Shown here: positions 1-64,000 of the stretch, one piece after another | Layout: the number at the start of each line of letters is the position of its first letter | How positions within the stretch are numbered: the first letter of the stretch is position 1 | Assembly (NCBI GenBank): GCA_026196105.1 | Contig: JAPHRK010000024.1 | Coordinates: 1-64,000, forward strand | DNA from: Rhodospirillales bacterium | Lineage (GTDB): Bacteria; Pseudomonadota; Alphaproteobacteria; Rhodospirillales; JAPHRK01 | Reading direction: 5' to 3' | DNA: 64,000 nucleotides | The notes under the pieces: generated by a model | Told to the model about the DNA's origin: nothing | What the model saw: the letters and a program-made list of their open reading frames with translations, nothing else | The model's database searches: none | Position numbers and translations under genes: made by a program

Positions 1-1
1 T

Positions 2-88
2 ACAACTTCAGGCAATGTCACCAACGAAACTATTATCAACTATATTGAAAGTCATACGCCGGATGAACCTACCGACAAACGTCGGTAG
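2..88 (+). pseudogene. 3' end of an IS200/IS605-like TnpA transposase (partial at window edge)
   Basis: Reading from base 2 gives 28 codons ending in TAG at 86-88. The residues include GNVTNETIINYIE, which resembles the conserved C-terminal stretch of IS200/IS605 Y1 transposases, where a 'GNVT...I..YI' segment follows the catalytic core. The gene starts outside the window, so it cannot be said whether the element is intact. A short hairpin (CCGAC-AAAC-GTCGG, 72-85) overlaps the last codons. The call rests on one short motif and is moderate. Bases 89-314 hold no gene I can support. Confidence 0.5.
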
Positions 89-314
89 TTGTTCAGTTAC
101 TAAGTCGCTGGTACAGTTTTGTGTATCTGTTTTTGAATAGGTATGTTTCTTTATGCCTAAGTATTTGCTGTTAAATTGGAAAATAACTTAAGCGACCACA
201 CCTTAAACTCACTATTCTGCCTGGGGGGGCGCTTGTATTATTTTGTATAGTTGCCGCGAGTTATTTTAATATATGATCGTACACTAGAGCTAGCTAGCTG
301 GTGTAGAGAATACG

Positions 315-848
315 TTGTGGGTCCTATTGGATATCAAGATGCTAATTGACCTAAAAGACAAAATATCAAAATGGGATGGTCAATCTGTTGACGCCCTTGA
401 CGTGATATTTAGCCAGTCAAAAGAAACTGTGAACTTCTCTTCAGAACTTATATCGCTGATGGATGATGTTGCCTTACAAAAAGGAACTACTTGGCTGCTC
501 AAAAAAGTAGTAGAAATGGAGAAGCAGCTAGGGGATGAAGACTCTGAGAGTTTATGCTATTTGCTGCCGAAAATTGATAATTGGGAGGCGAGGCTCCATA
601 TTTTACAGGTTTTTGAATATCTAAATATTCCCCGTGAATGCAAATATTTAGCTGAGATTTTTATAAGAGAAGGTCTCAAGGATACTAATAAGTTCATTAG
701 AGCTTGGGCTTACAGCGCATTTTATGAATTAGCAACTCAGTTTCCTGAATATCGAAGCGAGGTCTTGAGTCTACTTGATGAAGGAATGGAAATAGAATCA
801 CCTTCTGTAAAGGCCAGGATAAAAAATATCCTGAAAAAATCTCGGTAG
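315..848 (+). CDS. Hypothetical helical (HEAT-like) protein
   Basis: I do not recognise this gene. It encodes about 170-177 mostly helical, soluble residues with no signal peptide or membrane segment. The C-terminal half (residues ~105-175) has amphipathic helix pairs and a stretch (FIRAWAYSAFYELA) that looks like one HEAT/armadillo repeat, suggesting a protein-binding role (inference). The frame opens with TTG at 315. An ATG at 339 is an equally plausible start, and neither has a strong Shine-Dalgarno sequence. It is AT-richer than the housekeeping genes beyond 859 and sits just after a transposase remnant, so it may be acquired. It converges on the maoC-like gene with a 10-base gap. Confidence 0.6.
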   Translation: MWVLLDIKMLIDLKDKISKWDGQSVDALDVIFSQSKETVNFSSELISLMDDVALQKGTTWLLKKVVEMEKQLGDEDSESLCYLLPKIDNWEARLHILQVFEYLNIPRECKYLAEIFIREGLKDTNKFIRAWAYSAFYELATQFPEYRSEVLSLLDEGMEIESPSVKARIKNILKKSR

Positions 849-858
849 GGTTGTTAAT

Positions 859-1332
859 TTATCCTGGGTGGCAGCGAATGAACCAGTTTGAAATCATCTG
901 AGCGACCACTTCATCCTTCTGGTTTGAAATTTTATTCATAAACTTCAAAGCACCTTCACCTTCGCGGCTATTCAACTTTTTAGCTGCGAGGACTTCAGTT
1001 TGACAGGAGAGGGTATCGTCAGCAAAAACTGGTTTAAACCATCTAATTTCATCCCAACCTGGAGAGATCACTACCTTGGCATTTGGAAAACCGTCTTTTT
1101 GTAATCGACGGCAAATTGAAACCACTTGAGGACCAGAGGCGATCAATCCTCCCCATCCAAGTTTGATAGCTTCATCTTCATCAACGTGAAAGGGTTCAGG
1201 GTCATACATCCTGGCATAAGCCAGCATGTCTTCCTTTTTCATCAGCCATGAGCCATATTCAAAAATTTGACCGACTTTAAAATCTTCAAACCACACGCAA
1301 GTATCGTGAGTTCCGGTTAGCGGTTCAGTCAT
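859..1332 (-). CDS. MaoC-like hotdog-fold dehydratase
   Basis: A 157-residue single-domain MaoC-family protein. Enzymes of this family hydrate or dehydrate acyl-thioesters such as enoyl-CoA. Residues ~40-65 contain the hydratase motif with Asp and His (YDPEPFHVD) followed by GGLIASG, matching the family pattern D-x4-H then a Gly-rich turn. The substrate cannot be read from the sequence. The gene lies 9 bases after the parE stop on the same strand, with AGGA overlapping that stop, so it is probably co-transcribed with parE. It could instead act as a non-enzymatic acyl-binding protein. Confidence 0.85.
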   Translation of the reverse strand: MTEPLTGTHDTCVWFEDFKVGQIFEYGSWLMKKEDMLAYARMYDPEPFHVDEDEAIKLGWGGLIASGPQVVSICRRLQKDGFPNAKVVISPGWDEIRWFKPVFADDTLSCQTEVLAAKKLNSREGEGALKFMNKISNQKDEVVAQMISNWFIRCHPG

Positions 1333-1341
1333 AAATAATTC

Positions 1342-3324
1342 CTAAATATCGAGTTCTTCGGCAAACTTGGCATTTTCCTGGATAAAGGTGAAACGTTTCT
1401 CTGGTTTGCGGCCCATCAGGTCGTCAACAATCTGGACGGTACTTTGTCGACCTTCAAACTCGTCATCGCCGCTGCCTTGAGGCACGGTAACCCGCAACAT
1501 TGTGCGCTTTTCAGGGTCCATGGTAGTGTCTTTTAGCTGGGCCGGAGGCATTTCACCGAGACCTTTAAAACGGCTGATTTCGATTTTGCCACGACCTGTA
1601 AACTCCGTTTCCATCAACTCATCTTTATGTTCATCATCTCGCCCATAGATCACTTTGCCACCTTGAGCAATGCGGTAGAGAGGTGGCATGGCGAGGAAAA
1701 GTCGGCCTGCATCGATAATACCGGGCATCTTCAGGAAAAAGAAGGTCATGAGCAAAGCAGCGATATGAGCACCATCAACGTCAGCATCTGTCATGATAAC
1801 AACACGCTCGTAGCGAAGATGCTCAATATCAAAATCTCGTCCTACTCCACAGCCAAGAGCCTCCGTCAGGTCACGCAATTCCTGGTTTGCATGCATTTTG
1901 TCGTTGGTGGCACTGGCAACGTTGAGGACTTTACCTCGCAGAGGAAGGATAGCTTGAGTTTTACGGTTCCTAGCCTGCTTGGCTGAACCGCCCGCAGAAT
2001 CACCCTCCACCAAAAAGATTTCAGTGCCATCTGCAACGTTGCGGGTGCAATCTGTAAGCTTGCCGGGGAGCCGGAGCCGCCGGGTCGCTGATTGGCGCTT
2101 CATCTCTTTGGCGCGTTTGCGTTTCAAACGATGGTCAGCGCGCTCGATCATCAACTCAAGCAGAATTCTACCAGCTGTTGGGTCTGAAGACAGCCAATGG
2201 TCAAAGTGATCCCGCACCGCTGTCTCAACCAATTTAGTGGCTTCAATAGTAGCGAGTTTTTCTTTGGTTTGGCCTTGGAATTGAGGATCACGGATAAAGA
2301 CCGAAAGCATTACTGCCGTGCCATTGATGACGTCATCGGCGGTAATTTTGGCGGCATTCTTATTTCCGACCATTTCACCATAAGCTTTAAGTCCTTTGGT
2401 GACTGCGCCACGAAACCCTGCTTCGTGGGTGCCGCCGAAAGGGGTCGGCACTGTATTACAGTACGAATGGAAAAAACCATCTTCATCGGCAGGCCAAGAA
2501 ATAGCCCATTCTACCTTGCCAGCCTCAGAAGCAAACTTGACTTCCCCGGCAAACGGCTTTGAGTATGTGCGTCGCTTGTCCAAAGTGCTTTCAAGATAGT
2601 CAACCAGACCACCAGGGAAATGGAGAGCTTCGCTTTGTGGGGTTGGATCGTCCTCTTTGATGAGCGAGGGGTCACAAGACCAGCGAATTTCCACACCTTT
2701 AAAGAGGTAAGCTTTAGAACGAGCCATGCGGTAAATGCGGGAAGGTTTGAATTTTGCGCTGGCGCCAAAAATGGTTAAATCTGGTTGGAAAATAACCGTC
2801 GTGCCGCGCCTGTTCTGGACCGGGCCTTTATTCTCCAGCTTGCCAAGTGAATGGCCTTTGCTGAAGGATTGCACATAAAGCTGACGGTCGCGTGCGACTT
2901 CTACTTTTAGTATTTCAGACAGCGCATTTACGACCGAAATACCTACGCCGTGCAAACCACCAGAAGTTTCATAGGCGTCACCACCAAATTTACCACCTGA
3001 GTGCAGGGTCGTCATGATGACTTCAAGAGCAGATTTGTCTTTAAATTTGGGATGGGGGTCCACGGGGATACCCCGGCCATTATCTCGAACGGTAATTGTG
3101 TTGTCTAGACCAAGCTCTAAATCGATCCGGTTGGCATGTCCAGCAACCGCTTCATCCATTGAGTTGTCAAGAACTTCAGCAATGAGGTGGTGAAGGGCGG
3201 TTTCATCTGTGCCGCCAATATACATACCGGGACGGCGCCGAACGGGCTCCAATCCTTCAAGGACTTCGATATCCTTGGCGGAGTAATTGCTTTTCTCTCC
3301 GCTTTTGCCTTCAAAAAGATCCAT
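1342..3324 (-). CDS. parE: DNA topoisomerase IV subunit B
   Basis: A 660-residue GHKL-type type IIA topoisomerase subunit, the ATPase partner of ParC in chromosome decatenation. The N-terminal ATP-binding region contains RRRPGMYIG (~30), DNSMDEA and DNGRGIP. The TOPRIM region contains EGDSAGGSAKQ (~440) and the acidic triad DADVDG (~518). The C-terminus has RFKGLGEM. Length and the lack of a GyrB-type insertion fit ParE better than GyrB. The ATG at 3324 is the first start ahead of the conserved N-terminus. The gene is divergent from the thioesterase gene. Confidence 0.95.
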   Translation of the reverse strand: MDLFEGKSGEKSNYSAKDIEVLEGLEPVRRRPGMYIGGTDETALHHLIAEVLDNSMDEAVAGHANRIDLELGLDNTITVRDNGRGIPVDPHPKFKDKSALEVIMTTLHSGGKFGGDAYETSGGLHGVGISVVNALSEILKVEVARDRQLYVQSFSKGHSLGKLENKGPVQNRRGTTVIFQPDLTIFGASAKFKPSRIYRMARSKAYLFKGVEIRWSCDPSLIKEDDPTPQSEALHFPGGLVDYLESTLDKRRTYSKPFAGEVKFASEAGKVEWAISWPADEDGFFHSYCNTVPTPFGGTHEAGFRGAVTKGLKAYGEMVGNKNAAKITADDVINGTAVMLSVFIRDPQFQGQTKEKLATIEATKLVETAVRDHFDHWLSSDPTAGRILLELMIERADHRLKRKRAKEMKRQSATRRLRLPGKLTDCTRNVADGTEIFLVEGDSAGGSAKQARNRKTQAILPLRGKVLNVASATNDKMHANQELRDLTEALGCGVGRDFDIEHLRYERVVIMTDADVDGAHIAALLMTFFFLKMPGIIDAGRLFLAMPPLYRIAQGGKVIYGRDDEHKDELMETEFTGRGKIEISRFKGLGEMPPAQLKDTTMDPEKRTMLRVTVPQGSGDDEFEGRQSTVQIVDDLMGRKPEKRFTFIQENAKFAEELDI

Positions 3325-3461
3325 CGACCACCAATATAATTAACAACGCGAATAAAACAGACGGTTTTTAAAGTTATAGAATTGACAGCGAAGCTGTGCA
3401 AGCATCATACAGTAGGGGCAATAAGGAATTCGACAAGATATTGTGGATGAATGGATGAAAA

Positions 3462-3851
3462 ATGCCTGATCAAGTAGAGCCACGCGGTGAATTAGAGATA
3501 AGAGTTTTAGCAATGCCTGCCGATACCAACCCTAGTGGTGATGTATTTGGTGGCTGGCTTATGTCCCAAATGGATGTTGCCGGAGGAATTGCTGCAGATA
3601 AAAGAGCCAAAGGCCGTGTCGCTACTGTGGCTGTTACGGCGATGACATTCCACCGCCCTGTTTTTGTCGGGGATGTTCTGTGTTGCTATGTGGACATTGT
3701 GAAAACCGGAAGAACCTCATTAACAACCCGTGTTGAAGCTTGGGTTCAAAGGCGTAGCGAGGAAGGAAAACGGATTAAGGTGACAGAGGGCACCTTTACA
3801 TATGTAGCAATTGGGCATGATCGAGGCCCGAGAGCGTTGGAGGAAAGGTGA
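3462..3851 (+). CDS. YciA-type acyl-CoA thioesterase
   Basis: A 129-residue single hotdog-domain thioesterase that hydrolyses acyl-CoA esters. The family signature is present: NPSGDVFGGWLMSQMD, with the catalytic Asp of the D-x-F-G-G segment near residue 27, then AVTAMTFHRPVFVGD in the middle. The closest named type by eye is YciA, a broad-range enzyme with preference for medium and long chains. A TTGACA element lies upstream at about 3383 between parE and this gene, though no good -10 is visible. No signal peptide is present, so the protein is cytoplasmic. Confidence 0.88.
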   Translation: MPDQVEPRGELEIRVLAMPADTNPSGDVFGGWLMSQMDVAGGIAADKRAKGRVATVAVTAMTFHRPVFVGDVLCCYVDIVKTGRTSLTTRVEAWVQRRSEEGKRIKVTEGTFTYVAIGHDRGPRALEER

Positions 3852-3864
3852 TCGGTGTCGTACT

Positions 3865-3948
3865 TTAAGCTGCCAGCAACCAAACATATCCAGCAGAGAA
3901 CATAAGTGAGATAGCTAAAAATTCAGAAGCTAGAGTAAGATTTTTCAT
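3865..3948 (-). CDS. 27-residue single-pass membrane peptide, probably SOS-regulated
   Basis: A short frame reads ATG (3948) to TAA (3865) and encodes 27 residues: MKNLTLASEF, then a hydrophobic run ending GYVWLLAA. This is one membrane helix with a short polar N-terminus. AGGA lies about 8 bases before the ATG, a good ribosome-binding site. Upstream on the same strand are a LexA-type box (3975-3989) and a TTGACA -35 element (4011-4006). In Caulobacter the SOS-induced division inhibitor SidA is a single-pass inner-membrane peptide of about this length. Similarity here is in size, topology and control only; I see no sequence identity and claim none. Translation is predicted, not shown. Confidence 0.6.
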   Translation of the reverse strand: MKNLTLASEFLAISLMFSAGYVWLLAA

Positions 3949-3974
3949 AACATGTTCCTATATAAATTGACTTG

Positions 3975-3989
3975 GAACATATAAAGAAC
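3975..3989. promoter_or_regulatory. LexA (SOS) box, GAAC-N7-GAAC
   Basis: GAAC at 3975-3978 and GAAC at 3986-3989 are separated by exactly seven bases, the direct-repeat LexA site of alphaproteobacteria (GTTC-N7-GTTC on the other strand). A third GAAC at 3998-4001 follows with an 8-base gap. The box lies downstream of a minus-strand TTGACA (4011-4006) leading to the 27-residue peptide. It also lies between a plus-strand TTGACT (3967-3972) and an AT-rich -10 candidate near 3990 leading to the gene at 4033. LexA bound here could repress either or both genes. Confidence 0.7.
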
Positions 3990-4032
3990 ATAAAAAAGAA
4001 CAAATTGTCAACAAAATATTTTGAGGTGCGTG

Positions 4033-4407
4033 ATGAAATCTGTGTTTGTATGTGGAGTTACCGCTTTTCTTATAGTTTTTGCGGTTGCTGTACAGGCTGG
4101 AGAAGCCATTGTCGAAAAAGCAACAGCACGGCTATTACCGTCAGGGAGCTATAGTTTTTCAGTAACTTTACGCCATGGGGATGAGGGGTGGGATCACTAC
4201 GCGGATGGTTGGGATGTTCTAGCGCCAAATGGAACATTGCTGGGGCGACGTGTCTTGATGCACCCCCATGTCAATGAACAACCTTTCACCAGGTCTCTTT
4301 CTGGTGTTCAAGTGCCTGAAGGAATTAGAGAAGTATTTATCCAAGCTCAAGATAAGGTTCATGGTAAGAGTAAAAACCTATTCAAAATAACTTTGCCGCA
4401 TCGTTGA
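4033..4407 (+). CDS. Hypothetical secreted protein
   Basis: I do not recognise the family. The ATG at 4033 is chosen because GAGGTG lies about 8 bases upstream; an in-frame TTG at 4021 adds four residues. The 124-residue product has a signal peptide (hydrophobic run VCGVTAFLIVFAVAV, cleavage near VQA-GE), so it is periplasmic or secreted. The mature part is beta-rich with conserved-looking HYADGWDVLAPNG and VHGKSKN segments. Its promoter region contains the LexA box shared with the divergent small peptide, so DNA-damage control is possible. Confidence 0.75.
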   Translation: MKSVFVCGVTAFLIVFAVAVQAGEAIVEKATARLLPSGSYSFSVTLRHGDEGWDHYADGWDVLAPNGTLLGRRVLMHPHVNEQPFTRSLSGVQVPEGIREVFIQAQDKVHGKSKNLFKITLPHR

Positions 4408-4502
4408 TTACATTGACTTTTTTAGACTTTTGCGTTATATTTTAATCGTCAGTGGGTAGCGGAATATCAAAACTGAATTGTCTTGTTTGCAGGATTAATG
4501 TG

Positions 4503-4769
4503 ATGTCTGATTCAGATCAAAATAATCGCGAGGAAATGGAACGCCGTCAGGATGAACGTCGTACTCAAGATAGACGTGTCGCTTATCAGCGCCGTGACCA
4601 TGATGACCGGCGTGCTTCTCCACCGGAAGGTTGGAATGATGCTTTGTTCTTCACAAACCCTGGAAGCGTTGATGCTATGATAGCCCGTTCGTTCTTGGAT
4701 CGGCGTGAAGTTGAAACACGGCGTGTTGGATATTCTCGGCGATCAGGTTCTTCCCGCCGTGTCCACTAG
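4503..4769 (+). CDS. Small Arg/Asp-rich hypothetical protein
   Basis: An 88-residue protein starting at the ATG at 4503; an upstream in-frame GTG at 4452 has no ribosome-binding site. It consists of two clusters of R-R-containing repeats (ERRQDERR, QDRRVAYQRRD, DRREVETRR, YSRRSGSSRRV) around a central EGWNDALFFTNPGS segment. There is no signal peptide or membrane helix. High Arg/Asp content and probable disorder suggest nucleic-acid or protein binding (inference). No family is recognised. It precedes the lipoprotein gene by 86 bases. Confidence 0.65.
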   Translation: MSDSDQNNREEMERRQDERRTQDRRVAYQRRDHDDRRASPPEGWNDALFFTNPGSVDAMIARSFLDRREVETRRVGYSRRSGSSRRVH

Positions 4770-4855
4770 GCACCCACATGTTTTTTCATGAAGTAAATTC
4801 CCAATTCAATCGATTGCTCTGTTGAAGAGTTTTCCTATCGTGATATCTATAGGGG

Positions 4856-5839
4856 ATGGGGATTTTAAAAAGAAAGCATAACCGTAAATTACTGTGGGGT
4901 ATGTTTCTGCCATTACTGGCTTTAGCAGGCTGTGGTGGTGTGGACTTTAGCTCAGTCAATCCAGATGGCACCTCTCGAGAGGCGATGCCGACTGTACGAG
5001 TAAACGCCCAACAAAACAAAGGTGGGACAGTTATTGTCCAAAAAGGAGACTCGGTTTATGCCATCGCTCGGAGGGTCGGTGTTCCTGTTCGTGCGCTAAT
5101 CGAGGCCAATCGTTTAAAACCCCCTTATCTGCTCTATGTTGGCCGTAAACTTTATATCCCCCGTATTCATTCTCACACCGTTATCAAAGGCGATACCCTC
5201 CATAAGGTTGCGCGCCAGTACGATGTGAATGTTTATGAACTCGCGAGGCAAAATGATTTACGTTCTCCCTACACCATTCGCATTGGGCAAACTTTAAGGC
5301 TTCCTGGTGTCGAGAAGACAATTGTTGAAAAGGTGGTTTCTGCAGTTAAGTCAGGAACAAAATCTTCAGCAACAACAAAACAGGCTCCTCGCACAACAAG
5401 TAAGTCACGCCCAGTCCCTAGAAAAAGGGTCGCGTCAGTTCCCACTCCCCCTAAAGCCAGTGGCAAAGGCTTCGCTTGGCCTGTCAGAGGAAGGGTGATT
5501 TCTAACTTTGGCGCTAAAGATAAAGGCCTTCATAATGATGGTATCAACATCCTGGCTCCTAAAGGGACGCCAGTTCGTGCCGTTGAAAATGGGGTCGTTG
5601 CCTATGCGGGTAATGAATTGAGGGGTTTTGGGAACCTACTTTTAATTAAGCACTCTGGTGGGTGGATTACGGCCTATGCCCATAATGATTCCCTGTTAGT
5701 AAAGCGCGGCGATAAAGTTGGCAAAGGGCAGGTAATTTCGAAAGTCGGCAGTAGCGGCAGCGTCACCATCCCTCAACTCCATTTTGAAATTCGGCGGGGT
5801 AAAAAATTATATGACCCTCGGAAATATCTAAAGCTATAG
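4856..5839 (+). CDS. LysM/M23-domain lipoprotein, probably a non-catalytic amidase activator (NlpD/DipM-like)
   Basis: A 327-residue envelope protein. A lipoprotein signal ends in LALAGC with Cys26 as lipidation site. Two LysM peptidoglycan-binding domains follow (~58-102 and ~108-152), then a basic Ser/Thr/Pro linker (~155-205) and a C-terminal M23 (LytM) domain (~208-325). M23 zinc positions are degenerate: HNDGIN has Asn where the usual Asp stands, and PQLHFE lacks the first His of the usual HLH. It therefore probably activates amidases rather than cutting murein itself. In many alphaproteobacteria a similar gene lies just upstream of the DUF815/yajC/secDF block, as here. A stop at 4850 fixes the ATG at 4856 as start. 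Confidence 0.88.
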   Translation: MGILKRKHNRKLLWGMFLPLLALAGCGGVDFSSVNPDGTSREAMPTVRVNAQQNKGGTVIVQKGDSVYAIARRVGVPVRALIEANRLKPPYLLYVGRKLYIPRIHSHTVIKGDTLHKVARQYDVNVYELARQNDLRSPYTIRIGQTLRLPGVEKTIVEKVVSAVKSGTKSSATTKQAPRTTSKSRPVPRKRVASVPTPPKASGKGFAWPVRGRVISNFGAKDKGLHNDGINILAPKGTPVRAVENGVVAYAGNELRGFGNLLLIKHSGGWITAYAHNDSLLVKRGDKVGKGQVISKVGSSGSVTIPQLHFEIRRGKKLYDPRKYLKL

Positions 5840-5852
5840 AGGATAATAAACC

Positions 5853-6506
5853 ATGTCTGAGACAGAACAATCCGATAATAACAAAGAAGAAATTAGTGTC
5901 TGGTTACGTGGACTATACCTGATTCTTTTTGCCATAATTTTTAACATTGTTGAGTTTATTATCGCCTTCATTGCCATCGTCCAACTCATCTACAAACTTG
6001 CGACGAAAACTACCAATGACAAGTTGGCTGAGCTTGGCAAAAGTTTAGGGCTTTATATCCGTGCAATTGTTGATTTTATCACCTTTGCCAGTAATGATTT
6101 GCCTTACCCTTTAGGGCCGTGGATTGAGGCAGAGCAAGAACCTGTAGCTTTTAAACGAGAAGCACCGTCTTCTCCAGAGCCAGAAGTTGTGAAGCCGGAG
6201 ACAGGAAAAACTCAAGTGGCTGATGCACATAAACAAGTGATTGTATCAGAAACTATTGTTCTGCCAGATGAAACCACAACGGAAGTTGAAGAGAAAAAAG
6301 AAGAAAAACCTAAACCAGCGCCCCGTAAACGTACATCTGCAACAAAAAAACCTGCAGCTAAAAAGACTGCGACACGCAAAACCCCCGCTAAGAAACCAGC
6401 AGCGAAGAAAACAGCCACCAAAAAAACAGCGGCAAAGAAGCCTACTGCTAAGCCTTCTAAGCCTGCTGAGTCAAAGCCCAAGACAGAAGAAGCGAGTGAT
6501 ACCTAA
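5853..6506 (+). CDS. DUF4389-like membrane protein with a histone-H1-like Lys/Ala tail
   Basis: A 217-residue protein in two unlike halves. Residues ~15-95 form a hydrophobic domain (LRGLYLILFAIIFNIVEF, then a second helix) resembling DUF4389 proteins and ending in DLPYPLGPW. Residues ~105-217 are an acidic linker followed by repeats of KKPAAKK, KKTATRK and AKKTAAKK type, as in eukaryotic histone H1 and bacterial H1-like proteins. The tail would face the cytoplasm if it binds nucleic acid (inference). The gene starts 13 bases after the lipoprotein gene with AGAGGA upstream, so the two are probably co-transcribed. Confidence 0.8.
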   Translation: MSETEQSDNNKEEISVWLRGLYLILFAIIFNIVEFIIAFIAIVQLIYKLATKTTNDKLAELGKSLGLYIRAIVDFITFASNDLPYPLGPWIEAEQEPVAFKREAPSSPEPEVVKPETGKTQVADAHKQVIVSETIVLPDETTTEVEEKKEEKPKPAPRKRTSATKKPAAKKTATRKTPAKKPAAKKTATKKTAAKKPTAKPSKPAESKPKTEEASDT

Positions 6507-6547
6507 GAAGTATCGCCATAATGTAAAAATCTAAGGAGAGAATTTTG

Positions 6548-7624
6548 GTGTCTATGCTTTCAAAGAATTGGTTTCTCTTCGTCGCCCTCGTTTTTGTTCT
6601 TAACCCGATTGCTGAAGCTGTGGCCCAGCAGCCATCCAGCAAGAAGGGCAAAAAGGCTCATTTGGTTGAGGTGGTAACGGTTGAGAAAAAACTCCTTAGT
6701 TTTGAAGCGGTTCGGACAGGGACCCTTCTCGCACGACGCAGTGTCAGGGTTTTTAATCAAGAAGAGGGACGGATAGATAAACTTCCAGTTCGTGAAGGTG
6801 ATAGAGTTAAGACAGGTCAAGTCATCGTAGAGCTTGATCGCAAGTTACTTTCTGTCGAGCTTTCAAAAGCAAAAGCAACGCGCCAAGAGGCCGTAGGTAA
6901 TTTGGCGCGGGTAAAGGAATTATCCCGACGAAAAGTAGCGACACCTGAACGCCTCGATAAGGCGCAATTGGCTGTAAGCGTTGCCAAGGCTGAAGAGGAC
7001 TTAATTAATACTCGCCTCGGCTATACTAAAATTCGTGCCCCTTTTGATGGTGTTGTGATTGAACGCCTTGCAGAGCCAGGGGATATTGCCCCTAAGAACA
7101 CCCATCTATTAACTATCAATGACCCGACCTCGTTATATACTAGGGTCTCTGTTTCTGAGCTTATGCTACCTCGATTGAGTAAGGGAAACCCAATTGAGGT
7201 CCGCATTGATGCGCTGGATAACCAACTTTCAATGGGGAGCATATCCCGCATCCATCCGGTCGTTGACCCGCGCACTCGCCAAGGCATTGTTGAGGTTGAA
7301 TTTAAACAAATTCCGCTAGGGGCCGTTGCTGGGCAGCTGTGCCGGGTAAAATTAAAAACTCCAGAGGTTCGGCGTCTTGTGGTTCCCTTTGCCTCCCTAC
7401 GTCGCGATCAAGAAGGCGTATATGTTTTCGCGCTCCAGGAGGGCAAGGCTGTTATTAAGCGGGTGCTCACAGGATTGCGCCTTAATCAACAAGTTGAAGT
7501 TTTGGATGGCTTAATCGTTGGGGACAAAGTTGTGGTCCGTGGCTTCCTCGGCTTAAACCCTGGTAAGAAGGTTGAGATTGTTCAAAAACAGGGCAGTTCT
7601 AAGCCTCAAGGATTCACGAAATGA
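6548..7624 (+). CDS. RND efflux periplasmic adaptor (membrane fusion protein)
   Basis: A 358-residue HlyD/AcrA-type adaptor bridging an inner-membrane RND pump to an outer-membrane channel. It has an N-terminal signal (FVALVFVLNPIAEAVAQ), lipoyl halves around residues 55-85 and 160-185 (IRAPFDGVVIERLAEPGD), a coiled-coil hairpin between them, and a beta-barrel and membrane-proximal C-terminus. AGGAGAG at 6534-6540 gives ideal spacing to the GTG at 6548; a TTG at 6545 and an ATG at 6554 are alternatives. The stop overlaps the pump gene start (ATGA), implying translational coupling. No TolC-like channel gene is in the window. Confidence 0.9.
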   Translation: MSMLSKNWFLFVALVFVLNPIAEAVAQQPSSKKGKKAHLVEVVTVEKKLLSFEAVRTGTLLARRSVRVFNQEEGRIDKLPVREGDRVKTGQVIVELDRKLLSVELSKAKATRQEAVGNLARVKELSRRKVATPERLDKAQLAVSVAKAEEDLINTRLGYTKIRAPFDGVVIERLAEPGDIAPKNTHLLTINDPTSLYTRVSVSELMLPRLSKGNPIEVRIDALDNQLSMGSISRIHPVVDPRTRQGIVEVEFKQIPLGAVAGQLCRVKLKTPEVRRLVVPFASLRRDQEGVYVFALQEGKAVIKRVLTGLRLNQQVEVLDGLIVGDKVVVRGFLGLNPGKKVEIVQKQGSSKPQGFTK

Positions 7625-10600
7625 AAAAAGCTGTAGACCGACAAGGCGGTATAGCTTCTTGGTCAATTCGTCACCCTATTGGCATTGCTATGTTGACTAT
7701 TGCGGTCTCGGTGGTCGGGATCATTAGCTATGATTACCTTTCTGTCGATCTTTTGCCAGAAATTAGCTATCCAGGCATCCGGGTGCGGGTTATGGATCCG
7801 GGTGTTTCTGCGCGTATTATGGAAGACGCGGTAACGCGCCAATTAGAAGAACAGCTAGCGGTTACAGAAGATGCGATCTCAGTTGAATCTTCAACCACGG
7901 AAGGTGGATCTTCCGTTAACCTTGCTTTTCAATATGGTAAAGACATTGATCAGGCTTTAAGGGATGCTTCAACCCGCCTAGATCGGGCGAAACGTTTTCT
8001 GCCAGATACGATACGCCCTCCAGTTATTTTTAAATTTGACCCTTCGCAAATCCCTGTTCTTGAGTATGTCATTGCCTCTCCCCTTAAAGACCCCATAGAA
8101 CTTCGAAATTGGGTTGATTACCAATTCTCAAAATGGTTCGTGAATTTGCCAGGTGTTGCGGCAGTAGAAGTCGGCGGAGGCTTGGTGCGTGAAATACAAG
8201 TTCTCCCAGATACATCAAGATTAAGTGGTCTCAATTTAACGACAGATGATATTGTTAATGCCATCAGTCAGGCCAACCTTCAAGAAGCTGCGGGACGACT
8301 GGAAAGTAACCGTCGGGAATATATTGGTCGAACAACTGGACGGTTTAAAACCGTTGAAGAGATTAAGCTCCTTCCTCTTAACCTCCCTGATGGGGGGCGA
8401 GTGCGCTTAGGGGATATAGCCGAAATTGTTGATGGGCATGAAGATGACCGATTACGAGTTCGGCTGAATGGTCTGCCCGGTGTCAAACTATCAATCCAAA
8501 AGCAACCAGATGCCAATACGGTCTCAGTGGTAGAAGCTGTAAGAGGACGTTTAGCCTGGCTTCAAGAACAATCACTTTTACCCTCAGGTACGACAATTGA
8601 AACGGTGGCTGATCAATCGGTCTATATTCAAAACGGCCTTCGAAACGCTGCCCAGGCTGCCATTGGTGGCGCTTTATTGGCGATGCTGGTGGTTTATTTG
8701 TTTTTAGGAGATGTACGACGAACCTTAGTCGTGGGCACGGCGATCCCTGTTTCAATCTTGGTAACTTTCGCCATTATGGGCTTTGGCGGCTTGACCATGA
8801 ATATCATGACTTTAGGAGGCCTTGCTCTTGGGGTCGGTATGGTGGTCGACAGTACCATTGTGATGATTGAGAACATTTATCGTCATCAGCGTCTTGGCCA
8901 AACCAACATTGAAGCTGGAGAAGATGCCGCACGGGAAGTTAACAGCGCCATCGTTGCCTCAACCAGCACTAATCTGGCTGCTATTATCCCCTTCCTCTTT
9001 ATCTCAGGCCTCATCGGTTTGTTGTTCAAAGAGCTTATCTTCACCATCGCTGCAGCAATTATCGCTGCTATGGTGGTGGCCCTTACGTTGGTTCCGGCTT
9101 TTGGAAGCCGAGTTCCTGCAGTGTCGCGCTCAACCTTTCGTAAGGCTATCGATAAAGGGCTTTCATACCTTGAGAATGGATATACTCGAGTGTTAAGGGG
9201 TTTGCTCTCAAAGCCTTTGTTGCAAGTGATAACGGCAGGCACCCTAGTAATGCTCTTGGTTGCTGGAATTATGGGCTTAGGGGGGGCTAAGCAGGTCTTT
9301 CTACCCAATATGGACGATGGGCGAGTTCGAGTTTCTATTGTTGCAGATCCAGGAATTCCAATTGATGAAATGGATGCTGCTATTCAGCGTCTGGAAGATA
9401 TGTTCAGCAAACAGCCTGAAGTGGCGACAGTTTTTTCTATCGTTGGGGGGCGTATTTTTGGCCGCTCCCAACGCTTGACCAGTAACCGCACAACCATGAC
9501 CGTTCAGCTAATCCCCAGTGACATACGTGATGTTGACAGCCAAGCCTGGGTTAAGCGGATGCAGAAATCAATTGGTGAACTACGCATGGCTGGTTTTAAA
9601 GTGCGTATGCGTTCTGGTGGTATCCGAGGTATTCGTACCCATCAAGGTAATGACGATATCACTTTACGGGTGACAGGGCCGAGCCAGGAAGGCCGAGACC
9701 TGTTGGGAAAACAAGTAGCGGATATGCTCCGCACAGTTCCAGGACTTCGCAATGTAGCTCATTCGGCGGAAGAGATTACCGAAGAACTAGTTTTTGATGT
9801 CGACCATGACCGTTTGTCTGAGTTAGGCCTTTCTGTTGAAACCGTGGCGAGGGCGGCGCGGATTGCCCTTGAAGGAGAATTAGTCACGGAGTTTCTTGAT
9901 AATGACCGTTCCTATAATATCAGGGTTCGTTTGCCTGTAGGGTTGCTAAATTCCATCCAGGAACTTGAATCAATTCCTTTAGCTCCGGGCAAAAATGGTC
10001 AAGGCCCTGTCTATCTTGGGGAAGTTGCCAAAGTTAACCTGACTTCGTCTCCTGCAGAAATTTTGCGGGATAATCAGCGCCGGATCACCGAGACGACGGC
10101 CTCTTTGACGGGGGAAATTCCTTTAGGGGATGTGGTGATTGACGTAGAGAAAAAGCTGGCGGAATTCAGCTTGCCGGAAGGTTATGGCATTTATGATACT
10201 GGGGCTTCAAAATCTTTAAAGGAAGGGCAGTATCTCACTATGATTTTACTTGGGCTTGCGCTGTTCTTAGTTTTTGTCGTGATGGCTGTTCAATATGAAT
10301 CTCTGCGCAATCCTTTAATCATCATGCTCGGTGTACCTTTTACAATTATCGGCGTTGCCTTTGGTGTCGTCGTGACCGGTCAATCTTTGTCCATGTCTGT
10401 TTGGCTTGGGGTGATTATGTTGGCAGGGATTGTTGTTAATAACGCCATTGTTCTGGTCGAATATTTCGAAATTATGCGCGAACAAGGGTTAAAGAAGTTT
10501 GACGCCATCATCGAAGCTGGTCGGGTTCGCCTGCGCCCTATTCTTATGACAACCCTCACCACCATTTGTGGCCTACTCCCCTTAGCTATTGGCGCTGGTG

Positions 10601-10731
10601 AAGGCACCGAAATGCTTCAACCCCTCGCTATCACCATTGTCTTTGGCCTCTCCTTTTCCATGATCGTTACCTTGATCTTCATGCCCGTACTCTATGCTTT
10701 GATTGGGGTGCGGGATAAGTTGGAGGCTTAG
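7621..10731 (+). CDS. RND-family efflux pump, inner-membrane subunit
   Basis: A 1036-residue proton-driven RND transporter of AcrB/HAE type with 12 membrane helices in two halves and two large periplasmic loops. Helix 4 carries GGLALGVGMVVDSTIV with the proton-relay Asp and is followed by IENIYRH. The second half has the parallel MLAGIVVNNAIVLVEYFE. The N-terminus (SIRHPIGIAMLTIAV) is typical. Substrates cannot be read from sequence. It overlaps the adaptor gene by four bases, and its last four bases overlap the end of the convergent DUF815 gene. Confidence 0.93.
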   Translation: MKKAVDRQGGIASWSIRHPIGIAMLTIAVSVVGIISYDYLSVDLLPEISYPGIRVRVMDPGVSARIMEDAVTRQLEEQLAVTEDAISVESSTTEGGSSVNLAFQYGKDIDQALRDASTRLDRAKRFLPDTIRPPVIFKFDPSQIPVLEYVIASPLKDPIELRNWVDYQFSKWFVNLPGVAAVEVGGGLVREIQVLPDTSRLSGLNLTTDDIVNAISQANLQEAAGRLESNRREYIGRTTGRFKTVEEIKLLPLNLPDGGRVRLGDIAEIVDGHEDDRLRVRLNGLPGVKLSIQKQPDANTVSVVEAVRGRLAWLQEQSLLPSGTTIETVADQSVYIQNGLRNAAQAAIGGALLAMLVVYLFLGDVRRTLVVGTAIPVSILVTFAIMGFGGLTMNIMTLGGLALGVGMVVDSTIVMIENIYRHQRLGQTNIEAGEDAAREVNSAIVASTSTNLAAIIPFLFISGLIGLLFKELIFTIAAAIIAAMVVALTLVPAFGSRVPAVSRSTFRKAIDKGLSYLENGYTRVLRGLLSKPLLQVITAGTLVMLLVAGIMGLGGAKQVFLPNMDDGRVRVSIVADPGIPIDEMDAAIQRLEDMFSKQPEVATVFSIVGGRIFGRSQRLTSNRTTMTVQLIPSDIRDVDSQAWVKRMQKSIGELRMAGFKVRMRSGGIRGIRTHQGNDDITLRVTGPSQEGRDLLGKQVADMLRTVPGLRNVAHSAEEITEELVFDVDHDRLSELGLSVETVARAARIALEGELVTEFLDNDRSYNIRVRLPVGLLNSIQELESIPLAPGKNGQGPVYLGEVAKVNLTSSPAEILRDNQRRITETTASLTGEIPLGDVVIDVEKKLAEFSLPEGYGIYDTGASKSLKEGQYLTMILLGLALFLVFVVMAVQYESLRNPLIIMLGVPFTIIGVAFGVVVTGQSLSMSVWLGVIMLAGIVVNNAIVLVEYFEIMREQGLKKFDAIIEAGRVRLRPILMTTLTTICGLLPLAIGAGEGTEMLQPLAITIVFGLSFSMIVTLIFMPVLYALIGVRDKLEA

Positions 10732-11585
10732 CTTAGCTGTTTACCCAACCGCCCTGCTAAGTTTTGGATAAATTGCCAAGCGACGCGCCCGGAGCGCGAC
10801 CCTCGTGTCATAGACCATTCTAGGGCCTCTGCCTTCAAGTCATCGGCGTCGATGTCGAGGCCGTAGTGGGTGGCGTATCCTTGGATTATGGCGAAGTAGG
10901 TTTCTTGGTTGCAGTTGTGGAAACCGAGCCATAAGCCAAAGCGATCTGATAGGGAGACTTTTTCCTCGACGGCTTCAGCAGGGTTGATCGCTGTCGAGCG
11001 TTCGTTTTCGATCATGTCACGAGGCATGAGGTGGCGGCGATTAGAGGTAGCATAGAAAACCACATTATCCGGGCGCCCTTCAATACCCCCTTCAAGAACA
11101 GCTTTGAGGGATTTGTAGCTTACATCATCACCATCAAAAGACAGGTCATCACAAAACAAAATAAAGCGCCGTTTTGATTTGCTCAGAAGGTTAAGGAGTT
11201 GTGGTAGTGTGGGCAGGTCTTCCCGATGGATTTCGACCAAGGCTAAGACGCCGGGTTTTTCTTCAGAGATTGTGCCATGAGCAGCTTTGACCAAAGAGCT
11301 TTTGCCTGTTCCTCTCGCCCCCCAAAGCAGGGCGTTGTTGGCTGGCAGGCCGTTAGAGAACTGACGGGTATTCTCAAGTAAAATATCTTGTTGCTGGTTA
11401 ATGCCTTGGAGTAATTTGAGATCAACTCGATTGACAGCCTGCACAGGCTCTAACCATTTTGCCTCTGCTTGCCAAACAAAAGCGTCAGCTGCTGAAAAAT
11501 CAGTTTCCAGGGGGCTTGTTGGGGCAAGCCTTTCAAGAGCATCGGCGATGCGTTCTAAGGTCGGCAGCAGGTTTGTATCTGTCAT
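10728..11585 (-). CDS. DUF815-family AAA+ ATPase
   Basis: A 285-residue P-loop ATPase of the DUF815 family, found widely in alphaproteobacteria and of unknown role. Walker A is GARGTGKSS (~92) and Walker B is FILFCDDLSF (~142). Arginine-rich sensor segments are RRHLMPRDM and RGSRSGR. An N-terminal helical region (ERIADALERLA) precedes the ATPase. There is no membrane segment. It is divergent from yajC across about 200 bases with no other gene. Being next to yajC-secDF is a common arrangement in the class, but a functional link to secretion is only an inference. Confidence 0.88.
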   Translation of the reverse strand: MTDTNLLPTLERIADALERLAPTSPLETDFSAADAFVWQAEAKWLEPVQAVNRVDLKLLQGINQQQDILLENTRQFSNGLPANNALLWGARGTGKSSLVKAAHGTISEEKPGVLALVEIHREDLPTLPQLLNLLSKSKRRFILFCDDLSFDGDDVSYKSLKAVLEGGIEGRPDNVVFYATSNRRHLMPRDMIENERSTAINPAEAVEEKVSLSDRFGLWLGFHNCNQETYFAIIQGYATHYGLDIDADDLKAEALEWSMTRGSRSGRVAWQFIQNLAGRLGKQLS

Positions 11586-11787
11586 ATTTGATCATCTCGA
11601 GTAAATCACTTTTACGTTATATATACTCTTACATGACCTCATCGACTTGAAAAAGCCCGAGTTACTGACTAATTCACAGTTTTCGGGGGGAAAAGACAGC
11701 CTAACTACTTGCATGTCCGCTCCTTAACGTTATAGTCCCGCGGTTATTAATTTACCTTTTTTCGGTTCAGGTTCAGGAGTTTTACAG

Positions 11788-12237
11788 ATGTTTATTTCAC
11801 CGGCTTTCGCTCAGGCTGCTGGAGGCGGTGGCGCCGTCGGAGGCTTAACGGGCCTTCTTCCTCTCGTTCTGATCTTTGTAGTCTTTTACTTTCTGCTTAT
11901 TCGTCCACAGCAAAAAAAGATGAAAGAACATAAAGCCATGCTTTCAGCTGTGCGCCGTGGAGACAAAGTTGTCACGGCTGGCGGTATTATTGGTTCTGTG
12001 ACTAAGGTCAACGATAATAATGATGAGCTCACCGTTGAGATTGCTGAAGGCGTTAAAGTTAAAGTCCGTCGCAGCATGATTGCTGAAAACCTTGCTAAAA
12101 CCGAGCCTGCCGCTGCTGCTCCTGCTGGCGACAGCAATGATGGTGACAAAGGCGACGGCGACAAAGGCGATGGTGGCAATAGTAGCAATAGTGGCGGTTT
12201 CGGTGGCGGCCTCAAAAAAATGCTCGGCGGTAAATAA
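11788..12237 (+). CDS. yajC: Preprotein translocase accessory subunit YajC
   Basis: A 149-residue single-pass inner-membrane protein of the SecDF-YajC complex. The membrane helix (LLPLVLIFVVFYFLLI) is followed by the family signature RPQQKKMKEHKAM and GDKVVTAGGIIGSV. An unusual glycine/aspartate-rich tail (GDKGDGDKGDGG..., ~118-149) extends it beyond the usual ~110 residues. AGGAG lies about 8 bases before the ATG. It begins a secretion cluster of yajC, secD, secF and a Mth938-like gene, all on the plus strand. Confidence 0.95.
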   Translation: MFISPAFAQAAGGGGAVGGLTGLLPLVLIFVVFYFLLIRPQQKKMKEHKAMLSAVRRGDKVVTAGGIIGSVTKVNDNNDELTVEIAEGVKVKVRRSMIAENLAKTEPAAAAPAGDSNDGDKGDGDKGDGGNSSNSGGFGGGLKKMLGGK

Positions 12238-12269
12238 CCCTTAAGCGACAATCATTTTCGGAAAACCCT

Positions 12270-13847
12270 ATGCTTTATTTTGCTAAGTGGAAGATATCTC
12301 TCATTCTTGCCGTATGTCTTTTCGGCATCGTTTTGGCAGCGCCTAATCTGTTGACCAGCCAAATGGCTGAATCACTTCCAGATTGGATGCCTAAGAAGCA
12401 AATTAGCCTAGGGCTTGACCTTCAAGGCGGTTCCCACCTTTTGCTAGAGGTGGAAGTCGCGGAAGTTCTTAAAGAACGTTTAGAGTCAACCGTTGATGCA
12501 ATTCGTACTGTACTGCGAGATGAAAAAATTGGCTATCGTGGTTTAGGTATTGATGGTGACAGTGCCGTCGTCACCATCCGTACTCCTGCTGACGTCGATA
12601 AAGCTCGTCAACTTGTCCGGGCTTTAGATAGTGGTACAGAAACAGTGTCCACGGATGAAGGTCAAATTCGGGTTACCCTGACTGAAGTGGCGCGTAGGGA
12701 ACGGGTTACGTCGGCAATTGACCAATCAATTGAAATTGTTCGTCGTCGTATTGATGAAACAGGTGTGCGCGAGCCTACCATTCAGCGTCAAGGTGAAGAA
12801 CGTATTCTGGTTCAATTGCCGGGGCTTGATGATCCTGAACGGATTAAGCGTTTACTTGGCAAAACGGCTAAGATGACCTTCCACTTAGTTCAAAACTCCT
12901 ACTATAATCCCGAAGATGCGCCTAAAAAAGCTCCTGCCGGGACCATGCTAGTTCTTTCAGCTGAACAAACAGATAGTGCTGGTCGGCCTATTAAAATGTT
13001 GCTGAAAAAACGAGTGGTTGTGAGTGGTGAAAACCTCACGGACTCTCAACCAACTTTTTCGGAATCACGTCCTGTTGTCAGTTTTGACTTTGATTCTCTT
13101 GGTGCCAAAAAATTTGGCAAAGCCACGCAGGAAAACGTCAATCGTCAAATTGCTATTCTTCTTGATGGCAAAGTGATTAGTGCCCCACGGATTAACGAGC
13201 CAATCCTTGGTGGATCTGGTGTTATCTCAGGGAGTTTTACGACACAGGAAGCTAGAGATTTAGCCCTGCTCTTGCGCGCTGGTGCTTTGCCTGCACCTCT
13301 GACAATTCTTGAAGAACGGACTGTTGGCCCAGGAATGGGTGCTGATGCTATTGCTGCGGGTAAGATTGCCTCTATTATCGGCATGATCGGGGTAATCATT
13401 TTCATGGTTGTCACTTACAGCCTGTTTGGTGTGTTAGCTGATATCGCCTTGATTGCTAATATTGTTTTGATCATTGCGGCTTTGTCGTTCTTACAAGCAA
13501 CCCTTACTCTACCGGGTATTGCTGGGATTGTGTTAACCATCGGTATGGCGGTGGATGCCAATGTGTTAGTCTTTGAGCGAATACGTGAAGAATTAAGAGC
13601 TGGGCGAACGCCGATCTCGGCGATTGATGCCGGGTATAAAAGGGCAATTACGACTATTATTGATGCCAATGTGACGACGCTTATTGCAGCAGTTCTGTTG
13701 TTTGAGTTTGGCTCTGGGCCGATCCGTGGTTTTGCTGTGACTTTGGCAATCGGTATTCTCTCATCGCTCTTTACAGCGACGATGTTAACCCGCTTGATGG
13801 TAGCCGGATGGCTGCGCAACAAGCGTCTCCAAACTCTTCCTTTATAG
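12270..13847 (+). CDS. secD: Protein translocase subunit SecD
   Basis: A 525-residue inner-membrane protein that works with SecF and the proton gradient to help release translocated proteins. The N-terminal helix is followed by LGLDLQGGSHLLLEV (D1 motif), periplasmic P1 domains (IRRRIDETGVREPTIQ), and six membrane helices near the C-terminus (~355-515). The helix containing TIGMAVDANVLVFERI carries the conserved Asp/Arg region. Length is short of E. coli SecD (615) but usual for this class. It lies 32 bases after yajC. Confidence 0.95.
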   Translation: MLYFAKWKISLILAVCLFGIVLAAPNLLTSQMAESLPDWMPKKQISLGLDLQGGSHLLLEVEVAEVLKERLESTVDAIRTVLRDEKIGYRGLGIDGDSAVVTIRTPADVDKARQLVRALDSGTETVSTDEGQIRVTLTEVARRERVTSAIDQSIEIVRRRIDETGVREPTIQRQGEERILVQLPGLDDPERIKRLLGKTAKMTFHLVQNSYYNPEDAPKKAPAGTMLVLSAEQTDSAGRPIKMLLKKRVVVSGENLTDSQPTFSESRPVVSFDFDSLGAKKFGKATQENVNRQIAILLDGKVISAPRINEPILGGSGVISGSFTTQEARDLALLLRAGALPAPLTILEERTVGPGMGADAIAAGKIASIIGMIGVIIFMVVTYSLFGVLADIALIANIVLIIAALSFLQATLTLPGIAGIVLTIGMAVDANVLVFERIREELRAGRTPISAIDAGYKRAITTIIDANVTTLIAAVLLFEFGSGPIRGFAVTLAIGILSSLFTATMLTRLMVAGWLRNKRLQTLPL

Positions 13848-13855
13848 GTGACGTG

Positions 13856-14806
13856 ATGCGCGGTTTACATTTAGTACCAGCTAATACCAAGGTCGATTTC
13901 ATTTCTAAGAGGACGATTTTCTACATCTTCTCAGTTTTCCTCATTGTTGCTTCTGCGACCCTGTTTGGCAGTAAAGGTCTGAATTACGGTATCGACTTTA
14001 AAGGCGGTATTCTCATTGAAGTTAAGACCCCTGAACCTGCGAATATCGGAGAAATGCGTGCCAATCTTTCTGGTCTTGGAGTTGGTGAAATTGCTTTGCA
14101 AGAATTTGGTTCTCCCAATGAGGTGTTGATCCGCATTCAAAAACAGGAAGGCGATGAAAAAGCGCAACAGGCAGCTATTGATAAAGTGAAACAGAAGCTC
14201 GGTGATTCCGTAGAGTATCGCCGAACTGAGTTTGTTGGGCCGAAAGTAAGTCAAGAATTGCTTATGAGCGGGATTTATGCGGTTTCCGCTGCGATCTTAG
14301 CCATTTTGGTTTATATCTGGTTCCGGTTTGAATGGCAGTTTGGCGTTGGTGCTGTTATCGCACTGACCCACGATGTGCTTACGACCATTGGTCTTTTTGC
14401 TCTGACAGGCTTAGAGTTTAACCTCAGTACAGTTGCTGCGATTTTGACCATTGCGGGCTATTCCATCAATGATACGGTGGTGGTGTTTGACCGTGTGCGG
14501 GAGAACTTACGCCGATATAAGACCATGGAAATGGCTGAGCTCCTTAACCGTAGCGTCAACGAAACCCTGTCTCGGACAGTGATGACTTCGATCACAACGT
14601 TTCTAGCCTTGCTTGCTCTTTATCTCCTTGGTGGTGAAGTGATCAGTGGCTTTAGTTTCGCCATGATTTGGGGCGTTCTGATTGGGACTTATTCTTCAAT
14701 CTGTCTTGCTGTACCTATGTTGCTCTTGTTTGATCTGCGCCGCAGAAGTGAAGAAGAGAAAAACCAAGACGTACAGCCTGATTTCTCAGGTGCTGACGGC
14801 GATTGA
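13856..14806 (+). CDS. secF: Protein translocase subunit SecF
   Basis: A SecF protein of about 316 residues. Conserved segments are YGIDFKGGILIEV (D3 motif), RTEFVGPKVSQEL and the helix-4 region AGYSINDTVVVFDRVRENL. The ATG at 13856 is preferred because GGTG sits 5 bases upstream and the gene then starts 8 bases after the secD stop; a longer frame from 13808 would overlap secD. It forms the SecDF complex with the upstream product. Confidence 0.93.
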   Translation: MRGLHLVPANTKVDFISKRTIFYIFSVFLIVASATLFGSKGLNYGIDFKGGILIEVKTPEPANIGEMRANLSGLGVGEIALQEFGSPNEVLIRIQKQEGDEKAQQAAIDKVKQKLGDSVEYRRTEFVGPKVSQELLMSGIYAVSAAILAILVYIWFRFEWQFGVGAVIALTHDVLTTIGLFALTGLEFNLSTVAAILTIAGYSINDTVVVFDRVRENLRRYKTMEMAELLNRSVNETLSRTVMTSITTFLALLALYLLGGEVISGFSFAMIWGVLIGTYSSICLAVPMLLLFDLRRRSEEEKNQDVQPDFSGADGD

Positions 14807-14816
14807 TTGACATCTT

Positions 14817-15200
14817 ATGAGCCTCGACATTACACCACTCACCCGTAAAGGCCGAAAAGCGATTCGGGCTTATGGGGATGGTGGGTTTACGATTGGCAAT
14901 GATACCCTTATGGGGTCACTTATTGTTTATCCCGAAAGAGTCCTAGAGTGGTCCGTTACAAAAGCGGAAGAGATCACTCTGGAAAGCTTAACACCGATCT
15001 TAAATGCTCCTGAGGCGGTGGAATTGTTTATTATTGGCTGTGGCCCCCGTTTTGTCGCGCCACCAAAAGGATTACGTGAAGCATTGCGGGAAAAAGGGAT
15101 TGCCCTTGAATGGATGGATACAGGAGCAGCATGCAGAACCCAAGGTTTGATGATCATGGAAGAAAGAGACGTGGTCGCTGCTCTCATCGCGGTTGAATAA
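14817..15200 (+). CDS. Mth938-like (DUF498) domain protein
   Basis: A 127-residue protein of the Mth938/NDUFAF3-like fold. Recognisable features are the C-terminal segment LFIIGCGPRFVAPP, then EWMDTGAACRTQGLMIMEERDVVAALIAV. Mitochondrial relatives (NDUFAF3) assist complex I assembly; the bacterial role is unproven. Following secF is a common position in alphaproteobacteria. It starts 10 bases after secF, so it belongs to the same transcript. Confidence 0.85.
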   Translation: MSLDITPLTRKGRKAIRAYGDGGFTIGNDTLMGSLIVYPERVLEWSVTKAEEITLESLTPILNAPEAVELFIIGCGPRFVAPPKGLREALREKGIALEWMDTGAACRTQGLMIMEERDVVAALIAVE

Positions 15201-15255
15201 TTACTAAACAACCGCTTGGCCTATAATGGCCTTGTATAACTGGAAAATAAAGATA

Positions 15256-16611
15256 ATGACGAAATTTACGGAAGTCGGTCTGCGTGAGACCATCCTTCGT
15301 GCTGTGGAAGAAGGCGGCTACGAAGAGATGACACCGATTCAAAGTCAGGCGATCCCAACAATCCTTAAAGGTAAGGATTTGATTGGTGTCGCCCAGACAG
15401 GAACCGGAAAAACCGCAGCTTTTTCTTTGCCGATCATTCAGATGTTGGCAAAAGGTGAAGGAAAACGACTTCCTAAAACGGCTCGTTCTTTGATTTTAGC
15501 TCCAACTCGTGAGTTGGCGGTTCAAATTCATGACAATATTAAAGCATATTGCAAGTATCTGCACTTTCGCACGACCTTGGTTTATGGTGGAGCCTCACAA
15601 AACCCGCAGGTTAAATCAATGCTCTCAGGCGTTGAAATACTGATTGCGACACCAGGGCGATTGCTTGACCTGATGCAGCAAGGCCATATTCGTCTTGGCC
15701 AAGTTGAATTCCTCGTACTTGATGAAGCTGACCGTATGCTCGATATGGGCTTTATCCGCGATATTAACAAAATTGTTGAGAGGCTTCCAAAGCAACGCCA
15801 AACAGTTATGTTTTCAGCCACCATGCCCGTGAGTGTTGAAAAGCTAGCTCATAAAATTCTGACCAAACCAGCTCGTATTGATGTTGCGCCTGCAGCGACC
15901 ACCGCTGAAAAGGTTGACCAACATGTTTTGATGGTTCCCAAAAGCCGCAAGCGTGATCTATTAGCTCATGTGCTTAAAGATGCAGCTATTGAACGGGTAC
16001 TTGTTTTTACCCGTACCAAACACGGTGCAAACCGGGTTTCTAAATATCTGGAACAGTTGGGTATTACTTCAGGCGCTATCCACGGTAACAAATCACAAAA
16101 TGCTCGCCAAAAGGCCCTTAATAGTTTCCGTTCTGGTGAGATCAGGGCGCTTGTTGCCACTGATGTTGCTGCAAGAGGGATTGATGTTGATGGGGTCACC
16201 CACGTTATCAACTTTGAACTTCCTAATGAACCAGAAAGCTACGTGCACCGCATTGGCCGGACTGCCCGTGCTGGTGCAGCCGGGGTATCTTTATCTTTCT
16301 GTGACCACGAAGAACGACCTTACTTGAAAGATATTGAGAGGATAATCCGTCAAAAAGTTCCCTTAATGGAAGACCATCCGTATCATTTTGAAGGTATGGA
16401 AGCGCGTGTTATTGATCCTGAGGAAGATGATGGCTTACCCGGCCCACGCCGTCGTGGTCCTCGCCCAGGAGCCCCTAAAAGACGTTCTAATTCAGGTAAG
16501 CACAAACCCAATCGTCGGATTAATCAACCAAAATCCCACGGGGCTAAACCTGGAGGCGGAGGTCAACGTAAAGGCCGTCCTGCAAAAGGACGTGCCCGCC
16601 CAGCACGGTAA
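15256..16611 (+). CDS. DEAD-box ATP-dependent RNA helicase (RhlE-like)
   Basis: A 451-residue helicase, taking the ATG at 15256 (MTKFTEVGL, with the usual F-x-x-x-x-L start); an in-frame ATG at 15226 adds ten residues with no family match. Motifs in order are: Q motif (TPIQSQAIP), AQTGTGKT, PTRELA, TPGR, DEADRMLDMGF, SATMP, and HRIGRTARAG. A basic, low-complexity tail (~385-451, rich in RRGPRPG and KGRPAKGRARPAR) probably binds RNA. By eye closest to RhlE, acting in RNA remodelling, ribosome assembly or decay. Confidence 0.92.
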   Translation: MTKFTEVGLRETILRAVEEGGYEEMTPIQSQAIPTILKGKDLIGVAQTGTGKTAAFSLPIIQMLAKGEGKRLPKTARSLILAPTRELAVQIHDNIKAYCKYLHFRTTLVYGGASQNPQVKSMLSGVEILIATPGRLLDLMQQGHIRLGQVEFLVLDEADRMLDMGFIRDINKIVERLPKQRQTVMFSATMPVSVEKLAHKILTKPARIDVAPAATTAEKVDQHVLMVPKSRKRDLLAHVLKDAAIERVLVFTRTKHGANRVSKYLEQLGITSGAIHGNKSQNARQKALNSFRSGEIRALVATDVAARGIDVDGVTHVINFELPNEPESYVHRIGRTARAGAAGVSLSFCDHEERPYLKDIERIIRQKVPLMEDHPYHFEGMEARVIDPEEDDGLPGPRRRGPRPGAPKRRSNSGKHKPNRRINQPKSHGAKPGGGGQRKGRPAKGRARPAR

Positions 16612-17071
16612 GGCAACCGTTTCTGATAGTTCATATTTTTAAATGCTTTGGCTTGACCTGACATTACACGATTTGCAATATCAGCTATATTAAGTGCGTA
16701 TTTAGTGCCAAAAAGGTCCGTTGCTATAGGCTGACCTGACCAAACCAGTAATTGAATCAGTAGACTGCGCCTGACCCAAGGCGGACACCTGGAATTACTG
16801 AAAGCACCAAATCAACGGGCAAGTTAACTATTAAGATGTAAATAAGGAAGTTCTGTAAATACGAGGATATAGAACAAACCACAACTCAGTAAAATTTAGA
16901 ATGATTATTTCACACTATAGATATGAATCATTCTTGAAAAATTACGTCTTACTTCTAAACATTTACTTTAATATTTTACATGTCTAAATTTATATAGTGG
17001 AAGTTTTGAAACGGCTTCCTAGGTAAGATCTTTAAGCCCTAATTCAAGGGTTCCTAAATGTTAGGGGTTCC
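16612..17071. other. 460-base intergenic stretch upstream of egtB
   Basis: No reading frame here looks coding. Visible structures are: two copies of TGACCTGAC (near 16652 and 16731); an inverted repeat AGAATGATT/AATCATTCT (16898-16906 and 16926-16934) with a 19-base gap; and, just before egtB, CCTAA-ATG-TTAGG (17053-17065). The last hairpin overlaps the probable egtB ribosome-binding site (TTAGGGG). Some of this may be regulatory for the ergothioneine operon, but no known element is recognised. Confidence 0.4.
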
Positions 17072-18337
17072 ATGAAATCGACACGCAATTTTAAGTCACA
17101 AGCAAATTCACTAGCTGTACAGTTTTATAATGTGCGCAAACTGACATTAAACCTTACTGAAAAGCTTAGTGATGCAGATGCAACCGTTCAATCCATGGAA
17201 GATGCCAGCCCGGCCAAATGGCACTTAGCCCATACAACTTGGTTTTTCGAAACATTAATCTTACGCGAATATTTAGAAGGTTATGAGCTTTTCGATCCGG
17301 CTTATCCTTTTCTTTTTAATTCTTATTACAACACCTTGGGTGATCGCCAGCCGCGTCCCAAACGAGGCATGTTGACACGTCCTTCCTTAGAAAATGTTCT
17401 TGCTTATCGTAATCATGTTGATGAGGCGATGACGGCATTATTCTCTCAGCTTATGAGCGAGGAGGTTTTACCTCTCGTCGAACTCGGCCTTAATCATGAA
17501 CAACAACACCAAGAGCTGTTACTTACGGACATCTTACATCTGTTCGCCCAGAACCCTTTAAAACCAGAATTTCGTCCTGCTATTCCTCTTCCCGTTAAAA
17601 ATGAAGCATCGTCCCCTTTAACCTGGATTGATTTTGAAGGTGGGTTATCAAAATTTGGCCATAGCTCTCAAAGTTTTGCCTTTGATGCTGAAGGCCCAAG
17701 CCATCAATATTATGTTTCACCGTTCAAAATGGCTTCACGCTGTGTCACAAATGCCGAGTGGATAGAGTTCATGGAAAATGAGGGGTATAAGACTCCTACC
17801 TTATGGCTATCTGATGGTTGGGATATTGCTGTTGCAGATGATAGGCAGGCTCCACTCTATTGGGAAAAGAAAGACGAAACATGGTGGTCCATGACATTAC
17901 GTGGTTTTCAGCCCATCGATTTAGATGCGCCAGTCACCCACATCAGTTATTTTGAAGCCGATGCATACGCCCGTTTTAGAGATAAACGGCTCCCACTCGA
18001 ATATGAATGGGAATTAGTCAGCAATTCTCAAGCCATAGAAGGCAATATGCTTGAAACAAACCGGCTACGTCCTGCCCCAGCCCGAGGACAGGGCATAACG
18101 CAATTATATGGTGATGTTTGGGAATGGACACAAAGTCCTTTTACTCCTTACCCCGGTTTCAAACCAGCCCAAGGTGCAATTGGGGAATACAATGGAAAAT
18201 TTATGTGCGGTCAATATGTTTTGCGCGGAGGCTCTTGTGTGACCCCACCTGATCATATCCGTGCAACTTATCGCAATTTCTTTCACCCCCAAAAACGCTG
18301 GCAATTCACAGGATTGCGCCTCGCGGAGGATCTATGA
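17072..18337 (+). CDS. egtB: Ergothioneine sulfoxide synthase EgtB
   Basis: A 421-residue non-heme iron enzyme that uses oxygen to join a sulfur donor to hercynine. The N-terminal DinB-like domain carries iron-binding histidines in WHLAHTTWFFE (~50) and LNHEQQHQELL (~142-147). The C-terminal formylglycine-generating-enzyme-like domain includes NAEWIEFMENEGY, GDVWEWTQSPF and a terminal RGGSCVTP...RNFFHP...GLRLAEDL. Some EgtB types use gamma-glutamylcysteine and others cysteine. No egtA or egtC is in the window, which hints at the cysteine route (inference). It overlaps egtD by four bases. Confidence 0.92.
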   Translation: MKSTRNFKSQANSLAVQFYNVRKLTLNLTEKLSDADATVQSMEDASPAKWHLAHTTWFFETLILREYLEGYELFDPAYPFLFNSYYNTLGDRQPRPKRGMLTRPSLENVLAYRNHVDEAMTALFSQLMSEEVLPLVELGLNHEQQHQELLLTDILHLFAQNPLKPEFRPAIPLPVKNEASSPLTWIDFEGGLSKFGHSSQSFAFDAEGPSHQYYVSPFKMASRCVTNAEWIEFMENEGYKTPTLWLSDGWDIAVADDRQAPLYWEKKDETWWSMTLRGFQPIDLDAPVTHISYFEADAYARFRDKRLPLEYEWELVSNSQAIEGNMLETNRLRPAPARGQGITQLYGDVWEWTQSPFTPYPGFKPAQGAIGEYNGKFMCGQYVLRGGSCVTPPDHIRATYRNFFHPQKRWQFTGLRLAEDL

Positions 18338-19293
18338 ATTTTATTAATGACCAGCATACTAACACTTATCCGCAAGCGTTCTTGAGTGATGTTTTAACAG
18401 GACTGTCAAAACCTAATCGTTACATACCGCCTTGCTGGTTATATGATACTGTGGGGTCTAAGATTTTTGAGAAAATCACAGATCTTCCAGAATATTATGT
18501 CACCCGTACAGAAGTGAAGCTTTTGCATGAAATTGCTTTAAGTTTTTCTCAAATTATTGGCCCAAACGCATCCCTTGTTGAATATGGCGCTGGCGCAGCA
18601 ATAAAAGCCCGTATTTTTCTGAATGCCTTAATTGACCCTGCAGAATATGTTGCGATAGACATCTCGTTTGATCATCTTGAACAGTCATTGACTGAGCTGG
18701 CATTAGATCATCCTGATCTTCGTGTGCGCCCCCTTGCAGGGGATTTCATTTCAGGGGTTATGGCAACAAGCCTCGATAGTGAAACCCAGCGGGTCGGTTT
18801 CTTCCCAGGGTCTACTATTGGGAACCTGTCCAACGATGAAATATCTACATTCTTGCGAAGTTCTCGTGACTACCTTGGTGATGATGCCTATTTTATCTTA
18901 GGAGCTGATTTGAGAAAATCATCTGACATTTTAATCCCGGCTTATGATGATGCCCAAGGTGTTACAGCGGATTTCAATATCAATCTGCTTAAGCGTATTA
19001 ACCGTGAGCTTGATGGAACAATCGATTCAAGCCAATTCAGCCATAAAGCTGTTTGGAATGATGAATTAAGCCGCATCGAAATGCATCTCGAAAGTCTTGA
19101 AGAACAGACGTTTGAAGTTGCGGGGCAATCTTTCACCATGTCAAAAGGGGATACCATTCATACTGAAAATTCCCGAAAATTTCAACGCCCGGAACTGGAT
19201 AAACTTATCCAAGAGAATGGATGGAAAATGGTTCGTTATGAGACCGACAAGGATGCTTATTTTTCTGTCATGTTATTAAAAGCCCACCAATAA
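18334..19293 (+). CDS. egtD: L-histidine N-alpha-methyltransferase EgtD
   Basis: A 319-residue SAM-dependent methyltransferase that trimethylates histidine to hercynine, the first step of ergothioneine synthesis. Family features are: an N-terminal IPPCWLYDTVGSKIFEKIT, with EYYVTRTE following; the SAM site SLVEYGAGAAIKAR (~84); VGFFPGSTIGN (~150); and the C-terminal MSKGDTIHTENSRKF. Coupled to egtB by an ATGA overlap, so the two should be made together. Confidence 0.94.
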   Translation: MNFINDQHTNTYPQAFLSDVLTGLSKPNRYIPPCWLYDTVGSKIFEKITDLPEYYVTRTEVKLLHEIALSFSQIIGPNASLVEYGAGAAIKARIFLNALIDPAEYVAIDISFDHLEQSLTELALDHPDLRVRPLAGDFISGVMATSLDSETQRVGFFPGSTIGNLSNDEISTFLRSSRDYLGDDAYFILGADLRKSSDILIPAYDDAQGVTADFNINLLKRINRELDGTIDSSQFSHKAVWNDELSRIEMHLESLEEQTFEVAGQSFTMSKGDTIHTENSRKFQRPELDKLIQENGWKMVRYETDKDAYFSVMLLKAHQ

Positions 19294-19329
19294 AGACCAG
19301 AAAACCTAATCCTCCATGGATTTTAAGAA

Positions 19330-20532
19330 ATGAAGGCTAAAGCCATGGCACTAAATATGAACCAAATCGTTAATGATACGCCTGGCAAGAAAAAAGTCAT
19401 CCACTTCAATAATGCTGGCGCGTCACTCATGCCGTCTTGTGTCTTAGATGCACAAGTCAAATACTTGGACCTTGAAGCAAACATTGGTGGCTATGAAGCT
19501 GCTGAACAGTATTGTGATCATATCGAGGAAACCTATGTCTCCATTTCAAGATTGTTGAATTGTAATCACGATGAAATCGCTATCGTTGAAAATGCTTCAG
19601 TTGGCTGGTCTATGGTATTCCATGCCATTGATTTCCAGGATGGAGACCGAATTCTTTGTGCCGAAGCCGAGTATGGGTCCAATTACCTCGCTTTCCTTCA
19701 ACTCTGCAGAGAAAAAAACTTAACCATAGACATCATTCCCAGTACACCAACTGGGGAAGTTGACCTTATTAAATTTGAAGAGATGATAGATAACCGTGTC
19801 AAATTAGTCTCAGTGACCCATGTGCCTTCAAACAGTGGGCATGTTAATCCGATTAATGAGATCGGGGATATTACCCAACGTCACAACATTCTATATCTTG
19901 TTGATGCCTGTCAATCCGTCGGGCAAATGCCTATAGATGTGACAGAAATCAAATGTGATATGCTCAGTGCAACCAGCAGAAAATATCTAAGAGGACCACG
20001 TGGGATAGGCCTGCTATACGTTAAATCATCTATTCTAGAAGAACTACACCCTCCCATAATTGATTTACGTTCAGCACAATTAATCAACCAAAACGAATAT
20101 CGTTTACAGCCAAACGCACGGCGTTTCGAAAACTGGGAAAACAACTATGCTGCTATGATGGGGTTCAAATCGGCAATTGATTATGCTCTAGAAATAGGAC
20201 TAGATAACATTCAAACGCGCATAAATAAGTTGGCCGATAACTTACGAGACAAGCTTGAACAGATTAAAGAAGCTACCCTCTATTGCGTTGGGAACAACCA
20301 GTGTGGAATTATTTCCTTCCAAGTTTCAGGACTTGATTCCGAATATGTTGTTCAACAGATGCGCGCAAAAGGCATAAACCTAAGTGTTTCATATCCTGTA
20401 AGCACGCCGATTGATGCACAAACACATAGACTTCCAAACTTAACTAGAGCATCCCTGCATTATTTCAACAATACCAATGAAATCAATTTTTTCATCAGCT
20501 CTTTACATAGTTTGATTAAAAGCCCCTCATAA
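19330..20532 (+). CDS. Class V aminotransferase-fold PLP enzyme, candidate ergothioneine C-S lyase (EgtE role)
   Basis: A 400-residue fold-type I PLP enzyme of the cysteine desulfurase/aminotransferase V group. The cofactor region shows VDACQSVGQMPIDV, and the Schiff-base lysine lies in ATSRKYLRGPRGIGLLYV (~220). It follows egtD by 36 bases on the same strand, so the likely role is the last step, splitting hercynylcysteine sulfoxide to ergothioneine. This role is inferred from position; the sequence alone would also fit a selenocysteine-lyase-like or other C-S lyase enzyme. Starts at 19330 or 19345 (both ATG) are possible. Confidence 0.75.
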   Translation: MKAKAMALNMNQIVNDTPGKKKVIHFNNAGASLMPSCVLDAQVKYLDLEANIGGYEAAEQYCDHIEETYVSISRLLNCNHDEIAIVENASVGWSMVFHAIDFQDGDRILCAEAEYGSNYLAFLQLCREKNLTIDIIPSTPTGEVDLIKFEEMIDNRVKLVSVTHVPSNSGHVNPINEIGDITQRHNILYLVDACQSVGQMPIDVTEIKCDMLSATSRKYLRGPRGIGLLYVKSSILEELHPPIIDLRSAQLINQNEYRLQPNARRFENWENNYAAMMGFKSAIDYALEIGLDNIQTRINKLADNLRDKLEQIKEATLYCVGNNQCGIISFQVSGLDSEYVVQQMRAKGINLSVSYPVSTPIDAQTHRLPNLTRASLHYFNNTNEINFFISSLHSLIKSPS

Positions 20533-20610
20533 AGATTTCTGTGTATTCTGACTAAGCACACAGGTCAGCTTTTGGCATGGGTGCTCTATTAAGTTTGAGC
20601 TACGAGAGGA

Positions 20611-21900
20611 TCAGTCATCAAGCTTAGGGTCGTACAGACATGTTCGGCCTTTGCCGGAGTTCTTCGCGCGGTACATAGCGCTGTCGGCTCTTTTGATCAG
20701 GTTGTCGATGGTGATCTCTTCGTCACCAAAGTAGGCGATACCTATGCTTGCGCTAACGGAGGCAGTGCTTTCTTCTTTCTTGTAAGGCTTTTCCAGCTCA
20801 TTGAGTATTTTTTCGGCTACTCTCTCTGGGCGCAAGTCTTCAGAAAGGTCTTCAATAACAACACCGAATTCATCGCCCCCGAGCCGGGCGATCAGATCAG
20901 TTTCTCTTAGGGTTGTTTTTAGGCGGGAGGCAACTTCTTGCAGGAGGAAATCACCAAATTGATGGCCCATGGTGTCGTTTACTTGTTTGAAGCCATCTAA
21001 GTCGAAATAGAGGAGAGCACCCTTTTTCTTACGACGACGTGACCGGGCGACAGCTTCCTGGGTAAAGTCATTGAAACGTCTGCCATTTGCCAAGCCTGTT
21101 AGAGAATCGTGAAGTGCCATATGCTCAAGGTGTTCTTTTGCTATATGGCTTTCTGTAGAGTCTCGAACCCAGGTTAGGATAACTGGCTCAGCATCGACAA
21201 GGGTTGGTGCCATATTGAGCTGAGCCCAAAAAATTCTACCAGAGACGGCTTTAAGTTGAGCTTCGTAGTCAGTAACGGCTTGCCCTTTTTTAAGCTGTTC
21301 AACAATCTCTTCTCGTTCTTCAACATGAAGGTAATGGCTGCTTGCTTCTGTCCCTATTAATTGTCTCGTCGGCACACCATGCATCTTTCCCAAAGCTTCA
21401 TTGGCATAGATAATTATGCTGTCTTCATAACGGGTAATCGAAACACCCAATGGACTGGCTTCAAGCACAGCTTGGTTGCGTTCACTACTAGCTTTTAGAT
21501 CATCTTCAGCTTTTCTTTGTTTGGTTATATCGGCAAAGGTTGAGACAAAGCCACCACTGGGGAGAGGTGTGCCACGGATATCTAAAATAGTGCCATCAGG
21601 CCGAACCCGTTCAAAAGCATGAGGCTCAAACTTGAGAGCCTGCTCAATGCGTTCTTGGATTTGCTCTTCAACATCACCAGGGCCATATTCGCCACGTTCT
21701 GCGTTAAACCTAAGCATTGTTTCAAGATGTTCGCCGATCTGAAATAAATCTGGTGGAAACTCGAGGAGTTCAGCGACTCTTTTATTTGTAGAAACCAGTG
21801 ATAAGTTTTGGTCGAAAACACAAATACCCTGATCCAGATGGTTCAAGCCTTCTCGAGTAAGTTGGAGAACATTATTATTCTTGTCTTCTTCCGTTGCCAC
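20611..21900 (-). CDS. PAS-PAS-GGDEF diguanylate cyclase
   Basis: A 429-residue soluble signalling protein predicted to make cyclic di-GMP. An N-terminal PAS domain (~12-125, EGLNHLDQGICVFDQNLSLV) and a second PAS (~138-255) precede the GGDEF domain (~265-428). The active-site loop is ARLGGDEFGVV, so catalysis should be intact. No upstream RxxD inhibitory site is obvious. There is no EAL domain and no membrane segment. The start is GTG at 21900 with AAAGGGTG upstream. The last residues (KGRTCLYDPKLDD) are typical of the family. Confidence 0.92.
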   Translation of the reverse strand: MATEEDKNNNVLQLTREGLNHLDQGICVFDQNLSLVSTNKRVAELLEFPPDLFQIGEHLETMLRFNAERGEYGPGDVEEQIQERIEQALKFEPHAFERVRPDGTILDIRGTPLPSGGFVSTFADITKQRKAEDDLKASSERNQAVLEASPLGVSITRYEDSIIIYANEALGKMHGVPTRQLIGTEASSHYLHVEEREEIVEQLKKGQAVTDYEAQLKAVSGRIFWAQLNMAPTLVDAEPVILTWVRDSTESHIAKEHLEHMALHDSLTGLANGRRFNDFTQEAVARSRRRKKKGALLYFDLDGFKQVNDTMGHQFGDFLLQEVASRLKTTLRETDLIARLGGDEFGVVIEDLSEDLRPERVAEKILNELEKPYKKEESTASVSASIGIAYFGDEEITIDNLIKRADSAMYRAKNSGKGRTCLYDPKLDD

Positions 21901-22004
21901 GCTGTTATCACCCTTTAGTTTTACTTATTCTATGAATTAGAACAAGATTTGGAAGGTGACGCTACTAGAAATATCTCTCCGGTTAAATGATAAACCGGAA
22001 ATGC

Positions 22005-22035
22005 AAAAGGCCCGATCTTGAAGATCGGGCCTTTT
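22005..22035 (-). terminator. Intrinsic terminator after sodB
   Basis: A 14-bp perfect stem with a 3-base loop (arms 22005-22018 and 22022-22035, core GGCCCGATCT/AGATCGGGCC) lies 24 bases past the sodB stop on the minus strand. The stem base supplies four Us; the match is symmetrical, so it could also stop transcription from the other side. Confidence 0.85.
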
Positions 22036-22058
22036 ATGTATTGTGGGTAGAAAGAGCT

Positions 22059-22661
22059 CTATGCTTTTGCTAAATTTGCGGCTGCAAAATCCCAGTTAAC
22101 CAAGCTATCTAAGAAAGTTTGTGCATAATCTGGGCGACGGTTTTGGAAGTCCAGGTAGTAAGCATGTTCCCAGACATCGCATGTCATAAGGGGTGTTTGA
22201 CCGTGAACCAGGGGACAATCAGCATTCAAGGTCTTAACGATTTTAAGATCGCCACCTTCAACAACAAGCCAAGCCCAACCGCTGCCGAATTGACCAATAC
22301 AAGCGGCTTTAAACTCTTCTTTGAATTTGTCCAGGCTGCCAAATGTTGCATCAATTTTTGCGGCCAAATCGCCAGTTGGAGCACCGCCACCATTAGGCTT
22401 CATTGAGTGCCAGTAGAAGGTGTGATTCCATATTTGAGCTGAGTTATTGAAAATGCCAGCTTTGGATGCATCACCAGCGCTGTCATTCATAACTTTAATC
22501 AGGTCAGCTTCAGAGTTACCTGCAGCGTCACCAAGCATATTGTTTAGGTTGGTGACATAGGCGTTGTGGTGTTTGCCATGGTGAAAGCTGAGTGTATTAG
22601 CAGTGATATGGGGCTCAAGCGCATCTTGGGCATAGGGAAGGGCGGGAAGTTCGAAAGCCAT
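22059..22661 (-). CDS. sodB: Iron superoxide dismutase
   Basis: A 200-residue Fe/Mn-type superoxide dismutase that converts superoxide to peroxide and oxygen. Metal ligands are visible as His in ITANTLSFHHGKHH (~27), His in NHTFYW (~79), and Asp/His in the C-terminal DVWEHAYYLDF (~161 and ~165). The AQIWNHTFYWHSM segment and GQFGSGWAWL are closer to the iron form than to the manganese form. No signal peptide, so cytoplasmic. GAGGAAAAA precedes the ATG. Confidence 0.94.
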   Translation of the reverse strand: MAFELPALPYAQDALEPHITANTLSFHHGKHHNAYVTNLNNMLGDAAGNSEADLIKVMNDSAGDASKAGIFNNSAQIWNHTFYWHSMKPNGGGAPTGDLAAKIDATFGSLDKFKEEFKAACIGQFGSGWAWLVVEGGDLKIVKTLNADCPLVHGQTPLMTCDVWEHAYYLDFQNRRPDYAQTFLDSLVNWDFAAANLAKA

Positions 22662-22756
22662 TTTTTCCTCACGTCGTTAGGTGTGTAAAAGGTATATAAA
22701 ATTATTAAATTGTAATGCTTCTAAGAAATAGGCAGATGTTCACAGAAAATAAAGGG

Positions 22757-24046
22757 CTAACCCTGCTTTTTTCTATTTTTTTCCATTAATTTTATAGCTT
22801 TGAAGCCTGAAAGAATAGCCCCCTCAATGGTTGCAGGGAGTCCGGTATCGGTCCAATCACCTGCAAGATAAAGATTGTCGTATGACGTTTGGGTGCCAGG
22901 CCTTAGAGCGATTTGGCCTGGGGTCTGGGCAAAAGTGGCTCTCTTTTCTTTTATAATCCGATAATCAGGAAGGGGGGCGTCTGGACTTCCTGTTGCTTTA
23001 ATCACTTCTTGCCATATTTCATTGGCAAAATTCTTTTTATCTTTTCTATCCAGTTGGGCACTGTTGCTAATGGTTACCGAGAGCATACCTTGGCGATGGA
23101 AAAGCCATTGAGCGGTCCCCTCAACAATCCCTAGCAGTGCGGCTTCACCGAGCATTTTATTAGTGTTCGGGACTCTGAAATGAAGGCTTGATATTGAGTT
23201 ATGATCCATGGGGATAGGGAGCTCAGGCAATAGCTTTGCAGCCCTTCTTGCTGAAACGGCTAATACAACGGAATCTTCTGGTGCAACTTTGACTGTATTT
23301 TTGGCGAATTCCAAACTCGTAATGTGCCCCTCATTGGAGTTAATATTTTTCAAAAGAGTTTTATAGGAGATAGTTGCCCTTCTTGCTTTTAAATGCTCAA
23401 GAGCAGGTTCAATAAACGTCGCGCCCAACGTAGTTTTAGGTAAAAGGGGACGGCAAGCTTTTTCCCCTTTTATCAGAGTACGTATCAAAGCAGCCCATAA
23501 AATTGAGGCCGAAGCCTCTTCCAGGTCTGTATTGAGCATAGATAGAGTCAATGGCCGCCATAGAGGTTCTATCAAAGGACTAGAACGACCTATAAAGGCC
23601 TCGGCGACGGTTTTATCTTTTCCGGCTTTGCGAATTAAGTTTAGGTCTCTGAGATAGTCGATCAACTTGGTTTTTGGAACCCGACGGGATGTATCAAAAA
23701 GCCAATAAGGGATTAGGCCCCGATTGAAATGCAAGGCCCAATTTGACCCATTTTTTAAATTTACAAAGGGGAAAGTCGCAGGTGAATGGGTAGTTAGTGT
23801 GTCCTGGGCATCTATTTCATGGAGATATTCTAGAGTCCGATTGTAGGCCCCCAGCATCAAGTGGCTGCCATTATCAACTTCTTCCCCTAACGTTTTGTCG
23901 TAAAAAGAGCGGCAGCGCCCCCCCGCTTGTGTCGCAGATTCATAAAGGGCGATACGATGGGTCCTTGAACCGCGGATAGCCGTAGCAAGGCCGGATAAAC
24001 CAGCGCCAATGATGTGCAAAGTTGGGGGTGTGTAAAAAAAACTCAC
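22757..24046 (-). CDS. hpnE: Hydroxysqualene dehydroxylase HpnE
   Basis: An FAD-dependent amine-oxidase-fold protein of about 429 residues. It performs the last step of the HpnCDE route from farnesyl diphosphate to squalene, used for hopanoids. The dinucleotide site is LHIIGAGLSGLATAI near the N-terminus, followed by ESATQAGGRCRSF; the C-terminal FAD segment is NLYLAGDWTDTGLPATIEGA. I choose the GTG at 24046, which overlaps the hpnD stop as GTGA; a longer frame to 24079 adds residues with no family match. Confidence 0.9.
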   Translation of the reverse strand: MSFFYTPPTLHIIGAGLSGLATAIRGSRTHRIALYESATQAGGRCRSFYDKTLGEEVDNGSHLMLGAYNRTLEYLHEIDAQDTLTTHSPATFPFVNLKNGSNWALHFNRGLIPYWLFDTSRRVPKTKLIDYLRDLNLIRKAGKDKTVAEAFIGRSSPLIEPLWRPLTLSMLNTDLEEASASILWAALIRTLIKGEKACRPLLPKTTLGATFIEPALEHLKARRATISYKTLLKNINSNEGHITSLEFAKNTVKVAPEDSVVLAVSARRAAKLLPELPIPMDHNSISSLHFRVPNTNKMLGEAALLGIVEGTAQWLFHRQGMLSVTISNSAQLDRKDKKNFANEIWQEVIKATGSPDAPLPDYRIIKEKRATFAQTPGQIALRPGTQTSYDNLYLAGDWTDTGLPATIEGAILSGFKAIKLMEKNRKKQG

Positions 24047-24894
24047 GGCTGAACCATATATTGACGGAGAATAGCCCAAGCTTGTTCTCTCTTGCTCAAC
24101 TTAAACTTAGGAGCACCTATTTGCCACCCTTTTTGGCGAAGCTTTTCAAAAAGTTGGCGATATACTGCCATCATGGTGATTGCGGGGCGCAGCCCTTTGG
24201 GAGAGGTTGATTTTAATAGTTCATCTACTTTGCTGAACCAATACTCAGCTTCATTAGCTAAATCATTAAAAACCTTCTCAAAACCTGGGGTCGAAATTGT
24301 TTTAAGAGGGGTAGTAATGGGAATGTTATGTTTATCCAGCAAGTCTTTAGAGACATATAAGCGATCAATTGCAGCGTCTTCATTTATATCCCGGAGGATG
24401 TTTGTCAACTGCAAAGCATTTGCTAGAGCAATAGCAAACTCTTTAGCTTCAGAATCACGACGCTTGAAGATAGTAACAGATAGAAGCCCAACTGTACCTG
24501 CCACTCTTCTACAGTATTTCATCAAGGTTTCATGGTCGGGTGCATGGACGGGGCCGTCAGCATCCATTTCCATTCCTTGGATCAATTTATGAAGCTCTTC
24601 TTTGTCGAGTGAAAAAGTTAAAACCGCTGGAAGGAGCGCGCGGGCGAGGGGCTCTGTTTGCTCTCCCTCATAAAGCCGGTCAATTTCCTCATGCCAATAG
24701 GTTAAAGCGGCTTTTTTGCTGATGGCATCTTCGTCGCCATCAGCGATATCGTCCAAGTGACGAGCTAAAGCATAGAGAGCAAACATGGCTTCACGTTGGG
24801 GTACAGGCAGTAAGCGCATTCCCCAGTAAAAAGAGCTCTTCGCTTCTTTAACAATGCTATGGACGAGATCAAAATCTTCTTTTGTTGGGGTCAT
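24043..24894 (-). CDS. hpnD: Presqualene diphosphate synthase HpnD
   Basis: A 283-residue trans-isoprenyl diphosphate synthase of squalene/phytoene-synthase fold, condensing two farnesyl diphosphates to presqualene diphosphate. The two Asp-rich motifs are LARHLDDIADGDED (~44-55) and LTNILRDINEDA (~170-181). SFYWGMRLLP near the N-terminus is characteristic. It sits between hpnC and hpnE with overlapping stop/start codons at both ends, so the three are translated as a coupled unit. Confidence 0.92.
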   Translation of the reverse strand: MTPTKEDFDLVHSIVKEAKSSFYWGMRLLPVPQREAMFALYALARHLDDIADGDEDAISKKAALTYWHEEIDRLYEGEQTEPLARALLPAVLTFSLDKEELHKLIQGMEMDADGPVHAPDHETLMKYCRRVAGTVGLLSVTIFKRRDSEAKEFAIALANALQLTNILRDINEDAAIDRLYVSKDLLDKHNIPITTPLKTISTPGFEKVFNDLANEAEYWFSKVDELLKSTSPKGLRPAITMMAVYRQLFEKLRQKGWQIGAPKFKLSKREQAWAILRQYMVQP

Positions 24895-25733
24895 CAGGAG
24901 AAAAGCCCCCTCACACCACCGACCATCGCCAGCTCTAGTTTCTCTAATTTGGACAATTCTACCCGTGTGGTAAGAGGGTCATGAATTCTTAGCTTATGAG
25001 CAAGCCGTTCTCCGCAAGCCAAGGTGACCGCAGCTTGAGCCCGAAGCCCTCGATTGGAAATCAGATGAGGAAGAACTTTGGCTTGGCTTAATAATTTGTC
25101 GACCCCGTCGAGCATCCGGTCGAGCAGGTCACGCATAGGGCCAATTGCAGACTCTGTTAAGAGAGTTCCTGGGGCGATGGATAGCTCTTCAAGCCAGTTG
25201 GCCGGGACATAAATTCGATTGATTAGCTTGAGGTCATCACGGCAATCTTGGATATGATTGATGATCTGTAAAGCACTGCTTAAGGCGTCCGATGCATCTC
25301 GGGCTGCTGTTGATGTTTCTCCTTGCAAATCAAGGAGGTAACGCCCCACTGGTTGGGCTGAATAGCGGCAATACTCCATCAACTCTTCCCAGGTTTCATA
25401 CTGCTTTGAAGAAGCATCCCAGCGAAAGGCGGTTAGCAGATCAATGGCGTGATCAGTTGGAACTTTGGTAATGGCTAAACTATTACGGAATTTTGCCGCA
25501 GTTTCTGTATTAGCACAGGCTGGTGCTTTACCGAGAACGGTGGCTTCCATTTCATTCAAGAGATGGAGCTTCTGATCTTCAGTTAATGTATCTGAATCCG
25601 CAATATCATCGGCGGCTCGGGCATATTTGTAGAAGGCAAGAACATGAGGTTTTTTGTGTTTAGGCAACAGGTTAAAAACGACGGGAAAATTCTCGTCAGT
25701 TTCGGTTCTCCCCTGTGGTTTACCCTTGTTCAT
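24894..25733 (-). CDS. hpnC: Hydroxysqualene synthase HpnC
   Basis: A 279-residue squalene/phytoene-synthase-fold protein, first gene of the hpnCDE operon. In the three-enzyme route HpnC converts presqualene diphosphate to hydroxysqualene. Asp-rich motifs are ARAADDIADSD (~40) and INHIQDCRDDLKL (~165). NFPVVFNLLPKHKKPHVLAFYKYAR at the N-terminus is typical of HpnC (only key residues cited). No hopene cyclase gene is in the window. Divergent from the squalene-synthase-like gene at 25835. Confidence 0.9.
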   Translation of the reverse strand: MNKGKPQGRTETDENFPVVFNLLPKHKKPHVLAFYKYARAADDIADSDTLTEDQKLHLLNEMEATVLGKAPACANTETAAKFRNSLAITKVPTDHAIDLLTAFRWDASSKQYETWEELMEYCRYSAQPVGRYLLDLQGETSTAARDASDALSSALQIINHIQDCRDDLKLINRIYVPANWLEELSIAPGTLLTESAIGPMRDLLDRMLDGVDKLLSQAKVLPHLISNRGLRAQAAVTLACGERLAHKLRIHDPLTTRVELSKLEKLELAMVGGVRGLFS

Positions 25734-25834
25734 TCAACTACTCAGATCGTTTATTATTTTAGGTTTTATGATTGGGCCCATATATGACATAGAGTGTAGG
25801 TGTTGTACCAGGAATTAACGTCAGGAATTAATGA

Positions 25835-26656
25835 ATGAGCATTCCCTCGTGGGCTGATGAAGTGAGATTGCGAGACCGTGATCGGTTTCTTTGCGCTTTG
25901 TTGGCACCTGACCAAACCCGAAACGGCTTGCTGGCTCTCTATGCTTTTAATGGCGAGGTTGCGCGTATCCGTGAAACGGTCAGTGAACCTTTACTGGGGA
26001 ATATTCGTTTACAATGGTGGCGAGAAACCATAGAGGCTATTTATGAGGGTAAGCCCCCTAACCATGAGATTGCTCAGGCCTTACACCAAACAATTGAGCA
26101 ATACCATCTTCCACGTGACCTCTTTGATCAACTCCTTGATGCTCGTGAATTTGATATGCAGGACCGCCCGCCAGAAGACATGGGAGCCCTTGTCGCTTAT
26201 GCCGAAGGCACCGCGTCAACCTTGCAGGAACTTGCTGTCCTTATTGCAAGTGGTCAATCAGGGGGAGGAGCGGCCAAACAACTCGGTATCGCTTGGGCCT
26301 TAACAGGTCTCGTCCGGGCAGTCCCTTTTCAAGCCTCCATGGGGCGTACTTTCTTGCCTAATAGCTTGCTTAAAGCAAAGGGCCTTGATCCTCTGCACCT
26401 CTCTCCTTCAGAGGAGTTGAATAATGTGGTTGAACTAGTTGCTCAATGTGCCCAAACCGCCTTAGAAAATGCGCGGTCCGGTAAGGCCTGCATTCCCCCA
26501 GCATCTCTTGCCGCCATGCTCTTGGCACCCTTAACTGAGTCCTACCTGAAGCAGTTAAGCAAAGTTGGCCACAACCCTTTCGATGCAAAAATGCGTCGGG
26601 GAGGGACTGTTAGGCAGTTGAAGCTTGCGTGGTATAGTTTACGAAAAATCTACTAA
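25835..26656 (+). CDS. NDUFAF6-type squalene/phytoene-synthase-family protein
   Basis: A 273-residue member of the squalene/phytoene-synthase fold whose closest kin by eye is NDUFAF6, a mitochondrial complex I assembly factor. Typical segments are DRDRFLCALLAPDQTRNGLLALYAFNGE (key residues only), IRLQWWRE and YAEGTAS. The Asp-rich catalytic motifs of true synthases (DDxxD) are absent: the first is replaced around NGEVARIRETV and no second is seen. It is therefore probably not a prenyl synthase. It is divergent from hpnC, and its last four bases overlap the convergent gene at 26653. Confidence 0.82.
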   Translation: MSIPSWADEVRLRDRDRFLCALLAPDQTRNGLLALYAFNGEVARIRETVSEPLLGNIRLQWWRETIEAIYEGKPPNHEIAQALHQTIEQYHLPRDLFDQLLDAREFDMQDRPPEDMGALVAYAEGTASTLQELAVLIASGQSGGGAAKQLGIAWALTGLVRAVPFQASMGRTFLPNSLLKAKGLDPLHLSPSEELNNVVELVAQCAQTALENARSGKACIPPASLAAMLLAPLTESYLKQLSKVGHNPFDAKMRRGGTVRQLKLAWYSLRKIY

Positions 26657-27438
26657 CCCTCAGTCTTTTTCTTCTGAGCTAGATATTTATAAAATGTATG
26701 AATGAGGAAATGGGTATTTATTTTCCCCGTAGGTAGCCCGTCGAAATAGTCTTTTTTATAGGTGAGACGAAGCCAGTCCGCATACCAAGTGCACAAGCCT
26801 TTTCCCTGTCTAAACGAGTCTTGTAAAGAGTGGTCACGCATATTCATTTTAAGATTTCTAGCGGCATTCCAATAGTATAGCATGGATTCACAGACCATAT
26901 CTCCGTTTAGGACTTCACCTCTATAGTTGACGCGTATCCGATTTCCTAATTCTTGAAGGCCGTAGCCAATTACTCTTTGGGAGATTGTTAAGGCAATTTC
27001 TTCAGGTGTGTGGGCTCCTCCATAACGACTGAGGATAAAAAGGAGAGTCCTGGGGCCACCTGAAGGGAGGCCCTCTTTCAATGCACGGGGAACGATGACA
27101 CCCGTAATAATTTTCCCTTGTTTGCTAGGAGGGTAGTTAGGGTCATAGATAATGACAACTTTAACCTGAGCACGGATCCGCTGTAGGATATCAGCATTTA
27201 TCGGAGATTTTTGTCTTAAAAGCCGAAGAGCTTTGAGTGTCTTCCCGACTGCTACTTTGCCAGGAGTGATTTTCATTCCAAATTTTGCACCAGGGTTAAG
27301 GGGGATTGCTGAAACCTCTATCCCCTCTTCCCTTGCAGCGTGCTGTAATGCCAAGGCGTTGGCATTCGACGGATTAGCTGGCGATAAAAAGCAGACGAAC
27401 AGCACCAATGCCAAAAAGCGATATAACATTTTCCCCAC
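26653..27438 (-). CDS. Hypothetical secreted protein
   Basis: I do not recognise this 261-residue protein. It has a signal peptide (FLALVLFVCFLSPANPSNANA), so it is exported. The mature part shows a putative beta-strand region VVIIYDPNYPPSKQGK, then LLFILSRYGGAHTPEEIALTISQ and CESMLYYWNAARNLK. A C-terminal part has GLCTWYADWLRLTYKKDYF and INTHFLIHTFYKY. Several conserved-looking His, Cys and Asp residues leave an enzymatic role open. It is followed upstream by a small gap before fghA and is on the same strand. Confidence 0.7.
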   Translation of the reverse strand: MGKMLYRFLALVLFVCFLSPANPSNANALALQHAAREEGIEVSAIPLNPGAKFGMKITPGKVAVGKTLKALRLLRQKSPINADILQRIRAQVKVVIIYDPNYPPSKQGKIITGVIVPRALKEGLPSGGPRTLLFILSRYGGAHTPEEIALTISQRVIGYGLQELGNRIRVNYRGEVLNGDMVCESMLYYWNAARNLKMNMRDHSLQDSFRQGKGLCTWYADWLRLTYKKDYFDGLPTGKINTHFLIHTFYKYLAQKKKTEG

Positions 27439-27509
27439 CCCTAAAGAAATATAGTTTATGGGGGAAACTACTCATAGGGGATCTACAGAGTCAAAGTTTC
27501 TGTGTTTTT

Positions 27510-28355
27510 CTAGGAACAGATCACTTTGGCATGATGATCTACGTGATCTTTCATGAAGGTGTTCATAAAGTAGTAGCTATGGTCATAACCTGGATGACGG
27601 CGTAAGGTGAGGGGATAATTGGTGTCGTTGCAGGCTTGTTCAAGGAGGTCTGGATTGAGTTGTTCATTGAGGAATTCATCATTCAAACCCTGATCAACTA
27701 GCACAGGTTTATGATGTCTTTGTTTGCTGGCGCGGACCAACTCGACGGTGTCATGTTTTGCCCATTCCGCTTTGTCATCCCCAATATATCCTGAAAAAGC
27801 TTTCTCTCCCCAAGGGCACTTTGTTGGGGCGCAAATTGGTGCAAAAGCGGAAATAGATTTATAAACTTCAGGATATTTTAAACCAAGGGTCAGGGCACCG
27901 TGTCCGCCCATGGAATGGCCAAATATACCTTGCCTGTCTACATCAACATTAAGGTCGTTTTTCATCAGAAGTTGGAGTTCATCAGTGACATAAGCCTCCA
28001 TGCGATAGTTCTTAGCCCATGGGCCATTTGTGGCGTTTATATAGAACCCGGCTCCTGTACCAAAATCCCAATTATCGTCTTCACCTTCAACCCCAGCCCC
28101 TCGGGGACTCGTGTCGGGGGCTACCAGAATAATCCCATGCTGCGCTGCGTATTGCTGAGCGCCGCCTTTGATCAAAAAGGTTTCTTCATTACAGGTCAAT
28201 CCTGCCAGATAAGTAAGGGCTGGGAGCTTGGCTCCCTCTTTCATTTGGGGAGGATAGTATACCCCAAATTTCATTTCGCCTTTAACCGCTTCAGATTGAT
28301 GGCAGTAATAAACCATCCGTCCATCATGACATGCGTGTTCTTTAATAATTTCCAT
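27510..28355 (-). CDS. fghA: S-formylglutathione hydrolase
   Basis: A 281-residue alpha/beta hydrolase that cleaves S-formylglutathione to formate and glutathione, the second step of glutathione-dependent formaldehyde oxidation. The nucleophile elbow is GHSMGGHGAL (Ser ~149), with Asp in LVDQGLNDEFL (~225) and His in RHPGYDHSYYFM (~258). The N-terminal GLTCNEETF matches the family. It follows adhC on the same strand with a hairpin between them, so expression may be partly uncoupled. Confidence 0.93.
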   Translation of the reverse strand: MEIIKEHACHDGRMVYYCHQSEAVKGEMKFGVYYPPQMKEGAKLPALTYLAGLTCNEETFLIKGGAQQYAAQHGIILVAPDTSPRGAGVEGEDDNWDFGTGAGFYINATNGPWAKNYRMEAYVTDELQLLMKNDLNVDVDRQGIFGHSMGGHGALTLGLKYPEVYKSISAFAPICAPTKCPWGEKAFSGYIGDDKAEWAKHDTVELVRASKQRHHKPVLVDQGLNDEFLNEQLNPDLLEQACNDTNYPLTLRRHPGYDHSYYFMNTFMKDHVDHHAKVICS

Positions 28356-28374
28356 ATCGATTATTCACTCATCA

Positions 28375-28429
28375 GAAGAAAAATCCGACGTCTGAAACCG
28401 CTTGAGGGAAGTTGTGCCTCAGACGTCGG
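28375..28429 (-). terminator. Hairpin with U-run between adhC and fghA
   Basis: An 11-bp perfect inverted repeat (CCGACGTCTGA at 28385-28395, TCAGACGTCGG at 28419-28429) is separated by 23 bases. Read on the minus strand after adhC, the stem is followed by ATTTTTCTTC. This looks like an intrinsic terminator or attenuator inside the formaldehyde operon. The long loop makes it weaker than a standard one. Confidence 0.55.
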
Positions 28430-28466
28430 TGGCAGTGATTGGAACAACTACCAGGGAAATTGGTTT

Positions 28467-29597
<1,131 letters not shown>

Positions 29598-29696
29598 CTA
29601 ATACCCCTAGTAAGAGGCAAAGAAAGGAACAATGAAAATGATTTGTTTTGATCTGTTAATAGGTTTTTCTAATGAACTTTCTGGAGCGGACTTAAC

Positions 29697-30596
29697 TTAG
29701 ATAAACATAGAGTCGATATCTAGTTCTTCTGCTGCCTTGAAGAAGTTTTCTGTCACCACTGAGGGGTATTCAATTTCCCCCATTTGCAAACCAACTGCAT
29801 TGGATACTTCAGGTTCAACAAGCTTAACCATGCAGGTTCCTGGTGGCTCAGAGCAAAAGGCGAAACATTCCCTCGGGACAATACTGGACCAACCACCTGA
29901 ACGAACATGTGCTGCTAAATTCATTAGGGAATTAGTTTCAATTTGAGGAACGACCTCACAACCTTGCTCGGTGAAAACATTGTCAATTGTTTGACGGTTT
30001 TGCATACCTTTGTTGAGCAATACCATCGGAGTTTTCGCAGCTTCTTTCCAGGTAATGCTTTCTTGTTCAGCGATAGGGCTGTTGAGAGGGGTTAAAAGGG
30101 AGAGATGTTCCGTATAGAGCGGCATTTCACGGACTTTAGCAACACCAGAACCCGTGAGATAAGAGACGCCAATATCAAGGGAGAAATCTTCAATATCTGT
30201 TAGGATTTGTTGGGCGCTGCGATTAACAATTTCAATACTAACCCCAGGATGGTTTTTACCAAATCGTGAGGTCGTGAGGGCGGCAATTGGTAAAGCTGAT
30301 GGCATAACACCAATGCGCAAAAATCCGGCTAACCCTTCGCGCATCTGGCTAAGTTCTTCTTTTAATTTTTCACTTTCGGAGATGACTCGGTTGGCGTGCT
30401 CTAAGACACGGAACCCTTCTTGGGTGAAGCCTGAGAAACGGTGACCTCGTTGAACAATAGGAATTCCCAATTCGTCTTCAAGTTGACGAATAGCGCTTGA
30501 AAGAGTTGGTTGCGAGACGTTGCATTTTTCAGCTGCGCGCCCAAAATGCTTTTCCTGGGCCAGTGCCCGAAGATACAAAAGCCGTCGAACGATCAT
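29697..30596 (-). CDS. LysR-family transcriptional regulator
   Basis: A LysR regulator of about 299 residues. The winged helix-turn-helix (AQEKHFGRAAEKCNVSQPTLSSAIRQLEDEL, residues ~9-40; key pattern only) is followed by an effector domain (~88-295). GGGGAG lies about 7 bases before the ATG at 30596; a TTG at 30611 is less likely. It sits directly upstream of adhC-fghA on the same strand and may control them, but autoregulation plus control of the divergent direction is also possible. The ligand is unknown. Confidence 0.88.
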   Translation of the reverse strand: MIVRRLLYLRALAQEKHFGRAAEKCNVSQPTLSSAIRQLEDELGIPIVQRGHRFSGFTQEGFRVLEHANRVISESEKLKEELSQMREGLAGFLRIGVMPSALPIAALTTSRFGKNHPGVSIEIVNRSAQQILTDIEDFSLDIGVSYLTGSGVAKVREMPLYTEHLSLLTPLNSPIAEQESITWKEAAKTPMVLLNKGMQNRQTIDNVFTEQGCEVVPQIETNSLMNLAAHVRSGGWSSIVPRECFAFCSEPPGTCMVKLVEPEVSNAVGLQMGEIEYPSVVTENFFKAAEELDIDSMFI

Positions 30597-30789
30597 GTCG
30601 TTTCTCCCCAAATGAAGCGCGGAACCAACTGCGAACTAGCCCGCCCCTTCATGATCCTTCCCATACCTTTAAGCCACCCAATTTTAATTAATTTAAAAAG
30701 AAAACAATTGGTAAGGCATTCATTATTATTGAGCATGTCTTGGTTCAATCAATCCGTCAAGTAGTGTTATTTTGCTCTTTGGTCACAAA

Positions 30790-30819
30790 AACCCCGGCAC
30801 TAAAATTAGTGCCGGGGTT
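30790..30819 (-). terminator. Intrinsic terminator after the heme-copper oxidoreductase genes
   Basis: A 13-bp stem with a 4-base loop (AACCCCGGCACTA/TAGTGCCGGGGTT, arms 30790-30802 and 30807-30819) is followed on the minus strand by a short U-run. It lies about 70 bases past the stop at 30887 and closes the two-gene operon. Confidence 0.85.
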
Positions 30820-30886
30820 CTCTTTTGCAGCGGGAGGTTCTGAGCCAAGGCACGAAAGTTGGGGGGGCTGTACCTCGGCCTTGGGT

Positions 30887-32428
30887 TTATTCCGCTGGTG
30901 CTGGAGCTGCGCTTCTTGTTGCTTCACCAATTTTTTGAGCTTTAAACAAATTGATAGCGTACAAGAGGAAAGCGACGCCAATGATCAAGCCAAAGAACTG
31001 TATGGCGTCACCGTAAACCATCCAACCACCTTGACCCCAATCAGCGAACCGTCGAGGCATGCCTGCTGAGCCACCAGCCAACATAACTAGGGCAGCGCCA
31101 GTGGAACCAAAGGTGAGCAAGCCACAGGACCAATACCCTAACTTATCCTCGAGAACGCGGCCCGTCATCACTGGGTAGTGGTGATAAATCACGCCCATCC
31201 ACATCATAGACATGGCAAGGATAACGGTCATGGTATGTCCGCTTTGCCACATGGTGCCGTGGAGTTGGAACGACCAGGCGACGTTTGAAGTGACAACCGC
31301 ACTTGCGCCATCAAGGATGTAAAGAGTGAAACCCATCAAAGCCATCATCAGACCAGGAGTCATCCTCAAACCATGTTTCATACAAGTTGCAAGAATGGTG
31401 AAGATACTTATGGCTGCGCCAATTCCGGTACCCCAGCTCATGATGTTTCCATGGTATGCGAGCGTAGCTGGCAAGTTGGGGAACAAAGTGATGAAGTGGT
31501 GAAGGAAGGAGCTGAAGGATGTCAGTAACAAAATCCACAAAGCGAGATTAGCAAGTTTGTCGCTGTAAAGTTTGCGTGTGCCATCTGCCAAATACAAGGG
31601 GAGAGTTGCATAGATACCACTGATAACCATCAGCGCCATTGCTTCCATCAGATTGTGAGCGAAGACAAAGAAAGCAAACTCAAAGACCACTGGGCTCGTC
31701 GCCCAGGCAACGGCATCGAGGGGGATAATGCCGAAGAGGGCAACCAACACATAGGTGGCGATTATTAAGATTGGAGTTCCCATGATCAACAGAACTAAAG
31801 CAGCCAAAACCATTCCCAACATGCCAGGGTCATTTAGAGTACGTGCAGACAAAACAAGGTCTTCACGAACATCCCCAAAGAAAGCCATTTTCAAGACCTG
31901 AATAGGATAGAAAATGATCATGGTGTAGAGGACGAGACCAACACCTGTAAACCCAAGTACAAGGGTTTCAAAAGACCATTGTCCGGTTTCAACACCAACG
32001 ACAGGCAGAGGGAACATCAGAACAAGACTGGTGCTCAAGCCACCGATGAGAATAGCGGCGCTCAAAAGAGCAGCTCCTAAGTTCATGCAGATATAAATAG
32101 CAGCAGGAAGCCAGCCTTTAATTGGTTTGCCAGCACAACCGCCGGACCGATGTAGGCCAATTCCCATCATGAGCTGGAATGAGAAAGGGAAAGCCAAAGC
32201 AGCGCCATGAGCTGTTAGGGCTTGATAAAAGAAGTGAGTGTCCATGCCCGTTCTTTGGACCAAGGGCATTGCGACGCCAAGCAGACCAGCGATAAAGAGC
32301 CAGACGAATGACGTCACGATCATGAGGGCTGGCCAGGAATTAATTTCTTCTAGGCCGTCACTCTCATCAACAGGAAACATTTTGTTGAAAATGGGTGTTT
32401 TCTGTAAAATTTTCGTTGCTGTAAGCAT
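30887..32428 (-). CDS. Heme-copper oxidoreductase subunit I with nitric-oxide-reductase-like active site
   Basis: A 513-residue, 12-helix membrane protein of the heme-copper superfamily. Helix II His74 (TAHG) is a low-spin heme ligand. Helix VII His310-His311 and helix VI His258 would bind the second metal. The helix VI motif is H258-N-L-M-E262, so Glu replaces the active-site Tyr of oxidases (GHPEVY), as in the H-x3-E of cNOR. Helix X has H390 and H398 but Met400 where the second heme ligand His is expected. The K-channel Lys is absent (TGIGAA). A late GMPRRFADW is family-typical. Called NOR-like by residues; oxygen reduction is not excluded. Confidence 0.8.
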   Translation of the reverse strand: MLTATKILQKTPIFNKMFPVDESDGLEEINSWPALMIVTSFVWLFIAGLLGVAMPLVQRTGMDTHFFYQALTAHGAALAFPFSFQLMMGIGLHRSGGCAGKPIKGWLPAAIYICMNLGAALLSAAILIGGLSTSLVLMFPLPVVGVETGQWSFETLVLGFTGVGLVLYTMIIFYPIQVLKMAFFGDVREDLVLSARTLNDPGMLGMVLAALVLLIMGTPILIIATYVLVALFGIIPLDAVAWATSPVVFEFAFFVFAHNLMEAMALMVISGIYATLPLYLADGTRKLYSDKLANLALWILLLTSFSSFLHHFITLFPNLPATLAYHGNIMSWGTGIGAAISIFTILATCMKHGLRMTPGLMMALMGFTLYILDGASAVVTSNVAWSFQLHGTMWQSGHTMTVILAMSMMWMGVIYHHYPVMTGRVLEDKLGYWSCGLLTFGSTGAALVMLAGGSAGMPRRFADWGQGGWMVYGDAIQFFGLIIGVAFLLYAINLFKAQKIGEATRSAAPAPAE

Positions 32429-32452
32429 TGTAAAATCCTTATCCGAAAGTGA

Positions 32453-33019
32453 TTAGCCTTTAGAGCCAACGACTACGATTTCATCTCTCATCTCATGATG
32501 CGCGAGCCCACAAAATTCGAGACAACGGACGAGATAAGTACCCGGCTCGGTAAAGGTGTGGATAAGAGATGTTGGTGATTCCATTCCTGGCATAAGCATC
32601 ATGGTGAATAAGATGTCGCCATGAGGATCGTAGATGGCAAAGCCGTGCACGGTGTCGTTGCTCTTGCCGGAAAAACGAATGGGCTTTCCTACTTCGATTG
32701 TCACTTCAGGAATATCAAAGGACCAGGATTCAGCCGTGAAGTTGACTTCGGTGATCTTTTCACCGGATGCAACGGCTTTTGCTGTTGCCACTGTTGGCAT
32801 ATAGCCAATGCTGGCAATGTTAACGCCAACAAAAACAATCGTGACAAATCCAAGCCACAACCACTCTGCTTTTGCGTAATTGCCATCCCCTGTGGTTGGG
32901 TTTGGGTCTGAAAAAGACTTTTTCACGACCACATACATAAATACGACGAAAAATGGAATGAACATGAAAATTGTCATTCCGAAGGCACCCCATCCACTGA
33001 GGTATAAGGAATCTAGCAT
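32453..33019 (-). CDS. Heme-copper oxidoreductase subunit II with CuA site
   Basis: A 188-residue cytochrome oxidase subunit II-like protein. Two N-terminal membrane helices (~10-32 and ~53-73) precede a periplasmic cupredoxin domain (~90-185). All CuA ligands are present: His125, then C166-L-E168-F-C170-x3-H174-x2-M177. Electrons would therefore come from a soluble cytochrome c or cupredoxin. It is the first gene of the operon, 24 bases upstream of subunit I. No subunit III or IV is seen. Confidence 0.88.
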   Translation of the reverse strand: MLDSLYLSGWGAFGMTIFMFIPFFVVFMYVVVKKSFSDPNPTTGDGNYAKAEWLWLGFVTIVFVGVNIASIGYMPTVATAKAVASGEKITEVNFTAESWSFDIPEVTIEVGKPIRFSGKSNDTVHGFAIYDPHGDILFTMMLMPGMESPTSLIHTFTEPGTYLVRCLEFCGLAHHEMRDEIVVVGSKG

Positions 33020-33399
33020 AATTGTATTCCCCCGCTGTTAAACATATTAAAAAAACCCTTCCCCAATTAGAAAGGTTATATATTTATACGTCTAATAAAA
33101 GTGGATAACTATTCAAATAAAACTATTGAAATATTAGGTATTTTAATCAACCACTATATTATCATGTAAATAATTAGGGTTAACCCCTGAAAAATGTGTC
33201 ATATATACTAAATAATTAAAAAAATTTACTGATTGATTGATTTTTTTTATTTAATTGTAGTTGGATGTCGGTTGTAACATTTAGGCTTCGCCGCTTTGGG
33301 TGCCTATTTTAAGTACCTTCTGTTTTGTTGTTATATTCATTGTTGAAGGTGCCTAAGTTTTGACTGACCTCATTCGTATTTTTCTTGGTGGGTCTTGCG
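33020..33399. promoter_or_regulatory. 380-base divergent control region between the NOR-like operon and the P1B ATPase
   Basis: This AT-rich stretch has no gene. It holds a perfect 10-base palindrome GGGTTAACCC (33177-33186), long A/T runs (33221-33256), and two direct copies of GGTGCCTA (33299-33306 and 33348-33355). An ACCTTC/GAAGGT inverted repeat spans 33315-33350. I found no clear FNR box (TTGAT-N4-ATCAA). Both flanking operons should start here; the palindrome is the best operator candidate. Confidence 0.4.
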
Positions 33400-35766
33400 A
33401 TGACCTCTAATGACTGCCAACTTTGTGGATTACCAACTCCCACCCCGCCAATTGTTTCAGACAATCATCTGTTTTGTTGTTTCGGTTGTAAGGAGGTATA
33501 TCGAAATTTTGGCCCTGAAGTATTAGAAACAATTGCGACACCTCAAACGGCTCAAGCTGAAGTTCTTCCACCTGAAGGGAAGGAAGCCTTCCTTCGCATT
33601 GAGGGTATGCACTGCTCGTCTTGTGAGATTTTGATTGAGCGTGTTGCTGAAAAAATTGACGGTATTTATTCGGCAAAATCCAGCTATGCCACTTCGACGG
33701 TAAAAGTGGTTTATGATCCTGATGTGATAGATGAAGCTGACCTGCCGAAAGCTTTAAAATTCACCGGATATCGGGCGAGGTTAAGCTCAGAGGAAGCTCC
33801 TGAATACGATAACCGCTTGGACCTGCTTCGAGTTCTAGTCGGGGCGTCTATGGCAGGGTTGGTGATGATGCTCTATGTGGCATTCTATTATCCAACGGAC
33901 CTTGGTATTGTCTCTGAAAGTGAAATGGCACCCCTGAGTTGGCTTGCTTTTGGTGTGGTACCTAAAGTGATATTTGCCATTACCACAGGATTGATCCTCT
34001 ACGTCGGGGCTCCCATCTTCCGAGGGGCCTGGATTGGTTTACGTGCCCGAATTCTCAATATGGATGACCTTCTCGCTATCGCTATTTTATCGGCTTATGG
34101 ATACAGCGTTGCCCAACTTTATCAGGGCTCCCATGATTTATATTTTGATGTTGCCGCGACGATCACGGCTATCGTCGCCGTTGGGCGCTATTTTGAGAAA
34201 ACAGCCAAAGCTGAAGCCACGGAAGAACTCACAAAGCTTATGAAAGCATGGGCCCCTAAAGCTCGGATCAGGTGGGGAGGGGATTACAAGCTCTTGGAAA
34301 TCGAAGACCTTGATCCCGGTGAGTATATTCTGGTTTGGGAAGGTGAGCCTATTCCCGTTGACGGTATCATTGTCGATGGACGAGGGGCCGTAGATGAATC
34401 CCTAATGACCGGAGAACCTTTCCCTGTCAACCATGGTCCTGGCGATACAGTGCTGGGGGGATCTGTCGTTGTAGAAGGACAGATCGAAGTTAAAGTCGGC
34501 GAAAAGGTTGAAAGCCAGATGGATAATTTGGCTAAAATCCTTTGGAACGTCCAAAGCTCAAATGCGGGAGCTCAAGGTTTAGCCGATCTTGTCGCTCGTG
34601 TTTTTGTCCCCGTAGTCCTTGTCCTGGCAGCGATTGTTACAGAATATTCTTATCTTTCGGGAGCCCCCTTAGGGACTGCGCTGCTCGCAGGCCTCGCGAC
34701 TTTAATCGTTTCCTGCCCTTGTACTTTTGGTCTGGCGATTCCCCTTACCACCGCGGCGGGGGTGAGTGCTGCTCTGCGCCAAGGAATTATTATCACCAGT
34801 GCAGATACTTTTGTGAAAGCTCCCCACATTGATATCGTCGCTATTGATAAAACCGGGACACTCTCGACGGGAGACATGTCTGTTGTTGAAGTCATCGGTC
34901 CCCAATTGGTGACTGAATATGCTGCTGCTGTTGAGCGCCTGTCGCCTCATCCCATTGCCAAGGCAATTGCTAAGTTGGACGGGAAGCACTCAGCAGATGA
35001 TTTGAATATTCATCCTGGCAAGGGTGCTGAAGCTACGGTTGGAACTCAAAGAATTGCCGTCGGCAGTCGTTCCCTATTTGCCATTCTAGGTTGGGATATC
35101 CCAAAAGAAATTGCTGAGCAAGTCACCGCCTATGCACCGGGTGAAGGGGTGGTTTCCTACGTAGGGTGGGAAGGCCAGATTGAAGGGGCAATTATTACCC
35201 GCGATCGTTCTCGTCCTGAATGGGAGAGTGTCATTGACCAACTCAAGGCTCATTGCCGGGTCGTCCTCCTCACCGGGGCTGAGCACCCAAGTGGATATGA
35301 AGAACGGGTGGATGAGGTTTTTGCAGGCGTTCCCCCAGAAGGCAAAGCCGCCGTTATTCGCCAGCTCCGTACCCAAGGCACTGTTGTGATGATTGGTGAT
35401 GGTAGCAACGACGCCCCTGCTTTGGCCGCCGCTAATCTTGGTATCGCCTTTGGTGCCCCCACAGCTTTGGCTGCGGATGCCGCCGATGTGGTGATTTTAG
35501 GGGAAAGGCTAGAGCGGATTTTTGATGCGTTCGATCTGATCAACACTATCAGGCGCCGGGTTCGGCAAAACCTTGGATGGGCATTGCTCTACAACGCTAC
35601 CGCAATCCCCCTAGCGATTACTGGATTACTGAATCCCTTGTTTGCCGCTTTAGCGATGTCAACAAGCAGCCTTCTGGTGATTTGGAATTCATCCAGGTCT
35701 CTGCAATCGGGGAATAGTACTGATTCAGACGCAGGGATAAACCCTCGTCTTATTGAACAAGAGTAA
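33400..35766 (+). CDS. P1B-type heavy-metal (copper) ATPase, FixI/CcoI/CtpA-like
   Basis: A P-type ATPase of about 788 residues, probably exporting copper for insertion into periplasmic or membrane cuproenzymes. An N-terminal Cys cluster (CQLCGLP...FCCFGCKEVY) is followed by an HMA domain with GMHCSSC. The membrane metal site is SCPCTFG, the phosphorylation site DKTGTLSTGD, the actuator loop MTGEPFP, and the hinge GDGSNDAPAL. The Cys cluster is typical of FixI/CcoI-type ATPases serving heme-copper oxidases. It is divergent from such an enzyme here. ATG at 33400 is preferred over TTG 33385. Confidence 0.9.
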   Translation: MTSNDCQLCGLPTPTPPIVSDNHLFCCFGCKEVYRNFGPEVLETIATPQTAQAEVLPPEGKEAFLRIEGMHCSSCEILIERVAEKIDGIYSAKSSYATSTVKVVYDPDVIDEADLPKALKFTGYRARLSSEEAPEYDNRLDLLRVLVGASMAGLVMMLYVAFYYPTDLGIVSESEMAPLSWLAFGVVPKVIFAITTGLILYVGAPIFRGAWIGLRARILNMDDLLAIAILSAYGYSVAQLYQGSHDLYFDVAATITAIVAVGRYFEKTAKAEATEELTKLMKAWAPKARIRWGGDYKLLEIEDLDPGEYILVWEGEPIPVDGIIVDGRGAVDESLMTGEPFPVNHGPGDTVLGGSVVVEGQIEVKVGEKVESQMDNLAKILWNVQSSNAGAQGLADLVARVFVPVVLVLAAIVTEYSYLSGAPLGTALLAGLATLIVSCPCTFGLAIPLTTAAGVSAALRQGIIITSADTFVKAPHIDIVAIDKTGTLSTGDMSVVEVIGPQLVTEYAAAVERLSPHPIAKAIAKLDGKHSADDLNIHPGKGAEATVGTQRIAVGSRSLFAILGWDIPKEIAEQVTAYAPGEGVVSYVGWEGQIEGAIITRDRSRPEWESVIDQLKAHCRVVLLTGAEHPSGYEERVDEVFAGVPPEGKAAVIRQLRTQGTVVMIGDGSNDAPALAAANLGIAFGAPTALAADAADVVILGERLERIFDAFDLINTIRRRVRQNLGWALLYNATAIPLAITGLLNPLFAALAMSTSSLLVIWNSSRSLQSGNSTDSDAGINPRLIEQE

Positions 35767-36538
35767 GGCAACTCTCATAGAACAACGTTACTGCTAATTG
35801 TAGTTGAGAAAGAGCATCCTCACCGATACCTGCATGGCTGGTTGGAGCGTGCATGTGATTATGTTTGGAGAAGGCTGTCATGGTTGTAAACACCCCAAAC
35901 AGCATTATGGTTACCCCTGCAACCCGCCGTATGGTGAGATTACGCGCAATGCCTCGTAAATACTCATAGCCCTTGCCCATGGTTAACAGCATGGGCAAGG
36001 TGCCGATGCCAAAACCAAGCATGAGCATGGCCCCTTGAGTGGGGGTGGCGGAAAGAATAGCGAGGGCTAAAGCGGAATAAACCAAACCACAAGGTAACCA
36101 GCCCCAGACTAGGCCCAAGCCTAAAGCGTGAAGGGGGGTTTTAACGGGGAGAAACCGTTTTCCCAGAGGCTGGATATATTTCCATATATACTGTCCACCA
36201 TTTTCAATCCAAGCAAAAGAACGCCACCACCCGGCGAGGTAAAGCCCCAGTGCAATCATAAAAATTCCTGCGATCAATCCGCCAATGGGAAGAACAACAT
36301 CAAGGGGAATTCGCGCTGATTGGGAGCCAATAAATCCTGCCAATGCTCCCGCGATGCAGTAACTTATTATTCGACCCATGTTGTAGGTTAAATGGAAGAC
36401 AACTTGAGAGAATAAAGATTTTTGGGTCGCTTCAGGCGCACCAGAATTGAGGGCGCCAACAATTCCACCGCACATACCGATGCAGTGGGTTGAGCCTATA
36501 AATCCTATGGTTAATGCTGTAAAAAACGATAGTTCCAC
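35750..36538 (-). CDS. TauE/SafE-family (UreH-like) membrane protein
   Basis: A membrane protein of about 262 residues with roughly six helices. The N-terminal STHCIGMCGGIVGAL and mid-protein GWLPCGLVYSALALA motifs are typical of the 'sulfite exporter TauE/SafE' group often found beside CcoI-type copper ATPases. It probably helps handle copper or another metal for oxidase assembly (inference from neighbours). GTG at 36538, preceded by GGGAG, is the better start; a TTG lies at 36550. It overlaps the end of the convergent ATPase gene by 17 bases. Confidence 0.82.
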   Translation of the reverse strand: MELSFFTALTIGFIGSTHCIGMCGGIVGALNSGAPEATQKSLFSQVVFHLTYNMGRIISYCIAGALAGFIGSQSARIPLDVVLPIGGLIAGIFMIALGLYLAGWWRSFAWIENGGQYIWKYIQPLGKRFLPVKTPLHALGLGLVWGWLPCGLVYSALALAILSATPTQGAMLMLGFGIGTLPMLLTMGKGYEYLRGIARNLTIRRVAGVTIMLFGVFTTMTAFSKHNHMHAPTSHAGIGEDALSQLQLAVTLFYESCLTLVQ

Positions 36539-36716
36539 GCCAGCTCCCAAAGCCCAAAATCGCCTTTAGCATTCCCCATAGCTTGAAACTCTGTCAAGCG
36601 TTTCCTCTGAAGTGAGGTATTCCCTGTTAAGATGAATTTCCTTTCAAATCTTGCGAGATAAAGCCAAACTAACCGTTGTAAGAAAATGAATTTTGTTTTT
36701 TTGGTTGTGAAAATTA

Positions 36717-37817
36717 ATGGGAAAATCACCTCTTAAAGCGGGTAAACTTGCCCTAAAATCAAATATCCTTGATGGGCTGCGTGACGCTGTCATTTTGGTG
36801 AATGCCCGTCGTGAAATTGTTGACTTTAACGAGGCTGCTCAAGTCTTTGTTTTTGAAAAACATAAAGGCTCAGACTTGGCCGGTGCTTTTCCGCAGAAAG
36901 AAATTCTTGAAGCTGTCCAGAAGGTTTTAAAAGGTAAGAAAGTTGAAAGTTTGGAAGTGATTTTCCCTTTCCCCGTTTCCAAAGTTTTTGAAACCGTTGT
37001 GACGCCCTTACCAAGTGGGGTCCTCGACAAAAAGGGCTGGGTGATGTTGGCTTTGCATGATATTTCCGCCGCGCACCAGGCCGATAAAATGCGCTCAGAC
37101 TTTATTGCTAATCTCAGCCACGAATTAAGGTCGCCTTTAACAACTTTGACCGGTCTGATCGAATCCCTCCAAGGCCCAGCCAAAGATAATAAAGAGATGC
37201 AGACCCGGTTTTTAGGAATTATGGAACAAGAGGCCTCCCGCATGCGGCGGTTGGTTGATGATTTGCTTTCATTGTCACGGGTTGAGGCCATTGAGCATAT
37301 CGTTCCAGAAGGCAAAATAGAAATTTTTGAATTGATCGAAGAGGTTGTTTCCCATTTTGAGCTTCGAGCCCAAAAGAAAGGCATGTCCCTCAGGATTGAT
37401 GGCAAAAAAGATTGGCCATCTGTCAGGGGAAATTATGATGAAATTTCTCAGGTTTTTGAAAACCTTATCAGTAATGCGGTTAAATATAGTCCTGATCAGT
37501 CGGATGTTGTGGTAATCTTAGAAAAAGTGAAACGTATTTCAGCAACTGAAGGTGCAGGTATTGCGGTTGCGATCAAAGATCAAGGCGAAGGTATTGCGCC
37601 CAAGCATCTTGAGCGGTTGACAGAACGATTTTATCGTGTGGACAAAGGCCGCTCCCGGGCGGCGGGGGGCACTGGGTTGGGGCTCGCGGTGGTTAAACAT
37701 ATCCTAAATCGACACCGCGGCCGTTTAGAGATTACGAGCAAAGAAGGGAAGGGGAGCGTGTTCACAGTCTATCTGCCCCTTGCTGAAGTAAAAGAAATAA
37801 AAAAGGAAAAGGGTTGA
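36717..37817 (+). CDS. PhoR-like sensor histidine kinase
   Basis: A 366-residue kinase with a PAS-like N-terminus (~15-125), then the dimerisation/His domain with FIANLSHELRSPLTTL (His ~141). The ATP-binding domain has NLISNAVKYSP (N box), IKDQGEGIAPKH (G1), and GGTGLGLAVVKHI (G2). There is no membrane helix, unlike E. coli PhoR, so it is probably soluble or peripheral. Its stop lies 2 bases before the phoB-like ATG. The pair probably senses phosphate state, but no pst or phoU genes are in the window. Confidence 0.85.
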   Translation: MGKSPLKAGKLALKSNILDGLRDAVILVNARREIVDFNEAAQVFVFEKHKGSDLAGAFPQKEILEAVQKVLKGKKVESLEVIFPFPVSKVFETVVTPLPSGVLDKKGWVMLALHDISAAHQADKMRSDFIANLSHELRSPLTTLTGLIESLQGPAKDNKEMQTRFLGIMEQEASRMRRLVDDLLSLSRVEAIEHIVPEGKIEIFELIEEVVSHFELRAQKKGMSLRIDGKKDWPSVRGNYDEISQVFENLISNAVKYSPDQSDVVVILEKVKRISATEGAGIAVAIKDQGEGIAPKHLERLTERFYRVDKGRSRAAGGTGLGLAVVKHILNRHRGRLEITSKEGKGSVFTVYLPLAEVKEIKKEKG

Positions 37818-37819
37818 TC

Positions 37820-38521
37820 ATGGGTGGGGTTCTAAAGCCAGTTGTGCTGGTGGTTGAAGATGAACCAAATCAGGCTGAAATGCTGATTTATAATCTGGAA
37901 GCCGCGGGCTATCAGGCGCTTCATGCGCCTACGGGAGAAGATGCTCTAGCTCTGGCAAAAGACCATGAGCCAGATATGATTTTGCTCGATTGGATGCTGC
38001 CGGGGATCTCTGGTATGGATGTCTGTCGGGCTTTGAGAAAAAATAAACAAACCGCCCATGTCCCGATCATTATGCTCACCGCCCGTGGCGAAGAGGCTGA
38101 CCGGGTACAAGGCTTGGATAACGGCGCTGATGATTACGTGGTTAAACCCTATTTACCATCTGAACTCCTGGCCCGAGTTAGAGCCATGTTGCGTCGCATG
38201 CGGCCAACGTCAGGCGACAAGATTGAATATGGTGAGTTGGTTTTAGATTTAGATGAGCGCAAAGCCAAATACTTCGGCGATCCCGTCCACTTGAGCGCCA
38301 CTGAATACCGCATCCTCGCTGCCATGGCCGAAAAACCCGGCAAAGTCTTCTCAAGAGAACGCCTTCTCAACCTCGCCTGGGACCGAGACGCTGATGTTGA
38401 GTTAAGAACTGTCGACGTCCACATAAGGAGACTCCGCAAAGCCCTCTCCGCCAACGGAAAAGAAGACCCGGTCAGGACGGTTCGAGGCGCGGGATATTCA
38501 TTAGCTGAGGCTGGTGAGTAG
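37820..38521 (+). CDS. PhoB-like response regulator
   Basis: A 233-residue OmpR/PhoB-family regulator. The receiver has VEDEPNQ acidic pair, phospho-acceptor Asp in ILLDWMLPGISG (~54), Thr in MLTARG and Lys in VVKPYLPSEL (~105). The winged-helix domain has HLSATEYRILAAMAE and RTVDVHIRRLRKAL, then VRTVRGAGYSL. ATG at 37820 is chosen over TTG 37814. It partners with the kinase just upstream. Confidence 0.9.
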   Translation: MGGVLKPVVLVVEDEPNQAEMLIYNLEAAGYQALHAPTGEDALALAKDHEPDMILLDWMLPGISGMDVCRALRKNKQTAHVPIIMLTARGEEADRVQGLDNGADDYVVKPYLPSELLARVRAMLRRMRPTSGDKIEYGELVLDLDERKAKYFGDPVHLSATEYRILAAMAEKPGKVFSRERLLNLAWDRDADVELRTVDVHIRRLRKALSANGKEDPVRTVRGAGYSLAEAGE

Positions 38522-38658
38522 GATTTGATGTGAGTGGTGGGTAGGTCGGAGTTGAATTAAAAATACCTTTAAACATCAATTATTTATAACATAAATAAAG
38601 TATTTTGGTATGTATTGCTGTTGCATTCTATTCTATGAATTAATTTTAAGGAGATAAC

Positions 38659-39669
38659 TTGAGTAGTAATCGAGGTTTTTTTATTGGGCAATTAGTTGAT
38701 GATCTGGCTTTAATTTCTCATCAAGTAGATAATAGATGTCGCTTGGGACATTTTGACCTTAACCGGATGCTAGAAGATTTTTTTAGAGACGTACTTAATT
38801 TATCGATGGGAACTAATCTCGATAATTTGAATAATGAACGCCTAAATGAGCCAGGGATAGACCTCGGTGATGAGCAGTCAAAAGTTGCGTTCCAAATTAC
38901 TTCACAGTCGAACGCTGCGAAAATTAACAAAACGCTTGAGAAAATTACTGATGAGCAACTTCTGAAGTTTAACCAATTTTATGTGCTTGTTATTGGTGCA
39001 AAGCAAAAATCTTATAAAGTAGATATAGTTCAAGCACAACGTGTAGGGTTCCTTGTGGAAAATATCATTGATATCAATGATTTGTGCAAGTTGGCAATAA
39101 CCCTTCATCCACTCAAACTTCAAGAGTTGCATAGCTTAGTGGCTAAAGAAGTTCTTAGAGTAAGAGTCGAATTAGAGTTGCCAGAGTCTGATGGTACGTT
39201 TGCTACTAATTTATATGACCATATAGAAGGTATTCCCGAAATTACCCTCTCAAATGCAACAAAGTTTTATAATGATGACAATGTTCATGGTATTTTTTCC
39301 AGCTTGGAAGAAGCTAAGGCGGGCCTTGATGCCTTTGCTATTAAATTATCAAACCTACCCCGCATATCGCGTGAATTTTTGTTAGTGTTACTAGAAAGAT
39401 CTGATGATGGTTTTAGACCTCGCGCTAATGCAGATGTGATTCAACGTATTTCAAGGTACCCTGATACAGAAGGAGAGTTAAGGCTGCTTTCTGATAAAGG
39501 ATTCGTCTCATTTGAGCCTCCTGAGGAGCATGATGAATCTCCTTATTGGGCGATTAGCTTCCCGGGTAGTAATAGAGATTTTGAAGAAGCGTTTTACTAT
39601 TTTGTGACTCTTAATAAATTAAGCTTCCGGACCTCTATTCTTCATCTAGATTTTAGTGCTTTCGGTTAA
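38659..39669 (+). CDS. SMEK-like domain protein, accessory (possible defence or nuclease-fold) gene
   Basis: A 336-residue protein starting at TTG 38659 behind AAGGAGATAAC, a strong ribosome-binding site. The N-terminal ~150 residues resemble the SMEK domain: helices then G66-I-D-L-G-D71 and A77-F-Q-I-T81, a pattern like the core of restriction-endonuclease-fold proteins. Such proteins are often linked to defence or mobile loci (recalled knowledge). The C-terminal part (~165-336) is unrecognised, with a central FLLVLLERSDDGFRPRA helix-rich stretch. It is clearly AT-richer than the phoB region before it and lies next to a tRNA, so horizontal acquisition is likely. Confidence 0.7.
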   Translation: MSSNRGFFIGQLVDDLALISHQVDNRCRLGHFDLNRMLEDFFRDVLNLSMGTNLDNLNNERLNEPGIDLGDEQSKVAFQITSQSNAAKINKTLEKITDEQLLKFNQFYVLVIGAKQKSYKVDIVQAQRVGFLVENIIDINDLCKLAITLHPLKLQELHSLVAKEVLRVRVELELPESDGTFATNLYDHIEGIPEITLSNATKFYNDDNVHGIFSSLEEAKAGLDAFAIKLSNLPRISREFLLVLLERSDDGFRPRANADVIQRISRYPDTEGELRLLSDKGFVSFEPPEEHDESPYWAISFPGSNRDFEEAFYYFVTLNKLSFRTSILHLDFSAFG

Positions 39670-39789
39670 GTTTTGATGCTGGAATTATAGTAACAATCCC
39701 CCTTATTTCTAGTTCGGCCTGTGAGGCCAGAGAATTACGGCGACAGTTTACTATCATAAATTTCTGGAATCTAAAGCCATCGAAGATGG

Positions 39790-39876
39790 TGGTGCGGGCG
39801 GGCGGACTTGAACCGCCAAGACCGTGAGGTCGGCAGATTTTAAGTCTGCTGTGTTTACCGATTTCACCACGCCCGC
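39790..39876 (-). tRNA. tRNA-Leu (anticodon UAA)
   Basis: Reading down from 39876, GCGGGCG pairs with CGCCCGC, followed by discriminator A (39793) and encoded CCA (39792-39790). The anticodon stem GCAGA/TCTGC encloses CTTAAAA, so the anticodon is TAA. A long variable arm (CGACCTCACGGTCTTG) and the T-arm GGCGG-TTCAAGT-CCGCC complete an 87-base type II tRNA. It decodes UUA/UUG and sits at the edge of the SMEK island, a typical integration site. Confidence 0.95.
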
Positions 39877-40200
39877 ACTCTTGAGATCCGAAGGATTAAA
39901 ATCCCCCGTGAAATCGGTGACACCCTATTCAAGCTGGGCTTAGTTCGCAAGGGCAAAAAAACGACTTTTTATCGGTTTATTCTTTTCCCTATTGTCGGGC
40001 TTATTTTCCTTGGTTTTCAAAACCCTTTCGAAACGGTATTGGAATCATTGGATTCATAGATTCACAATGCAGATTACTTTCCATTTGACGACATATTTTC
40101 CTTACCTTCGTTCTTCCCACAAGATGCTCTGCCTCTTAAAACACTTGGTGGAGTTCTCCATAACGATCCATATGACGAACACCTTCAAAGGAGGGTGACG
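39877..40200 (+). pseudogene. Decayed or amber-interrupted reading frame beside tRNA-Leu
   Basis: In the frame of 39877 the bases read as plausible protein, including KIPREIGDTLFKLGLVRKG, a hydrophobic helix (FYRFILFPIVGLIFLGF) and NPFETVLESLDS, then TAG (40057-40059). The same frame continues with protein-like sequence (HNADYFPFDDIFSLPSFF, then QDALPLKTLGGVLHNDP) to about 40200. No start codon lies ahead of the helix. It looks like a gene fragment with a lost start and a nonsense codon. Nothing is recognised by family. Alternative: chance openness in AT-rich DNA. Confidence 0.35.
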
Positions 40201-40212
40201 TTTTTGTGCAAC

Positions 40213-40246
40213 AACCCACATCATATAGTGTGCGGGTGGGTTTTTT
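40213..40246 (+). terminator. Terminator-like hairpin
   Basis: AACCCAC (40213-40219) pairs with GTGGGTT (40236-40242) around a 16-base loop, followed by a run of Ts to 40246. It lies just past the decayed frame ending near 40200, consistent with that frame once having been a gene. Confidence 0.5.
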
Positions 40247-40312
40247 GTGCTATATGCGGCGTGTTTTGGGGTGATCGCTTTGAATTCTTGATGAATTTTT
40301 AAGGAGAGGCTT

Positions 40313-40942
40313 ATGTCTTTGATTGACGATGATGACTTTCTTGAATTTGTTCGCAATTATGAAGACGGTGATAAAGTCATAATGCGCGGGCTTTACGCGG
40401 CACCATTTGTGGTTAAAAAGTACAAAATAAATCCTGAGGAGGTAATAGCCTTTACCTCATGGCACGGGAATCACAAAGCGAGTACGGTTTTTCATTTCCA
40501 CCCTCAGTTTGACCCAAAAAATATTCGTTCCTATATGGAAGGCCATGATGACGGAAAAGCTCTTCTGGAAGAAGTGAGGGCAGAACGTGATTCTTTAAGC
40601 GGTTGGGAATGGCTTGAAATGGTTCGGGCAACAGGCGTTTGGTCAGAAATTATCCAGGCTATCACTACCGCGACCTTGAAACCTGTTGTTGAGAAAGTAT
40701 CGCGCATGATCGAACAAATATCTTGGGAGAAGACGGGACAACAAGCCGTCTTTAATGGGGTTTCAGCGCGCTCTTTAAGCTTAGCAACCCCGCCAGTTCC
40801 TCAACCGATAAAATTCCCGGTGATTTTATTCCCCAAAACCTCGGAGGATAAAGTCGAAGGAATTTCATCAGAATTGGCCAACCTCACAGCTTCTCATGCG
40901 ATGAAGGGAATGACGGAACCTGTTTCAACAGCCATTCATTAG
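40313..40942 (+). CDS. Hypothetical protein
   Basis: I do not recognise this 209-residue protein. A strong AAGGAGAGG sequence precedes the ATG. It is soluble, with an acidic start (SLIDDDDFLEFV), a His-rich stretch (WHGNHKASTVFHFHPQFD, ~50-67) that could bind a metal, and a long helical middle (VVEKVSRMIEQISW). The C-terminus is Pro/Ser-rich and probably disordered. It lies between the decayed frame and the methyltransferase, probably part of the accessory patch. Confidence 0.65.
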   Translation: MSLIDDDDFLEFVRNYEDGDKVIMRGLYAAPFVVKKYKINPEEVIAFTSWHGNHKASTVFHFHPQFDPKNIRSYMEGHDDGKALLEEVRAERDSLSGWEWLEMVRATGVWSEIIQAITTATLKPVVEKVSRMIEQISWEKTGQQAVFNGVSARSLSLATPPVPQPIKFPVILFPKTSEDKVEGISSELANLTASHAMKGMTEPVSTAIH

Positions 40943-40946
40943 GCTT

Positions 40947-41630
40947 TTATGAGGTTTTACGCAGCAAGCTGACCCGCATGGGTTGGGCAAAGGTATGCCC
41001 TTTTTCGGTTTTTGTGCTTAAGGCATGAAACGAAGCTTCAATTTCGTCTTTGCGTTCGGCGAAGATGGCGGCGCGGTGCGGGTCGGGTGCAATAATTTTG
41101 TCGCGGAAAGCTTCATAACTTTTGCGGAGAATCATGTGGGTGTAGATTCCTTCGGTGATTTGTTCTAGCCCGGCTTGGTCTGCTGATTTTATGGCCTCAT
41201 AAGCGGCAGCGCGGACTTCTGTTTCGTCATCAACCGGGCGCATCATCTCAAAATGAGGCCCTTCGGCAATGGGTTCGCAAATATAAATCATCCCGCCCTC
41301 AACTAACACCCGCGCAGCTTCTTTAAGGGCAATCGGCATGCCTGTTACTGGAACGTGATGCAGGCTATTAAAAAAAATTACGTTATCGAAACAACTGTCG
41401 TCAAAAGGAAGATCAAGTGCAGACCCTTCTAGATATTGTTCATCCTTTTCAAGGGGGTGAGCTCGTGCGCTTGCCAATTGAGCTTCTGAGACTTCTAAAC
41501 CAATGACATGGGCACCATTTCGGGTCATGGACCGGACCAAAGCGCCATCGCCACAGCCAACATCAAGAATCTTCGCCCCGTTTAATTTGACGTGTTCGCG
41601 TAGGACATGGCTGTTTTGCTTAATTTTCAT
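40947..41630 (-). CDS. Class I SAM-dependent methyltransferase
   Basis: A 227-residue methyltransferase with Rossmann fold. Motif I is ILDVGCGDGALVR (~19-31), the acidic end of strand 2 is VIGLEVSEAQLASA, and DNVIFFNSLHHVP marks motif IV/post-I region (~85-97). The family is UbiE/Coq5-like methyltransf_11. Substrate cannot be told. It is divergent from the acyl-CoA dehydrogenase gene across 57 bases. Confidence 0.85.
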   Translation of the reverse strand: MKIKQNSHVLREHVKLNGAKILDVGCGDGALVRSMTRNGAHVIGLEVSEAQLASARAHPLEKDEQYLEGSALDLPFDDSCFDNVIFFNSLHHVPVTGMPIALKEAARVLVEGGMIYICEPIAEGPHFEMMRPVDDETEVRAAAYEAIKSADQAGLEQITEGIYTHMILRKSYEAFRDKIIAPDPHRAAIFAERKDEIEASFHALSTKTEKGHTFAQPMRVSLLRKTS

Positions 41631-41687
41631 TACTCTTTTTGGTCCCTTGATGTGTTATATGATTCGCGAGTTAAGTAAGCTGATTGA

Positions 41688-42869
41688 GTGAATAAACTAG
41701 ACAGGGAAATCCTTTTCGTCATGGAAAATTATCAAGATATTTGTGATTCGGTTCGAGCACTCTGCAGCCAATACCCAGGAGAATATTGGCGAAAATTGGA
41801 TCGTGAAAATGGTTACCCTACTGAATTTGTCCGTGAATTAACAGAATCGGGTTTTTTATCTGTCCTGATTCCTGAAGAATATGGGGGGGCTGGTCTGGGC
41901 GTTGAAGCTGCCGTGGCAATCATGGAAGAAATTCAAAAATCAGGCTGTAATGGTGCGGCTTGCCATGCCCAAATGTATATTATGGGGACGATTTTGCGCC
42001 ATGGGAGTGATGAACAGAAACAGCATTACCTTCCCAAAATTGCTGCCGGAGAACTCCGCTTACAAGCTTTTGGTGTCACGGAACCGACAAGTGGTACCGA
42101 CACTACGCGTCTAAAAACCACCGCTGTAAGAGACGGGGATAGCTATATTATAAATGGCCAAAAAGTCTGGACGTCACGGGCGGAACATTCAGACCTCATG
42201 CTTCTCCTGGCACGGACCACGCCACGAGATAAAATTGAGAAACGTCACCAGGGCTTGTCGGTCTTTTTAATCGATATGAGGAACGCAGTCGGTAATGGCC
42301 TGACCATTCGTCCCATTCCAGTGATGATGAACCACAATACGACCGAAGTGTTTTTTGACGATTTGAGAATCCCTGCTGATAGTTTGATCGGCGAAGAGGG
42401 TAAGGGGTTTCGGTACATCCTTGATGGTATGAATGCTGAGCGGATTTTAATTGCCGCTGAATGTATCGGTGATTCACGATGGTTTATCGATAAAGCCTCA
42501 AAATACGCCTGTGAGAGAGAGGTTTTTGGCCGTCCTATTGGGCAAAATCAGGGCATCCAGTTCCCCATGGCGCGGGCTTATGCCTCGACTGAAGCTGCAA
42601 ACTTGATGGTCAAAAACGCAGCGGCCTTGTTCGATGCTGGGCAACCTTGTGGTGCAGAAGCTAATATGGCTAAGCTCTTGGCTTCTGAGGCCTCTTGGCA
42701 GGCAGCTGAAATGTGTCTCCAAACCTTTGGCGGCTTCGGGTTTGCTGAAGAGTATGATATCGAACGGAAATTTCGAGAAACTCGACTTTATCAAGTGGCC
42801 CCTATTTCTACCAACTTAATCCTAACCCATATTGCCGAGCATGTTCTCAAGCTGCCTAAATCATATTAA
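41688..42869 (+). CDS. Acyl-CoA dehydrogenase
   Basis: A 393-residue FAD-dependent acyl-CoA dehydrogenase. Segments include IPEEYGGAGLG (~66), FGVTEPTSGTDTTRLKT (~131, FAD/substrate region), FGRPIGQNQGIQFPMA, and the C-terminal QTFGGFGFAEEYDIERKFRE. The substrate is unknown. GTG at 41688 opens the frame; an ATG at 41721 (MENYQDIC) is equally compatible with the family start. It may feed the same acyl-CoA pathway as the CaiB/BaiF transferase and MaoC hydratase at 44095-46094. Confidence 0.9.
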   Translation: MNKLDREILFVMENYQDICDSVRALCSQYPGEYWRKLDRENGYPTEFVRELTESGFLSVLIPEEYGGAGLGVEAAVAIMEEIQKSGCNGAACHAQMYIMGTILRHGSDEQKQHYLPKIAAGELRLQAFGVTEPTSGTDTTRLKTTAVRDGDSYIINGQKVWTSRAEHSDLMLLLARTTPRDKIEKRHQGLSVFLIDMRNAVGNGLTIRPIPVMMNHNTTEVFFDDLRIPADSLIGEEGKGFRYILDGMNAERILIAAECIGDSRWFIDKASKYACEREVFGRPIGQNQGIQFPMARAYASTEAANLMVKNAAALFDAGQPCGAEANMAKLLASEASWQAAEMCLQTFGGFGFAEEYDIERKFRETRLYQVAPISTNLILTHIAEHVLKLPKSY

Positions 42870-42985
42870 ATTTTAACAGTATACCTTTGGTCCCTTGGCG
42901 AAGAGGTTTTGTTTTTGATAAAGTGGTTAAGTGGATGAACAACATCTGTGTTGTTATTTGCTGACAACTAAGTTGCGAGGGACTT

Positions 42986-43174
42986 GTGGACGCAGCCGCT
43001 TTATTAGATATCTATGACGAAGCCCACGACGAAGCGATTTCCCGAGGTGTTGATGGGGAAATGGCTCATAATGAAGCTATTACCGCAGCCTCAATGATGC
43101 TGGCGGCGATGGAGGGGGTTGAAGATGAAGAAGCGCGCCACCAAATTGAAGAACTAATTGCAGAACAAGGGTAA
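42986..43174 (+). CDS. Small acidic hypothetical protein
   Basis: A 62-residue, strongly acidic, all-helical protein starting at GTG 42986, with GAGG five bases upstream. Segments are LLDIYDEAHDEAISRG, HNEAITAASMMLAAM and EEARHQIEELIAEQ. No known motif is seen. A 7-bp hairpin (AACAACA-TCTG-TGTTGTT, 42938-42955) lies in its leader. Possibly a small adaptor or inhibitor (speculative). Confidence 0.6.
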   Translation: MDAAALLDIYDEAHDEAISRGVDGEMAHNEAITAASMMLAAMEGVEDEEARHQIEELIAEQG

Positions 43175-43228
43175 AATTATAATTCTCTGACTTTGCAAAA
43201 AAAGTTAAAGTGTCTATTCTTTTTTAAT

Positions 43229-43242
43229 CACTATATATAGTG
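43229..43242. promoter_or_regulatory. 14-base perfect palindrome upstream of the HPt/receiver-like gene
   Basis: CACTATATATAGTG is fully self-complementary and lies 60 bases ahead of the gene at 43303, in a non-coding stretch. It could be an operator for a dimeric regulator. Simple AT content in the centre weakens the case. Confidence 0.35.
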
Positions 43243-43302
43243 CACTTAAAAATTGCGCAGGCGTAGTATTCGTGGTTGTTATGAATTTTAAGGTTTTTCG
43301 AG

Positions 43303-44079
43303 ATGAGCCCAACAGGGAATAGCGCAGGCGACCTTATTGCAGGACTCCAGGATGATTTTATTGATGAAGTTCGTGAAATCCTTGAAGCTCTGGAACTCCA
43401 AATTGGGCATGCTCAAGATAATGGCGAAAGTGCAAAAGCTTTTTTAGATTCTGCTATGCGGGCTGCAGTTCTGTTGCAACGGTCTATTGCTTCTCCCAAG
43501 GGTGAACTCATAAAGACTATTGCTACGAGGATGCAGGATTTCCTTGCAGGCGTGCATGGGGCCACGGCGCGGACTTTTGCTGATGTGCAAAAATTTATGG
43601 ACGTTCTCTTAGATATTGTTAATGGCGAAGTTGATGAAGAAGCAGAGTCTTCCTCTTTGGTTCGTTCCTTGCCAGCAAAAACGGGTTTCTTGCCTGAAGA
43701 TGTAGAAGTGCGTGATGTCGAGGTCATGTTGGTGATGCCTCACGGTGCTGCGACCAGTTATGTCGAACGAGAAATGCAACAGTGTGGTTATCGTACTTCT
43801 GTTGTTGAGGATACCTTACACGCCCTTCCTATGATTGTGAGAGTTAGGCCGGACTTTGTTGTTGTTTCTGCCATGATGCCGGGTTTGGATGGGATTGATT
43901 TGGTTATTGGTTTGGCTTCAATGCCGGCTACTCGGAATATTCCATTTGCTTTGTTGACTAGCCTTGATGACGATGATGAGTCTTTAAAACTCGTTCCTAA
44001 GCATATCCCCGTCATTCATAAGAGCGGCAAGTTTGGTGATGATCTCGCTGATGCACTTAGTAACGTTTTCCTTATCTAG
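43303..44079 (+). CDS. Degenerate HPt-like / pseudo-receiver protein
   Basis: A 258-residue cytoplasmic protein with two signalling-type domains, both apparently lacking their phosphorylation sites. Residues ~8-108 are helical with an HPt-like start (LQDDFIDEVREILEALELQI), but the usual His-containing helix reads FLDSAMRAAVLLQR with no His. Residues ~138-258 look like a receiver: the strand before the acceptor reads FVVVSAMMPGLDG, so Ser189 stands where Asp is expected, and the N-terminal acidic pair is missing. Thr219 and Lys240/243 are retained. It may bind partners without phosphotransfer. Confidence 0.7.
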   Translation: MSPTGNSAGDLIAGLQDDFIDEVREILEALELQIGHAQDNGESAKAFLDSAMRAAVLLQRSIASPKGELIKTIATRMQDFLAGVHGATARTFADVQKFMDVLLDIVNGEVDEEAESSSLVRSLPAKTGFLPEDVEVRDVEVMLVMPHGAATSYVEREMQQCGYRTSVVEDTLHALPMIVRVRPDFVVVSAMMPGLDGIDLVIGLASMPATRNIPFALLTSLDDDDESLKLVPKHIPVIHKSGKFGDDLADALSNVFLI

Positions 44080-44094
44080 GGTGATCTAAACCCT

Positions 44095-45225
44095 ATGGAA
44101 CTGCCCTTAAACGATCTCCTTGTTGTAGCTTTGGAGCAAGCTGTTGCGGCTCCTTATTGTTCTAGCCGCTTAGCTGATGCCGGGGCTAGGGTGATTAAGA
44201 TTGAACGGGAAGAAGGGGATTTTGCCCGCAAATATGACAGCGTTGTCCACGGGGAAAGCGCTTATTTTGTTTGGCTCAATCGGGGTAAGGAGTCGCTCAT
44301 CCTTAATATTAAGGATCAAGAAGACTTTAAGCTGTTGGAGAAAATGCTGGAGCGAGCTGACGTCTTTATCCAAAATCTTGCGCCTGGGGCGACTGAACGT
44401 GCAGGGCTTGGGAGTGAATCCTTAAGAAATAAATATCCACACCTGATTACCTGTGACATTAGTGGGTATGGTGACTCCGAGGCCTTTCAAGACATGCGGG
44501 CCTATGATTTACTGGTTCAGGCAGAAACAGGACTTTGTTCCGTTACCGGAACGCCTGATGGCCCAGGTCGGGTTGGTGTTTCTGTTTGTGATATAGCTGC
44601 GGGGATGTATGCCTATCAGGGAATCCTGGAAGCCTTGTTCGAACGAGAGAAGACCGGACGAGGGAAAGGTGTCGAAGTCTCCTTGTTCGATGGTATGGCA
44701 GATTGGATGGCTGTTCCTTTACTGCATGCAAATTATGGCGGCAAAGCCCCTGAGAGAGTTGGCTTACGCCACCCTTCTATCGCTCCTTATACGGCCTTTA
44801 GAACCGGAGATGGCGATGAAGTTGTGATCTCAATCCAAAATGAAAGGGAATGGGCTCGATTTGCTGAAGATATCATGGAAAATAAAATGATGTCCCAGGA
44901 AGGCCCTTATAAAGATGCCGCTAGCCGAATGAAAAACCGGGATGTACTAGAAAAGCAAATTGCTGAAATTTTTGCTAAGGTATCTACCTTAAATATCTCT
45001 CGCAGATTAAAACAAGCCAAAATTGCCTTTGGGCAAGTTAACCAGGTGGTGGGGCTGTCTAACCACCAAGCTTTGCGGAGAATAACTGTTGAGAGTCCCA
45101 GTGGCCCTGTTGATCTCCCTGCTCCTCCAGTGAAATTTTCTGGTGAAACCCGTTCTTATGGTCCAGTACCCGGAACGGGAGAACATTCAGAACGAATACG
45201 AAATGAGTTTCTAAAAGACAATTAA
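44095..45225 (+). CDS. CaiB/BaiF family III CoA-transferase
   Basis: A 376-residue family III CoA transferase, which moves CoA between carboxylic acids through acyl-enzyme intermediates. The nucleophilic Asp lies in MRAYDLLVQAETGL (~143), and DAGARVIKIEREEGDFAR near residue 30 is the nucleotide-contact region. GYGDSEAFQD precedes the active site. Substrates are unknown. It overlaps no gene but is followed 14 bases later by the MaoC-type gene, which suggests one pathway. Confidence 0.9.
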   Translation: MELPLNDLLVVALEQAVAAPYCSSRLADAGARVIKIEREEGDFARKYDSVVHGESAYFVWLNRGKESLILNIKDQEDFKLLEKMLERADVFIQNLAPGATERAGLGSESLRNKYPHLITCDISGYGDSEAFQDMRAYDLLVQAETGLCSVTGTPDGPGRVGVSVCDIAAGMYAYQGILEALFEREKTGRGKGVEVSLFDGMADWMAVPLLHANYGGKAPERVGLRHPSIAPYTAFRTGDGDEVVISIQNEREWARFAEDIMENKMMSQEGPYKDAASRMKNRDVLEKQIAEIFAKVSTLNISRRLKQAKIAFGQVNQVVGLSNHQALRRITVESPSGPVDLPAPPVKFSGETRSYGPVPGTGEHSERIRNEFLKDN

Positions 45226-45239
45226 AACAGGAACTAAAT

Positions 45240-46094
45240 ATGCCTGAAGATATTTCTATACTTAAAGAATGGGTTGGGAAAACTGAGGAAAAAATTGATC
45301 TTATCACGGCATGGCCTCTTGCGGCTCTCTCAGCAACCTTAAATAGGAACGATCCGCAACCATATGAAGGTTCCCCAGTTCCTTGGCCCTGGCATTGGCT
45401 CTATTTTCTAGAAACGCCGCTTCATTCAAAACTTTCCAATGATGGGCATCAAGGGCGAGGAGATTTCTTGCCAGCTGTAACCTTACCGCGCCGTATGTGG
45501 GCCGGGGGGCGAATGTCGTTCCATCAGCCATTGTTGGTCGGACAACAAGCCGTTAGAAAATCAACTATTTTAGATGTTTCCGGTAAGCAGGGAAAAGCCG
45601 GTGAACTGGTTTTTGTCGTTGTTCTTCATGAGATTTTTGTTGGTGATGCTCTAGTGATGGCTGAGGAGCACGATATTGTTTACCGTGAGGAAGCTAAGCC
45701 GGATGATATTGTCGCAGCTCCTCTTCCAGCACCTGCCAAAGCCCAATGGTCTCGTACAATTCAGCCAGATGAAGCCCTGCTTTTCCGGTACTCTGCCCTT
45801 ACTTTCAATGGACACCGAATCCACTATGACCTTGATTATTGTCGTGATGAAGAAGGATACCCTGGTTTGGTCGTGCATGGTCCCTTAACAGCAACACTCT
45901 TGCTTGACCTTGTTCGTCGGGAGTATCCAGAACGTGAAATTACTGGGTTTGATTATCGGGCAACCCGACCTTTATTTGCAATTGGTGATTATCAGGTGCA
46001 AGGCCGGTTCGAGGAAGGTGCGAACGAAGCTTTGGTTTGGGCCCTCGATTCTGAAGGAGCCCTTTGTATGAAGGGAACCGTGAAGCTCCGGTGA
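45240..46094 (+). CDS. Two-domain MaoC/FAS1-like hydratase (mesaconyl-CoA hydratase-like)
   Basis: A 284-residue double-hotdog dehydratase. The N-terminal half is FAS1-type dehydratase-like; the C-terminal half carries FRYSALTFNGHRIHYD (hydratase motif with His/Asp) and GLVVHGPLTATLLLDL. By length and motif layout it resembles mesaconyl-C4-CoA and itaconyl-CoA hydratases. Together with the family III CoA-transferase and the acyl-CoA dehydrogenase, it suggests degradation of a dicarboxylic or branched acid (inference). The next gene overlaps its stop. Confidence 0.82.
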   Translation: MPEDISILKEWVGKTEEKIDLITAWPLAALSATLNRNDPQPYEGSPVPWPWHWLYFLETPLHSKLSNDGHQGRGDFLPAVTLPRRMWAGGRMSFHQPLLVGQQAVRKSTILDVSGKQGKAGELVFVVVLHEIFVGDALVMAEEHDIVYREEAKPDDIVAAPLPAPAKAQWSRTIQPDEALLFRYSALTFNGHRIHYDLDYCRDEEGYPGLVVHGPLTATLLLDLVRREYPEREITGFDYRATRPLFAIGDYQVQGRFEEGANEALVWALDSEGALCMKGTVKLR

Positions 46095-46573
46095 AGGCCG
46101 ATCTTATCATTGTCCTTGGGGCTCAGGTCCTGAAAAACGGTGAACCAAGCCAAACCCTTACACGCCGAGTATTAAGCGGTGTTGCACTATATAAACAAGG
46201 AATATCCCCACGAATCCTTATGTCAGGCTGTGCCTCGAGAGGGACAAATGTACCCGAAGCAACCGTCATGGCAAAACTTGCTATCAAAGTGGGGGTTCCA
46301 GAAAATACCATTCTAGTAGAGCCAGAAGCTAGAAACACATTTGAAAACCTTGCTAATAGCCAAACCATAATGTTGGAAAACGATTGGCAAAATGCTTTGG
46401 TAGTCTCTGATGATTGGCATTTGCCACGGGCGAAATTTTGCGCAGAAAAACTCAATTTATCTGCTAATTTCCATGGGGCGGTTGCTCAAGGCTATGAACA
46501 AGGAAAAGTAAAGAAAGCTCTTTCTAAAGCCCGTGAAGCCATTGCGATGATAAAATACCGCCTTGCTTATTAG
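46091..46573 (+). CDS. YdcF/DUF218-family protein
   Basis: A protein of about 160 residues in the DUF218 family (YdcF, SanA, ElyC), often linked to envelope polysaccharide metabolism. The motif LIIVLGAQVLKNGEPSQTLTRRV and LMSGCASRG near the start are typical; later LVEPEARNTFENLANS and VSDDWHLPRAKF match the family. There is no membrane segment, unlike ElyC. GTG at 46091 overlaps the previous stop (GTGA) and is the likely start; TTG 46064 would add nine residues. Confidence 0.83.
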   Translation: MKADLIIVLGAQVLKNGEPSQTLTRRVLSGVALYKQGISPRILMSGCASRGTNVPEATVMAKLAIKVGVPENTILVEPEARNTFENLANSQTIMLENDWQNALVVSDDWHLPRAKFCAEKLNLSANFHGAVAQGYEQGKVKKALSKAREAIAMIKYRLAY

Positions 46574-46591
46574 AAACGGTATCGTAATAAA

Positions 46592-47419
46592 CTAAATGCG
46601 TTTGCGGAATTTTGGAACTTTCATTTTGCGATATTCTTGCAAGCCGCGCCCCTTTTTTTTGTAAGCCGTTGTTGGGCTTGACGAACCGCGTAGAGCTTTC
46701 AAGTGTTCCCCTATTTTACTTTTTTGCCTTTCTACTGTTGCCCTTGCTTGTCGGCTTTTCATAAATTTGTTTACCAGTGTGGAGCGATCAAAGTCCACGG
46801 GGACAATATAAGGGTTTGATTTCTCTTCTACCCGGGCGGATTGAACTGCAGGTTCATCATGTTGAATTTCATTCCATAAACCAAGGACACGTTCTTTGTA
46901 TCTCATTCCTTTTTCAGGCGTACCTGAATGATAATAGGCCGTCGCCTGATTCCAGGAACCATTGCTCTTAAACAGGCGTTTTAGAAAAGAAGCGCTATAT
47001 TCTGCGTTGCTTTGGGGGTCGAATGCTTCATCTAAGGAATCGAAAGCGTCTGGGTGATAATAGAGATTAATTTGCATGCAGCCGACGTCAATATTTTTAA
47101 TTCCCTGAGCTTTTAACTCTTTTACCGCACGAATTGCTGTGGATTTAGATGGGTAGTAATTGCCTTTCCCTTTAGCGGTAACGGTCCAAGGCCAGGCAAT
47201 AATTTCCTTCTTCTCTTTATCCCACCGACCGCTTTCCGCAATAGAAATAGCGGTTAATAAGTTCTTAGGTATATGGTTTAAACGTTCTTGTTGATTGGTG
47301 TGCTTACGGCAAATAGTTTCATTAAAAACAGTATCTTGGTAGGCATTCACTGGCATGGAAACAAAACCTATAGCTATGGTTGCTGCTGCTAGTATAAGAG
47401 TTCTGAATTTGAATGACAT
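46592..47419 (-). CDS. Lytic transglycosylase (SLT domain)
   Basis: A 275-residue exported murein-cutting enzyme. It has a signal peptide (TLILAAATIAIGFVSMPVNAYQ). The SLT active-site Glu lies in AISIAESGRWDK (~64), followed by GCMQINLYYHPDAF and ATAYYHSGTPEKGMRYKERV. The C-terminal ~75 residues are basic and repeat-poor (EYRKMKVPKFRKR). It is convergent with the DUF218 gene. Upstream lies the candidate small RNA on the opposite strand. Confidence 0.88.
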   Translation of the reverse strand: MSFKFRTLILAAATIAIGFVSMPVNAYQDTVFNETICRKHTNQQERLNHIPKNLLTAISIAESGRWDKEKKEIIAWPWTVTAKGKGNYYPSKSTAIRAVKELKAQGIKNIDVGCMQINLYYHPDAFDSLDEAFDPQSNAEYSASFLKRLFKSNGSWNQATAYYHSGTPEKGMRYKERVLGLWNEIQHDEPAVQSARVEEKSNPYIVPVDFDRSTLVNKFMKSRQARATVERQKSKIGEHLKALRGSSSPTTAYKKKGRGLQEYRKMKVPKFRKRI

Positions 47420-47530
47420 ATCCTGTCGCCTTTAGCATAAAATTTAATCTACCAAAGATGATGCAGATAACGTGCCAATTACGATTTTTAAAAAAAATTA
47501 AAAAAGTTGACTAATTTAGTAAGTTTTTAG

Positions 47531-47559
47531 TTGCGTCCATCTCGCAACAAGGTTATAAC
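47531..47559 (+). promoter_or_regulatory. Promoter of the candidate small RNA
   Basis: TTGCGT (47531-47536) and TATAAC (47554-47559) are separated by exactly 17 bases. The predicted start, 6-8 bases later, falls at the first base pair of the first RNA hairpin (47566). The -35 half lies inside a small hairpin GTTGCG/CGCAAC (47530-47548). Confidence 0.6.
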
Positions 47560-47565
47560 AGTTTC

Positions 47566-47660
47566 TAGCAGCCAGATGGCACCCCCCCCGCCATCGACAT
47601 GCTGCTAACTTGGACGTTTCCTCCCAAGCTAGGGCCACACCTTATGGTGTGGCCCCTTTT
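47566..47660 (+). ncRNA. Candidate trans-acting small RNA with C-rich and CCUC-containing loops
   Basis: About 95 bases in a gene-free gap fold into three hairpins. Hairpin 1 pairs TAGCAGC (47566-47572) with GCTGCTA (47601-47607); its inner stem GATGGC/GCCATC (47575-47580, 47590-47595) presents a loop of A plus eight Cs. Hairpin 2 pairs CTTGG (47609-47613) with CCAAG (47624-47628) around ACGTTTCCTC. The third is the terminator. C-rich and CCUC loops in alphaproteobacterial small RNAs such as AbcR and CcsR pair with Shine-Dalgarno sequences. Homology to those is not claimed. It is on the strand opposite to both flanking genes. Confidence 0.6.
47632..47660 (+). terminator. Intrinsic terminator of the candidate small RNA
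   Basis: A 10-bp stem GGGCCACACC/GGTGTGGCCC (47632-47641, 47646-47655) with loop TTAT is followed by C and TTTT. The T-run is on the plus strand only; the minus side has no U-run, so it does not serve the gene ending at 47719. Confidence 0.8.
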
Positions 47661-47718
47661 GGTTTCTGAGCTATAAGAACAAATGGAAGTAGTGTTCGCT
47701 TTGTAAGAACGTTTGGTC

Positions 47719-49164
47719 TTATTCTTTAGGCAGTGATTTATTGGCGTCGCCTAAGGGGCGCATTAAGAGGACGGTATCAACCCACCGGCCGAATTTAAAC
47801 CCAACGGCAGGTAACAACCCAACTTGCTCGAAGCCTGCTTTGACATGAAGTTTAATCGAGGCGTGGTTGTTGGGTTCCCCGATCACAGCAATCATTTGCC
47901 TGAAACCCCGTTCGGTACATTCATCAATCAAGGCATTGAGTAACAATTTACCGATTCCCTTTCCTGTGGCTTCAGGAGAGAGATAAACAGAATCTTCGAC
48001 AGTATGACGGTAGCCACTCCTGCTACGATAAGTCCCGGCGTAACCATAACCGATAATGTTGCCTTCCAATTCAGCAACTAAATAAGGATGGTTGCCTTTG
48101 ATTGTGTTTTGCCAGCGCTTGGTCATTTCAGCAGAATCCGGAGCGACTTCTTCATAAGTCGCCGTTGTCGTGTCCACATAGTGGGCATAAATCTCACAAA
48201 TAGCCCCCAAGTCTTCTTTTTTGGCGGCTCTAATATTGGTAGTATTTTCGTTTGTCATGGTCTTGTTTAACTTTTGTGAGGCCTGCTTGCACAAGTGGGC
48301 CATTAGTTTATCTGCGGTTTCTTTAAGTTTTTCCAGCCCTTCGGTTCGCTCAATTGTTCGTTCATCCATATAGAGGTCACGGTTTACCTCGATTTGAAGG
48401 GCGTGAACATTTTCCTCAGGCTTCCCATAATGTCGGGTGGTAAAGCCGCCAGCGTAGGGGGTGTTTCGGGTCACAACGTAGCCTAAACCTTTGAGAAAGA
48501 CTTCGGTTTCATCAATAACAAAGCTATCGCACGATGCACCGTGGCAATCGCCTAGAACAAAATCTACCCGTTGGTTTCCCGCATCCCGGTCCATTGGCCC
48601 ACCGATGGAAGGCATAGAGTGACAATCAATCAGCACGCAGGCGCCAAATTTTTGTTTCGTTTTAGAAATTAAATTCTCTAGCGCTTTGTGATAAGGTGTG
48701 TAAAGAGCCTCAATCCGCTCACGAGCCTCATCAAACTCAAGCTTATCTCGATAAATTATTTCGCCGCTTGTCACCACTTTCGCAATGGTACCAAGTCCTG
48801 CGGAAACACGCGGGGTATTGGTGTCAACATAATCGGGCAGGGGAGTTGAGAACATCGTCTGGTCTAGTTCATACGGTTGGCGGTTAGGATCAACATAGGC
48901 CCGAGGAAAATGAGCGCAAAGCATGGGTGCGCCATAGTTTGGGGCGTTTTGGTAAACCTCATCAATAAATGAATCCTCAGAACGGCGAATGTTGGTTCCA
49001 TCCAAACGTGAAGAATCGAGAAATGCTTGAGGATAGGCTCGCCCGCTGTGGGGGGAGGCAAAAACCACCGGTGATGTTTGGGAGCTGGGGGTTAAAATAC
49101 TGTACGGGGCCTTTAGCAGAGCTGCACCAATCAGTTTTTCTTTCCCACTTGTATGCGTTGTCAT
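47719..49164 (-). CDS. N-formylglutamate amidohydrolase fused to a GNAT acetyltransferase
   Basis: A fusion of about 481 residues. The N-terminal ~300 residues match N-formylglutamate amidohydrolase/HutG2 (VFASPHSGRAYP, RSEDSFIDEV, LIDCHSMPS, ALQIEVNRDLYMDE). The C-terminal ~165 residues are a GNAT N-acetyltransferase of phosphinothricin/methionine-sulfoximine type (IRAAKKEDLGAICEIYAHYV, SVYLSPEATGKGIGKLLL, VGFKFGRWVDTVLL). An internal ATG (MTNENTTNIR, at about 48258) marks the join and could allow separate translation. ATG at 49164 is the likely start; GTG/other codons to 49224 precede it. Upstream is a palindrome AAAGCCC-AA-GGGCTTT (49201-49216). Confidence 0.85.
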   Translation of the reverse strand: MTTHTSGKEKLIGAALLKAPYSILTPSSQTSPVVFASPHSGRAYPQAFLDSSRLDGTNIRRSEDSFIDEVYQNAPNYGAPMLCAHFPRAYVDPNRQPYELDQTMFSTPLPDYVDTNTPRVSAGLGTIAKVVTSGEIIYRDKLEFDEARERIEALYTPYHKALENLISKTKQKFGACVLIDCHSMPSIGGPMDRDAGNQRVDFVLGDCHGASCDSFVIDETEVFLKGLGYVVTRNTPYAGGFTTRHYGKPEENVHALQIEVNRDLYMDERTIERTEGLEKLKETADKLMAHLCKQASQKLNKTMTNENTTNIRAAKKEDLGAICEIYAHYVDTTTATYEEVAPDSAEMTKRWQNTIKGNHPYLVAELEGNIIGYGYAGTYRSRSGYRHTVEDSVYLSPEATGKGIGKLLLNALIDECTERGFRQMIAVIGEPNNHASIKLHVKAGFEQVGLLPAVGFKFGRWVDTVLLMRPLGDANKSLPKE

Positions 49165-49253
49165 TTGATCTGTTCCCAAACTTCTATTGCTTACTCTGGT
49201 AAAGCCCAAGGGCTTTATATGCAACGATTATGTGGGAATATTAATGCTAGCTA

Positions 49254-49274
49254 ATAGGAGGAGGTATCTCCTAT
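49254..49274. repeat. Small inverted repeat upstream of tRNA-Val
   Basis: ATAGGAG (49254-49260) and CTCCTAT (49268-49274) form a 7-bp stem around GAGGTAT. It lies between the amidohydrolase gene and the tRNA promoter. No function is recognised. Confidence 0.35.
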
Positions 49275-49309
49275 CTGTTGATTGGGAAGGAATTATCCCA
49301 AAACCCCCC

Positions 49310-49337
49310 TTGCAAAGCCAAACTGATCCGGTATAAA
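49310..49337 (+). promoter_or_regulatory. Promoter of tRNA-Val
   Basis: TTGCAA (49310-49315) and TATAAA (49332-49337), spaced by 16 bases, precede the tRNA by 17 bases. The spacing and position fit a sigma-70 tRNA promoter. Confidence 0.6.
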
Positions 49338-49354
49338 ACGGCCCTTCAAGATAA

Positions 49355-49429
49355 GGGCGTATAGCTCAGCGGGAGAGCGCCTCGTTGACATCGAGGAGGT
49401 CGTTGGTTCAATCCCAGCTACGCCCACCA
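49355..49429 (+). tRNA. tRNA-Val (anticodon GAC)
   Basis: GGGCGTA (49355-49361) pairs with TACGCCC (49419-49425), discriminator A and encoded CCA follow. D-arm GCTC...GAGC, anticodon stem CCTCG/CGAGG around TTGACAT (anticodon GAC), and T-arm GTTGG-TTCAATC-CCAGC give a standard 75-base tRNA. Confidence 0.96.
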
Positions 49430-49431
49430 TG

Positions 49432-49460
49432 AAAACCCTAGCGGAAACGCTGGGGTTTTC
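49432..49460 (+). terminator. Intrinsic terminator after tRNA-Val
   Basis: AAAACCCTAGCG pairs with CGCTGGGGTTTT across a GAAA tetraloop (49432-49459), with one T.G pair. It closes the tRNA transcript, and the mirrored A/T ends may also serve the convergent AraC gene. Confidence 0.8.
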
Positions 49461-49481
49461 TGCTTTCTAGCTAAGTATTAA

Positions 49482-50507
49482 CTACTTTCGCTCTATCCAT
49501 TTCCCCGGTGGCACACCTGTCCAGCGTTTGAAAGCCCGACTAAAGCTGGCGGGGTCAGAAAACCCTAGCATATAGGCGATTTCGCTGAGCGAGCGATCAC
49601 CAGATTGGAGGTATTCCATGGCGGCTTCTTTGCGGAGGATATTTAGTTGTTCTTTAAAAGAAGTATCAAGCTCGGCTAATTTTCGTTGCAGGGCGCGTTC
49701 GGTTAGGCCGAGTTGGGTGGCTATGGCGGTAAGTTCCGGGGTGCCTTGTTGGAAGGACTTCAAAATAAGTTGGCGCAATTGCAACAGGAAGGGGGTTGTT
49801 CCGGTTAGGCGTGAGAGGATTTTTTCTGCATGGGAATCAAGAAGGGCACTCAAGGTTGGGTTGGCTTGTTGCAGGGGTAAACCCAAGGTTTGGTTGTCAA
49901 ACACCATGGTGTTTTTCGGGCTGCCGAAGGTTGGGGTGATTTTGAAATAAGCTAAGTAAGCACTTTGATCTGCGGGAGCTTTGTGGGTGAAATTAACTTG
50001 TTTTGGGAGGATATCGCTCCCTGTGATCCAGCGAGAAAAACCGATTAGACTAGCAACAATGGCTTCGATGCGCTCTTCCCGGCAGGGGATGGTGCGTTCA
50101 ACAAGGTCGTAGGTGAGTTCAGCCCCATGAGAGGTAAATTCCACCTCTAGAATACCGCCATCACCGACAAGAGTAGCAAAGCGTGATGCGCTCTCTAAGG
50201 CATCTTTCAATGTGGCGCAGGTCATAAGCAGATGACCTAGGACGCTAAAAGAGCCAGGGCGAATATGCTCTCCAACCTGCAAGCCGATTAGACGATTCCC
50301 TGTGGTATCTTTGGCGCTTTGCCACACCTTGGTGACCACTTCGACGGGCAGACGTGCATCAGGATCACTTAAATCGCTTTGGCTTAACCCTGCTTGTTCA
50401 AGCAGTAGATATTTATCCATAGCTGCACCTCCTTGGCTGGCGAAAGCATCCAGCAGGGTGTTCATATAACTAGCCGAAACGGTCCTTTGGGTGGTGCTTT
50501 CGGTCAA
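49482..50507 (-). CDS. AraC-family transcriptional regulator (OruR/arabinose-binding-type N-domain)
   Basis: A 341-residue regulator. The N-terminal ~220 residues resemble the 'Arabinose_bd' domain of OruR/VirS-type AraC proteins (YLLLEQAGLSQSDLSDPDARLP, GSFSVLGHLLMTCATLKDAL). The C-terminal two helix-turn-helices (~240-340) end in the family signature SEIAYMLGFSDPASFSRAFKRWTGVPPG. It is divergent from the operon at 50629-56733 across 121 bases and is the probable regulator of that operon. Confidence 0.9.
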   Translation of the reverse strand: MTESTTQRTVSASYMNTLLDAFASQGGAAMDKYLLLEQAGLSQSDLSDPDARLPVEVVTKVWQSAKDTTGNRLIGLQVGEHIRPGSFSVLGHLLMTCATLKDALESASRFATLVGDGGILEVEFTSHGAELTYDLVERTIPCREERIEAIVASLIGFSRWITGSDILPKQVNFTHKAPADQSAYLAYFKITPTFGSPKNTMVFDNQTLGLPLQQANPTLSALLDSHAEKILSRLTGTTPFLLQLRQLILKSFQQGTPELTAIATQLGLTERALQRKLAELDTSFKEQLNILRKEAAMEYLQSGDRSLSEIAYMLGFSDPASFSRAFKRWTGVPPGKWIERK

Positions 50508-50628
50508 GAAATTGTCGCCTACAGTTAGTGACGGAGGTAAATGTATAAGGCAGGATACTCAACAAAATGGGACATTCTCAAGTAAAGAGAGGCCCGGAGG
50601 TTAAAAAACAATAGGGAACAGGGATTTT

Positions 50629-51585
50629 ATGAGAACCATATTGATCACCGGTGGTGGCGGCTATATTGGTCGGGAGCTGATCAAACGCTTAAGTGAAGAA
50701 GCGGGGGATGGGTTTCGCATTGTGGCGGCAGACGTGCGCGAGGTCCCTGAACAAGACCGGTTACCAGAAGCCGAATATGAAACTGCCGATATTCGGGATC
50801 ATGGATTTAAAGAATTAGTGCAACAGGTCCAGCCTCATGTGGTTGTTCATCTTGCCTCGATTGTCAGTGCCGGGGGTGATCCGGAGTTTGAGCATTCTGT
50901 GGATGTGTTAGGCACTAAAAACGTTCTGGATAGTTGTTTGGCGGCTGAAGTTGAACAGATTATCGTTACCAGCAGTGGGGCCGCCTATGGCTACCACGCT
51001 GATAGTCCCGAATGGCTCAACGAAGATCATCTCCTCAGAGGGAATGAAGATTTCGCCTATTCCCGCCACAAGCGCATGGTTGAGGAGCTGTTAGCGGATT
51101 ACCGACAGAAGCACCCAGAGCTCAAGCAACTTATCTTCCGCCCGGGCTCAGTTATTGGTGAAAATGTGAACAACCAAATCACCGCCCTTTTCGAACGCCC
51201 TTTTATTTTGGGAATCGCTGGCTCTGATTGTTCCTTTGTCTTCATTTGGGACCGGGATGTGGTGTCGTGCATGGCTAAAGGGATACTTGAGAGTAAAGAA
51301 GGGGTTTATAATCTCGCCGGAGATGGGGCGATGCCCATGCGCGAGATTGCTAAAGTTCTTGGCAAACCCTATCTCTCCTTACCTGCCAGTTTTGTTGGCA
51401 CTGTGCTAGGTGGAGTTCGCGCCTTGGGGCTTGGTAAATTGGGGCCGGAGCACGTGAAGTTCCTCCAATATCGTCCTGTGCTCAATAACGCCAAACTGAA
51501 AACCGAATTTGGTATTACCCTGGAGAAAACCAGCCGAGAAGCCTTTGAGCTTTTCCGTAAAGCACGCTTTGGAGGTGAAGGATAA
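50629..51585 (+). CDS. Extended SDR (NAD-dependent epimerase/dehydratase-like) protein
   Basis: A 318-residue extended short-chain dehydrogenase/reductase. The NAD(P) site is ILITGGGGYIGREL near the N-terminus, NxxG-like VVHLASIVSAGG is at ~80, and the catalytic Y-x3-K is FAYSRHKRMVE (~147). Substrate is unknown; related proteins act on sugars, sterols or acyl-type substrates. Its stop overlaps the next start (TAATG), and it is the first gene of a six-gene plus-strand run. Confidence 0.88.
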   Translation: MRTILITGGGGYIGRELIKRLSEEAGDGFRIVAADVREVPEQDRLPEAEYETADIRDHGFKELVQQVQPHVVVHLASIVSAGGDPEFEHSVDVLGTKNVLDSCLAAEVEQIIVTSSGAAYGYHADSPEWLNEDHLLRGNEDFAYSRHKRMVEELLADYRQKHPELKQLIFRPGSVIGENVNNQITALFERPFILGIAGSDCSFVFIWDRDVVSCMAKGILESKEGVYNLAGDGAMPMREIAKVLGKPYLSLPASFVGTVLGGVRALGLGKLGPEHVKFLQYRPVLNNAKLKTEFGITLEKTSREAFELFRKARFGGEG

Positions 51586-52049
51586 TGAAATATTTTATTG
51601 CAGGTCTTGCCTTTTTCCTAGGGAACGCTTCCATCGCTTTTGCCGAACCAGCCTCAATTGAGGCCGCTAAGGGTAAGGATCTTGTGATCAAAATTCTGTG
51701 GACCTTACCGGTGGATTTGGATTTGTTTTTGACCGACCCCGGCGGGGAAACGGTTTATTTCGCCAACCGGAAAGCAAAAAGCGGCATTACCATGGGGAAA
51801 ATGGCGGGGTGCGCTGAGGTTAAGATGGGTGCTTCTCCATATGTAGAGACCATTGTGATTCCAAAAGCGGTACAGGGGCTCTATCGGGTCAGTGTTGATT
51901 TCATAAAAGACTGCGGCAGTAAAGCTGTACAGGCGGGGTTTAGAGTACATCTCCTTGAAAAAGGCGGACAAAAGCTCTTAGGCCAAGGGGAATCAAAAGT
52001 GAAATACAGGTTGCTGGATACAGTGGGATGGGAGTTCGAAATAAAATGA
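51585..52049 (+). CDS. Hypothetical periplasmic protein (DUF2135/YfaP-like)
   Basis: A 154-residue exported protein with signal peptide (YFIAGLAFFLGNASIAFA). The mature part starts with a short region then LPVDLDLFLTDPGGETVYF, similar to the 'D-x-D-L-x-V-x-D-P-x-G' pattern of DUF2135-type beta-sandwich domains. No enzyme motif is seen. Coupled to the previous gene by TAATG and to the next by ATGA, so it probably works with the cytochrome-propeller protein. Confidence 0.72.
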   Translation: MKYFIAGLAFFLGNASIAFAEPASIEAAKGKDLVIKILWTLPVDLDLFLTDPGGETVYFANRKAKSGITMGKMAGCAEVKMGASPYVETIVIPKAVQGLYRVSVDFIKDCGSKAVQAGFRVHLLEKGGQKLLGQGESKVKYRLLDTVGWEFEIK

Positions 52050-53800
52050 GAAAAATGATATTCACAGGATTGTTGCTGGCATCTCTTGCCGGAGTGACCT
52101 CAGTTCAGGCCAGGGAAATAACGGTTTCAGTTGTTGATGAACAAGGAAACCCTGCGCCTTTGGTCATGGTGACTGCCATTCCAGACAATGGGGAGAAAAA
52201 ATCGGGAGTTGTTTTCCCAGAGGAAACCGTTTTTACAGATAATAATGGCATCGCCAGAGTAGAGGCTCCTGATAACGCAAAAGGAAGTATTCGCCTTCGT
52301 AAACAGGGCTTTGCCGATGGTGAAGCTGATTTTTCAACGTCGGAAACAGATAAATCCCTCACCATCGTTCCTGAAACCGATGTAAAGGCTCTTGCAGAGA
52401 GTACGCCGGCTAATGCCTGGTTAGCGGTGATGGATTTAGGCAATGAAAACCTCAAACAGCACTTCCGCCTCCAATGTGGTTTTTGTCATCAACAAGGAAC
52501 GCCCAATACCATAGAAGATCGAACTGAGGAAGAATGGGAGAAAATCATTGACCGGATGATCCGCTATGGCTCGCGTCTTCGCTCTTCTGCTCAAAAGAAG
52601 CTTCCGGCCATGCTTAAGGCCGAACATAAACGTTTGGTCGCTAATCCATCGTTGATTCCACGCGTTAAACCATGGGAAAACCACTTGGAAAAGGTTCAAG
52701 TGAGGGAATGGGCGCTGGGAGATGGATCGTCTCAGCTCCATGATGTTTTTGTGGCAAGTACTGGGTTGGTTTATGCTGGTGATAATTTGCAAGACAACCT
52801 GATAGAGCTTGATCCCAAGACCAATAAATCAGTAACCCACAAAATACCTAAACGACCTGGAGATAAGCTCGGCGGCAATATCGGTGGTCGATTGACCAAT
52901 TACCCAGGGGTTGGGACCTATGTAGGGCTTCATTCACTGGACGAATCTGAAGTAGATGGGCATCTGTTTTTAACCGGATCTGATAGTAGCCGGTTAGTTG
53001 AGTTCGCTCCCGAAACGAAAGAATTTATTCTTTATGATCTGCCAGATGGTTTTTATCCGCACACTGTGCGCATCGATCAAAAGGACCGGGTGTGGTTCAC
53101 AATGGCGGTAAGCAATCAAGTTGCTATGTTTGATCGCAAAACCAAGACTTTCAAGTTTTATGATCTCCCCGCACGTAACCTCAAAGAAAAGGCAACGATT
53201 TTTGCTCTCCCAGTGGTGTTGAAGTTGGCTAATTGGGGGGTTCCCATCCACAAGATGCCTATTGATGCCCAATCTGGTGGCCTTCCCTTACCTTATGGAA
53301 TTGAGATCGCGCCGAGTGGCCATGTGTGGTTTACCCGCTTGCATAGCGATGAGATTGGTCGGGTTGATCCTGATACAAACGAGATAACCTTCTTCAAAAC
53401 GCCATTTGTCAGCCCTCGCCGGATGCGGGCGGATGCTGAAGGTAATTTGTGGATCACGGTCTTTGCTGAAGGAAAATTGGCGAAATTTGATCCTAAAGCT
53501 GAAAAATTTACCCTCTATGAGCTGCCAACCGAACCTTTAGGGAGCGAAACGCCATATTCTCTTAATGTTGATCGAAAGCGAGGCATCGTATGGATTAATG
53601 GAACGGCCTCTGATTCGATGATTCGTTTCGATATCGCAACTGAACGTTGGAGGGTTTATCCTCTGCCGAGGCGTCGGACCTTCACCCGGGATGTGGATAT
53701 TGCCGAAGATGGCTCAATCTATACTTCAAACGGTAGTTTCCCAGCCTGGCATATTGAAGATGGTCAGCCGACGATTATCCAGATTAAGGCGGAGGAATAG
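52046..53800 (+). CDS. Periplasmic cytochrome c-beta-propeller fusion (Vgb/streptogramin-lyase-like)
   Basis: A protein of about 584 residues, from ATG 52046 (overlapping the previous stop as ATGA). A signal peptide (FTGLLLASLAGVTSVQA) leads to a carboxypeptidase-regulatory-like beta domain (~25-110). One heme c site C-G-F-C-H (Cys144, Cys147, His148) follows, then a helical cytochrome-like region and a C-terminal six-bladed-type propeller (~205-584) with repeats such as DRVWFTMA, GHVWFTRL and GNLWITVF, as in Vgb/streptogramin lyases. The heme suggests electron transfer linked to substrate binding. Function is unknown. Confidence 0.8.
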   Translation: MRKMIFTGLLLASLAGVTSVQAREITVSVVDEQGNPAPLVMVTAIPDNGEKKSGVVFPEETVFTDNNGIARVEAPDNAKGSIRLRKQGFADGEADFSTSETDKSLTIVPETDVKALAESTPANAWLAVMDLGNENLKQHFRLQCGFCHQQGTPNTIEDRTEEEWEKIIDRMIRYGSRLRSSAQKKLPAMLKAEHKRLVANPSLIPRVKPWENHLEKVQVREWALGDGSSQLHDVFVASTGLVYAGDNLQDNLIELDPKTNKSVTHKIPKRPGDKLGGNIGGRLTNYPGVGTYVGLHSLDESEVDGHLFLTGSDSSRLVEFAPETKEFILYDLPDGFYPHTVRIDQKDRVWFTMAVSNQVAMFDRKTKTFKFYDLPARNLKEKATIFALPVVLKLANWGVPIHKMPIDAQSGGLPLPYGIEIAPSGHVWFTRLHSDEIGRVDPDTNEITFFKTPFVSPRRMRADAEGNLWITVFAEGKLAKFDPKAEKFTLYELPTEPLGSETPYSLNVDRKRGIVWINGTASDSMIRFDIATERWRVYPLPRRRTFTRDVDIAEDGSIYTSNGSFPAWHIEDGQPTIIQIKAEE

Positions 53801-53803
53801 TTG

Positions 53804-54730
53804 ATGATTGAACTATCTGAAATTAACTATGACCAAGGTCAGCAGATGACCTTGAACCTCGTCCTGGCGGTTATGGTGTTTGGTCTTGCGTTGGATATAC
53901 GGATTGAGGACTTCAAACGGGTTTTTCGCCAACCCAAAGCCCCGGTTGTCGCTTTGGTGGCGCAATTCTTCTTGCTTCCTGCAATAACCTGCCTTTTGAC
54001 ATTACTAATCGATTTGCCTCCGGGTATTGAATTAGGGATGATTTTGGTTGCGGCATGTCCTGGAGGAGCGGTTTCTAATTTTATTACCTATTTAGCCCGA
54101 GGCAATGTGGCTCTTTCTATTAGTATGACGGCTTTTTCTAGCCTGATTGCAATTTTTATGATGCCGTTTAATTTTGCTTTTTGGGCTAGCTTTAATAGCG
54201 AAGCTACGGAACTACTACGTGCTATTGATGTTAGTGGTGTTGATATCTTTAAATCATTGCTGATTGTTCTCGCCGCTCCTTTGCTCTTAGGTCAGATCGT
54301 AGCGAACAAACTTCCTAAGGTGGCCGCGATTCTCCATAGAATTTTGCGCCATTTATCGGTGGTTGTCCTTTTTGCTTTCATTGGGATAGCTGTCTTTAAA
54401 AATATGGATGCCTTTGCCAAATATTTTTTCTTGCTGTTTGTCTGTGTTTTAGCCCACAATGGAACCGCGTTGGCTTTGGGTTTCGTAACGGCAAAACTGG
54501 CTGGATTAAAAGGGCGTGACACACGGGCAGTCACGATTGAGGTAGGAATTCAAAACTCCTCTCTCGCCATTGCCATTATATTTTCTCAATTTGATGGGCA
54601 AGCTGGGATGGCCTTGATCGCGGCTTTCTGGGGAACGTGGCATATTGTTTCAGGTTTAGCGATTGCGACAGCCGTGCGTTTGTTTGGGAAAGACGACCCA
54701 GACCCTTATGGTCTTGGTATTAATCCATGA
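53804..54730 (+). CDS. Bile acid:sodium symporter (BASS)-family transporter
   Basis: A 308-residue membrane protein of about nine or ten helices. Segments include VALVAQFFLLPAITCLL, ILVAACPGGAVSNFITYLARGN (~82-103), the family's sodium-binding region, and VGIQNSSLAIAIIFSQF near the second half, also typical of BASS proteins. The ligand may be an organic anion and is not known. ATG 53804 follows GGAGGAATAG. It overlaps the next gene by ATGA. Confidence 0.87.
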   Translation: MIELSEINYDQGQQMTLNLVLAVMVFGLALDIRIEDFKRVFRQPKAPVVALVAQFFLLPAITCLLTLLIDLPPGIELGMILVAACPGGAVSNFITYLARGNVALSISMTAFSSLIAIFMMPFNFAFWASFNSEATELLRAIDVSGVDIFKSLLIVLAAPLLLGQIVANKLPKVAAILHRILRHLSVVVLFAFIGIAVFKNMDAFAKYFFLLFVCVLAHNGTALALGFVTAKLAGLKGRDTRAVTIEVGIQNSSLAIAIIFSQFDGQAGMALIAAFWGTWHIVSGLAIATAVRLFGKDDPDPYGLGINP

Positions 54731-55920
54731 CCTCAAAGGCTATTTTTTTCTATCTATCGAGCTTTATCGCCTTTATCTGTGGTCACTCGGTCAATTATTC
54801 GGTGATCATGTATTCTCAGGACGTTCTGGGCTCAGATTTGCTTTCGGGAATCGGCTTCGGACTATGTTTTGGCCCGCCAATTATATTAGGTTGGTATGCC
54901 GGAGTCCTTTGTGATCGCTTAGCTCCAGGGCGTTTGATCATCTATAGTCAACTTACTTTTGCTCTTTGTGCTTTGGTATTGTGGGTAGCCGATCAATGGG
55001 TCGATCTGCTGGGGATGAAGGCCGCTGTGGTTAACTTTGGGGCTTTTCTCGCTGGATGTGGCTGGTCGTTCATTGCACCAGCTCGGTTTGCCGCTTTGGG
55101 GCAGATTATCTCCCAGGAGTCTCTTCATGGGGCAACCGTGGTGCTTAATTTATTGACTATGTTAGGTTTTGGAATTGCACCAATCCTGATCGCCATAACT
55201 TACTCTAACGTGGGTTGGTCTGGCGTCTTTTTAACTTTAGGTGCTGGTTTTATCTTCGCGACAGTTTTAGTGCTTTTTGTTCCAACATTTGGCAACAGCA
55301 AGGTCCGCAAACATGCCTATGAGGAAGTCAAGGAAGGTTTGCGGGCTGTGGCGGCGAAGCCTATCTTGCTTCAGCTCCTCCTGGCTTCAGTCTTGGCCTA
55401 TACATTGATGGGACCCATGCAAGTTTTGTTGCCACGTCTCGCCAGTAGTCAATTAATGCTGAGTGATTTAGAGCGTGGAAGTTACTTAGGCATTCTAGCC
55501 ATTGCCCTGATCATCGGCGGTGTTCTCTGCATGATTTTAAAGCGGTGGCTTCATGATGGTATGACGATTTTGCTCGGTGCTATAGCTGCTGGAGTGGCTG
55601 TTATTACTTTGTCGCAAATCAACCTGCCCATGGCCTCTGGTGTGGTCTTACTCTTAGCGGGTACCGTCGGTGGTTTAATCGTTAGCTTGATTGTTGCTGG
55701 GTTGCAGGCTGAAGCGGCTCCAGAGGTGCGAGGGCGAGTGATGAGCATGTACACTATCACTAGCCAAATCGTTCCTGCAGCCTCGGGGCTAGGTGCTGGG
55801 GTGCTATCCCAATATCTTGGGGTTGTATGGGGTTTGCTCATATGTGGTGGGTTTATTGTCACTGTGGCTTTGCTAAGCCTTGGCAAGCTTGGCGTCGTCC
55901 GAGCCTATAATCGGGTCTAA
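54727..55920 (+). CDS. MFS transporter
   Basis: A 397-residue, 12-helix major facilitator protein. Segments include an early GWYAGVLCDRLAPGRLI (motif A region, ~57-73) and APARFAALGQII. It resembles enterobactin exporter/DHA1-like members by eye; substrate unknown. ATGA overlap with the upstream BASS gene indicates a shared operon. Confidence 0.88.
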   Translation: MTSKAIFFYLSSFIAFICGHSVNYSVIMYSQDVLGSDLLSGIGFGLCFGPPIILGWYAGVLCDRLAPGRLIIYSQLTFALCALVLWVADQWVDLLGMKAAVVNFGAFLAGCGWSFIAPARFAALGQIISQESLHGATVVLNLLTMLGFGIAPILIAITYSNVGWSGVFLTLGAGFIFATVLVLFVPTFGNSKVRKHAYEEVKEGLRAVAAKPILLQLLLASVLAYTLMGPMQVLLPRLASSQLMLSDLERGSYLGILAIALIIGGVLCMILKRWLHDGMTILLGAIAAGVAVITLSQINLPMASGVVLLLAGTVGGLIVSLIVAGLQAEAAPEVRGRVMSMYTITSQIVPAASGLGAGVLSQYLGVVWGLLICGGFIVTVALLSLGKLGVVRAYNRV

Positions 55921-55926
55921 ATTGGG

Positions 55927-56733
55927 GTGGCTGAAATGTTTAAAGGCAAAACGGTTCTGGTATCTGGAGCAGGGGGAGGCTTAGGCCAAGCTTTGTGCCT
56001 GAGGTTTTCTAAAGCTGGGGCCAAGATTGTTGCTCTGGATATTATACAAGAAGGCTTGGACCACTTAGCTGACCAAATAAAATCAATTGGGGGAGAGGTA
56101 TTTACGGCACTCTGTGACATTACTGATGAAACCGCTTGCAAACGTATCTCTGATGAAGCTGGGCCTGTTGATATCATTATCAACAATGCAGGTATTACCC
56201 ACTTTAGCCGATTCTCTGAGATGGAGCCCACTACGGTCCAAAAAGTGATGACAGTGAATTTCTTTGGTGCTGTTAATCTCACTCATGCCGTTTTACCGTC
56301 AATTTTGGAACGCAGCGGCAGTGTTGTTGCCATTTCAAGTGTCGCTGGGTTCTCACCGCTTTATGGACGGTGCGGTTACAGTGCCAGCAAACACGCAATG
56401 CAGGGTTTTTTTGATAGTCTTCGCTCAGAAGTTCGGGAAGCAGATGTCCATGTGATGATGGTTTGCCCGGCTTTCATTGCTACACAAACCAGTGGTGGAA
56501 GTAAAAGTGGTAATACAGCCCGCCCGGGGTCCGCTACGCAAACCGCAGGGAATCCCCTCACTCCTGAAGAAACGGCTGAAGCAATATTTAATGGATTAGC
56601 CCAAAGAAAAGAGTTTCTTGCCGTCGGGAAATTAGCAAAGACAGCTTTTTGGGTGAATAAGTTGTTTCCAAAGTTATTTGAAAAGATAATGATAAAAAAA
56701 ATGAGGGTGGAGATTATGGGAGCTTCAGGTTGA
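55927..56733 (+). CDS. SDR-family oxidoreductase
   Basis: A classical short-chain dehydrogenase of 268 residues. The cofactor motif is VSGAGGGLGQALC (~12-24), NNAGI at ~85, and the catalytic triad Ser (AISSVAGFS) with Tyr-x3-Lys in YSASKHAMQG (~156-160). The product ends with a basic, hydrophobic segment (LFPKLFEKIMIKKMRVE). Starts at GTG 55927 or ATG 55936. It is six bases after the MFS gene and ends the operon. Confidence 0.88.
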   Translation: MAEMFKGKTVLVSGAGGGLGQALCLRFSKAGAKIVALDIIQEGLDHLADQIKSIGGEVFTALCDITDETACKRISDEAGPVDIIINNAGITHFSRFSEMEPTTVQKVMTVNFFGAVNLTHAVLPSILERSGSVVAISSVAGFSPLYGRCGYSASKHAMQGFFDSLRSEVREADVHVMMVCPAFIATQTSGGSKSGNTARPGSATQTAGNPLTPEETAEAIFNGLAQRKEFLAVGKLAKTAFWVNKLFPKLFEKIMIKKMRVEIMGASG

Positions 56734-56826
56734 ATTGACTAAACTCAAGGTAAATTTTTTAAATTTAAGGTCTTAGGGAGTTATAGTTTTAAAAAGAAAA
56801 GCTCTTTAAACAGAGAAGGAATTGCA

Positions 56827-57351
56827 ATGGCTCGTCCTAAGATTTCACCTTCGGGGAAAGAAATAACCTGGTCTGAAAAAGACATTATTGTTAGCAAAAC
56901 TGACCCAAAAGGGATTATTACTTACGCTAATCGGACCTTTTGTCAGGTCTCAGGTTACTCAGCTGAAGAACTGGTGGGGCAAAACCACAATATTATTCGC
57001 CATCCTGCAATGCCACAGAGTGTCTTTAAATTCCTGTGGGATAATATCTCTACTGGTGCTGAGCTTTTTGCCTATGTGCTTAACCAAGCGCGAAATGGGG
57101 ATGAGTACTGGGTTCTGGCTCACGTGACCCCTAATTTTGATCGCAATAAAAATATTATTGGTTACCACTCTTCACGCAGAGTGCCTAAACCTGCTGCTGT
57201 TGAGGCGGTAAAGGGACTCTACAAAATTATGCTAGATGAAGAGAAAAAACACTCTAACCCAAAAGAAGGTATGACGGCTGCAACCAATATTTTAGTCGGG
57301 TTACTGACTGAAAATAAGGTAGATTACGGCGAGTTTATCCTCTCTTTATGA
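56827..57351 (+). CDS. PAS-domain protein (Aer-like sensor without MCP domain)
   Basis: A 174-residue cytoplasmic protein consisting of one PAS domain (~15-125) of the aerotaxis type, with IITYANRTFCQVSGYSAEELVGQNHNIIRHPAMP, matching Aer-type FAD-binding PAS. A C-terminal helical segment (~130-174) has no HAMP or MCP signalling domain. It could act as a stand-alone redox sensor or as a partner to a chemotaxis protein. Confidence 0.85.
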   Translation: MARPKISPSGKEITWSEKDIIVSKTDPKGIITYANRTFCQVSGYSAEELVGQNHNIIRHPAMPQSVFKFLWDNISTGAELFAYVLNQARNGDEYWVLAHVTPNFDRNKNIIGYHSSRRVPKPAAVEAVKGLYKIMLDEEKKHSNPKEGMTAATNILVGLLTENKVDYGEFILSL

Positions 57352-57400
57352 GTATTTATGTGGCTTTTGGTGATTCTGTGGGTGAATCACATTTAAGTCG

Positions 57401-57429
57401 TTGACAGGGTAGTCACTTATCCCTATTTT
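57401..57429 (+). promoter_or_regulatory. Promoter of rpmJ
   Basis: TTGACA (57401-57406), 17 bases, TATTTT (57424-57429). The leader then has a GC-rich inverted repeat CGCCCC/GGGGCG (57442-57464 region). A strong sigma-70 promoter for a single-gene ribosomal transcript. Confidence 0.7.
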
Positions 57430-57503
57430 CCCGGCTTCGGACGCCCCAGGACTATGATGGGGGCGGCAAATGTTATTTGGATACTGCTTGAAAGGCGTGT
57501 GTC

Positions 57504-57629
57504 ATGAAGGTTCGCAATTCACTTAAGTCGGCTAAAACGCGCGACAAGAACTGCATTACAGTGCGTCGGCGTGGTCGCGTTTATGTGATAAATAAGCGCA
57601 ACCCTCGCTTTAAGGCTCGCCAAGGCTGA
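57504..57629 (+). CDS. rpmJ: 50S ribosomal protein L36
   Basis: A 41-residue frame, ATG 57504 to TGA 57629. It begins [17 protein letters not shown] and ends [17 protein letters not shown]. This matches the C-minus type L36 (41 residues, only one Cys, at 17), lacking the zinc-binding Cys/His of the other type. It has its own promoter and terminator. Confidence 0.95.
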
Positions 57630-57655
57630 GACTTACTGTAATCGACAATACAATC

Positions 57656-57681
57656 AACCGCACCTTTTGGTGCGGTTTTTT
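57656..57681 (+). terminator. Intrinsic terminator after rpmJ
   Basis: A 9-bp stem AACCGCACC/GGTGCGGTT (57656-57664, 57669-57677), loop TTTT, then a T-run to 57681. It ends the rpmJ transcript. Confidence 0.92.
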
Positions 57682-57734
57682 GTTGCCTGCGATCATGAAA
57701 AACTCTTGCAACTGAAAATCTCTTCCATATTATG

Positions 57735-57784
57735 TTGGTACATTGGTCTGACCAAATGAAATATTGGTACATTGGTTTGACCAA
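57735..57784 (+). promoter_or_regulatory. Tandem GntR (FCD-type)-like operators upstream of glcD
   Basis: Two palindromes TTGGT-N3-ACCAA lie at 57743-57755 and 57772-57784, each preceded by a TTGGTACA copy, so a 21-base unit is repeated with a 29-base period (57735-57755 and 57764-57784). TTGGT-N3-ACCAA-like sites are the usual targets of FadR/GlcC/LldR-type GntR regulators. They lie 21-70 bases before glcD. No such regulator gene is in the window. Confidence 0.75.
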
Positions 57785-57804
57785 TATTAAAGGGAGATAG
57801 CCAG

Positions 57805-59292
57805 ATGCAAGTACCAAAGCCAGATGATGACATTGTTGCTCGCCGAAGTGATATCATCACCGCGATGCGATCGATTCTCTCTGGTGAAGGGGTAATCGTT
57901 GATGAAAGTGAGCTGGCAGCTTATGAATGTGACGGGCTTACGGCAGTCAAACAGCTGCCTTTGATCGTTGTACTGCCTGAAACCACCGAACAAGTTTCTC
58001 AAGTCCTTCAGTACTGTCATCAAGCCGGGGTTAAGATTGTCCCCCGTGGTGCTGGAACCTCTCTGTCTGGTGGCGCAACGCCTTTAGGGGATGCTATTAC
58101 TCTGGGGATGATGAAGTTTAATCGGATTCTTGAAACCGATTACGAAAACCGATGTGTTGTTACCCAACCTGGCGTTACTAACCTCTCAATAACTCAAGCT
58201 GTTCAAGCCGATGGGTTTTACTTTGCCCCAGACCCCTCAAGCCAAATCGCCTGTAGTATTGGTGGTAATGTAGCTGAAAATGCGGGTGGTGTGCATTGCC
58301 TTAAATATGGGGTGACCACCAACAACCTGTTGGGTGTCAAAATGGTCCTCATGGATGGGGAGGTTATCACCATTGGCGGTAAGCAATTTGATGATGCAGG
58401 CTACGATCTTTTAGGTCTCGTTACGGGTTCGGAAGGATTGTTGGGAGTGATTACTGAAATCATTGTTAAGATTATCCCAACCCCCGAAACAGCTAAGGCC
58501 GTTCTTGTCGGCTTTCCTTCTAATGAACAGGCGGGACAATGTGTGGCTTCGATCATTGGTGCGGGGATTATTCCTGGCGGCATGGAGATTATGGACCGCC
58601 CAGCTATTAAAGCGGCTGAAGAGTTTGTTCATGCAGGTTACCCTTTAGATGTCGAATCCCTGCTGATTGTTGAACTCGATGGGCCAAAAGCTGAAGTTGA
58701 CTATCTTATTGAACGGGTTGAGAAAATCGCCAAAAAAGAAGGGGCGACGAGTTCTCGGACCAGCCAAAATGAAGAAGAACGCTTGTTGTTTTGGGCCGGA
58801 CGCAAAGCGGCTTTCCCGGCGATTGGTCGTCTTTCACCTGATTATCTGTGTATGGACGGGACCATCCCTCGCAATAAACTCCCTGAAATTCTCGCTCGTA
58901 TGCAGAAGATGTCTGAGCACTACAGTCTTGGCATTGCCAATGTTTTTCATGCAGGAGATGGCAACCTACACCCTCTAATAATGTTTGATGCCAACAAACC
59001 CGGTGAACTTGAAGGGGCGACCAATTTTGGTATGGATATTTTAAGAGCCTGTGTTGAAGTTGGTGGTGTTTTGACAGGAGAACACGGGGTTGGGGTCGAA
59101 AAGCGAGACCTAATGGGTGAGATGTTCAGCGAAGATGATCTGGACCAGCAGGAGCGGGTGAAATGTGCCTTCGATGAGCAGGCTTTGCTTAATCCAGGCA
59201 AAGTTTTCCCACAACTCAAGGGGTGTGCTGAGCTTAATAGTCTTGATGCCCGCCAAGTTGAACTTAAATTCCCAAATCTGCCGAGATTCTAA
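57805..59292 (+). CDS. glcD: Glycolate oxidase FAD subunit GlcD
   Basis: A 495-residue FAD-linked oxidoreductase of the VAO type, catalytic subunit of glycolate oxidase. FAD-binding segments are VVPRGAGTSLSGGATP (~77; PRGAGTSLSGG core) and NVAENAGGVHCLKYGVT, and the C-terminal domain has HAGDGNLHP and TGEHGVG. It begins after AGGGAGATAG. It overlaps glcE by one base (TAATG). Confidence 0.93.
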   Translation: MQVPKPDDDIVARRSDIITAMRSILSGEGVIVDESELAAYECDGLTAVKQLPLIVVLPETTEQVSQVLQYCHQAGVKIVPRGAGTSLSGGATPLGDAITLGMMKFNRILETDYENRCVVTQPGVTNLSITQAVQADGFYFAPDPSSQIACSIGGNVAENAGGVHCLKYGVTTNNLLGVKMVLMDGEVITIGGKQFDDAGYDLLGLVTGSEGLLGVITEIIVKIIPTPETAKAVLVGFPSNEQAGQCVASIIGAGIIPGGMEIMDRPAIKAAEEFVHAGYPLDVESLLIVELDGPKAEVDYLIERVEKIAKKEGATSSRTSQNEEERLLFWAGRKAAFPAIGRLSPDYLCMDGTIPRNKLPEILARMQKMSEHYSLGIANVFHAGDGNLHPLIMFDANKPGELEGATNFGMDILRACVEVGGVLTGEHGVGVEKRDLMGEMFSEDDLDQQERVKCAFDEQALLNPGKVFPQLKGCAELNSLDARQVELKFPNLPRF

Positions 59293-60455
59293 TGTCAGAA
59301 ATTATGAAACCAACCACCCCAGAGCAGGTCGCTGAAGCGGTTACTTGGGCAGCCTCGACTGCAACACCATTGGAAATAATGGGGGCAGGGAGCAAAAGAA
59401 AATTAGGTGCACCTGTCGTGGCTGAACACCAATTGCACACAACAGCTTTAAGCGGGATCAAGCTCTATGAACCTGAGGAGTTGGTAATGTCGGCAGGGGC
59501 AGGAACGCCTCTGGGAGAAATTGAAGCGGCTTTGAAACAAAGCAATCAACGGCTGGCCTTTGAGCCCTCTGATATGGGACCACTATTTGGTGAAGCTTCT
59601 GAAATTGCGACAATTGGTGGAGCTATTGCGGCAAATCTTGCTGGTCCACGGCGGATATGGTCCGGTGCGGCTCGGGACCACTTTCTGGGCTTCACCATGG
59701 CAAACGGTAGAGGTGAGTTGATCAAAGGCGGGGGGCGTGTGGTTAAAAATGTTACTGGCTTTGACCTCTGTAAGCTCTTGGCAGGTTCATACGGTACCTT
59801 AGGAGTTATGACCGAGGTTACCTTTAAAATTTTACCCAGCTCGGAAGAAAGCCGCACCCTAATTATCAGCGGCTGTACAGCTCAGAGTGCAGTTAAAGCC
59901 ATGAATAAGGCTTTGGCAATGCCCTTTGAGATTAGTGGGGCTGCTTATGCTACTGAGCGGGCTTTACTTCGGATCGAAGGCCCTTCTGTATCCGTGGCTT
60001 ACAAAGCTGAGGGGCTTGCTAAAGTTCTAGACGAATTCGGAACTGTTTCTGTTGTTGGTGGTAGCGAAAGTAAGCAAATTTGGACAGATATTCGCGATAT
60101 TAGTGCCTTTGCAAAAGCGAGTGAAAAGCAAATCTGGCGCTTGTCTGTTCCCCCGTCAAAAGGAGCTGAAGTCGCTGAACAGCTTTCAAACCAATTCTCA
60201 GGAGAGTTTATCCTTGATTGGGGCGGGGCTTTGGTTTGGCTAGCCCTAGATCCAACTGAGGATGCCCATGCCCAAGTGGTACGTGAGGCAGCAGATAAAA
60301 CAGGGGGACATGCCACCCTTTATAGAGCCTCTGAAGCTGTACGCCAGTCTGTCCCAGTTTTTCATCCGAGAGCGGGTGCCGTTTCTGTTGTTACCAGCCG
60401 TTTGAAGGGGGCCTTTGATCCCAAAGGGATACTTAATCCGGGGAGGATGGGCTAA
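59292..60455 (+). CDS. glcE: Glycolate oxidase subunit GlcE
   Basis: A 387-residue protein with the same FAD-binding fold as GlcD but shorter C-terminus; part of the GlcDEF complex. Segments are IMGAGSKRKLG (~33), ATIGGAIAANLAGPRRI (~115) and GRVVKNVTGFDLCKLLAGSYGTLGVM. It ends with GVLNPGRM-like FDPKGILNPGRMG. Coupled to glcD and glcF by overlapping stop/start codons. Confidence 0.92.
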   Translation: MSEIMKPTTPEQVAEAVTWAASTATPLEIMGAGSKRKLGAPVVAEHQLHTTALSGIKLYEPEELVMSAGAGTPLGEIEAALKQSNQRLAFEPSDMGPLFGEASEIATIGGAIAANLAGPRRIWSGAARDHFLGFTMANGRGELIKGGGRVVKNVTGFDLCKLLAGSYGTLGVMTEVTFKILPSSEESRTLIISGCTAQSAVKAMNKALAMPFEISGAAYATERALLRIEGPSVSVAYKAEGLAKVLDEFGTVSVVGGSESKQIWTDIRDISAFAKASEKQIWRLSVPPSKGAEVAEQLSNQFSGEFILDWGGALVWLALDPTEDAHAQVVREAADKTGGHATLYRASEAVRQSVPVFHPRAGAVSVVTSRLKGAFDPKGILNPGRMG

Positions 60456-61738
60456 TGCAGACCAATTTCTCTCCAGAACAATTAGCTGATAAAGATATCC
60501 AGTTAGCCGATAATATACTCAGAAAATGCGTCCATTGTGGCTTCTGTACGGCGACTTGCCCCACTTTTGTTGAGCTGGGTGATGAATTAGACAGCCCACG
60601 TGGACGAATTTACCAAATTAAAGGCTATTTGGAGACCGGAAAGCCCGGTGATAAACTTGTTAAGCACCTGGACCGCTGCTTAACCTGTCAATCTTGCATG
60701 ACAACCTGTCCTTCAGGGGTGGATTATGTTCATTTGGTTGATCTCGCTCGGGAACGAATGGAAGGGGAAATCAAGCGTCCATTCATGGACCGCTTTATTA
60801 GAGTGCTTTTGTCGCAAATATTGCCGTATCCAAATCGTTTCAAATTAGCAATGATTGGTGCCAGGCTTGGAAAATTAGCACCTTGGGCGTTGCCGGCTGT
60901 CTTCAAAGGGATGGTAGAAAAAGCGCCAAAATCTCTTCCAGTTCCTGGATTAAGCGATAGCCAAAGTCATTATCCTGCTGCGGGCACCCAACATAAAAGG
61001 GTTGCTGTCTTAACCGGGTGCGTTCAGCGAGTGCTTAAACCCTCAATAAATGACGCCACAGTGCGTCTCCTCACTCGATTGGGTTGCGAAGTTGTCGTTC
61101 CTCAAGACCAAGGGTGTTGTGGGGCGGTGAGCCATCATATGGGGCGTGGTGATGAAGCGCGCTCATTTATCAAAAATAATATTGTTTCTCTGGAAAAAGC
61201 CGCAGGTGATCAAGGGTTTGATGCCATTATCAGCAATGCTTCTGGCTGTGGAACTACGGTTAAAGATTATGGCCACCATCTAAAAGGTGATCCCCAATGG
61301 GCGGAACGGGCTGAGAAAATATCAGGTGCTGTTCGGGATGTTTCTGAATTTATTGGTGAACTAGGTATCCCTGAAGGAACTTTAAGTAATCTCCCTAAAG
61401 TTGCCTACCACGCTCCTTGCTCTCTTCAGCATGGATTAAAAGTAGTTGCTACACCGAAACAATTACTAGAGCGAGCAGGTTTTGAAGTTTCGACCCCCTT
61501 AGAATCTCACCTCTGCTGTGGATCGGCTGGCACCTATAGTATTTTACAGCCAGCAATATCTAAACGCTTGCAAAAGCGTAAAGTAGATAATCTTGAGCGT
61601 TTGTCTGGCGAAGTTATTGCCACGGGTAATATTGGTTGCCTTGAACATATTGGTTCTGGAACTAAACTCCCTATTGTTCATACCGTTGAACTGTTAGATT
61701 GGGCTCTCGGGGGGACCAAACCAGATGAATTATCTTAA
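60455..61738 (+). CDS. glcF: Glycolate oxidase iron-sulfur subunit GlcF
   Basis: A 427-residue protein with two 4Fe-4S clusters: CVHCGFCTATCP (~26-37) and CLTCQSCMTTCP (~76-87). Two CCG domains follow (GCVQRVLKP...DQGCCGAVSHHMG and APCSLQHGLK...LCCGSAGTYS). It passes electrons from GlcD/E to the membrane quinone pool. Last gene of the glc operon; no permease is linked. Confidence 0.94.
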   Translation: MQTNFSPEQLADKDIQLADNILRKCVHCGFCTATCPTFVELGDELDSPRGRIYQIKGYLETGKPGDKLVKHLDRCLTCQSCMTTCPSGVDYVHLVDLARERMEGEIKRPFMDRFIRVLLSQILPYPNRFKLAMIGARLGKLAPWALPAVFKGMVEKAPKSLPVPGLSDSQSHYPAAGTQHKRVAVLTGCVQRVLKPSINDATVRLLTRLGCEVVVPQDQGCCGAVSHHMGRGDEARSFIKNNIVSLEKAAGDQGFDAIISNASGCGTTVKDYGHHLKGDPQWAERAEKISGAVRDVSEFIGELGIPEGTLSNLPKVAYHAPCSLQHGLKVVATPKQLLERAGFEVSTPLESHLCCGSAGTYSILQPAISKRLQKRKVDNLERLSGEVIATGNIGCLEHIGSGTKLPIVHTVELLDWALGGTKPDELS

Positions 61739-61794
61739 GTGATTATTTTTTAAGGTTTTTGAGCTAACTTTCTCCATAATCGGTTTTAGTTAAC

Positions 61795-62796
61795 GTGAAT
61801 GGAGCGGCCTCTATGGCTCTTTGGCAAAAAGGAATCTTGAAAATGGCGTCTGTCGGGGTTCTCCGCGACAGTATTGGTGATTCTTTTGGCCTTAAAGATT
61901 TGCGTAAAAAATATGTTCCTGCTGAAACTTCAGAAGATGTCATTGAAATAGTTGTAGATTTAGCCTCTCGGGGATATCGCAGCAGTCTCCACCATCTTTG
62001 CGACGACTTAGAATCCTCAAAAGCAATTGGCGAAAGCCGGACTGAAATCCAAACCGCAATGGGGGAGCTAAATAGTGGGGCGATGGATATTTGCCTCGCC
62101 TTTGGTATGCGCCAAGCAGGTTTTTCATTATCCCAAGCAGCTGCAAAAAGAAATGCTGTCCTGATGGCTGATCGCTTTATCCAGGAAATGAAGGCTGAAA
62201 TCGATCATTACGAAACCCGCCGTCAGCTCTGTATTAAGGTTAAAGGGTTTGACCCGGAAGATCTGGGCCCTCGCCGCCATTTTATGATGATTGATATTGA
62301 AGATTTATCCCATGTGCAGGGTGCGCTGGAAGTCCAACGTGGTTTAAATCGTCATGGTGCCCCAACTGGGATAACCGTTTATGCCTGTTTAGAGCGCGCC
62401 CGTGCCGATGCGATGTTGCTGATTGCCAGCCGGTCAGTTATTCGCCTCACACCCGGGGAATGTAAGGATCCTAAATTAGGAGCGATGACGTCACAAGATG
62501 ACGTAGATTCAAATTTCTTGGGGCTTGCTGGGTTGTTGCTTTGTGACGAAGCAAAAATCAATAATATCTACCCCATTTTTTCTGTTCTTGATGAGGAACT
62601 TATCGAAGGGGTGGAATCTATTCTACTGCAAGAAGAGTGGGAAAAAGGCAGCTATGAATTTGAGCTGCCTTATGGCGTTAAGACCGATTTAGCTTCCCGT
62701 TTGCTCGATAAGGGCCACAGAGTTCGCCTTAGGATTCCCTTTGGCAATATGTGGTGGCCCTATGTTGAGAAAGCCGCTGTTTGGGATGCTTCTTAA
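61795..62796 (+). CDS. Proline-dehydrogenase-like (divergent) protein
   Basis: A 333-residue soluble protein. Its C-terminal region has YEFELPYGVKTDLASRLLDKG, then HRVRLRIPFGNMWWPYVEK, which parallels the C-terminal barrel strand of proline dehydrogenases (L-Y-G-I ... V-P-Y-G-x-x-W-x-P-Y). A mid-region ERARADAMLLIASRSVIRL is compatible with a TIM barrel. Other ProDH core residues are not obvious. It may be a degenerate or repurposed enzyme. Start GTG 61795; ATG 61813 is an alternative. It follows the glc operon by 56 bases. Confidence 0.6.
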   Translation: MNGAASMALWQKGILKMASVGVLRDSIGDSFGLKDLRKKYVPAETSEDVIEIVVDLASRGYRSSLHHLCDDLESSKAIGESRTEIQTAMGELNSGAMDICLAFGMRQAGFSLSQAAAKRNAVLMADRFIQEMKAEIDHYETRRQLCIKVKGFDPEDLGPRRHFMMIDIEDLSHVQGALEVQRGLNRHGAPTGITVYACLERARADAMLLIASRSVIRLTPGECKDPKLGAMTSQDDVDSNFLGLAGLLLCDEAKINNIYPIFSVLDEELIEGVESILLQEEWEKGSYEFELPYGVKTDLASRLLDKGHRVRLRIPFGNMWWPYVEKAAVWDAS

Positions 62797-62804
62797 AAAG
62801 AAAC

Positions 62805-63050
62805 TTATTCCATGCCGAGAGCTTGTAAATAGAGCTCAAGAATTGACTCCATTTCGGCTCGGTCAGAAGCATCCATTTTCCGCAATCGCACAATTTGGCG
62901 CATGATTTTTACATCAAATCCAGCGCTTTTAGCTTCGGAAAAAACTTCCTTGATGTCCTCAAGTAGGGCTTTTTTTTCTTCTTCAAGCCTCTCAACACGT
63001 TCAATAAATGAGCGCAATCTATCTGAAGCAATACCGCCGACGTCGGACAT
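62805..63050 (-). CDS. gapR: GapR/DUF2312 nucleoid-associated protein
   Basis: An 81-residue protein of the DUF2312 family. GapR in Caulobacter binds overtwisted AT-rich DNA ahead of replication and transcription and helps topoisomerases. The N-terminal coiled coil ([29 protein letters not shown]-type, ~10-38) and basic [14 protein letters not shown] are typical. Convergent with the ProDH-like gene with an 8-base gap. Confidence 0.93.
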
Positions 63051-63190
63051 TAATTTTTCTCCTTGGAAACCATGAGTTTAAATCTTCTGCGGCGGAAAAT
63101 AGCCGGGCATTGAGTGCTCTGACAAGGAAAAGTATAGTTTCTTTCAACAAATAAGCCTTGATTTTACCTATTTTTAAAGCAATCTAGACT

Positions 63191-63217
63191 GTACTTATAA
63201 TTTCAATATATAAGTAC
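63191..63217. repeat. 27-base inverted repeat upstream of gapR and the response-regulator gene
   Basis: GTACTTATA (63191-63199) is mirrored by TATAAGTAC (63209-63217). It lies in the divergent region between gapR and the partial response-regulator gene at 63254, so it could be an operator for either. Confidence 0.4.
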
Positions 63218-63253
63218 TTAAAAAGCAAAAGAAAACCTGCGGGGTAAGGGTCT

Positions 63254-64000
63254 GTGTCATTTTATAATTTAGAACGTTTTTCAGTTTTTATTGTCGAAGA
63301 CAATGCGTTCATGCGTAATACGTTGAAAGACTTGCTCCAGAATTTAGGTGTTGGAACAATCCGTTCTGCTGAAAATGGCGCTGAAGCGATTGAATTCCTT
63401 AAGTCAGTAAAAGCAACGTCGGCAGTGCCAGGCGGCCTTTATGTGGATATGGTCATTTCTGATATGATCATGGCTCCGATTAATGGTCTTTTGCTTTGCC
63501 GTTGGGTTCGCCAATCAAAGGATTGTCCGAACCGTTTCATGCCCTACCTCATGCTCAGTGGTGCGGCTGATAACGCCTATGTTGAAAGTGCTAGAGATTT
63601 AGGTGTAACCGAGTTTCTTGCTAAACCGTTTTCAGCGACTTCCGTTTATGAAAAACTTATGGAAGTTATTGATTTTCCTCGGCCTATTATCGCTACCCAT
63701 ACCTATACCGGGCCAGATCGTCGGCGGAAAAAAAGCCGGGAAATGGAAGATGATAAACGCAAGATGAAAGAATCTGACTGCACGGTGGTTTACTCTGCTG
63801 GCAAGGTTGTGAAGCCAAAAGACAATACGGATGTATGGATTTTCAAATTGCCTAATAGCTTGAAAGAAAAAGCTGGCGGCATGGGCAAAGGCATGACCCA
63901 AGGTGAAATTCCAACAGATCTTTTAGAACAAGCTGAATCAAAACTTCAAACTAAGAAATTAGATTTTACCGATTGGGCGATTAACTATCTGGCTGAACTT
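63254..64000 (+). CDS. Response regulator, receiver plus C-terminal extension (partial at window end)
   Basis: An open frame from GTG 63254 runs off the end of the window (249 codons seen). The receiver domain has FIVEDNAFMRN, phospho-acceptor Asp in VISDMIM (~79), Ser in LMLSGAADN, and Lys in FLAKPFS. The extension contains TGPDRRRKKS, a motif seen after receivers in alphaproteobacterial regulators, followed by a region with no known output domain. Function unknown. Confidence 0.85.
   Translation, partial: MSFYNLERFSVFIVEDNAFMRNTLKDLLQNLGVGTIRSAENGAEAIEFLKSVKATSAVPGGLYVDMVISDMIMAPINGLLLCRWVRQSKDCPNRFMPYLMLSGAADNAYVESARDLGVTEFLAKPFSATSVYEKLMEVIDFPRPIIATHTYTGPDRRRKKSREMEDDKRKMKESDCTVVYSAGKVVKPKDNTDVWIFKLPNSLKEKAGGMGKGMTQGEIPTDLLEQAESKLQTKKLDFTDWAINYLAEL

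Follow-up and report, generated by a model that had tools for sequence, protein, structure and literature searches.

A divergent small RNA of the Rhodospirillales, very probably a member of the alpha-r8 (MmgR/SisA) family

Introduction

A 64,000-nt stretch of a Rhodospirillales genome (contig JAPHRK010000024.1; hereafter the window) contains, between two minus-strand genes, a gap in which a small RNA (sRNA) can be predicted on the plus strand. An initial annotation made from the sequence alone described there a promoter, two stable hairpins and a terminator, and could not assign the RNA to a family. The question raised by this locus is whether it encodes a new class of sRNA or a form of one already described. 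An obvious point of comparison is the alpha-r8 family, whose members associate with Hfq and carry a 10-mer anti-Shine-Dalgarno core, and for which CrfA acts as a sponge in Caulobacter (PMC12559287, PMC7143759). In most species a single alpha-r8 copy adjoins an N-formylglutamate amidohydrolase (FGase) gene (PMC12559287).

Results

The features of the locus are collected in Table 1. The predicted sRNA is read in the direction opposite to both neighbours, as originally proposed, and a promoter is indeed found at the place first given for it. Taken alone this promoter is weak, since it shares 8 of 12 bases with the consensus, a match that 15% of shuffled sequences equal, and TTGCGT-17-TATAAC is absent from the list returned by a generic promoter scan. 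In most of the relatives defined below, CTTGC is followed after 17-18 nt by a TA-rich hexamer, from whose end it is about 5-8 nt to the GCARC with which the hairpin begins; in the window, TTGCG, 17 nt and TATAAC precede GCAGC by 8 nt. The place of the promoter relative to the hairpin is thus conserved, and it is this position that supports an otherwise unremarkable sequence.

Table 1. Coordinates of the sRNA locus and its neighbours in the window
Feature	Position	Strand	Basis
sRNA gene	47566 to about 47660	+	Predicted RNA of ~95 nt
Promoter: -35 TTGCGT (47531-47536), 17-nt spacer, -10 TATAAC (47554-47559)	47531-47559	+	Sequence
5' hairpin: outer stem UAGCAGC/GCUGCUA (47566-47572/47601-47607), inner stem GAUGGC/GCCAUC, eight-C loop	47566-47607	+	Folding and relatives
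Eight-C run in the loop of the 5' hairpin	47582-47589	+	Alignment; not seen in relatives
Weak window-specific stem CUUGG/CCAAG over the core (47609-47613/47624-47628)	47609-47628	+	Folding and relatives
Family core GUUUCCUCCCA, putative anti-Shine-Dalgarno	47616-47626	+	10-mer consensus UUUCCUCCCU, last base changed
Intrinsic terminator, 10-pair stem (47632-47655), tail CUUUUGG	47632-47660	+	Sequence and folding
SLT-domain (lytic transglycosylase-like) gene, divergent neighbour	46592-47419	-	PF01464
N-formylglutamate amidohydrolase fused in frame to GNAT acetyltransferase, convergent neighbour	47719-49224	-	PF05013 (E 9.6e-76), PF13420

Folding bears out only part of the claim of two stable hairpins. 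The 5' hairpin, outer and inner stems together, reaches -18.4 kcal/mol (z -5.3), a value equalled by none of 200 shuffles (0/200), whereas the CUUGG/CCAAG stem amounts to -3.4 kcal/mol (z -1.1) and 26/200 shuffles do equally well. The plus-strand terminator is present as described: its stem, including three tail bases, folds at -22.5 kcal/mol (z -5.7), and its U-tract is short, with four consecutive Us only. The entire sRNA stretch folds with a z-score of -5.5, and the core is predicted to lie in a 10-nt loop, its last bases being held in the weak stem of -3.4 kcal/mol.

A default Rfam scan of the window returned two tRNAs and nothing at the sRNA. A permissive scan matched RF00519 (suhB/mmgR) over all 77 model positions, at 32.6 bits (E 7e-5). 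The gathering cut-off of this family is 41 bits, which is a curation threshold and not a biological trait, and the sRNA is therefore hidden from the default search. What was found is thus a match to a known family that changes the interpretation, an outcome that the initial annotation had itself named beforehand as counting against it. A covariance model trained on 31 relatives, with the window left out, matched 47565-47668 at full length (45.2 bits; E 6e-11 for the 335 kb searched), and DNA-level matches to the core and terminator were found in two further families of the order. The internal 10-mer of the family is UUUCCUCCCU; the window has UUUCCUCCCA, identical at 9/10 bases, with the last base changed from U to A, and the preceding CUUGGACG is identical to the consensus. 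Two relatives, L004 and L010, carry the same change at the end of the core, and L010 scores 58 bits, over the RF00519 cut-off. The core CUUGGACGUUUCCUCCC of the window is identical to that of the relatives, and the RF00519 score of the window copy is lower than theirs. No further closely similar alpha-r8 copy was found in the window genome.

The same genome encodes a second sRNA candidate with a CCUCCC motif (L002:1082-1170, contig C59, minus strand), composed of a hairpin, ACCUCCCUGUYAAACU and a terminator, and located near a quinone-oxidoreductase gene. It carries ACCUCCCUGUCAAACU before its terminator and scores 31.5 bits against RF00519, so that a weak Rfam score of about 32 bits is not sufficient for assigning a sequence to alpha-r8. 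This candidate is not detected by the relatives' covariance model, and we found no Rfam family of its own for it. Its 15-mer CCTCCCTGTYAAACT occurs in 71/150 genomes of the order, often twice, compared with 2 for the reversed control; the C59 candidate is a conserved sRNA different from the window's alpha-r8 copy. Because of it, the RF00519 score of the window sRNA would not alone decide the family, and the assignment rests on the relatives' model, the core and the gene order.

RF00519 exceeded its cut-off in 149 of the 297 genomes of the order that were searched. Our comparison set comprised 35 relatives (30 loci retrieved with the RNA family, two DNA hits and three reached via the neighbouring transglycosylase), all from outside the window's own genus and family. 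Common to the 35 is the core CUUGGA[C/U]GUUUCCUCCC, preceded by a hairpin that opens with GCAGC or GCAAC and closes with GCUGC, GUUGC or variants. RNAalifold recovered few pairs on a MAFFT alignment because stem lengths vary, and the hairpins were consequently tested sequence by sequence: the z-score of the 5' hairpin was below -1.5 in 35/36 sequences (window included), with a median of -3.75. The inner stems vary in sequence among relatives while their pairing is kept. Compensating base changes in both stems had been named as evidence that would support the prediction; they are seen in the outer stem of the 5' hairpin, one pair of which is G-C in 15 sequences, A-U in eight and G-U in seven, but the CUUGG/CCAAG stem is not kept whole. 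It has 5/5 pairs in the window only and 3-4 of 5 in the 35 relatives, where its 3' side reads CCUAA (25), CCUAG (5), CCUGA (2), CCAAA (2) or CCUGG (1); CCAAG occurs in 1/36 sequences, the window. The CCUC-loop stem is accordingly not supported as a conserved hairpin. Neither the alignment nor the individual folds of the relatives showed a C-rich loop in the 5' hairpin. We also noted, in a Rhodospirillales genome, an intergenic region that holds a pair of alpha-r8 copies in tandem (L006:5354-5450 and 5647-5759).

The gene order agrees with the family. Adjacency to an FGase gene, a trait of alpha-r8, is present in the window, and the divergent SLT-domain gene lies beside the RNA in 27/35 relatives (22/30 of the loci retrieved solely through the RNA family). 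The transglycosylase-amidohydrolase pair is also found without the RNA in many genomes. A separate peculiarity of the window is that amidohydrolase and GNAT domain form one open frame; in 8/8 relatives checked a stop precedes the GNAT domain.

In Sinorhizobium meliloti, PhaR (AniA) acts as a repressor of mmgR and bound the mmgR promoter in gel shifts, the motif containing YGCRNYGCR (PMC12542648), and removal of the 10-mer of MmgR leads to PHB over-accumulation (PMC12559287). A YGCRNYGCR box lies at or just before the start of the hairpin in 31/35 relatives, the background frequency of the pattern being about 0.0005 per base. No such box occurs in the window between 47450 and 47750, nor at this position in L010, L033, L043 and L055. 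In eight relatives (L005, L031, L032, L039, L050, L053, L058 and L060) a second PhaR-type box is found 29 nt upstream of the first and overlaps the -35 element. The window genome encodes PhaR, three phasins and three PHB-synthase-like (PhaC) proteins, with PhaR-type boxes upstream of phaR and of two phasin genes, which means that both the regulator and its sites exist in this genome. We infer that the box was lost at this locus rather than never present. Since the start site has no PhaR box, it is probable that the window lineage has lost the usual PHB-linked repression of the sRNA gene or has replaced it.

Discussion

We conclude that the window sRNA very probably belongs to the alpha-r8 / MmgR / SisA family (Rfam RF00519 "suhB"), and that it is a divergent member with a few lineage-specific changes. 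The family is already described from across the alphaproteobacteria, is linked to carbon storage and probably acts by blocking ribosome-binding sites. The general likeness drawn at the outset to C-rich, probably trans-acting alphaproteobacterial sRNAs with an anti-Shine-Dalgarno element was well founded; the view that no family could be named is superseded by the 32.6 bits of RF00519, the 45.2 bits of the relatives' model, the core and the synteny. With MmgR of S. meliloti the window RNA shares the core CGUUUCCUCCC, the terminator and a full-length model match; it differs in that MmgR has a listed length of 77 nt (PMC7143759), compared with about 95 nt predicted here with a long 5' hairpin, and in that the MmgR promoter has a PhaR/AniA site (PMC12542648). 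The core, the hairpin before it and the terminator are likewise shared with SisA-D of Caulobacter crescentus, and sisA adjoins the FGase gene (PMC12559287) like the window copy, whose core differs in ending with A instead of U and in being partly closed by a five-pair stem. The AbcR RNAs (alpha-r15) also have CU-rich anti-Shine-Dalgarno elements, bind Hfq and partly resemble the suhB model (PMC7143759). No AbcR match was obtained in Rfam for the sRNA stretch. The gene neighbourhood of AbcR RNAs also differs from that of the window.

Other readings of the locus have to be weighed against this one. A new class of sRNA, targeting through two elements, its eight-C loop and its CCUC-loop hairpin, would be in keeping with eight Cs in the loop of a very stable hairpin and with a CUUGG/CCAAG stem that is complete in the window, all the more as the C-run's absence was judged on relatives outside the window's genus and family. 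The full-length alpha-r8 match, together with a core and gene order common to the family, leaves this reading very little room, and its two supposed elements fare poorly among the relatives, whose loop is not C-rich and in which the second, weak stem is never complete. We are also reluctant to see here a decaying copy that yields a poorly made or inactive RNA, a reading with a slim chance of being right: it could appeal to the missing box that 31/35 relatives have, to a new stem that partly closes off the core, to the short U-tract of the CUUUUGG tail and to a family score below that of the relatives in a genome with no close second copy, yet neutral decay would not keep a hairpin of z -5.3, a terminator of z -5.7, a promoter and 9/10 core bases intact. 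Moreover, the change at the end of the core recurs in L004 and L010, and L010, L033, L043 and L055 have no box either.

That there is no RNA gene at all, and that the structures are a bidirectional terminator or a leader element of the neighbours, seems to us extremely improbable. The location between two minus-strand genes and a terminator hairpin readable from both sides would allow it, but throughout the order the plus strand keeps the succession of promoter, hairpin, core and terminator, and transcripts of the family are known from S. meliloti and C. crescentus (PMC7143759, PMC12559287).

As an alpha-r8 RNA, the window sRNA would be transcribed from its own promoter into a 5' hairpin, the CCUCCC core and a terminator hairpin, ending at the intrinsic terminator. 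Its active element is likely this core, and not the eight-C loop that had been put forward as the main functional feature. Hfq-assisted anti-Shine-Dalgarno repression is, by analogy, likely to be its mode of action, and an hfq gene is present in the window genome (E 5e-32): with the help of Hfq, the core GUUUCCUCCC would pair with Shine-Dalgarno regions of the GGAGGAAA type and thereby reduce translation from a group of mRNAs linked to carbon and nitrogen status. The sRNA may in turn be titrated by an AG-rich sponge RNA, as SisA is by CrfA. It is from the relatives that we infer transcription, Hfq binding and anti-Shine-Dalgarno action for the window copy.

The genome shows no enrichment of core-complementary sites (48/44 versus 55/55 for a reversed control), and the starts of the phasin genes and phaR do not stand out as targets, since their duplexes with the core have energies from -6 to -16 kcal/mol where ordinary Shine-Dalgarno starts in the window reach -18.3 at best. 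The start of an ABC-transporter ATPase gene (GGGAGGAAACCAACATG, L073, C7:97885-97897) pairs with the core at -20.7 kcal/mol; having been picked from a genome-wide search, it is a lead only.

It is conceivable, if rather improbable, that the lineage-specific changes go together and have made of this alpha-r8 RNA one that is freed from PhaR (PHB) control, carries a second, C-rich targeting loop and holds a latch stem over its core. Such an RNA would answer a different signal and act on G-rich targets that are not reached by other family members.

The locus adds a divergent member, missed by default Rfam searches, to a widespread and still poorly understood family of riboregulators. As the relatives show, the start site commonly carries a PhaR box in this order, so that the proposed connection between PHB state and this RNA can be tested far outside the rhizobia; the window copy provides a natural exception to that arrangement.
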